From an uncultured Pleurocapsa sp. (GTDB lineage Bacteria > Cyanobacteriota > Cyanobacteriia > Cyanobacteriales > Xenococcaceae): a stretch of 38,441 bases of DNA. The notes under the pieces were generated by a model, which saw only the letters and a program-made list of their open reading frames with translations, did no database searches and was not told the DNA's origin. This document shows, piece by piece, positions 1 through 38,441 of the stretch. The first letter of the stretch is position 1; every line of letters begins with the position of its first letter. Location: NCBI GenBank assembly GCA_937884735.1, contig CAKZYI010000683.1, positions 1-38,441 on the forward strand. The letters are read 5' to 3'. A program made the translations under genes and the position numbers.

Positions 1-1
1 C

Positions 2-244
2 AGTCCAGGTTTCGATCTTCAAAGATCCTTGAATACCAATTAATTTACCCTTCTGCACGTAGTTTCCTGCTACTTCTGCTGTTTTACCCCACATTTCTAG
101 GTTAAACCAGTCTGGCTGATCGCTATTGCGACTACGACGATTGACTGCTAAGGGCAACTTGCACAAAACCGAACCCGATTGAAAGTGAATAATTTCTGGT
201 GCGGCACCAGCTCGACCAACTAAATTAACAATGTTGAGGCTCAT
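2..244 (-). CDS. ssb: Single-stranded DNA-binding protein (N-terminal part, runs off the window start)
   Basis: Manual reverse-strand translation MSLNIVNLVGRAGAAPEIIHFQSGSVLCKLPLAVNRRSR...DWFNLEMWGKTAEVAGNYVQKGKLIGIQGSLKIETWT matches the SSB OB-fold; open at the window edge. Confidence 0.9.
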   Translation of the reverse strand, partial: MSLNIVNLVGRAGAAPEIIHFQSGSVLCKLPLAVNRRSRNSDQPDWFNLEMWGKTAEVAGNYVQKGKLIGIQGSLKIETWT

Positions 245-521
245 AATTTTATCTGACAGATAGTACTAAGGAACTGGATCGTAATTTTTTAGTCTAGCAA
301 ATTATATACTCTCGTTTCTAGAGAATTCAATATTGAGCGATTAGGTTGATTTTCCAGGTATACAGAGTAAGCCATACTAAATCCTATTGGTATTAAGTTG
401 TTTAAAATTAATGGAATAAAAGAATAAACTACGATCCACCGTTGCAATACTTAATTTATTAAAACCACCAATAATGAAAGATTGATAGTATATTATATCG
501 AGATAAGATTGGTGAATCTCA

Positions 522-1256
522 GTGTCCAAAGCATTCTCTAGCTCGCAACAAATACTAAGTTTACTTTTCAAAGATAAGCAGCTACACAGGATGGTTGGAT
601 GGTTGAGCTGCTTGGCAGTGATAGCCTTATTATGGTGCTACAACTGGAAATTGTTCCTTGCTACTTCTGTCGGCATTGGTTTGATGTCTTTACGTTATTT
701 GTGGCAAAATTCTTATTGGCAACGCTACTGCCAAAGATGGCAAGGTTTTTTGGTTGGATCTAATCGACAGTTGATTCTAGCCGTAGGCAGTGGTGCAGCA
801 GGTTCATTTTGTACTTATCTGGCTGCTTCTGTGTGGGCGGATGCAGAAAACCAATGGTTGGCAACTGGTTCGATTTTGCAAGGTTTTGCTAGTATAAGCA
901 CCTTATCAGTTTTGCTTTGGTCTTTGTGGCAAAAAAAAGATAATAAAACAGAAACGAAACTAGACAATTTGTAAGAAGATTTAAGTCATCAGGAGCCTTT
1001 AAAACGTTTAGTCGCAATTAGACAATTAACTCGTTTATTGATTAGCAATAGTTTGTCATCAGACCATTATTCCCAATCAATTGAATATTTTTATTTGATG
1101 TTGTCTGAACCCCAATCACCTGTTATTAAAAAAGCTTTGTTAGAAAGTTTAGAACTTTTAGATACAAAACAAGTTGCTAAAATAAAACATCAAAAAGTGA
1201 GAATACCAATCGACTTAAAATATTCTCATAAGTCTATTAAAACCCTACAGGATTAA
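522..1256 (+). pseudogene. Armadillo-type-fold-like conserved cyanobacterial protein, interrupted by an in-frame TAA at 972-974
   Basis: ORFs 522..974 and 1038..1256 are in the same frame (offset 516 nt). The codons between them read LDNL*EDLSHQEPLKRLVAIRQLTRLLISNSL with no other stop. N-terminal part has hydrophobic helices; C-terminal part looks like a helical repeat. Confidence 0.6.
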
Positions 1257-1348
1257 AAGCTTCTAGAAATATTTAATAAACATTAGTAATTTTAATTGAG
1301 CTATTTCTTTATAAAATTAATTCATATTTATATTTGAAACTGATAGAC

Positions 1349-2220
1349 ATGGAGTTAGCTCAAATAATAGCTGAATTAAAAAACTATACGGGAATATTTC
1401 CTCGTCAAGCTTTAGAAGAAGCAATAAAGCAACAAGAAGCGATCGCTCCTCTATTATTAGTAGATTTAGATCGATGCAAAAATAATTTAGAAGAATTATT
1501 AGAACAGACTGATAATTTTCTACCTATTTACGATTTATTTTTGTTGGCATAGTTTAGAGAGGCAAAAGCATATCCCATAATTATTGAATTCTTTTCTACC
1601 CTTAGAGACATATCAATAGATGTCACTGGAGATTTAGTTACTGAGTATATTTAGGCAGAATTTTAGCGAACGTTAGTTGCGGTGATATTGAACCAATAAA
1701 ACAGCTAATAGAAAATACCAAAGTAAATCAATTTGTTCGGGCTGCTGGCTTAAATGCATTAATAGCTTTGATAGTTCAAGGAGTTATTTCTAGAGAGTTG
1801 ATTATTGAATATTTCGATCACCTTTTTATAATTTATCTCCAAGAAGAATTCCTAGATAACGAAGATTCCTCTTACTTTCTCAGCGATCTTGTTATCAACA
1901 GTGGCGAAATTTATCCTGAAGAACTTCAAGCACATATAGATCGAGCTTTTGAATTAGATCTAATCGATCCATTTTTTATTAATCGGAAAGATATTGAATA
2001 TTATTTAGGATTGGGAAAAAATGCCGCCTTAGCCAAACTTAAAGACAATTCTTACTATTCTCCTATTGAAGATACAGTTTCAGAAATGGAATACTGGGCT
2101 TGTTTTCAAGATTTTAAACTAGTAAGAAAAAAGCCTGCTGGATTGGGAACATTAAAACCTACTGCCAAAAAGAAAAGCCAAAAGCAAGCACGTCGTAAGA
2201 ATCGCTCCAAAAAGAAATAA
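1349..2220 (+). pseudogene. DUF1186-like protein, disrupted by an in-frame TAG and a +2 frameshift
   Basis: N-terminal piece ELAQIIAELKNYTGIFPRQALEEAIKQQEAIAPLLL and C-terminal piece 1768..2220 belong to one family. TAG at 1550-1552 is followed in frame by FREAKAYPIIIEFFSTL. The frame shifts at 1649-1650 (GAG TAT [AT] TTA GGC AGA ATT TTA), then continues as GRILANVSCGDIEPIKQLIENTKVNQFVRAAGLNALIALIVQG. Confidence 0.65.
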
Positions 2221-2244
2221 ACCACTTAGTTTGTTTTTTAAAAG

Positions 2245-3135
2245 CTAAACCAAACAACCCAAAATCATACCTGCCAACAAAATAAAGCCCAACCAAACAT
2301 TTTGTCCCAAAACTTTGCCATAAACTGAGCGAGGAATATTAGGCTGACGCAATTTAGTATATTGCCATCCCCAACCGACAATAGCTAATATCAGGGTAAA
2401 CCAAAAAGCTGAACCCAAAGCTAATTTGATGCCCAAACACGCCATCAAACCAGCAGTAATAGCGTAGAAAATAGCGATCGCCTGGGGAGCATATTTACCA
2501 AAAAAGATGGCACTAGAATTAATCCCTACCTTAAGATCGTCTTCGCGATCGCTAAGAGCATAACCCGTATCAAACCCCATTGTCCAGGCTACGGTTGCAC
2601 CCCACAGTAGCCAGGTTGCAGATTCAATAACGTTTGTCACCGCTGTCCAACTAATCAACACTGCAAAACCCCAAGCCAAAGATAAAACTAACTGGGGCAC
2701 AGGAAAAAAACGCTTTGCCAGAGGATACAAAACAATAAAAGGTACTGCCACAACGCAGAGAATAAAGCTTAGGGGCTTAAGATAAAAAGCTAAAATTGCC
2801 GCACAAATTAAGGCGATCGCAAAAATTACAATACCTACCTTTACTGAAAGAGCGCGGGATGCTAGAGGACGGCTTTTTGTACGGGCTACTTGAGGATCGA
2901 TATCCTTATCCCACAGATCGTTAACCACACAACCAGCGGCACTAGTAGCTAAAGTACCTAAAATTATTACTCCCACTAGGGGAAGGGGAGGTGTTCCTTT
3001 AGCAGCTAAAAAAACTGCCCATAGTGCAGGAATCATTAAGATTAATCTTCCTGCGGGTTTGTCCCAACGCAAGAGTCGAATTACTTTCTGCCACGTGGGT
3101 TCGCTAGTTGGGGCTTGATATTGAGTCATGTTCAA
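2245..3135 (-). CDS. 4-hydroxybenzoate polyprenyl (solanesyl) transferase, UbiA family
   Basis: UbiA motifs NDLWDKDIDPQVARTKSRPLAS and DREDDLKVGINSSA; multiple TM helices. Confidence 0.88.
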   Translation of the reverse strand: MNMTQYQAPTSEPTWQKVIRLLRWDKPAGRLILMIPALWAVFLAAKGTPPLPLVGVIILGTLATSAAGCVVNDLWDKDIDPQVARTKSRPLASRALSVKVGIVIFAIALICAAILAFYLKPLSFILCVVAVPFIVLYPLAKRFFPVPQLVLSLAWGFAVLISWTAVTNVIESATWLLWGATVAWTMGFDTGYALSDREDDLKVGINSSAIFFGKYAPQAIAIFYAITAGLMACLGIKLALGSAFWFTLILAIVGWGWQYTKLRQPNIPRSVYGKVLGQNVWLGFILLAGMILGCLV

Positions 3136-3340
3136 ATTACGTAACTTATCCTGAAATTTGTATCTCTAAGTTTACAAATATTTAAAAACTGAGTGAGTAA
3201 TCTCTAACTTTAATAGAATTCGTGGGATTATAAAAATATCTGAATATCTTAATTAAGAAAAGTTATCTTTTGATGCTGCTTTTCTTAACTAATCTTATAT
3301 GTAAATCTGCTCTCAAGAGAGTCAAATACAGTCAGTTGCC

Positions 3341-4963
3341 ATGAATAAACAGATTATTGCAGCGATCGATATCGGCACTAACTCCATCCACATGGTAATT
3401 GTCAAAATAGATCCTAGTTTGCCCGCTTTTACTGTAATTGCTAAAGAAAAAGATACCGTTCGTTTAGGCGATCGCGATCCCACCACAGGGAAATTAACCC
3501 CAGAAGCGATTCAACGTTCTCTCAATACATTGAAACGTTGCCGAGATTTAGCCAATAGTCTGGGTGCAGAGCAAATTATTGCTGTAGCCACAAGTGCCAC
3601 TAGAGAAGCCCCCAATGGTGAAGCCTTTTTGCGTCAAATTAAGTCAGAATTAGGAATTGTAGTCAATCTTATTTCTGGTCAAGAAGAAGCCCGCCGAATT
3701 TATCTTGGCGTGTTGTCGGGAATGGATTTTCACGATCTCCCCCACATTATTATTGACATTGGTGGTGGTTCAACAGAAGTAATTTTGGCAGATATTCATG
3801 AACCTCGTTTTCTCAGCAGTACAAAGGTTGGTGCAGTTCGTTTATCCAAAGAGTATGTGACCACTGATCCCATTAGCGATAACGAACTAAAAGTATTACG
3901 AGCTTATGTCAGAGGAATGTTAGAACGTCCCGTAGATGAAATTTGGCGCAATCTTCAGTTAAATGAAGTTCCTCGCATGATTGGCACATCAGGGACAATT
4001 GAAACCATCGCCGCTATTCACGCCAAAGATGAATTAGGAGAAGTCCCCGATCCTTTAAACGGCTATGAAGTCAGCAGAAAAGATATTGAAAAAATCGTCA
4101 AAAAGCTCGCTAAAATGAGCTATAAAGAGAGATTAGATGTTTCAGGAATTTCTGACAAGCGAGCCGAAATTATTGTCCCAGGGGCGGTAATTTTGCTAGA
4201 GGCGATGAAAATGCTAAAGCTCGACTCTATTGTGATGTGCGAACGAGCATTGCGGGAAGGAATGAATGTCGATTGGATGTTATCTCGTGGTTTAATTAGC
4301 AGTCGACTACGTTATCAAGACGAAGTTAAACACCGCAATGTCTTAAAAATTGCCCAAAAATATCATGTAGATTTGGAATATGGCGAAAGAGTTGCACAGT
4401 TTGCCCTAGACATATTCAATCAGTTGCAAGGAGATTTACACGATTGGGGTTCAGCAGAAAAAGAACTGTTATGGTCAGCAGCTATTTTACACAACAGCGG
4501 AGTTTATATCAGCCATTCATCCCATCATAAACACTCATATTATTTAATCCGTAACGCCGAGTTACTTGGCTTTACCGAATTAGAATTAGAGCTAATCGCT
4601 AATATTGCCCGCTATCATCGCAAAAGCAAGCCAAAAAAGAAACATCAGCCCTATCACGATCTGCCCCATAAACACTATCAGCTAATGGTCAGACAGCTAA
4701 GTGCTATTCTACGACTAGCGGTAGCCTTAGACCGCAGAAACAAAGGCGCGGTGGCAAAAGTCGAATGCAATTACAATTCTAGCAATCGTACCCTTGATTT
4801 TCAGCTACAGCCAGCGGAAGTAGGCGATCGCTGTTCTTTGGAATTATGGAATCTCAGCTACAAAAAAGAGGCATTTGAAGAAGAATTTAATGTAGAGTTA
4901 ATTCCAACGGTTGCTAAAAATCAATTGCCCGCAGATAGGTTTTATAAAACATCCATACGTTAA
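3341..4963 (+). CDS. ppx: Exopolyphosphatase / guanosine pentaphosphatase (Ppx/GppA family, with C-terminal HD-like region)
   Basis: AAIDIGTNSIHMVIV start, IIDIGGGSTEVIL, GTSGTIETIAA; 540 aa. Confidence 0.92.
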   Translation: MNKQIIAAIDIGTNSIHMVIVKIDPSLPAFTVIAKEKDTVRLGDRDPTTGKLTPEAIQRSLNTLKRCRDLANSLGAEQIIAVATSATREAPNGEAFLRQIKSELGIVVNLISGQEEARRIYLGVLSGMDFHDLPHIIIDIGGGSTEVILADIHEPRFLSSTKVGAVRLSKEYVTTDPISDNELKVLRAYVRGMLERPVDEIWRNLQLNEVPRMIGTSGTIETIAAIHAKDELGEVPDPLNGYEVSRKDIEKIVKKLAKMSYKERLDVSGISDKRAEIIVPGAVILLEAMKMLKLDSIVMCERALREGMNVDWMLSRGLISSRLRYQDEVKHRNVLKIAQKYHVDLEYGERVAQFALDIFNQLQGDLHDWGSAEKELLWSAAILHNSGVYISHSSHHKHSYYLIRNAELLGFTELELELIANIARYHRKSKPKKKHQPYHDLPHKHYQLMVRQLSAILRLAVALDRRNKGAVAKVECNYNSSNRTLDFQLQPAEVGDRCSLELWNLSYKKEAFEEEFNVELIPTVAKNQLPADRFYKTSIR

Positions 4964-5023
4964 TTCAATTCACAACTTTATTATTAATGATGATTGATTA
5001 AATCAAATTTTTGTTAGCAACGC

Positions 5024-5422
5024 CTAGTATTTTGCCTCTGCTAAATTGGCATTAAATTTATCGCACCAAAGTGTAACTTCGTCGTATTGAGTAGGATTAA
5101 AATCAAACGGCAAACGATAAATTTGTTTTCCTTCATCAAAATTCAAACCAGAAAATAAAGTATCTTCGCTAAATTGATCGTTTTGGGAAAAGCCTATTTT
5201 GGGAGCGGGTGCGCCATCAAATTTAAAATTATCTTGAAGCACTAAATAATGAATTTCTCCTTGTTTGATTATTTGAAATTCTCCACTTACTGTATGCCCG
5301 TCTTGTCCCACAAAGCTACCAGTTTCGATTAATTCTCCTCCTGTTAAAACATCTTCTGCCTGTACTAATGTAGGCGTTATTGCTAAAGTTAATGCAGACA
5401 ATAACCAAATTATTCGTTTCAT
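5024..5422 (-). CDS. Secreted DM13-domain-like protein
   Basis: Signal peptide MKRIIWLLSALTLAITPTLVQA, then GSFVGQDGHTVSGEFQII...LVLQDNFKFDGAPAPKIGF...YRLPFDF..YDEVTLWCDKFNANLAEA, consistent with DM13. Confidence 0.7.
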   Translation of the reverse strand: MKRIIWLLSALTLAITPTLVQAEDVLTGGELIETGSFVGQDGHTVSGEFQIIKQGEIHYLVLQDNFKFDGAPAPKIGFSQNDQFSEDTLFSGLNFDEGKQIYRLPFDFNPTQYDEVTLWCDKFNANLAEAKY

Positions 5423-5645
5423 AATTTTATTTATTTGTTGTGAGTTTGCTTTAATTTAATTTACCAAAAACACCTTAACCTAATCTGAGAAATTTTAAAA
5501 AAATAATTGTTTTAATCACACTTGACAAAATACAAAGATTACTGTTAGAAACTATGTTTTTCTCTGATTTACTATCCCAAAATCGACTATATTCATATAT
5601 GACAACCTTAAAAACGACTTTTGTATTAGCTAATTAGTGACTTTA

Positions 5646-6047
5646 CTATTTAGAGATAGTCAATAAATTATCTTCTTTTCTTAATAGAAATAATGCTATT
5701 AATGCGGTCAAAACAGGTACGGCTGCCCAAAATAAATGATTGGGTGGTTCGTAAGGATTTAACAGTTCTTTATAGGTGGAAAAAGTTGAGACTGCGTGCA
5801 TTCCTAGGATTGCTCCATAAGTCCAAATTTTCAACAACCCAGCCATGAAAGCTAGCACAATTATGGTTTGTAATATTCCAACCATTAAAGAAAGGGAGGG
5901 AGATATTTCAATTGAATAAAAGCGAGAAAACACTTTTTGCGTGATTTCAGGAAAAATTATTTTTTCTATTGACCACACCAAAAAAAATATTCCCGTGCTC
6001 AAGCGAATTAATGCCAGACCGATCTCCAGCTTTTGGTTTGAATTCAT
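5646..6047 (-). CDS. DoxX-like small integral membrane protein
   Basis: 133 aa, four predicted hydrophobic helices, N-terminal ALIRLSTGIFFLVWSIEKI pattern. Confidence 0.5.
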   Translation of the reverse strand: MNSNQKLEIGLALIRLSTGIFFLVWSIEKIIFPEITQKVFSRFYSIEISPSLSLMVGILQTIIVLAFMAGLLKIWTYGAILGMHAVSTFSTYKELLNPYEPPNHLFWAAVPVLTALIALFLLRKEDNLLTISK

Positions 6048-6219
6048 AGTGATGGTGATGGTAAGGAAAGAGGATAATTAGATACGGCGATCGCGCTTTC
6101 CGATACGAGTTTGTGACTTGGTAATGATTGTTCGAAATATTGCGATCGCACTTCGATCTTTAATCTTTCATTTCAGTCAGTATGCTGTGGATTATTTGTT
6201 TTGTCAGAACAGAAATATC

Positions 6220-6561
6220 TTAATCTTCGTCCAGACTGTTTAGATGAGAAGTAACGTTCCTTAAATATCCTCTATCATTGATGGTTTCGGGAGAGAGTCT
6301 GCCATCGGCAATTGCTACCTTAACTAAGTCTTTGGCGGTTATTCTTCCACCATTAGCGGCTTTAACAAAAGAGCCATAACTAGGAATGCTTCTATCTTTA
6401 AAAGAACCCTGGTAACTACGGCTGACTAAATTAAATGGAGTAATTTCGACAATGTTGTTAACAGACTGGGAATTAACTGCAACTGTTTCACCAGCAAACG
6501 CAGGAGCAGCAGTTAAAGAAAGAGCTAGAGCAGATAGAGTAGCAAACAATGTACGTTTCAT
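6220..6561 (-). CDS. Hypothetical secreted protein
   Basis: 113 aa, clear Sec signal peptide MKRTLFATLSALALSLTAAPAFA; family not recognised. Confidence 0.65.
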   Translation of the reverse strand: MKRTLFATLSALALSLTAAPAFAGETVAVNSQSVNNIVEITPFNLVSRSYQGSFKDRSIPSYGSFVKAANGGRITAKDLVKVAIADGRLSPETINDRGYLRNVTSHLNSLDED

Positions 6562-6788
6562 GAGTTATTTCTCCTTGATTTAGAACTATTTAACTTATCT
6601 CGTTATGTATAGAATCGCTTTTCGTTCTGAGAAGACATGGAGCAAAACCTAAGAGTTGATTAAAGACAAGATTAATTTGTCTGAGTTGAATCTGAGAAAA
6701 TCATGAGTGGGTAGGATAAACGCCAATCTCTCATACATGTTCCCTCGAAGATAAATCGCTGATTTAATTCTTCAAAGTCGCATAAACT

Positions 6789-6820
6789 AAAAAAGCCAGC
6801 GATCGCATTTAACCGCTGGC
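6789..6820 (-). terminator. Rho-independent terminator downstream of the ABC exporter gene
   Basis: Minus strand reads GCCAGCG-GTTAAATGCGAT-CGCTGGC followed directly by TTTTTT. The 7-bp stem is perfect and the HIP1 octamer overlaps its 3' side. Confidence 0.8.
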
Positions 6821-6849
6821 AAGTAATAAATTGAGTTTGTATTGATTTT

Positions 6850-9800
6850 CTACACAGAAGATTCCTGCTGCTGATACAGATAACAATAACGCCCTTTCAA
6901 CGCCATCAATTCTTCGTGAGTTCCTCTTTCCACAATCGAACCCGCATCCATCATAACGATGGTATCGGCGTTTTTGATCGTACCCAAGCGGTGGGTAATA
7001 AAGAATACGGTGCGTCCTTTGAGAGCTTCTTTCAAGTTACGAGATACTTCTTGCTCGGTAGCAAAATCCAAAGCACTGGTTGCTTCATCCAAAACCATCA
7101 TTGCAGGAGCTTGGAGAATAGTACGGGCGATCGCAATAAGCTGTCATTGTCCCCCAGATAGGGCCGAACCCCTTTCCCCTTCCCTGGTGTTGTAGCCATT
7201 AGGTAGAGTCATAATAAAGTCATGAGCCGCAGCAATTTGAGCCGCAGCGATAATCTCTTCTGTAGTTGCGTCAGGATTGGTTAGGGCAATGTTGTCTAAA
7301 ATAGTTCCTTCAAACAACAGAGTTTCTTGAGGCACAACCCCAATTTGACGACGGATGGAGTACAATTCCACGCGGTTGATATCATAACCATCAACTAGGA
7401 TTCTTCCCCCTTCTGGTTCGTAAAGTCGAGATAGAAGTTTGGTCATGGTGCTTTTACCCGCGCCACTTTCTCCCACAATTGCCACAAACGTACCAGGTTC
7501 AAACTCTGTAGTAACATTCTTCAACTGAAGTGGACCACTAGTTTTAAAGCGGAAGGAAAGATTATCGTATTTAACCTTACCTTTAATCGCTGGCATAGGA
7601 ATGTTATTGCGATCGGCTTCTCCTTCTTCAGGATTGTCTACAATATCTGCCAAACGTTCTAGAGATAAAGCAGTTTCTTGGAAGTTTTGCCATAGAGTCG
7701 CCAAACGCATAATAGGCGAAGTTACATAACCCGCAATGATTCTAAAGGCGATCAATTGACCCAAGGTTAGTTTTCCTTCAAGCACCAAGTCTGCACCCAT
7801 CCCAATCAGGATTACTCTAGAAAGCTTATTGAGAAAGTCACTGGCTGATTTAGCTAAAGTAGAGGTAATTACAGTTTTAAAGCCAGTGGAAATATAACGG
7901 GCATAACGCTCTTGCCACTTCCAGCGCGACCGCAATTCAATGTTTTGCGCTTTAACTGTTTGAATACCTGTTAGTACCTCTACCAAATAAGATTGAGTTT
8001 CGGCATTGCGTTCGGCTTTTACCCTCAACTGTCGGCGAATTGTGGGCGAAAAGATTAAAGTCAAGGCAACAAATACAGGAATGATTGCCAAAGACACTGC
8101 GGTTAGCAGCGGGCTGTAGGCGAACATTACAACCACATATATTACCGAGAAAATACAGTCTAAAACTACCGTTAAAGCTGTTCCTGTTAAAAACTGTCTA
8201 ATCTTTTCTAACTCGTTAACACGGGTGGAAATTTCCCCCACTGGTCGCCGCTCAAAATATCGAAGAGGTAATCTTAGTAGATGGTCGATAATCTCCGAAC
8301 CAAGTGATAAATCAATCCTGTTGGTTGTATCCACAAACAAATACGTCCGCAGGGTGGTTAAAAGTGCTTCAAAGATGTTGATTATAATCAGGAAGAAGAC
8401 CAAGTAACCCAGAGTACTAGGACTATTCTGGCTAATTACCTTATCGATAATTACCTGAATCATCAACGGGTTTGCCAATTGGAATAGCTGTACAAAGAAG
8501 GAAGCAACAAATACTTCAATCAGAACCCGCTTGTATTTTTGCAGGGCGGGTAAAAACCAATTTAAACCAAATCTCTCTTGGGGAGTATCTTTTGTTTTCT
8601 TGAGTAAGAGGACTTCTCCCCCTTCGCCCCAAGTTTCGATAAAGTCTTCGGGTTTATAGCGTTTTACCCCAAGTTCGGGGACAGCTATGACTAATTCTGT
8701 TTCCGTCAGTTCGTAAATCAGAGCCAGACCATCTTGCCAAGTTACCAAACAAGGTCCTTCCAAGCGGGTAATTGCCTGGGCGGGAATATTAATCAGTTGG
8801 GGGCTAAGTCCCATTAATTCTGATACTGCACCACACAAGGGCAAAGAAAGGTTAGGAGTCCTTTCTAACTGCTCTTTTAGGACTCGCTTAATTACCTCTT
8901 TGCGGAAAGGCATACCAAAATACTTACTCAGCATTTGGAAACAAGCAACACCAGCATCTAGGGTAGTTTTTCCTGCAAAGAAAGGATAATTTTTCTTCTC
9001 AGATGTAACTTGTTCTTCTTCGCCTTGGAAAGTATATCGATCTCCCAATCCTTCGCTGTCGTCAAAATCAGTTTCATCCAAATCTAAACTGATAATTCCT
9101 GTGGCATCAATTTCTAATAAAGGATCGTCAATGATGGTATTTTTTTCCGAACCATCAAACCAATAGGCATTAGGAATAGAAATCAAACGAGTAGGGCGAT
9201 CGCCATTCACCGTAATAGTTTGACGATCTTTGGTCAATTCTAAACGACTACCCACAGAAAACTCATCAATTGTGCCACCGCCACTGACCAACCAAACCAA
9301 ATTAGGATCTTTTAATGGTCTAGCAATCTCAGAACTTAGCTGATGTTCCCCAGGAGGTAAATAGTAGGCTTCGGCGTGTTCAGTCATCTGATTTGCCAAA
9401 TCTGCTAGTTCCCAATCTCCTTGAGCCTGTTGTTCTAGTTGAATCCCCAATAAATCAAAGATTTCAACTTTAGCTGGCTTAAGCTTATACTGAGCAGCTA
9501 ATTGGGTGTGTTGCTCGATTAAAGACAAAAAATCTTCGTTGTCAAGAGCTAGGCACACCACTTCTGTACTTGCCATGGCAGTTTCACAAGGCACTCCCCT
9601 AGCCAAATTAACCCAGCCGATGATTTGCCCAGGCTTTAGTTTATCTAGGGTAGTGGGCATCTTAGTTCGCTGATCGTAGCCCAGCAGCCTAACCTCTCCT
9701 ACTGAGATAATTGCAACCAGACCCTGCAATATCTCCCGCATGCTCAACACTTTCCCCACTCCAAATCTTAGTGGTTTAAGTTTTGGAGCAATGTCAGCAA

Positions 9801-9882
9801 TCGCTTCAGGAGCAAGTTGATTGAATTGTGGAACAAGAGAAAGAAATTGCTCGACAATCTTGGTAGTGTTGGTATTAGTCAT
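6850..9882 (-). pseudogene. ABC exporter with N-terminal cyclic-nucleotide-binding domain and C39-like domain (type I secretion / HlyB-like), interrupted by an in-frame TGA
   Basis: ORFs 9882..7144 and 7101..6850 share one frame. The junction reads [37 protein letters not shown], so TGA at 7144-7146 sits where Arg of LSGGQRQ is expected. Walker A GESGAGKST and TM domain are present. Confidence 0.8.
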
Positions 9883-9895
9883 AGGTAGAGTAGAG

Positions 9896-10636
9896 CTAAC
9901 TGGTAACTGGACTGTTTAAAAAAGATACTTTCTGTTTAGTGGTTTTGTTAAGCCATTCACGGAACAATTCATCCAGCATTCTTTGTCGCATTGGTTCATC
10001 AAGCTTTGCCGAAAGATAGTTTTCCAATCTAACGATGACAATCCATTCCCCTACGCGAGTTGGCGGAATTAACTGACCAGGCTGGCAAGTAGTAAGGACC
10101 TGAGCGAGTTTGGGTTGGTGTGCTTTTATTTCTACAGGTCCTATCAGACCCCCTGTTTGCGCTTCTGTTCCCTGAGAATATTCCATTGCCAAAGCACTAA
10201 AGGTATTTTCATCGTCTTTAATCCGAAAATACAATTCTTGTGCTACTTCTGGCTTTTCTACCCGAATCAGAGAATAAACTACCCGATCTAGCTGAGATTT
10301 GCGTTTGATAAAGTGGGCATCAACCTGATCGCTCCAGGTTGCCTCTTTATATTTATCCAGCCTTAATCTTTTAGTAATCAGATTTTGCAGTTGCTCGCGG
10401 TTCATACCTTGCTTTTCTAGCCAGGTTTCCACCTCTTCTTCTGATGTCAGCTTGTTTTGCTGGCAAAATTGACTGTAGGTTGCTGTATTTTCTTCTTCTG
10501 TACATTCAACCCCAGCAATCACTTTATCAATCAAAATTTCTTGGGCTAGCTTGGGTAGCATTTGATATTGAGTCAACAAAGGAATTAAATCCTCTGCTGT
10601 ATATACTTGGTTGTCTACTTCTAAAACTACACTCAT
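9896..10636 (-). CDS. Peptidylprolyl isomerase, PpiC/parvulin type, linked to the ABC exporter
   Basis: Parvulin pattern FSALAMEYSQGTEAQTGGLIGPVEIKAHQPKLAQVLTTCQPGQLIPPTRVGEWIVIVRLE; 13 bp upstream of the exporter start on the same strand. Confidence 0.85.
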   Translation of the reverse strand: MSVVLEVDNQVYTAEDLIPLLTQYQMLPKLAQEILIDKVIAGVECTEEENTATYSQFCQQNKLTSEEEVETWLEKQGMNREQLQNLITKRLRLDKYKEATWSDQVDAHFIKRKSQLDRVVYSLIRVEKPEVAQELYFRIKDDENTFSALAMEYSQGTEAQTGGLIGPVEIKAHQPKLAQVLTTCQPGQLIPPTRVGEWIVIVRLENYLSAKLDEPMRQRMLDELFREWLNKTTKQKVSFLNSPVTS

Positions 10637-10854
10637 ATTGGTTGAGATAGACGAAAATTACGCCGATATACAAAGATATTTACAATTAATCTTTTTTATG
10701 ACAATAAAATAAAATTTTGCTTAGTAACTTTGGACCTGTTTTTGCTAGACTGTGCCTTGTTTGTATGCCCAGTCTCGATTTTTGCTATCTTAACTTAACT
10801 TACTTTGGCTAGAATGACACACTAGCCGTAGTTTTTTATCAATTGCATAATTAA

Positions 10855-11334
10855 TTAATCTTTGATTAGTAAAACTACTGCATAAGCACAAATTCCTTCC
10901 TCTCTGCCTACGGGGCCTAACTTCTCATTCGTAGTAGCTTTAATACTTATTTGCTCAATCTCAATCTGCAAGATTTTGGCGATCGCATTCCGCATTGGTT
11001 TAAGATGAGGTTTTAGCTTGGGCTGTTCGGCAACTACAGTAGAGTCTATGTTGCCAATCTTCCACCCCGCAGACTGAATTATTGCCGCCACTTGTTCCAT
11101 CAGTATTTTGCTATCTGCCCCTTTCCATTTTGGATCGCTGGGGGGAAAATAGTGTCCAATATCTCCCATTCCCAATGCTCCTAATAGAGCATCCATAATG
11201 GCATGAATTAATACATCAGCATCGCTGTGTCCCAGTAACCCAGAAGAGTGAGGAACTTCGATTCCTCCCAAAATTAGCGGTCTACCCGTTACTAATTGGT
11301 GAATGTCGTAGCCATTGCCAATACGAATGTTCAT
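10855..11334 (-). CDS. ispF: 2-C-methyl-D-erythritol 2,4-cyclodiphosphate synthase
   Basis: [50 protein letters not shown]...; 159 aa. Confidence 0.96.
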
Positions 11335-11394
11335 TGTTTGAATGAATTATCCTAGATTAGTTGTCTATTTATTTAGTGTTGGAGTGTATAAAAT

Positions 11395-11799
11395 ATGCTG
11401 AGTCGTTTTCGTCACCTATCCAAGCCAGCGATCGTTACTACCATTGCCACTGCTTGTGTCTCAACAATGGGGGTCGCCCCCGCCTCCAGTCAAATTTTAC
11501 CTGAAGTTTGGGGGACAGTTGGTTCTATAGATGGCTTAGTTAGCTATGGTGCAGGTCTTAGATTTGCGGGTACTGCCTTAGAAGTAGGTACAGGAAAAGA
11601 AGGTGCAACAGGAGCTGATTTTCTTACTTTTGTTCCTTTACCAGTAGTTTCCCCTTATGTAGGAATTGGCTACTACACTGGAGATACAACAATTGCCTAT
11701 TCAGGGGGTATTCATATTAGTGCAGGAAAACTTTTGATGATTGGTGGCGGATATCATTCTGTCAGAGGAGTAAATGGTAAGTTGGGTTTTAAATTTTAA
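11395..11799 (+). CDS. Hypothetical exported Gly-rich protein
   Basis: 134 aa with signal-peptide-like N-terminus ending ASS; repeated SYGAGLRFAG/PYVGIGYYTG pattern suggests beta structure. Confidence 0.55.
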   Translation: MLSRFRHLSKPAIVTTIATACVSTMGVAPASSQILPEVWGTVGSIDGLVSYGAGLRFAGTALEVGTGKEGATGADFLTFVPLPVVSPYVGIGYYTGDTTIAYSGGIHISAGKLLMIGGGYHSVRGVNGKLGFKF

Positions 11800-12003
11800 A
11801 TCAGATTTTGTTTTGTGCTGCTTGTTGAACCTATAAAATAAGTGGCTCTTTCTAATTCTATTTGCGTCTAAGGATCTGTTATTTTGTTTTAAAGTTTACT
11901 TTTGAGTAAACCCGAGCAATCCTAATTCGTCACAGCACCTAAATAATGATTTCAACTGCTGTGACGAGCCAGTTAACGATTAATTCTTTAGTTCAAATAC
12001 CTT

Positions 12004-12543
12004 ATGTTTATTAATAGGTCATTTTTCAAACCACTATTGACTAGTGTTGCCCTAGCTACCTGTGCTATCGGAGGAATTCATACTATTGCCATTGCCCAAG
12101 GAACACCAGGGTTGGTAATCTTTGGCAATAAAGATGTTGACATTTTGAGTTACTACTTAGATTTTGGCGGGACTGCCAAGCAGCGTGATCGCTATCGTCT
12201 TAGAATCCCCAAAAAGAAACTACAAAATGGTGCCACTCAATTTATAATTTCCTACCCAGATTATTTTGACGGTAAGTTTGACACCGACAAAATAGAAGTT
12301 AGACCAGATAGAGACAAGAAAAAATCTTTAGAGTTAAAAAATGTGGTTTGGGATGAAGAAAATAGATTTATTCAAATTGATTTAGCACAACCTCTAACAG
12401 AAGCAAAAAAAGTAGAAATTGTCTTGTCCAACACCAGAAACCCTGATGTGGGAACTTATTATTTCTATGCTCAAGTTGTTCCTGCTATCAACACCCCTGT
12501 ACCAGAAAGGGTAGGAGCTTGGGTATTAAGCATCGATCCATAG
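12004..12543 (+). CDS. DUF2808-family exported protein
   Basis: 179 aa; signal peptide followed by YYLDFGGTAKQRDRYRLRIPKKKLQNGATQFIISYPDYFDGKFD, typical of cyanobacterial DUF2808. Confidence 0.75.
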   Translation: MFINRSFFKPLLTSVALATCAIGGIHTIAIAQGTPGLVIFGNKDVDILSYYLDFGGTAKQRDRYRLRIPKKKLQNGATQFIISYPDYFDGKFDTDKIEVRPDRDKKKSLELKNVVWDEENRFIQIDLAQPLTEAKKVEIVLSNTRNPDVGTYYFYAQVVPAINTPVPERVGAWVLSIDP

Positions 12544-12703
12544 ATGCTATCTTCATATATCTACATTATTGATTTGTCGCGATGGGTAAAAGAGTAGAGC
12601 TGTTCTCTGTTTTCTGCTTGCCTGTAATTAGCCAAACTAGTAGAATTAGAGATTGTGGCTTTTTGTCAAGTAACTTAGTTTAAATTAATCGAGGATATAA
12701 ACA

Positions 12704-12841
12704 GTGACTCAACGTACCTTGGGCGGAACAAACCGCAAGCAAAAAAGAAAATCTGGCTTTCGCGCCCGCATGCGCACCACCAATGGCAGAAGAGTAATTA
12801 CTGCTCGTCGCAAAAAAGGTCGTCATCGCATATCTGTATAG
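12704..12841 (+). CDS. rpmH: 50S ribosomal protein L34
   Basis: Not in the supplied ORF track (45 aa). Manual translation from [48 protein letters not shown]. Confidence 0.97.
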
Positions 12842-12846
12842 GGAGT

Positions 12847-13212
12847 GTGGGTTTACCAAAAGCCCATCGGCTAAAAAAAAGACAAGACTACAGGGCTGTA
12901 TACGAGGGGGGCATCCGTCGTTACAGTCCTCATTTGACTTTGATTGCGCTTCAAGCCGATAGAGATGGACTTGCTAGCTGTTCGACTACATTTGGAATAT
13001 CTATTAGCAAAAAAGTCAGCAAAAAAGCAGTGATTCGCAATCGGATCAAAAGGCAAATCCAAGGGGTAATTAGAACCAAATTAAAGGCGGTTGACCCTGG
13101 TTGGAAAGTGGTAATTGTAATTAAACCAAAAGCAATTGAATGCAAATATGAACATTTTTTGCGAGAATTAGAAGAGTTATTAAAAAAAGCAAAAATAATC
13201 AATGGGCATTAA
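12847..13212 (+). CDS. rnpA: Ribonuclease P protein component
   Basis: MGLPKAHRLKKRQDYRAVYEGG...GISISKKVSKKAVIRNRIKRQIQGVIR; immediately after rpmH. Confidence 0.96.
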   Translation: MGLPKAHRLKKRQDYRAVYEGGIRRYSPHLTLIALQADRDGLASCSTTFGISISKKVSKKAVIRNRIKRQIQGVIRTKLKAVDPGWKVVIVIKPKAIECKYEHFLRELEELLKKAKIINGH

Positions 13213-13597
13213 AGAAGAGGTTTATTACGAAGGTGGTCCTCACGTAGGGGATTTAATTTTTAATATATTATTAGCGTTTACAGTAATCTGTATCCCTTTA
13301 ACAGTTGGTGCGATCGTTAGAGCCTTGTGGCTGCGCTATCGGATTACAAATCGTAGAATATCTGTAATTGGTGGTTGGCAGGGCAGACAGCGTACAGATA
13401 TTATTTATTCTGAAGTAATCAAAATTGTCAAAGTTCCTAGAGGTGTCGGCTTGTGGGGAGATCTTGTAATTACCCTTAGAGACAAAAGCCGTTTAGAAAT
13501 GCGCGCTGTGCCTCAATTTAGAGAAATATATGATTATATCTCTGAAAGAGCAGCAGATAAAACAGGCAGACCCCTTGAAGCTATTCGAGTAAATTGA
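13202..13597 (+). CDS. PH-domain-containing membrane protein
   Basis: WLRYRITNRRISVIGGWQGRQRTDIIYSEVIKIVKVPRG; overlaps the 3' end of rnpA. Confidence 0.8.
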   Translation: MGIKEEVYYEGGPHVGDLIFNILLAFTVICIPLTVGAIVRALWLRYRITNRRISVIGGWQGRQRTDIIYSEVIKIVKVPRGVGLWGDLVITLRDKSRLEMRAVPQFREIYDYISERAADKTGRPLEAIRVN

Positions 13598-13717
13598 TTA
13601 ATAATTAATTTAAATTAAGACCCAAATACAGTTTAGATCGGTTTTCCTCCAAAGGCGATCGGCTAAACTGGATCGAAGAATAATAAGTTAACCCGTAAAG
13701 GCTGGACAGATTAAAAA

Positions 13718-14872
13718 ATGGATTTTGGTATCGGCTTTCTTTCAAACAACATCATGCTCCCAATCCTAGATTTTTTCTATGGACTTGTGCCGAGTTATGG
13801 TTTTGCAATTATCGCTTTGACAATTGTAATTCGTTTAGCAGTTGTCCCTCTCAGTGCGGGGCAAATTCGCAACATGCGTAAGATGAAAATTGTCCAACCT
13901 TTGATGAAGGAGAAACAAGAGCAAATAAAACAAAAGTATAAAAACGACCCAGAAAAGCAGCGAGAAGAACAAGCCAAAGTAATGCAAGAGTTTGGCAACC
14001 CCTTAGCAGGTTGTTTGCCTCTGTTATTACAAATGCCTATTCTGTTTGCCCTATTCGCAACTTTGAGAGGATCGCCGTTTACCAACACTCCTTATGATGT
14101 CAATGTCCAAATTTTGCCTCAAGAACAGATAGAAAGAATTGCCCCTCAGCCTTTTGCTACCAAGCCCAAGAATATTTATATAGAAGATGGTATTCACGAA
14201 AAACTAGCAGCAATCTTACCTGGCGGAAGTAAGATTGCCGTGGGAGAAAGCACGAAGGTAGAATTTCAAACCCCAGATGGCAAATCTCTAAAAACTCTGC
14301 TTAGTGAGTATCCAGAAAGTGATATCGAGCCAACCTTAGAAGTTTCCAAAGGTTCAGAAAGAGTCAGAATTTATGATGATGGCACAATTACAGCTCTAGA
14401 GCCTGGGGACGCAACAATTCAAGTAACCGTTCCTGGAATTGCAGCTAATACTGGATTCTTATTTATTGAAAAACTAGGTCGAGTCGGTGTTACTGATGAA
14501 AACGGTAATATTAACTTTGATATCTTGGCAATGGTGTTGATGTTTGGTGTAGGTATCTATGTCAACCAGCAAATGAGTGGCGCGCAAAACGCTAGTGCAG
14601 GAGCAGATCAGCAACAAGCAATTAACAAAATTACTCCATTACTGTTTAGTGGGATGTTTTTATTCTTCCCTCTGCCTGCTGGTGTACTGATGTATATTGT
14701 GGTAGCCAACTTCTTCCAAACTGGTCAAACTTGGTTTTTAATGCGCGAACCTTTACCAGAGAATATTCAGAAAATTTTAGACGAACAAGAAAAAGCAGAA
14801 GCAGCGGCTTCAAGGGAAGCTCTACCTTTTGAGCGCAAGCGTTCCAAAAAGAAAGAAAAAACTTCAGGTTAG
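13718..14872 (+). CDS. yidC: Membrane protein insertase YidC/Oxa1/Alb3
   Basis: [39 protein letters not shown]...[29 protein letters not shown]; 384 aa. Confidence 0.95.
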
Positions 14873-14887
14873 TAATCAAAAACCATT

Positions 14888-15388
14888 GTGGATAGTCAAC
14901 TAAGTTTGGGAAAAGAGTGGTTAGATCGGCTTTTAGCTTTAATGAATCTAACCGCTAAGGTTAATACAGAAGGGTTTGAAACAGTAAATACTGATTTAGA
15001 CTCTATCTGGTTAAATATAGATGGTAGTAAGCTTACTCCAGAACAAAAAAAGCAGTTTGTCGGTAGTAAAGGTGCAGGTATAGACGCTATTCAATATTTA
15101 GCAAATACCATTCTCAATTTGAATGCAGATCCAGAGTCTCAAAACTCTTTTGTGATTGAATTGGATGGATATCGGGTTCAGCGCAACCACGAGCTAGCTG
15201 CTTTAACAAAGGAAGCTGTTGAAAAAGTCAAAAGCACTGGAGAAGAAACAGAGATTTTAGGTCTATCTTCAGCTGAAAGAAAACAAATACACTCTTTACT
15301 ACAAAACCTTGATGGTTTGAAAAGCGAAAGTCGCGGTCAAGAACCTGATAGAAGGCTCATAGTTCAGCTGCAATCATCTGAAGCATAA
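14888..15388 (+). CDS. Jag/KhpB-like RNA-binding protein with KH and R3H domains
   Basis: KH-like VGSKGAGIDAIQYLANTILN and R3H-like LSSAERKQIHSLL; directly downstream of yidC. Confidence 0.85.
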   Translation: MDSQLSLGKEWLDRLLALMNLTAKVNTEGFETVNTDLDSIWLNIDGSKLTPEQKKQFVGSKGAGIDAIQYLANTILNLNADPESQNSFVIELDGYRVQRNHELAALTKEAVEKVKSTGEETEILGLSSAERKQIHSLLQNLDGLKSESRGQEPDRRLIVQLQSSEA

Positions 15389-15440
15389 AGTAAGCTTTCT
15401 CCTCTCTCTATCTGTGAATTCAGAAGAAGATTAGTTAGTC

Positions 15441-15479
15441 GGCAAATGGCTTCTACAATAAATATAGAAGCTATTTGCC
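15441..15479 (+). promoter_or_regulatory. Long stable hairpin between the jag-like and yceD-like genes
   Basis: GGCAAATGGCTTCTA (15441-15455), loop CAATAAATA, TAGAAGCTATTTGCC (15465-15479): 14 Watson-Crick pairs plus one G.U pair; no T-tract follows. Confidence 0.75.
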
Positions 15480-15505
15480 AGAAGAATATCAAAAATAAAT
15501 AGAAG

Positions 15506-16012
15506 ATGGAAGCGATATATATTCCTCATCTGCTCAAAGCACCAAATCGCAGAGCAGAGATTATTGTTCAAGATCAGATCGCGAACTTAGATACTCTTAC
15601 CCCTGTAAAAGGAAAAATTGCAGTGCGTCATGGGGGTAATTTTTTAGAAGTAATATCTCAGGCTGAAACAATCACTACCTTAACTTGCGATCGCTGTTTG
15701 CAGCATTACAATCATCGTTTAGCAATAGATGCTTCAGAATTAATTTGGTTAGAATCTGAGTTAGAGAATATTGAAGATATTCCCACAGAAAGAGAAGTTT
15801 CTTTTGAGGATCTCTCAGAAACTTTACCTCCCAATGGTCACTTCGATCCAGAAGCCTGGCTGTTTGAACAACTGTCCCTGGCTTTGCCCCTAAGAAAAGT
15901 ATGTGGAGAAAATTGCTCAGGAGCAGCAGAAGCACCTCACAAAGAAGAAAATAATATAGATTCCCGTTGGTCTTCTTTGGCAGCTTTAAAAGAGCAATTT
16001 AAAGACAGTTAA
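15506..16012 (+). CDS. YceD/DUF177-family protein
   Basis: 168 aa; TLTCDRCLQHYNHRLAIDASELIWLE...DPEAWLFEQLSLALPLRKVCGENCSG, typical of DUF177. Confidence 0.88.
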   Translation: MEAIYIPHLLKAPNRRAEIIVQDQIANLDTLTPVKGKIAVRHGGNFLEVISQAETITTLTCDRCLQHYNHRLAIDASELIWLESELENIEDIPTEREVSFEDLSETLPPNGHFDPEAWLFEQLSLALPLRKVCGENCSGAAEAPHKEENNIDSRWSSLAALKEQFKDS

Positions 16013-16056
16013 TCAAGATTGCTTGTTTGACTCAGCTAACAATTACTAACTGCCAA

Positions 16057-16851
16057 TTACAAAAGTTCTCCTCGCATAACAGTTACTGCTTGACCCTGGA
16101 GCAAAACGCGATCGCCTCCGTCATAATGAACTTTAATTTCTCCGCCACGGCTAGAAGATTGATAAGCAACAAAATCATCTTGGTGTAAACGATCGCGCCA
16201 ATAGGGAGCAAGACAGCAGTGGGCTGCACCAGTCACAGGATCTTCATCGATTCCCAAACCAGGAGCAAAAAATCTGGAATCAAAGTCATACTGAGAATTT
16301 TCGCCCGCTAAACTGGTAACTATTACTTTGGAAATAGGCAACTGACTCAGCAAAGAAAAATTTGGCTTAAGTCTTTCTACTTGTTCGGCAGAGCTTATTT
16401 CAACTAGATAACCCAAAGAATTATAAGCAAAAGTTTTGATACGTACCCCCAAAGCATCCTGTAACTTTGTAATGGGAGGAATATCTTGGGATCGGTTAGC
16501 AGGAAAATCTAGTTCGATCCAGTCATCTTTATATTTAGCGGTCAATGTGCCACTTTTTGTTTGAAAGTCAATACCTTGTCCTGTAGAAGCATAGCCTTCT
16601 GTCCACAGCACATGGGCACTGGCTAGAGTAGCATGACCACACAAAGGAACTTCGGTGGTGGGAGTAAACCATCGCAGACTATAGCTCTGACCTTGTTTGA
16701 CTAAAAATGCCGTTTCTGAAAGATTCATTTCACTAGCAACGGACTGCATCCAGCGATCGCTTTGCTCTAATTCTAGAACACAGACAGCAGCAGGATTCCC
16801 TTTGAAGGGCTGATTGGTAAAAGAATCAACCTGAATAATTGCTTGTTTCAT
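16057..16851 (-). CDS. PhzF-family phenazine-biosynthesis-like isomerase
   Basis: QVDSFTNQPFKGNPAAVCVLE...MNLSETAFLV...LRWFTPTTEVPLCGHATLASAHVL...DEDPVTGAAHC. Confidence 0.92.
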   Translation of the reverse strand: MKQAIIQVDSFTNQPFKGNPAAVCVLELEQSDRWMQSVASEMNLSETAFLVKQGQSYSLRWFTPTTEVPLCGHATLASAHVLWTEGYASTGQGIDFQTKSGTLTAKYKDDWIELDFPANRSQDIPPITKLQDALGVRIKTFAYNSLGYLVEISSAEQVERLKPNFSLLSQLPISKVIVTSLAGENSQYDFDSRFFAPGLGIDEDPVTGAAHCCLAPYWRDRLHQDDFVAYQSSSRGGEIKVHYDGGDRVLLQGQAVTVMRGELL

Positions 16852-17014
16852 GATTCCTCAAGTTTCTCGAATATCAACAAACTTTTACAACATATATCGA
16901 TTGATATTACCATCGCAACCCAAAATGGCTAGTAGCTTTTTGCTAAAATAATTTAGCTTTGTTCCATGTACCCCATTCATACAATAAGATAGTAATAAAA
17001 AATAACACCACATC

Positions 17015-17206
17015 ATGAAATCTAACAATACATCTTGCTTCTTGTCTTTCATGGGATTAAGTTTTGCTACTAGTCCCTTTATTGTGACTCTTTTGGCTGT
17101 ATATCTATTGACAGAATTTATGACCGAGCTAGGCAAAACTAGTGAAGAGATTTTCCGAGCAGAACGTCTGCCAATTCTCAATTTCTCCAACTTTGAACAT
17201 AAGTAG
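17015..17206 (+). CDS. Small single-TM hypothetical protein
   Basis: 63 aa, one hydrophobic helix (FIVTLLAVYLLTEFM), compact intergenic placement; family not confirmed. Confidence 0.5.
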   Translation: MKSNNTSCFLSFMGLSFATSPFIVTLLAVYLLTEFMTELGKTSEEIFRAERLPILNFSNFEHK

Positions 17207-17408
17207 TTTCAATTGAAGCTAAATCAATCAAAAATATGTCTTTGGCTTTGACCAATAAGTAGTACATTGATTTTAATTACAGCAATCAAAAAAGTTTGAG
17301 GAGCTGTTTATTAGACAGTATTTTTCGAGTCTGGTAAATACTATATACTTCAAATAAACAAATTTTATTGGATTATTTAAGACACACACACGCCACGCAG
17401 AGGTTTTT

Positions 17409-20400
17409 ATGAATTCGGTTGTTCCATCTTCGGTTGCGAATAAAGAAGATAGCAGCGTGGTCGCTGCTTCTTACTTATTATTGCGCCATAGACAAAAATT
17501 AGTAGAAGATTTATGGGAGTCTGTACTGCGTTCTGAATGTGGTCAGGAAATGCTAGATTTACTGCAAAAAATGCGTTCTCTTTCTTCTGCTGAAGGGCAA
17601 GTAACGGATTCTTTTCCTCAGTCGACCGTCCCCAAATTAATTGAAGAGTTAAATCTCAATGATGCTATTCAAGTAGCCAGAGCATTTGCTCTTTATTTCC
17701 AATTGACTAATATAGTCGAACAACATTACGAAAGCAGAGAGCAAAAACTTTCTCGTCGCGTCACCAATATTGCCCCTGTTTCGCCACCTGCTACTAAAAA
17801 TGGAGCTAGTTCTCTAATCAGGGCGGATCAAGGAAAAGCAATAAATCCTCAACTAGAGCAGTTAGAAGGAAATTGGATAGAACCCAGTATTTCTAGCGAT
17901 AACAAAGCGGGTTTATTCCATTGGCTCTTTCCTTACCTACAGGAGATTAACATGCCTCCTTTGATGCTGCAAAGACTGTTGGATCAGCTAGATATCCGAT
18001 TAGTAATCACAGCCCACCCCACAGAGATAGTACGCCATACAATTAGAAAAAAACAGCGTCGTATCTCCCACATTTTGGAACAGCTAGACCAAGCAGAAGA
18101 AGTGATGCGAGAAATTGGTCTTCCTGAATCTTGGGAGGCTAATGAGGCGACAAGCCAGCTAACCGAAGAAATTAGACTTTGGTGGCGTACCGACGAGCTA
18201 CATCAGTTTAAACCCAAAGTATTAGATGAAGTAGATTATTCACTTCACTATTTTCAAGAAGTATTGTTTGATGTTATTCCTCAACTAGCTACCCGTTTAA
18301 AACAGTCTTTAAATGCCTCTTTCCCTGGTTTAGTAGCACCTACTCATAACTTTTGCTACTTTGGTTCTTGGGTTGGTTCAGATCGCGATGGCAACCCTTT
18401 TGTAACGCCTCAAGTAACCTGGGAAACTGCCTGCTATCAAAGAAGTATTGTCATTGAAAAATATCTCAAATCCATCGATCAACTGCGGGAATTACTGAGT
18501 CTTTCCTTGCATTGGAGCGATGTGCGACAAGAGCTATTAGATTCTTTAGAGCAGGATCAGCAACAAATGCCAGGAATCTATGAGCAACTGGCGATTCGCT
18601 ATCGTCAAGAGCCTTATAGGCTCAAATTAGCTTATATTGCTCAACGGTTAGAAAATACTCTAGAGCGCAATCATGCCTTATCCTCAGTTGCTGGGAGACA
18701 AGCAATATCAGAAATTAATACTGACAATATTTATGCTTCGGGAGCAGAATTTATTGCCGAACTGAAGCTTATGCAGAGTAGTTTGGCTGCTACTAGCCTG
18801 CACTGTCGAGAATTAGACAACTTGATTTGTCAGGCAGAAGTATATGGCTTTACTTTGGTAGAGCTAGATTTTCGTCAAGACTCTTCTCGTCATAGCGATG
18901 CGATCGCCGAAATTACTGCTTACTTACAAGTTTTACCCAAGCCCTACGACGAATTAACAGAGGAAGAAAAAACAGCCTGGCTAATTCAAGAATAGAAAAC
19001 TCGCAGACCCCTCATTCCTGCGGAAATGCCTTTTTCAGAAACGGCTTGCGAAACGATTGAAACTTTCAGGATGTTGCGTTTGTTACAGCAAGAATTTGGG
19101 CAGGGTATCTGCCAGACATACATTATCAGCATGACTAATTTTGTCAGTGATGTGTTGGAAGTTTTATTGCTCTCTCAAGAAGCAGGACTATACGACCCCG
19201 CATCATGTCAAACTACCGTTAGAATAGTGCCTTTATTTGAAACGGTAGAAGATCTCAAACGCGCTCCAGCAGTCATGAAAGAGCTGTTTGAACTTCCTCT
19301 TTATCGTGCAGCTTTAGCAGGAGGATATCGTTATGTATCGGCAAATCAAGATAAAAATGCCCTAGTAGATGATAGTTCTCTGCCGCTAAAACCTAGCGAT
19401 CTTCAAGAAGTTATGTTAGGTTACTCCGATAGTAACAAAGACTCAGGCTTCTTGAGCAGTAACTGGGAGATCCACAAGGCTCAACGAGCATTACAAAAGG
19501 TGGCATCAGAATTTGGCATATCTTTGCGTATTTTCCATGGTCGCGGTGGTTCAGTTGGTCGTGGTGGAGGTCCTGCATACTCGGCGATTTTAGCCCAGCC
19601 AACAGATACAATTAAAGGCAGAATCAAAATTACCGAGCAGGGAGAAGTTTTAGCGTCTAAATACTCCTTACCTGAATTGGCTCTGTATCATTTAGAAACT
19701 ATGACTACGGCTGTAATTCAGTCTAGTTTGCTAGGTAGTGGATTTGATCGCGTTGAGCCTTGGAATCAAATCATGGAAGAATTATCAGCGCGATCGCGTA
19801 TGGTATATAAGGCTCTAATTTACGAGCAGCCAGACTTTGTTGATTTCTTTCATTCGGTAACTCCAGTCGATGTTATTAGTCAACTGCAAATAGGTTCTCG
19901 CCCCTCCAAACGTCCTGGAAAGGGTGCAGCGGGGAAAAAGAAAGACATGAGCAGTTTGCGAGCGATTCCTTGGGTATTTAGCTGGACGCAAAGTCGTTTC
20001 CTCTTACCCGCTTGGTATGGTGTTGGTTCGGCACTACAGGGGTTTTTAGAGCAAGAGCCTGAGAAAAATTTAAATTTACTGCAATATTTTTATGTCAAGT
20101 GGCCGTTTTTTAGAGTTGTCATTTCTAAAGTGGAAATGACCCTGGCTAAAGTCGATCTACAAATAGCCGAACATTATGTTAATGAGCTATCTCAACCAGA
20201 AGATTTAGAACGTTTCCAAAAGCTATTTTCTCAAATTTCTCAAGAGTATTATTTAACCAAGGAATTAATTCTCAAAATCAACGGTCAAAACAAACTTTTA
20301 GATGGAGACCCTGAGCTACAAAGATCTGTACAGTTAAGGAATGGAACCATAGTTCCTTTGGGTTTCTTGCAGGTGGCTTTGATTAAACGTTTGCGCCAAC

Positions 20401-20507
20401 ACAATAAGTCTCAAGTACTTCACTTTCGCTTTAGTAAAGAAGAGTTATTACGAGGAGCTATGTTGACTATCAACGGTATCGCTGCGGGTATGCGTAATAC
20501 AGGTTAA
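17409..20507 (+). pseudogene. ppc: Phosphoenolpyruvate carboxylase, interrupted by an in-frame TAG at 18993-18995
   Basis: ORFs 17409..18995 and 19026..20507 are in the same frame (offset 1617 nt). The junction reads [35 protein letters not shown]. Active-site motifs [32 protein letters not shown] and the C-terminal MRNTG are all intact. Confidence 0.88.
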
Positions 20508-20653
20508 TATTTGCAACTTATCACTTATTAATTATGGAGTTATAGAAATTATATTTTGATTTTCTTAAGTGATTTGTTTATCACAAAGTATTTTAAAATA
20601 TTGAATAATATTATTGATTATTTTAATTTTTATATATTGAATCCTTATACTTT

Positions 20654-21358
20654 TTATTCTTTGATCGCATCTAATATTTCATCAGAAGTAGGATTATAAT
20701 TTGGTTCTGACAACTGTATGTTTTCTTTCCAAATATAATAAACATGCTCTATGGAGCTATCATGATGACTCCAAGAACCCGTGTAGTCTCTAAAGTTAAG
20801 CTTTACTAATAGCCATTCTTGTTGATGTGAATCTAAGGGTTTGGTGGCAAAAATAAATCCCGCTTCATTCTCATTATATTCACATAATTCTAAAGAATAT
20901 AACGATCCTTGCCAACCATATTCTCCCGAAATTGTTGCCTCTATAGCAGCTTGTTCTGTATTGTTTTTTGGCGTAAAAATAAATTTTTCTTGAGGCTTTG
21001 TGCGATAAATCATCGGACACCAGCTAAATTTTTCTAGCATGAAATCTGATAGCCTTCCCAAAGCTTCTCGATCTTTAGTCATCAACCAAACTCGTTCTTC
21101 TAGTTGATTACTAATTGTCCATCTAATTTTATCTTTAAATTTATAAGCTACAGCAGCAAAAGCATTATCATTGACTAATTTTATATCTACTCCTACATAT
21201 CCTTCTTTTAGCAATTCGTCGATATTTTTTTGTGAAGGAAAGGGTTTTTTATAAGAGAAATCATAATATTTGGGTCGAGGATGAAGATGGGATTTAGTAA
21301 TAGTATTATTGTTATTTTCCAGATTAATTGACTGGTTATTTTTCATGATTAATATCAC
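20654..21358 (-). CDS. Hypothetical protein
   Basis: 234-aa ORF with no overlapping alternative; family not recognised. Confidence 0.55.
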   Translation of the reverse strand: MILIMKNNQSINLENNNNTITKSHLHPRPKYYDFSYKKPFPSQKNIDELLKEGYVGVDIKLVNDNAFAAVAYKFKDKIRWTISNQLEERVWLMTKDREALGRLSDFMLEKFSWCPMIYRTKPQEKFIFTPKNNTEQAAIEATISGEYGWQGSLYSLELCEYNENEAGFIFATKPLDSHQQEWLLVKLNFRDYTGSWSHHDSSIEHVYYIWKENIQLSEPNYNPTSDEILDAIKE

Positions 21359-21674
21359 CCTCCAAAGAACATATATTTATTGTTCCCTAAAAAAATATTA
21401 AATGTACAATTATGAGTTTAAATAGCTGAAAAATGCTGGTTTAGTCAGTATTTTGGCTTGGTTTGATAAATAAATAAGATTTCTACTATTTATAAACCTT
21501 ACACAATACTAATAATGAACTTAAAATAACTATTCACCAGTAAAAAAATGTCTATAAAATACACTGCACCAATAAAAATCAAAGATACATAATTCAAGTT
21601 CTAGAAAAATACATCTTTGAGCGCACCCAGATATAGATACAATTAGTTTTGTGTAATTAGTGTGCAAGTTACTT

Positions 21675-23996
21675 ATGTCTGAGATTGGAGCCACCCCTTT
21701 TAGTACAGAAGAAATCGCTGCTGAAGGTATTAAGCCAGAAGAATACCAAGAAATTGTCAATAGATTAGGTCGTCATCCCAATAAAGCAGAATTGGGTATG
21801 TTTGGTGTCATGTGGTCAGAGCACTGTTGTTATAAAAATTCTCGACCCCTTTTAAGCCAGTTTCCCACCACGGGAGAAAGGGTTTTGGTAGGGCCAGGAG
21901 AGAATGCAGGGGTAGTAGATCTAGGCAACGGTTTGCAACTAGCATTTAAAATTGAATCTCATAACCATCCTTCGGCAGTCGAGCCATTTCAAGGGGCAGC
22001 TACAGGAGTGGGGGGAATTCTAAGAGATATATTTACTATGGGTGCGCGTCCAATTGCCATTCTTAATTCTCTTCGTTTTGGAAATTTAGAAGACCCTCGT
22101 ACAAAACGTATATTTCAAGGCGTGGTTGAAGGTATAAGTCACTATGGCAACTGTATTGGCGTACCTACCGTAGCAGGAGAAATATATTTTGACAAAGCTT
22201 ATACAGGAAATCCTTTGGTCAATGCGATGGCATTAGGATTAATGGAAACAGACGAAATTGTAAAATCTGGCGCATCGGGTATCGGTAATCCAGTACTTTA
22301 TGTTGGTTCAACTACTGGTAGAGACGGCATGGGGGGAGCTAGTTTTGCTAGTTCAGAATTGACCGATGATTCTATGGACGACCGCCCTGCGGTACAGGTA
22401 GGAGATCCATTTTTAGAAAAGTCTTTAGTTGAAGCTTGCTTAGAGGCTTTTAAGACAGGGGCGGTAATAGCAGCCCAAGATATGGGAGCAGCGGGCTTAA
22501 CCTGTTCTACTTCTGAGATGGCAGATAAAGGCGGTGTTGGTATTGAATTAGATTTGGATAAGATACCCGCTAGGGAAACAGGCATGACTCCCTATGAGTA
22601 CTTGCTCTCCGAATCTCAAGAAAGGATGTTATTTGTTGCTGAGGGGGGTAGAGAACAAGAATTAATTGATATTTTCCAGCGTTGGGGACTTAATGCAGTA
22701 GTTGCAGGTTCGGTAATTGAAAAACCTGTAGTAAGAATTTTGTTTGAGGGAAATATTGCAGCAGAAGTTACCGCTACAGCTTTGGCAGACGATACACCGA
22801 TTTACAAACGAGAACTATTAAAAGAGCCTCCAGCATATGCCAAGGAAGCAGCCAAATGGACAGTGGATAATTTGCCTGGATGCGATTATCAGGGTATAGA
22901 TGTACAGGGCGTGTATAAAACCTGGAATGAAATTTTGCTTCAGCTTTTGGATACCCCCACCATTGCTTCTAAAAAATGGGTCTACAGCCAATACGACCAT
23001 CAAGTACAAAACAACACTGTTTTATTGCCTGGTGGGGCAGACGCAGCGGTAATTAGAGTTCGTCCCCTCAATGTCAAACCTGAAGATTGCACTACGGGAG
23101 TTGCCGCCACCACGGACTGTAACCCCCGTTATGTATATCTCGATCCCTACGAAGGCGCAAAAGCTGCTGTAGCTGAAGCAGCCCGAAACCTAAGCTGTGT
23201 AGGAGCCGAACCAATCGCAGTGACAGATAACCTCAATTTTGGCAGTCCAGAAAAACCCGTAGGCTACTGGCAACTAGCAAATGCTTGTTTGGGCGTGGCA
23301 GATGCCTGTCGCGAAATGTCTACTCCTGTAACTGGCGGAAATGTATCTCTGTATAACGAGACTTTAGATTCCCAAGGAAATCCGCAGCCAATCTATCCTA
23401 CTCCCGTAATTGGCATGGTCGGCTTAGTTCCTGATATTACGAAAATCTGCGGGCAGTCTAGGACGAATGAAGGAGATATTATCTATGTGCTTGGTAATGC
23501 TCAACTCACTCTTGGTGCGTCGGAATATTTAGCAGCTATTCACGACACCGTAGGGGGAAAACCTCCCGCAGTGGATTTTGAATTGGAAAGAAATGTTCAA
23601 GCAGTGTGTCGTTATGGTATTAGGTCACAATGGATTCACTCGGCACATGATTTGGCAGAAGGAGGACTGGCTGTTGCGATCGCAGAATCTTGTATTGGCA
23701 ATAATTTTGGAGCTACAATCAATATTCCCGTATCTGATTCTCAACGTTTAGATGAAGTATTATTCGGTGAAGTAGCTGGTCAAATTGTAGTATCAGTTAA
23801 GCCAGAAATAGCAAATGATTGGGAAACCTATTTGCAAAACAATTTGCCGCAATACTGGAGCAAAATCGGCACAGTTGGCGAACCAGAATCAGATTTGAAT
23901 ATTTTAACTGGCGATAATCTTTCTTTAATTAATGTTAAGATTGGGGAGCTAGGAGCTACCTGGAGTCAGGCAATAGAAAAAAGGCTATCAAATTAG
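21675..23996 (+). CDS. purL: Phosphoribosylformylglycinamidine synthase subunit II
   Basis: [55 protein letters not shown]; start chosen at ATG 21675 (ORF track begins at GTG 21660). Confidence 0.96.
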
Positions 23997-24166
23997 TTTT
24001 GTAAGCAAAGTTACTAGTTGCGGTCTGCTAGAAATGCGATCGCTTTAAAAGATTTAGTTAAGCATTTAACAATTTAACCGAGCGTAACCAGTTAGTCTAA
24101 ACATGTCAAAAGTGCTAACACCAGTTTTAAATAGTTATTACCGCAAGGTAGGAGCAAGCCAATAGT

Positions 24167-25684
24167 ATGATGCCACAACAGCCTCTCAATTATACCGAGG
24201 ATTTTCTGATGAACAATCAAGGTGGTGATAAACCAGAAGAAGCCTGTGGTGTTTTTGGGGTATATGCTCCAGAAAGAACGTGGGAGGTAGCCAAACTTAC
24301 TTACTTCGGTCTGTATGCTCTGCAACATCGGGGGCAAGAATCGGCAGGAATAGCTACTTTAAAACAGGGTCAAGTCTACTGTCATAAAGACATGGGGCTA
24401 GTATCCCAGGTGTTCAATGAAGAGATTTTAGAGCAGCTACCAGGAGAAATTGCCGTAGGTCATACTCGCTACTCTACTACAGGCTCTAGCCTTAAAGAGA
24501 ATGCACAACCATTTGTTACAGATACTAGGCTAGGTAAATTAGCTCTGGCGCATAATGGGAACTTAGTAAATGCGGTGGAGTTGAGGCAGCATTTGACCGC
24601 TAGAAAAGCGAATTTTGTTACCTCCACCGACTCAGAAATGATCGCTCTAACCATCACTGATGAAGTTAACAGGGGTAAGGATTGGATTGAAGGTGCAAAA
24701 AGTGCTTTCAAGCTGTGTACGGGTGCTTACAGCTTAACTATTGCTACTCCAGATGGACTAATGGGTGCAAGAGATCCCAACGGTATTCGTCCCTTGGTAA
24801 TTGGAATTTTACCAGGAGAATCTGAAACAGGCGATAACCCTTCGAGTAGACCTTGCGATCGTTATGTTTTGTCTTCAGAAACCTGTGGTCTAGACATTAT
24901 TGGTGCAGAGTATGTGAGGGATGTTAATCCAGGGGAACTAGTTTGGATAGACGATTCTGGGATAACTTCGGTTAACTGGGCAGACCAAGCAGAGAAAAAG
25001 CTTTGTGTCTTTGAAATGATTTATTTTGCTCGTCCTGATAGCGTCATGCATGAAGAAACTTTATATAGCTATCGCATACGCCTAGGGAGACAGTTGGCTA
25101 GGGAATCTTTCGTTGATGCTGATTTGGTTATAGGTGTTCCTGATTCTGGTATTCCTGCGGCAATTGGTTTTTCTCGCGAATCTGGTCTTTCTTATGGTGA
25201 AGGATTGATTAAAAATCGCTATGTAGGACGTACTTTTATTCAGCCAACTCAAAGTATGCGCGAAGCTGGTATCCGCATGAAGTTGAATACTCTTAAAGAT
25301 GCTTTGCAGGGTAAACGAATTATCATTGTTGATGACTCTATTGTGCGGGGAACAACTAGCAAGAAAATTGTTAAAACTTTGCGCGATGCTGGTGCAACAG
25401 AAGTACACATGAGAATTTCTTCTCCTCCTGTGACCCATCCTTGTTTTTATGGTATCGATACCGATAATCAAGATCAGTTGATTGCCGCAACCAAGTCAGT
25501 TAAAGAAATTGAAAAGAGAATCGGCGTAGATACACTAGCTTATTTGACCTGGGGAGGTATGCTAGAAGCAACTCAAGAAAATACCAATCATTTTTGTTCT
25601 GCCTGCTTCACAGGAGACTATCCTGTTTCGATACCAGAAGATGTCAAGCGTTCTAAGTTAATTTTGGAAGAAACTAAGGTATAA
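24167..25684 (+). CDS. purF: Amidophosphoribosyltransferase
   Basis: ACGVFGVYAP, LYALQHRGQESAGIAT, IIIVDDSIVRGTTSKKIV. True start may be an internal ATG. Confidence 0.96.
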   Translation: MMPQQPLNYTEDFLMNNQGGDKPEEACGVFGVYAPERTWEVAKLTYFGLYALQHRGQESAGIATLKQGQVYCHKDMGLVSQVFNEEILEQLPGEIAVGHTRYSTTGSSLKENAQPFVTDTRLGKLALAHNGNLVNAVELRQHLTARKANFVTSTDSEMIALTITDEVNRGKDWIEGAKSAFKLCTGAYSLTIATPDGLMGARDPNGIRPLVIGILPGESETGDNPSSRPCDRYVLSSETCGLDIIGAEYVRDVNPGELVWIDDSGITSVNWADQAEKKLCVFEMIYFARPDSVMHEETLYSYRIRLGRQLARESFVDADLVIGVPDSGIPAAIGFSRESGLSYGEGLIKNRYVGRTFIQPTQSMREAGIRMKLNTLKDALQGKRIIIVDDSIVRGTTSKKIVKTLRDAGATEVHMRISSPPVTHPCFYGIDTDNQDQLIAATKSVKEIEKRIGVDTLAYLTWGGMLEATQENTNHFCSACFTGDYPVSIPEDVKRSKLILEETKV

Positions 25685-25692
25685 CTTTTTTA

Positions 25693-25828
25693 ACCTATAA
25701 CCTATAACCACACGGCTTCGCCGAAGACGAGAAGCAAAGCTTCTCCAGTCTGCTTTGCAGACAATAGCGCATATGTGCTGTCATACTGCGCTTGTTACGC
25801 TTCGCGTAACGTACCTATAACCTATAAC
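25693..25828. repeat. Array of five adjacent short palindromes bracketed by 16-bp direct repeats
   Basis: Direct repeat ACCTATAACCTATAAC at 25693-25708 and 25813-25828. Between them: CGGC-TTC-GCCG (25713-25723), GAGAAGC-AAA-GCTTCTC (25729-25745), GTCTGC-TTT-GCAGAC (25748-25762), AGCGCAT-ATGTGCT (25766-25779, one G.T), GTTACGC-TTC-GCGTAAC (25794-25810). Confidence 0.85.
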
Positions 25829-25843
25829 TAAAAGCTGCTTACA

Positions 25844-25892
25844 TAATCAGTAATCAGTAATCAGTAATCAGTAATCATTAATCATTAATCAT
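25844..25892. repeat. Heptamer tandem repeat (4x TAATCAG then 3x TAATCAT)
   Basis: Seven contiguous 7-bp units read directly from the sequence; overlaps the 3' end of the LysR gene. Confidence 0.95.
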
Positions 25893-26763
25893 AGGTCTGT
25901 TTTAAAAAATCAATGAACGCCCAGACTGCATGGGATAAATCTTTATCTTTAGGAGTTGCAGCTACTACTATACGCTGTAGGGGTTTGGGCAACTGACAGG
26001 CAGTTACTCCATCAGGGACGTGAAATACTGACAATTGAGGTAAAATAGCAGCCCCCGATCCTGCTGCAACTAAATTAACGATAGTATCGCTTTCCCTTAC
26101 TTGTTCGGCTGGTTGGAAATGATGTTCTGCTTCAGCAAAATAATTTTGAATTTGTTTAAAGCAGGTATTTTGATTGGGATAAGAAATTATAGGCAGAGAT
26201 AGTAGTTGTTGCCAAGTAATTGAGCTATTAGAAATAAATAAATCTATATTAGGTGGTAATAGCACAATATAGTTATCTCGTAATACCTCAATCGTGTCGA
26301 GATCTTTAGTAGTAGGTAGGATGGTAAAACCAATATCTGCCTTACCTTCATAAACCATTTGCTCTACTTGAGGACAGTCTTTTTCTTCGGTAATTTTAAT
26401 TTCAATCTGAGGATACTTTGTCTTAAACTCGGCTCTAATTTTGGGCAATAGCTGTGCTGCTGCACCACGAAATGCCGATACATTAACTTTGCCTACATCT
26501 AAGCTTTTAAAACGATTGGCCGCTTGCTTAATGTCTTCCATTGACTGCAATAAGCGATCGCAGTGGACTAAAATACTTTCTCCTGCGGGGGTAAGGGTGA
26601 CACCTTTTTTACTCCTAAATAGCAGTTGTACTCCCAAGTCATCTTCTAATGTTGCGATCGCATGACTTACAGTAGGCTGAGTTAGATTTAATTCTATCGC
26701 TGCTTGACTAAATTTACCGTATCTGGCTACTGCTACAAACGATTTAACCTGAGAGAGTTTCAT
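25885..26763 (-). CDS. LysR-family transcriptional regulator
   Basis: N-terminal HTH MKLSQVKSFVAVARYGKFSQAAIELNLTQPTVSHAIATLEDDLGVQLLFRSKKGVTLTPAG; substrate-binding domain follows. Confidence 0.93.
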   Translation of the reverse strand: MKLSQVKSFVAVARYGKFSQAAIELNLTQPTVSHAIATLEDDLGVQLLFRSKKGVTLTPAGESILVHCDRLLQSMEDIKQAANRFKSLDVGKVNVSAFRGAAAQLLPKIRAEFKTKYPQIEIKITEEKDCPQVEQMVYEGKADIGFTILPTTKDLDTIEVLRDNYIVLLPPNIDLFISNSSITWQQLLSLPIISYPNQNTCFKQIQNYFAEAEHHFQPAEQVRESDTIVNLVAAGSGAAILPQLSVFHVPDGVTACQLPKPLQRIVVAATPKDKDLSHAVWAFIDFLKQTYD

Positions 26764-26812
26764 TTTCTAGATCCTAAACATAAACCCAAAACTCGACTAC
26801 CTACAACATAAA

Positions 26813-27976
26813 CTAATAATTATTAGCTTGACGCAAAGGCTGAATAACTGCGATCGCATTTTCACCTACTGTTTTAATTTCTTCTGGAGTATTAAATCTA
26901 CCAATACCAAAGCGTAGAGAGGCATGAGCCAGCTTTTTATCTCTACCTAAAGCCGTTAACACGTGGGAAGGTGCAGTAGAAGTTGAAGAACAAGCAGATC
27001 CTGATGATAGGGCTACCACAGACTGCAAGCCTAATAACAATGCCGAGCCATCAACTCCTTCAATACTAATATTGAGATTGCCTGGGAGACTATTGTTTAA
27101 ATTTCCATTGAGATAAACTCCTTCAACAGATTTAAACATCGACCAAAGTTGTTTTTTTAATTTAAATAAACGTTTTGATTCGCTTTCCATTGCCCCTACG
27201 CCGAGTTTTAAGGCTTCAGCAAAACCAACTATTTGAGGCGTGTATAAAGTCCCTGATCTTCTTCCTCTTTCTTGTCCGCCTCCTTGCAGTTGAGAAGCAA
27301 TTTTAACTCTAGGATTGCGACGACGGACATATAATGCGCCAATGCCTTTAGGTCCATATATTTTGTGTGCCGTTAAAGACATCAAATCTATGTTCATTGC
27401 TGCCACATCAAAAGGTATTTTTGCGATCGCTTGGGCAGCATCAGTATGGAACAATACTCCTTGATTATGGCAAATATTGCCAATTTCTTTTAAAGGTTGC
27501 AGCACGCCAATTTCATTATTAGCAGCCATCACCGAAACTAAAATAGTGTCTTCGCGGATAGCTGCGGTTAATTGATTTATATCTAATAATCCATCTGATT
27601 TCACTGGCAAATAGGTAACTTCAAAACCCAAAGTTTCCAAATACTTGCAAGGATCTAATACTGCTCGATGCTCTGTTGCAACAGTGATAATATGTTTTCC
27701 TTTATTGAAATAAGCCTCTGCTACGCCTTTTATAGCCAGGTTGTTCGCTTCTGTTGCACCACTAGTAAATACTATCTCTTCTGGACTAGCATTTATAATA
27801 TTTGCGATCGCTTCCCTGGCATTTTTGACTGCTGCATTAGCTTCCCAGCCATACAGATGAGTATTAGTAGAAGGGTTGCCAAAGTGTTCGGTAAAGTAAG
27901 GCAGCATGACTTCCAACACTCTGGGATCGACTGGCGTTGTGGCATGAGCATCGAGATATATCGGACGTAGTGGCAT
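26813..27976 (-). CDS. Cysteine desulfurase (NifS/IscS family)
   Basis: YLDAHATTPVDPRVLEVMLPYFTEHFGNPS, SLTAHKIYGPKGIGALYVRRR, catalytic loop LSSGSACSSTSTAPSHVL. Confidence 0.94.
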   Translation of the reverse strand: MPLRPIYLDAHATTPVDPRVLEVMLPYFTEHFGNPSTNTHLYGWEANAAVKNAREAIANIINASPEEIVFTSGATEANNLAIKGVAEAYFNKGKHIITVATEHRAVLDPCKYLETLGFEVTYLPVKSDGLLDINQLTAAIREDTILVSVMAANNEIGVLQPLKEIGNICHNQGVLFHTDAAQAIAKIPFDVAAMNIDLMSLTAHKIYGPKGIGALYVRRRNPRVKIASQLQGGGQERGRRSGTLYTPQIVGFAEALKLGVGAMESESKRLFKLKKQLWSMFKSVEGVYLNGNLNNSLPGNLNISIEGVDGSALLLGLQSVVALSSGSACSSTSTAPSHVLTALGRDKKLAHASLRFGIGRFNTPEEIKTVGENAIAVIQPLRQANNY

Positions 27977-28059
27977 TAATCCAGTTATTTGAAAATTAGA
28001 GCTAGGAAATCAGTATATCTTTATCAGTAGATAATCTAGATAATCGATCATTCATTGTC

Positions 28060-29538
28060 CTAGATTTCGGCTTCAACAGCTAATGTCTCCAAGGCAAAAT
28101 CACTAACAATAGAATGCCCTACGGCTGTCGGGTGCAGGGTATCGAAGAAGAAGAATTCTTCAGGATTAGCACCCGCAGTGGGAGTAAATGTTAGAGGATC
28201 TAAGAAAGAATCTGTGACGTTAGTTAAACCAAATTCCTCTGGGTTAGCCACAACATCATCAAATAAACTACCTACGCCCAAAAGGGTTATATTAGCACCA
28301 GTCAAAGAATCTTCTAACTCATCTATAGTAGAATCTAACAGTAAATTGTGAGTGTCCGATAACTGTGACAATTGCTCTGGAGATGCAGGTAGGTTGGGAT
28401 TGTTGGCTTCGGGTAGTAATCCCAAATCTGGCAGATTAAGTACTAGAAAATCGCGCGCCCCTATATCGTAAAGCGACCCTATTTCGCTCTCAATATTGTC
28501 AACTACCTGTTGAGGATCTATATTTCCATCAAAGTAATCATTGCTTCCCGCCCAAAAAACATAAAGAGCATCTTCATCCGCTGCTTGATTAGCCTGTAAA
28601 TGATCTGCAACGAAAAATTCAACCTGAGTTTCTACTCCTGGAACAAAGCTACCTAATTCTCCCGCTCCGCTGGCACCAGTGGTTGCTAAACCATAGCTAA
28701 AGTTTACGCTTTGATTGGTGGTATTACCATTGAAAAAAGGACTAATAACGGGATTTCCATCAATAATAGTAAGGGGACTAAGAATGTCTGAATCTGGACT
28801 AACAAAGGACAATTCCGTAGCAGGGGTTAATTCTAGATTTAAACCTTCTGCTAGATTATCAATCCAAATTTTACCATTAGAAAAACGTCCTTCAAAGAAA
28901 GGTGGACTAGGAGGAATAACGGGAATACCAGCAGCACTGCTGGCATTAAATAGATTACCTGTATCTACCAGGCTATCGCCAAAAACATATATATTACTGA
29001 AAGAATCGGCTTGAGCAGTAGAAAAATCAATCCCTGTTACTGCACCGCTACCAGCCAGATCGATATCCACACTAGCAACATTTTCAATATTAAAATCAAT
29101 CTCTTGGAAACTATTTTCACCTAAGTTGGCAATTTCTACTGTTTCAATTAGGTTGGAGTCTTGATCATAGAATGCGATCGAGCTACCCGACTCATCAATA
29201 TCAAGTAGCCCAATATTATTAACCGTAACTAAATCATCAAAATTAAAACTGATAATTCCTCCTGCTGCATTGTCATCAGGATCTAAACTATCTCCATCTT
29301 CTGAAATAATTAAGACATTACCTAAGTCATCACTGCCAAGGTCAAAGTCTTCACCTGTAACATTGCCCGTGTCAAATAGCATAACGCCAAATTCAGATGA
29401 GGTTGAGATTTCAACGCCATCATATTGATCTGTAATAATATTTCCCGCTGCTAAATTTGAAGCGTCAAAGTCAATTGCAACATCGGAAGTTAATGAGGGA
29501 GATGAGCTATTTAAAGTCATTAGATATTTCTCGAACAA
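28060..29538 (-). CDS. SGNH/GDSL-family lipase/esterase with a beta-rich N-terminal module
   Basis: Block I IYVFGDSLVDTGN, FWAGSNDYFDG, catalytic FDTLHPTAVGH; about 190-aa Asp/Gly-rich N-terminal region. Start may be the internal MTLNSSS. Confidence 0.85.
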   Translation of the reverse strand: MFEKYLMTLNSSSPSLTSDVAIDFDASNLAAGNIITDQYDGVEISTSSEFGVMLFDTGNVTGEDFDLGSDDLGNVLIISEDGDSLDPDDNAAGGIISFNFDDLVTVNNIGLLDIDESGSSIAFYDQDSNLIETVEIANLGENSFQEIDFNIENVASVDIDLAGSGAVTGIDFSTAQADSFSNIYVFGDSLVDTGNLFNASSAAGIPVIPPSPPFFEGRFSNGKIWIDNLAEGLNLELTPATELSFVSPDSDILSPLTIIDGNPVISPFFNGNTTNQSVNFSYGLATTGASGAGELGSFVPGVETQVEFFVADHLQANQAADEDALYVFWAGSNDYFDGNIDPQQVVDNIESEIGSLYDIGARDFLVLNLPDLGLLPEANNPNLPASPEQLSQLSDTHNLLLDSTIDELEDSLTGANITLLGVGSLFDDVVANPEEFGLTNVTDSFLDPLTFTPTAGANPEEFFFFDTLHPTAVGHSIVSDFALETLAVEAEI

Positions 29539-29548
29539 TAGGTTTGTA

Positions 29549-32077
29549 TTAAAAGCCTACAATAACTTGCCACATCAATGCTACTAAAGTAGTAATAGCG
29601 AAATGCTGGGGTAAAAGATATTTGAATGGCTGACGAGCAATCTTTTGAGTTAAGAGAATAGATAGCAACATCCCCGCTATTAAAGTTGCACCCTGCAAAA
29701 AGGCAATCACTGCTGGATGGGCAACTAAGATAGGCAAACTTGCACCATCTAAACCAAAAGTCGCCATTGTGACGGGTAGTATTTTTCCTCCTTCCCCTAA
29801 ACCCAAACGGAGATAGTGGGCTAAGTTACCCGCTAATACCAGAGGTAAATATCCATAGGCTAATTCAATAAACTTGCGGGGTTTGTATTTATTGTTTAGT
29901 TTGCTAATAAATGCGATCGCATTTTGGGCTAAAAAGGGAATTACCGTCGGCAAGATGAGGACGATAATAGATACTAAGGCATGATTGCTAAATCGATCTA
30001 AATGTAAGTTTGAACTCAGCTTAGTTGCTATTTCTGGCAAGCGATGAAGAAAGACAACATCTAACAATAAAAATAGTAGAGCCACTTCATAATTGCGGGG
30101 AGTATGAGTTGTCCATAGTTCAATTCCTGGTGGACGCAGATTGAATTCTACAGATCTATGGGGACAGGCTTTCAAACAAGTCATGCACAATATACAGTCA
30201 CGGTTTTCTGTTAGCTGTGCGGGGTGAGAATAAAGAGGACATCCGTTGGTTTCTTGTCCTTCTCCTTTGGCTATGCCACCCTTATAACATTGATAGGTAG
30301 TGCATTCTGCCGAACATGTACCTTGTTGCGCTCGCAATTCGGTCATCGAAAGTTTGGCAAACAGACCATTCATTCCACCAATGGGACATAGATAGCGACA
30401 CCAAAAACGACGCTCAAAAATAGCAGAAAATATCATTGCTCCCGCAGTGATTAATAATAGCAAGCAAGCAGAAAGATAAGCGGTATTTTCCAAATTCCAC
30501 AACTCCTCCCACAAGAGAATTAGGGCAAATAAACCAAATAAAAACCAACCTCCCCAATGCTCAGCAGAGTTTCTTGGCCATCTTTTAAGCTGTCTGGGAA
30601 ATAAAATTAGAGATAGTTTTTGGGTAATTTCGCCATAAATCATAAAAGGACATACTGCACACCACAATCGACCCACAAAAGGAAAGGAAATTAGAATTGC
30701 AGGCCACCACCAAGCCCAAAATAAATTGAGTGCAAAGTTTGATTCGCGGGTTTGGGGCGCAATAAATAGAACAAAAACTATAAAAGCAAAAAATGTCAGG
30801 GTAAAACCATAATTTATCTTGTCAGGAAACCAGTCACTCCGTAGAAAATAGCGCAGTCGGGGATATTTATTTAATAAATTTAAACGATACTGTTTCTTTT
30901 TACTTTGACCCTGCCAAACCACCTCTTCTGTAATATCATCACATCCCTGTAGCTGAGTTAAAGCTCGTTCGACAATACTTTCTAATTCTCTTAGGTTATT
31001 AGGAAAATCATAAGACTGAAGATTTCTAATTGCTTCAGGAGTAATGTTAGTTTTCTGGAGACATTTGTTACGTCCAATTAGATTTAAATAATAGTTAATT
31101 TGCTCATCTATATCGGCTTTTCTAACTCTCAAAGGAGGAACTTTAATTAAATTCTCTACGACACAATCGATCGCAGGATTAGTTTGCTCAGAAATGGCAA
31201 TAATTCTGGCTTCAGATATTTTAGTTTTGGGTACTTTTCCCCCAGGACGCATTACAGGAGTATATTTATTTGTTTTAATTAAAGTTGCGATCGCATCTAT
31301 CAATTCTGTGGGCAATAGATGAATATTATTTAAAACTAAAGTGCCTTCCCCCAAGCTAGCAATTAATCCAGGTTTGCCACCGCTACGACCAAACAATTCT
31401 GCCCCACTTGTTTGTAATTTAGCGCAGTCTACTTGAATAATTGGTTGCCGACGATATGCCGAGCCAAAATGAATTAATGCAGCCAGGTTATCTTTTTCCA
31501 ATCCTGGTTCGCCAAATAATAAGACCGATTCTCTAGTAGTGGAAGCCTGTTTTACTTGCGATCGCAATCTTGTTGCGTAGCGACTTTTTCCAATTACTCC
31601 TCGTTTTGCTTTACTAACCAAATATGGTCTAAGAATTGTTTGCCTTTCTTGTTCAAACTCTAATTTATCTGACAATTCTTTAACTTCGTCTGCTAATTCT
31701 TGAGCAAAAGATTGAGCTATTTCTGGATATTGCTTAAGTAACTCTTTGACTTTAAAACTATCAACAAACCATAGCTTTGTTTCAGTAATAGTCTTAACCG
31801 TATATTGAGCCTGTTTGTCTAGTAATAAAGCATATAAATTTAGTACCGTCCCAGAAAGTAAGCTACTTTGACTAGACTGAGATTTACTATCACAAGACAA
31901 CTTACCTGATTGAATAACATATAAACTATCTGGTTTATCATCTTCAGTAATAATAGTTTTGTTTGCTGCAATAGTTTTTTCCGATAACGCAGATGCGATC
32001 GCATTTAATATTTCTGTTGATAAATTACCCAAGCAGGTTTTTTGCTGTAGAAAAGCTAATGTGTCAGCAAGATTCAT
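29549..32077 (-). CDS. Fusion: cNMP-binding domain, degenerate sigma54-activator-like AAA domain, NapH/NosR-like membrane 4Fe-4S module
   Basis: cNMP-like DSLYVIQSGKL; AAA-like ESVLLFGEPGLEKDNLA...ELFGR...GEGTLVLNNIHLLP...LRELESIVERAL; then TM helices with WCAVCPFMIYGE, WCRYLCPIGG and CILCMTCLKACPH. Confidence 0.85.
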   Translation of the reverse strand: MNLADTLAFLQQKTCLGNLSTEILNAIASALSEKTIAANKTIITEDDKPDSLYVIQSGKLSCDSKSQSSQSSLLSGTVLNLYALLLDKQAQYTVKTITETKLWFVDSFKVKELLKQYPEIAQSFAQELADEVKELSDKLEFEQERQTILRPYLVSKAKRGVIGKSRYATRLRSQVKQASTTRESVLLFGEPGLEKDNLAALIHFGSAYRRQPIIQVDCAKLQTSGAELFGRSGGKPGLIASLGEGTLVLNNIHLLPTELIDAIATLIKTNKYTPVMRPGGKVPKTKISEARIIAISEQTNPAIDCVVENLIKVPPLRVRKADIDEQINYYLNLIGRNKCLQKTNITPEAIRNLQSYDFPNNLRELESIVERALTQLQGCDDITEEVVWQGQSKKKQYRLNLLNKYPRLRYFLRSDWFPDKINYGFTLTFFAFIVFVLFIAPQTRESNFALNLFWAWWWPAILISFPFVGRLWCAVCPFMIYGEITQKLSLILFPRQLKRWPRNSAEHWGGWFLFGLFALILLWEELWNLENTAYLSACLLLLITAGAMIFSAIFERRFWCRYLCPIGGMNGLFAKLSMTELRAQQGTCSAECTTYQCYKGGIAKGEGQETNGCPLYSHPAQLTENRDCILCMTCLKACPHRSVEFNLRPPGIELWTTHTPRNYEVALLFLLLDVVFLHRLPEIATKLSSNLHLDRFSNHALVSIIVLILPTVIPFLAQNAIAFISKLNNKYKPRKFIELAYGYLPLVLAGNLAHYLRLGLGEGGKILPVTMATFGLDGASLPILVAHPAVIAFLQGATLIAGMLLSILLTQKIARQPFKYLLPQHFAITTLVALMWQVIVGF

Positions 32078-32320
32078 ATTTCAGTACCTGATATGAATTA
32101 TCTTTTCTTATCTTAAGCTCTAGTCTAAAAGCCTCAACTGAAAAAATTTAAAAGCTTGCTTAATTTATCTATCGTGTTTTGCTCTTGTCAAAATTGGTCA
32201 GGAATCTTTCCAGATGACAATTGTGCATCTATATAAAATTAAATTTATCGTTATTAATTAAAACAATTGGAAATTGGAGAAATCTATCTTAATAAATATT
32301 GAGTAGCAAGCTTTTGTTCT

Positions 32321-32360
32321 GGTATGTCATGGTATGTCATGGTATATTATGGTATGCTGA
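32321..32360 (+). promoter_or_regulatory. Four 10-bp phased direct repeats upstream of the toxin-antitoxin operon (candidate operator)
   Basis: GGTATGTCAT GGTATGTCAT GGTATATTAT GGTATGCTGA, ending 35 bp before the antitoxin start. Confidence 0.75.
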
Positions 32361-32395
32361 AAAAATAAATAAACACTAAGCTAAAGACACTCTTT

Positions 32396-32626
32396 ATGAA
32401 CACGTCTTTACATTTACCAGATGACGTAGCCAAAAGACTTGACGCGTACATCTCTCAAAATAAAGAAAAAATAAGCAGAAACAAAATAATAGTTCGCGCC
32501 ATAGAAGAAATGCTCGAAAGAAATAAACCTAAATCACAATGGAGTGACGAAGTTCTTAACTGGAAGGGAGAACCAGGTTTAGAGTTAGACAGAGAAAGCC
32601 AAGATTGGGGGGACTTTTCATTTTGA
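32396..32626 (+). CDS. Antitoxin, ribbon-helix-helix (VapB-like)
   Basis: 76 aa, NTSLHLPDDVAKRLDAYISQNKEKISRNKIIVRAIEEMLER; overlaps the downstream PIN toxin. Confidence 0.85.
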   Translation: MNTSLHLPDDVAKRLDAYISQNKEKISRNKIIVRAIEEMLERNKPKSQWSDEVLNWKGEPGLELDRESQDWGDFSF

Positions 32627-33027
32627 AATATCTTTTAGACACGAATACTCTTTCTGATTATCTCAAAGGAGATAAATCTGTAATTAAAAACCTCCACTAT
32701 AATTCTCCTGACGATCTAGCTATATCAAGTATTACTAAGTGGGAAATAGCTTATGGTCTTCAAAAAAAGCCTAGCCTAAAAAAAAAGTACGCGAAGCAAT
32801 TACATGAAATTTATACTCTTACTAATGATTTACCGTTTGATTCTTCAATAGCCCATACAGCAGGTTATGTCAGAAATAATTTAAGACTGGCTGGTACTCC
32901 TATCGGGATTCCCGACGTGCTTATTGCTTCCACTGCTTTATTTTTTGACTTAACAGTCATCACAAGCAACACCAAACATTTTAAACAAATAAAAGAACTT
33001 AACCTTATAAATTGGAGAAAGGATTGA
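32623..33027 (+). CDS. PIN-domain toxin (VapC-like)
   Basis: KYLLDTNTLSDYLKGD...ISSITKWEIAYGL...GIPDVLIASTALFFDLTVITSNTKHF. TTG start overlaps the antitoxin TGA (TTGA). Confidence 0.9.
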   Translation: MKYLLDTNTLSDYLKGDKSVIKNLHYNSPDDLAISSITKWEIAYGLQKKPSLKKKYAKQLHEIYTLTNDLPFDSSIAHTAGYVRNNLRLAGTPIGIPDVLIASTALFFDLTVITSNTKHFKQIKELNLINWRKD

Positions 33028-33137
33028 AGAGTATTAAAACTACATCCAACAAAAATATCTAAAGAAACTATTTATTGTTTAAGAAAGTTTGAAGTAATGA
33101 CTTGATATTTTAATTAAAAAGCTAACTCGAAATAGAA

Positions 33138-33641
33138 TTAAGTTAATAATTCTCGTTCAAATGCTTGTCTTAATGCTTCCCTTTCATCTTTCATTTGTTC
33201 GTGTAAAAACCAAGATAGATGCTGAGAGTAATATTCCAGAACTTCTGACCAACTAGTAAAACCGAAATCTTGAATTAAGTTTTTGGGTAAAAATTGACCG
33301 CTGTAATTAAAATGAGCTTGAATTTCTTTCCATTCAAGATATCTAGGTTCTCCAAAATCCCAAGGGCGTTCTCCAGTATCGCAAGTAAGGAATAGAAAAT
33401 GATTTTGATGAAGCTTTATAAAACTACGAACAGGAGGTAATAATGCCTCAATGTAAGGCTGATATGGCACAAAGTTATCTAACGCTTCCTCTAACTGTTT
33501 GCTAGAAACAGGAAAAAGAACCTGATTGGATAAACTAGGAATTTTCTGAGTTTGTAGAAACGGATATTCAATAATAGACCACTTGTGAAGGTCTATAAAT
33601 TCTAAACAATCAGCACAAGCTAAAGCATAATCAATTCCCAT
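33138..33641 (-). CDS. Hypothetical protein with N-terminal CxxC
   Basis: 167 aa, MGIDYALACADCLEFIDLHKWSII; family not assigned. Confidence 0.6.
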   Translation of the reverse strand: MGIDYALACADCLEFIDLHKWSIIEYPFLQTQKIPSLSNQVLFPVSSKQLEEALDNFVPYQPYIEALLPPVRSFIKLHQNHFLFLTCDTGERPWDFGEPRYLEWKEIQAHFNYSGQFLPKNLIQDFGFTSWSEVLEYYSQHLSWFLHEQMKDEREALRQAFERELLT

Positions 33642-33668
33642 TTAAATTTCTTTTTATATTGAACAAAA

Positions 33669-34919
33669 TTAATTAAAAAATAAGATAACTACCTGCAACA
33701 AACCAACAATAAAACCTAATATTCCACCTAAATTAACAATTGCCTGAAGTTCATTTTTAACTATTCCTTGAACAGCATTTTCCAATTCTTCAGGAGAAGT
33801 CGCATTAACTCGATCGATAATTACCTGATCGATAGATAAGATAGGAATAGCTTGAGCTACTAATTTCTCCAAATCCCTTTCTAAATAGCGGTCCAAAACT
33901 AAAGCCAACTCTTGACTAACTACTTCTAAAGAATCATTAATTGTCGGAGAAGACTGTAGACGTTTTAAGATTAGACTTGCTAGGTTTTCCCACTCCACCG
34001 ATTCTCCTAACCTAGTAATTACGTCTCCTCCTTCTTCTTTAATATAATTACGTACCGCTTCGCGCACTGTTTTACGTAACTGTCTGACAGTAGAAACAGG
34101 TAAATTTTGTAAAGAAAGATTGGTTAGCCAGTTTTTGATGCGATCGCGAATTTGAAGAGAATAAGTTAATTCTTGTAGTCTGGCATTAGTTATTTCTGGT
34201 TCATCAATACAAAAAGAGCGCAGCCTAATTAAACTATTGCGCAAACCAAACAAATTTGCCACTACCCAATAAGTACCGCTAGTTTTCTCGCGGAAACCTT
34301 CATCAATAATTTGAATATTGCGATCGCTTAAAAAATCAACAATTGCCCTACGTAAAGTATCAGGAGGAATTACTGCGCCCAAGAGCCAGTCAGCAAATTT
34401 CTTACCTTGAGCATCTTTAAGCTTAAAGTTCAGCAGAATTTGGTCGAAAATTTGATTTAATTGAGCTTCTAAAAAATCATCCTTTCTGGCTAATACCTTA
34501 AGCAACCTGGGCAAAGACTGACTAAACAAGTCTCGCAAAATATTTCCGAGAATTTTAGCTGTTTTTTGTTCGCGATCAGACTTTAGCTGATCCAAAGCTA
34601 ACTTAATCAGCCAAGAAATCGCGCTTTCAATTCGTTCGATTGCCAGAAGCCTCTGAGCTAGCTTTTGTAGCTCGCCAGGGGTAAGTAACGAACCCATAAT
34701 GGTATCCGATACCTTTTGGGCTAGACGCTCTTGATTGCTGGGAATCAAGCCTGGGGTAAAAGGTAATTTACGCTTACCAATATAAATGGGCTTGTAGGGG
34801 CGAAATAGCATCTTGATAGCTATATCGTTGGTGAAATAGCCGATGATGCTTCCCGCTATAGGTGGGACAAAAAATATCCAGAGATTCGTTAGTGCCAAAG
34901 CAGTATGTTGAATCGACAA
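33669..34919 (-). CDS. DUF445-family membrane protein (YheB-like)
   Basis: [54 protein letters not shown], the classic DUF445 N-terminus. Confidence 0.9.
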
Positions 34920-34959
34920 TAAAAATAAGGACAGCAGAAAATTAATCTTATACTCTATT

Positions 34960-35673
34960 TTATTTAGTTAACACCAATATCCCCATCATTTCACCCATCA
35001 AAGGATAGTGAGTAGTCTGATTAAAACCTGCTGCTTGTGCCAGTTTAACCTGTTCTTTACCCGTAGGAAATCTTTCGACACTGGGATTAATATAGGCATA
35101 TTCTTCCTTCATGCCCATATCTTCGGCAGTGGGAACAACAATATTTGCTAAATACCATTGCTGAAAAGCCTGCATATACTCTTGGCTAGGGCGATGAAAG
35201 TCTAGTATGGCTGCTTTTGCTTTGGGCTTGAGAACACGGTGCAACTCTTTCATAGAAAGGGGAATATTTGTTACATTACGTAACCCGTAACCCATAGTGG
35301 CACAGTCAAACTGATTGTCTTCAAATGGTAACGCTAACGCATCTCCTTCTAGCCATTCTATTGATATATTAGGACATTTTACTCTCTGCCGCGATCGCGC
35401 AATTTCTAATTGTTCGCAAGCAAAATCTATTCCTGTTACTTTCCCCATATTACCTACTCTTTTGGCGAGTAATAAAGCTAAATCTCCGCTACCACAGCAA
35501 ATATCTAAAGCACTATCCCCTTCTTTAGCTTCACTCCATTTGACCGCCATTTTCTTCCAAATGCGATGCTGTCCAAAACTCAAGCGATCGTTCAATTCGT
35601 CGTAAATAGGGGCAATGCGATCGAATATATTTTTTATTTCCGAGGCTTGTGGAGAAGGAGCTGTGGTCATCAA
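34960..35673 (-). CDS. menG: Demethylmenaquinone / phytyl-naphthoquinone methyltransferase (UbiE/MenG)
   Basis: [75 protein letters not shown]. Confidence 0.93.
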
Positions 35674-35805
35674 TTTAGATTAGGGGACAATTGTCTATTG
35701 ATCATAAAACACCCCCTCAAAAGAGATTTATTTAGTCCTAAAAACTTAATGAAAGCGATCGCTATTTTAAAAGTAATATGAAAAAAAAGACAGGGTTCTA
35801 GATAA

Positions 35806-37581
35806 ATGTCTATTCCTCAACTCAGCCAAGAAATGATTCGTCAATACGCTACGGATAAATCATGGCGACGGGGAAAGGATTATTACGATCGTGACTGTAT
35901 TCGACAAATTTATCAACGAAAAGAATTAATTACCGCCGAGGTTTTGGGCAACAACGCTCGACCTTATCAAGTTACAGTAGGTTTTGAACAAGATGGACTA
36001 ATCTCCGCTAACTGCAATTGTCCTTATGATTGGGGTGGCTATTGTAAACATATAGTTGCAGTCTTATTAACCTGTTTGCACGAACCAAATAAAATCCAAT
36101 TTCGTCCTAGTTTAGAACAGATATTAGACCGTCTCAACGAAATTCAAACCCAAAACTTAATTCAGAAATTAGTTGCCGATCGACCTGAATTACTCAATGA
36201 TATAGAACGTTTTGCCGATCGCATTGTTCCTCCTGTAGTGGTGGAAACTAAGTCTAATAAATCTTCAAGAAAAGTAACTGTCAACTCTAACGCTATTAGA
36301 TCTCAAGTTAGATATATCTTGGAAGACTCCGTAAGGCATTTTGAATATGGTGGAGAAGAAGATATTGCTAGCGAAGAAATATATAGCTTGATTCAAGACG
36401 CTCAGATGTATACTCAGCAGGGCGATTATGGAAATGCGATCGCAATGTTGACGGCTATCACAGATTCCTGCGTAGAAAATTGGGATGTAGTAGATGAATA
36501 TGGTGTAGATAATGGCGAAGTAGCAAGTCAATTAAGCGACGTATGGTGTGAAACAATTTTAAGTGCGGATCTCGAACAAGGTGAAAAGGTAGACTTGCAG
36601 GTAAATCTAGAATTTTGGCGCAATTCTTGGGGGGAATATTTCGATCTAGTAGGTGCAGCTTTAGAACAAGGTTGGGATTATCCACCTCTTAAAAAAGTAC
36701 TCCAGGGAAATATTACTTCTTCTGGTGCGTGGGAGGGAGAAGCACCTTATTATGCTGACGATCTGGCATTGATTAGACTACAGATTTTAGAAAGACAAGA
36801 GCGTATTGAAGAATATCTTTATCTAGCTGAAGCAGAAGGGCAGGTTATCCTACATTTAACTATGTTGGTGCGCTTAGATCGAATATCAGAAGCTATGCAA
36901 GCAGCACGAAAATCCATGGCTACTAAAGAAGAAGCCTTGGCATTTTCCCAGTGCTTAGTTAATCAACAAAATGCTCAAATAGAAGCCCTGGCGATCGCAA
37001 AACAAGGCTTAGATTTACCAGGAAGATCTCAATACGAACTAGCTAAATGGACTAGTGAAATTGCTCTAGAATTAGACAATCTAATTACGGCAAGGGATTC
37101 TAAGGTAAAAGCTTTTCAAGCTAGCCCTAATTTTGCTGATTATCTTGAAGTAAAAAAACTTGCAGGGGAAAATTGGACAGATATCAAACAAGAATTATTA
37201 GTCACTCTAGAAACTTACGACAGTTGGGGTGCAGAAGAAGCCAAAGTGAATATCTATCTCTATGAAGGAATGGTAGACAAAGCGATCGCAGTGGTAGATA
37301 ACTTTAGTTTTTATGGCAATAATCTTGTTCGTAAAGTTATGGATGCAGCGATTATAGCTAATCCTGACTGGGCAATTAGTAACGCCTGTAAAAGAGCCGA
37401 AGCAATTATTAATGCAGGGAAAGCACAATATTATGATGAAGCGGTTGAATGGTTGGCAAAAGCTCGCAACGCTTTTCTAGCTTCGGAAAGAAAACGAGAA
37501 TGGTCGGATTATCGTGCTAATTTAGTTACTATTCATGGTCGCAAGCGGAAATTTATGGGTTTAATGGCATCCTTGATTTGA
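35806..37581 (+). CDS. SWIM zinc-finger domain protein
   Basis: SWIM motif CNCPYDWGGYCKHIVAVLL; 591 aa with helical-repeat-like remainder. Confidence 0.87.
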   Translation: MSIPQLSQEMIRQYATDKSWRRGKDYYDRDCIRQIYQRKELITAEVLGNNARPYQVTVGFEQDGLISANCNCPYDWGGYCKHIVAVLLTCLHEPNKIQFRPSLEQILDRLNEIQTQNLIQKLVADRPELLNDIERFADRIVPPVVVETKSNKSSRKVTVNSNAIRSQVRYILEDSVRHFEYGGEEDIASEEIYSLIQDAQMYTQQGDYGNAIAMLTAITDSCVENWDVVDEYGVDNGEVASQLSDVWCETILSADLEQGEKVDLQVNLEFWRNSWGEYFDLVGAALEQGWDYPPLKKVLQGNITSSGAWEGEAPYYADDLALIRLQILERQERIEEYLYLAEAEGQVILHLTMLVRLDRISEAMQAARKSMATKEEALAFSQCLVNQQNAQIEALAIAKQGLDLPGRSQYELAKWTSEIALELDNLITARDSKVKAFQASPNFADYLEVKKLAGENWTDIKQELLVTLETYDSWGAEEAKVNIYLYEGMVDKAIAVVDNFSFYGNNLVRKVMDAAIIANPDWAISNACKRAEAIINAGKAQYYDEAVEWLAKARNAFLASERKREWSDYRANLVTIHGRKRKFMGLMASLI

Positions 37582-37602
37582 TTAGAATATAGACTTTCTA
37601 TA

Positions 37603-38058
37603 ATGCAGCAAGAATCGATTACAATCGCGGGAATCGTTCAACCAGGACATCAAGTAGCATCAGGAATAGCTAAAAATAGCCCTTATGCTTTGGGGACAAT
37701 TGAAATGCAGCTACCCCACTTCCAAAAACTAGGTTTAGATCTGAGTAACTATTTTTTGGGTACTTTAAATATCTCTATTACGCCTCATAAATTTGAAGTT
37801 TACAACCCCAAATATACTTTTCCCCTAGTTAAGTGGCATCCCGACTATCCCGCCGAAACATTTTCTTTTTCTCCTTGCCAAGTAGTTTTTAACAGAATTA
37901 AGTATCAAGGTTTAATTTACTATCCCCATCCCGAAACCAAAATCGGGCACTTTCAGGCTGACTCTATTATTGAAGTTATTGTTCATCCCATACCAAAAAT
38001 TAAATATGGCGATGCAGTGGAGTTAAAAATTAATAGTTCGGAAATAGCGATTGCGTAG
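37603..38058 (+). CDS. Hypothetical protein resembling archaeal CTP-dependent riboflavin kinase
   Basis: ITIAGIVQPGHQVASG...LGTLNISI...KYQGLIYYPHPETKIGHFQADSIIEVIVHPIPKIKYGDAVELKI. Motif order resembles the RibK fold (GTLN ... IIEVI ... GD.VE.KI). Confidence 0.55.
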   Translation: MQQESITIAGIVQPGHQVASGIAKNSPYALGTIEMQLPHFQKLGLDLSNYFLGTLNISITPHKFEVYNPKYTFPLVKWHPDYPAETFSFSPCQVVFNRIKYQGLIYYPHPETKIGHFQADSIIEVIVHPIPKIKYGDAVELKINSSEIAIA

Positions 38059-38089
38059 CTAGCCGTCAGGCATCGCTTTAAATTAAACC

Positions 38090-38441
38090 TCATTTGTTGT
38101 CTAGCTGAAGAATTCGAGCCAAACTAGGAATAATATAATCCCGATGGCGTTTGGGAGATTTCATCCACATTTTTTTATTTTGATTCCAAAGCCAATAGTA
38201 ATTTAAATAAGCTTTAACACGATTCGCTTTTTTACCCCACACCATAAAAGAGCTTTCTACTTTGGGTAAATAGAGCGCATCTTCTAAAAGCCATTGTTTC
38301 CATTGTTGTTCGACTACAGCCATTGGTTGATTCAAAAGTTGTTCGATGCGATCGATACCGTTTCCTCTTTCTCCATGAAGTCGATCTAATACCAATTCTC
38401 TAAATACCAGCTACACTTAATGCCTGTAAAATAGATTTCCT
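38090..38441 (-). pseudogene. C-terminal part of an unassigned protein, probable frameshift near 38399-38404, truncated by the window edge
   Basis: ORF 38395..38090 has no good start. Upstream minus-strand sequence reads RKSILQALSVAGI* in the neighbouring frame; removing one T from the TTT would join it to RELVLDRLHGERGNGIDRIEQLL. Confidence 0.4.

Follow-up and report, generated by a model that had tools for sequence, protein, structure and literature searches.

A conserved cyanobacterial protein annotated as a nitrogen regulator joins an NtrC-type AAA pseudo-ATPase to a putative NapH/NosR-type membrane Fe-S module

Membrane proteins of the NapH/MauN (TIGR02163), NosR, and RdhC type share a module of four transmembrane helices (TM1-4) that carries two C-x(2,3)-C-P motifs, and NapH and NosR additionally possess two 4Fe-4S motifs. 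The transmembrane segments of NapH have been proposed to be its quinol-oxidizing part, and the first Cys motif of NapH is needed for electron transfer (PMC5928378). NosR, which bears the same kind of Cys-Pro membrane motifs, has an activation role, and both NosR and RdhC were first taken for transcription regulators (PMC5928378). Here, a cyanobacterial protein is described that carries such a membrane module behind two domains derived from signaling families. The gene was recognized in a stretch of 38,441 nucleotides from an uncultured Pleurocapsa sp. (contig CAKZYI010000683.1; hereafter, the window), where a single uninterrupted open reading frame (ORF) of 842 amino acids on the minus strand comprises a domain of cNMP fold, an AAA domain of NtrC type with its lid, and a membrane module of nine predicted helices that carries 12 cysteines. 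Its features are as follows.

29549-32077, minus strand: whole gene, 842 aa; ATG at 32077, stop at 29551-29549; full length kept in relatives
31718-32065, minus strand: cNMP-binding fold, residues 5-120, phosphate-binding cassette without its Glu and Arg (Pfam PF00027, alignment to PKA regulatory subunits, column counts)
31607-31717, minus strand: long connecting helix, residues 121-157 (AlphaFold helix 119-152; start point of truncated subfamily-A homologs)
31130-31606, minus strand: NtrC-type AAA domain, putative pseudo-ATPase, residues 158-316 (Pfam PF00158; Foldseek to NtrX, NtrC1, FlrC, and VpsR)
31490-31513, minus strand: Walker A, GEPGLEKD, residues 189-196 (Lys195 invariant, sixth-position Gly replaced by Glu)
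31361-31405, minus strand: L1 region, GAELFGRSGGKPGLI, residues 225-239, site of the GAFTGA loop deletion (eight-residue gap relative to PspF)
31325-31342, minus strand: Walker B, TLVLNN, residues 246-251 (catalytic DE replaced by NN)
30902-31129, minus strand: AAA lid, residues 317-392 (Pfam PF25601)
30320-30892, minus strand: membrane core of NapH/NosR type, TM1-4 with two C-x(2,3)-C-P motifs, residues 396-586 (TIGR02163, topology)
30647-30664, minus strand: WCAVCP motif, residues 472-477 (Cys invariant in 169/169 homologs and present in stand-alone homologs)
30383-30403, minus strand: WCRYLCP motif, residues 559-565 (Cys invariant in 169/169 homologs and present in stand-alone homologs)
30128-30319, minus strand: predicted cytosolic Fe-S segment, residues 587-650 (eight Cys invariant in 169/169 homologs; about 90% identity within subfamily A)
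29552-30127, minus strand: predicted C-terminal TM5-9, residues 651-842 (hydropathy, positive-inside count, models)

The original prediction, made from the letters of the window, proposed that these domains are genuinely fused, and both the domain boundaries and the distribution of the protein bear this out. A Pfam scan located cNMP_binding at residues 34-117 (E 7e-11), Sigma54_activat at 162-296 (E 2e-12), AAA_lid_14 at 317-378 (E 5e-11), and Fer4_5 (E 1e-8), along with a Fer4 match under its cut-off. Against NCBIfam, the AAA part matched many sigma54 activators and the membrane part matched NapH/MauN, all far under the cut-offs. Matches to the protein were found in 58 of 60 relatives, the strong ones mostly full length and 58-85% identical, and the fusion recurs in 62 of 244 genomes sampled across the phylum. 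Relatives are also encoded on 427 contigs of a named genome collection, the best 80 of which are all cyanobacterial. The draft assembly behind the window runs to 943 contigs, so that the ORF might be suspected of being a decaying pseudogene or a chimera created during assembly; this reading is, however, ruled out for practical purposes by the homologs, given that the identical full-length architecture occurs in dozens of independent genomes, including several single-contig chromosomes, and that conservation is strong along the whole protein. The family is real and conserved, and it is mislabeled. No characterized homolog was found in the open-access literature.

Several other features of the window were noted. 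A likely toxin-antitoxin pair (32398-33027, plus strand), consisting of a small ORF that may encode the antitoxin and a PIN-domain protein, lies directly upstream of the 842-aa gene on the other strand and is preceded by a short ggtatgtcat repeat. Downstream by 10 bp, on the same strand as the gene, is a GDSL-type lipase/esterase (28060-29538, minus strand), followed by a cysteine desulfurase-like gene; neither is conserved beside the gene in relatives. A second cNMP-fold fusion, an ABC transporter that carries a C39 peptidase and has a cNMP-binding fold at its N terminus, is encoded at 7144-9882 (minus strand). Finally, a single in-frame stop (about 18993-18995) splits phosphoenolpyruvate carboxylase (17409-20507, plus strand) into two ORFs of the same frame (matching profile positions 1-451 and 464-919), which reflects either a nonsense mutation or a sequencing error in the draft genome.

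The Fe-S segment of the membrane module is the best conserved part of the protein. Mean identity within the subfamily to which the window protein belongs (subfamily A) climbs along the chain from 47% in the cNMP domain, the least conserved part, to 64% in the AAA domain, 82% in the transmembrane core, and 90% in the Fe-S segment. The two Cys-Pro motifs on the four-helix module, W-C473-AV-C476-P (CX2CP) and W-C560-RYL-C564-P (CX3CP), and the two Cys clusters of the Fe-S segment, C588-x3-C592-x4-C597-x15-C613-P and C628-x2-C631-x2-C634-x3-C638-P, are as originally described, and all 12 cysteines are invariant in the 169 homologs of subfamilies A, B, and C combined. The second cluster is a canonical 4Fe-4S motif, and the first has four invariant Cys at unusual spacing. 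Alignment-averaged hydropathy, model helices, and positive-inside counts together predict nine helices with the N terminus inside; Lys plus Arg average 4.4, 6.2, 11.8, 3.6, and 2.0 in the inside loops and 1.4, 0.0, 0.4, 0.9, and 0.1 in the outside loops. This strict positive-inside pattern places both Cys-Pro motifs, the Fe-S segment, and the AAA domain on the predicted cytosolic side. No histidine within a helix is conserved across A, B, and C, and ligation of haem by conserved transmembrane histidines was therefore rejected.

Comparison with described families agrees with the expectation that a module of the NapH/NosR kind is joined to the AAA domain, since the closest named family is NapH/MauN (TIGR02163; E 4e-14), at 52.8 bits relative to a cut-off of 213, and the NapH/MauN, NapH, and NosR models match the membrane part only. 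By analogy, quinol-linked electron transfer is likely shared with NapH, NosR, and RdhC. Set against NapH/MauN, NosR, and RdhC, the Pleurocapsa protein differs in having CX2CP as its first Cys-Pro motif, the unusual first Fe-S motif, five extra C-terminal helices, and the N-terminal AAA and cNMP-fold domains; the FMN-binding domain of NosR and RdhC was not detected in the Pfam scan of the 842-aa protein. AlphaFold models the helices with fair confidence and the Fe-S segment with very low confidence (pLDDT of about 30). A fold search of the PDB with this weak model of the membrane module returned no significant relative (best E 2.3), and a profile search of the PDB returned ferredoxin-like stretches only. 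Homologous membrane modules also exist as stand-alone proteins in Deinococcus and haloarchaea, a distribution outside the Cyanobacteria that derives from plasmid records only. These uncharacterized 4Fe-4S membrane proteins (e.g., Deinococcus ficus WP_027463891 and haloarchaeal WP_049954990) have the same membrane layout at 26-31% identity and lack the AAA and cNMP domains; cysteines occupy the positions of both clusters in the D. ficus protein, whereas part of the Fe-S cysteines is missing from the haloarchaeal versions.

The AAA domain departs from sigma54 activators most decisively in Walker B, the GAFTGA loop, the arginine fingers, and the HTH (helix-turn-helix). Its fold and lid are of the bEBP kind (Pfam, Foldseek), with VpsR as the best PDB sequence match and NtrX as the best fold match. 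The original description of Walker A as degraded was overstated: GEPGLEKD misses the consensus GxxxxGK[D/E/S/T] at its sixth position only, where Glu replaces Gly, because the residue after the Walker A Lys is normally Asp or Glu in sigma54 activators (PMC7175178), so that the motif is nearly intact for an NtrC-type protein. The sequence GEPGLEKD occurs in 102 of 128 subfamily-A proteins and GEPGLGKD in 11 of 128, and the sixth-position Gly is retained in all scored proteins of subfamily C. The change of the catalytic DE of Walker B to NN, found at the two positions in 126/128 and 128/128 subfamily-A proteins, is predicted to be the stronger ATPase lesion. ATP binding by the subfamily-A domain is accordingly graded as doubtful from its sequence, and ATP hydrolysis as very unlikely. 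No GAFTGA-like motif is present in any of 173 aligned homologs, no conserved Arg pair occurs in the region aligned to the arginine fingers of PspF, and the domain scan gave no match to an HTH, the chain passing from the lid directly into membrane helices. Sigma54 itself (PF04552) was above cut-off in 0 of 60 relatives and was not found in the source assembly, while the same profile detected it in the positive controls Escherichia coli, Bacillus subtilis, and Caulobacter. The AAA module thus cannot serve as a sigma54 activator, as had been proposed on the grounds of the degraded Walker A, of the missing GAFTGA loop and HTH, and of the lack of sigma54 in Cyanobacteria, because it is without GAFTGA, Walker B acids, arginine fingers, and HTH in organisms where no sigma54 was found.

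This leaves the question of whether the protein could still regulate transcription as an unconventional bEBP working with sigma70, as its database name NtrX might imply. Some bEBPs that lack GAFTGA do act on sigma70 promoters, and a comparable deletion of eight L1 residues is present in Caulobacter NtrC (PMC10274813); moreover, VpsR is the best solved sequence match. The AAA fold, the lid, and the deleted L1 loop are indeed common to VpsR, Caulobacter NtrC, and, by fold match, NtrX. Unlike these, the Pleurocapsa protein has no receiver domain and no HTH, carries NN in Walker B, and is attached to a membrane Fe-S module, with the lid running straight into nine membrane helices, and a role as transcription regulator is considered very improbable. 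Nor does the domain appear to be decaying. Lys195, Asp196, and both residues of the NN pair are 98-100% conserved, several positions of the pseudo-site are retained at 95-100%, and no full-length cyanobacterial member that was read lacks the AAA domain. The pseudo-active site is therefore selected for, under strong purifying selection, which indicates that the AAA domain does something.

A less constrained picture emerges for the N-terminal cNMP fold. The beta-roll typical of CRP/FNR-type proteins is present (PF00027), but alignment with PKA regulatory subunits places L81 at the Glu and A90 at the Arg of the phosphate-binding cassette. Within subfamily A, the Glu column is Leu in 121 of about 125 proteins and the Arg column is most commonly Thr, Ala, or Val, and both columns are Tyr in subfamily C. 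Canonical binding of cAMP or cGMP is unlikely because of these substitutions. The fold is absent from all of subfamily B and from single members of A and C, which, as the tree is read, suggests several separate losses; the long connecting helix is retained where subfamily A loses it. The proposal that a cyclic nucleotide gates the protein consequently finds no support.

The tree of the membrane module fully supports subfamilies B (25 rows) and C (16 rows), and A is not one resolved clade. Subfamily A usually occurs as one copy per genome; two genomes have a second copy, and in each pair one copy has diverged further (55-58% identical to the window protein). Subfamily B, without the cNMP fold, occurs in one picocyanobacterial family, in 60 of 121 genomes. 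Subfamily C (e.g., BAZ78296.1 and WP_281009908.1) has 38-40% identity to the window protein, the same three-part architecture, and the same 12 Cys, and it differs in having an intact GxGKT P-loop, with Walker B mostly D-N, and in residing in sulfide/low-oxygen gene islands; two of its genes are plasmid-borne. At 10 of 16 C loci, a cysK gene in the same orientation lies 18-538 bp downstream. Among the other neighbors, assigned by Pfam, annotation, or inspection of the ORF sequence, are SQR-type flavoproteins, metallo-beta-lactamase-fold proteins (possibly persulfide dioxygenases), ArsR regulators, cytochrome bd, a CP43-like protein, psbA, a second Rieske protein, DPOR subunits, and Hdr-type proteins. 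Together with cysK, the subfamily-C gene forms a recurrent sulfide/low-oxygen cassette at six loci, sometimes on plasmids and in some genomes with psbA, Rieske, or cytochrome bd genes close by. No conserved operon was found for subfamily A among 101 loci; LtrA-like (14/101) and TrkA-like (12/101) genes lie downstream, mostly in Nostocales, and cysK was near the A gene in 2 of 80 loci without being adjacent. None was found for subfamily B either, where GC-rich loci with many shadow ORFs make the neighborhood table noisy.

Synteny connects the family to a named gene of a model strain. In a relative genome (G119), the A gene precedes scpA and ffh on its strand, with pdxH on the opposite strand, and in Synechocystis PCC 6803 Ffh is slr1531 and PdxH is sll1440 (PMC3479031). 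The subfamily-A ortholog in PCC 6803 should therefore, from synteny and gene numbering, be slr1529, annotated as NtrX, a name also borne by a plasmid-encoded subfamily-C paralog. Beyond the annotation of this gene as a "nitrogen assimilation regulatory protein", a knockout and expression measurements have been published for it, and no biochemistry was found. Its mRNA changes by -0.74 (log2) after 3 h and -1.17 after 12 h of iron depletion (PMC3516471) and drops to 0.29 under 3 uM Cu, where it is listed amid many general stress repressions (PMC4182526). The slr1529 knockout is not one of four growth-defect mutants, and at 72 h it belongs to the six mutants whose metabolites changed most (PMC5318462). 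As for the nitrogen role, no NtcA site (GTA-N8-TAC) lies upstream of the Pleurocapsa gene, and control by NtcA was rejected for this reason.

What might such a protein do? The favored reading, to which we give about an even chance, is a cytosol-facing membrane electron-transfer protein of NapH/NosR type with a conserved pseudo-regulatory N terminus. Two 4Fe-4S clusters would exchange electrons with the quinone pool of the membrane on one side and with a soluble partner in the cytosol on the other, TM1-4 and the C-x(2,3)-C-P motifs forming the quinone side, as proposed for NapH. The AAA pseudo-ATPase, whether or not a cNMP fold precedes it, may be an oligomerization, docking, or allosteric module that sets access of the partner, possibly binding nucleotide without hydrolysis. 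Subfamily C, beside cysK, SQR, cytochrome bd, Rieske, DPOR, or Hdr genes, would play the same role under sulfidic or low-oxygen conditions. Speaking for electron transfer are the 12 invariant Cys, the identity peak in the Fe-S part, the predicted cytosolic Cys motifs, the NapH/NosR arrangement of Cys-Pro and 4Fe-4S motifs, the stand-alone homologs, the eroded AAA sites, the losses of the cNMP fold, and the neighbors of subfamily C. Speaking against it are the odd spacing of the first cluster, the poorly modeled Fe-S segment, the lack of a PDB match, a score far under the NapH cut-off, and the lack of a conserved operon partner for A. In a fuller and rather unlikely form, the family would represent an unrecognized cyanobacterial membrane oxidoreductase that connects the plastoquinone pool with a soluble low-potential carrier such as ferredoxin, gated by a nucleotide-binding, non-hydrolyzing bEBP-derived pseudo-ATPase, with the C paralog acting likewise in sulfide/low-oxygen metabolism.

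The high conservation would equally suit a sensor, in which the Fe-S clusters or Cys motifs report the redox state of quinone or ferredoxin and the pseudo-AAA and cNMP domains signal to a soluble partner, bulk electron flux not being its task. Both N-terminal domains derive from signaling families, the AAA pseudo-site is almost fully kept, the A gene has no conserved operon partner, as a general sensor would show, and the slr1529 knockout grows normally with a late metabolite shift. Yet Pfam and NCBIfam scans found no output domain (HTH, kinase, or cyclase), membrane modules without the N terminus exist in other phyla, and the neighbors of subfamily C are metabolic electron-transfer genes; redox sensing is regarded as a tentative possibility. 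Electron transfer is favored as the core function because of the domain conservation and the stand-alone homologs, although the sequence alone does not decide between the two. The earlier proposal of an AAA domain regulating membrane electron transfer or redox sensing consequently survives as to the AAA domain on a NapH/NosR-kind module with a selected pseudo-site, and finds no support as to gating by a cyclic nucleotide. Reduction of a metal or disulfide during assembly of photosynthetic or respiratory complexes, in the manner of CcoG or of NosR activation, would fit the NosR-kind Cys-Pro motifs, the responses of slr1529 to copper and early iron depletion, and the psbA, petC, or cyd genes beside subfamily C in some genomes. 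Such a maturation reductase is nevertheless improbable, as no consistent client gene and no FMN domain were found and the copper response is one of many general stress repressions.

Taken together, a gene conserved in many Cyanobacteria has been regarded as a transcription regulator for nitrogen, whereas its sequence indicates a membrane Fe-S protein. A sigma54-activator AAA domain has been recruited to a protein that probably transfers electrons, and this in organisms that yielded no sigma54; the subfamily-C paralog marks sulfide/low-oxygen gene islands. With an ortholog by synteny in the model strain Synechocystis, for which a knockout has been published, the role of the family is testable at once.
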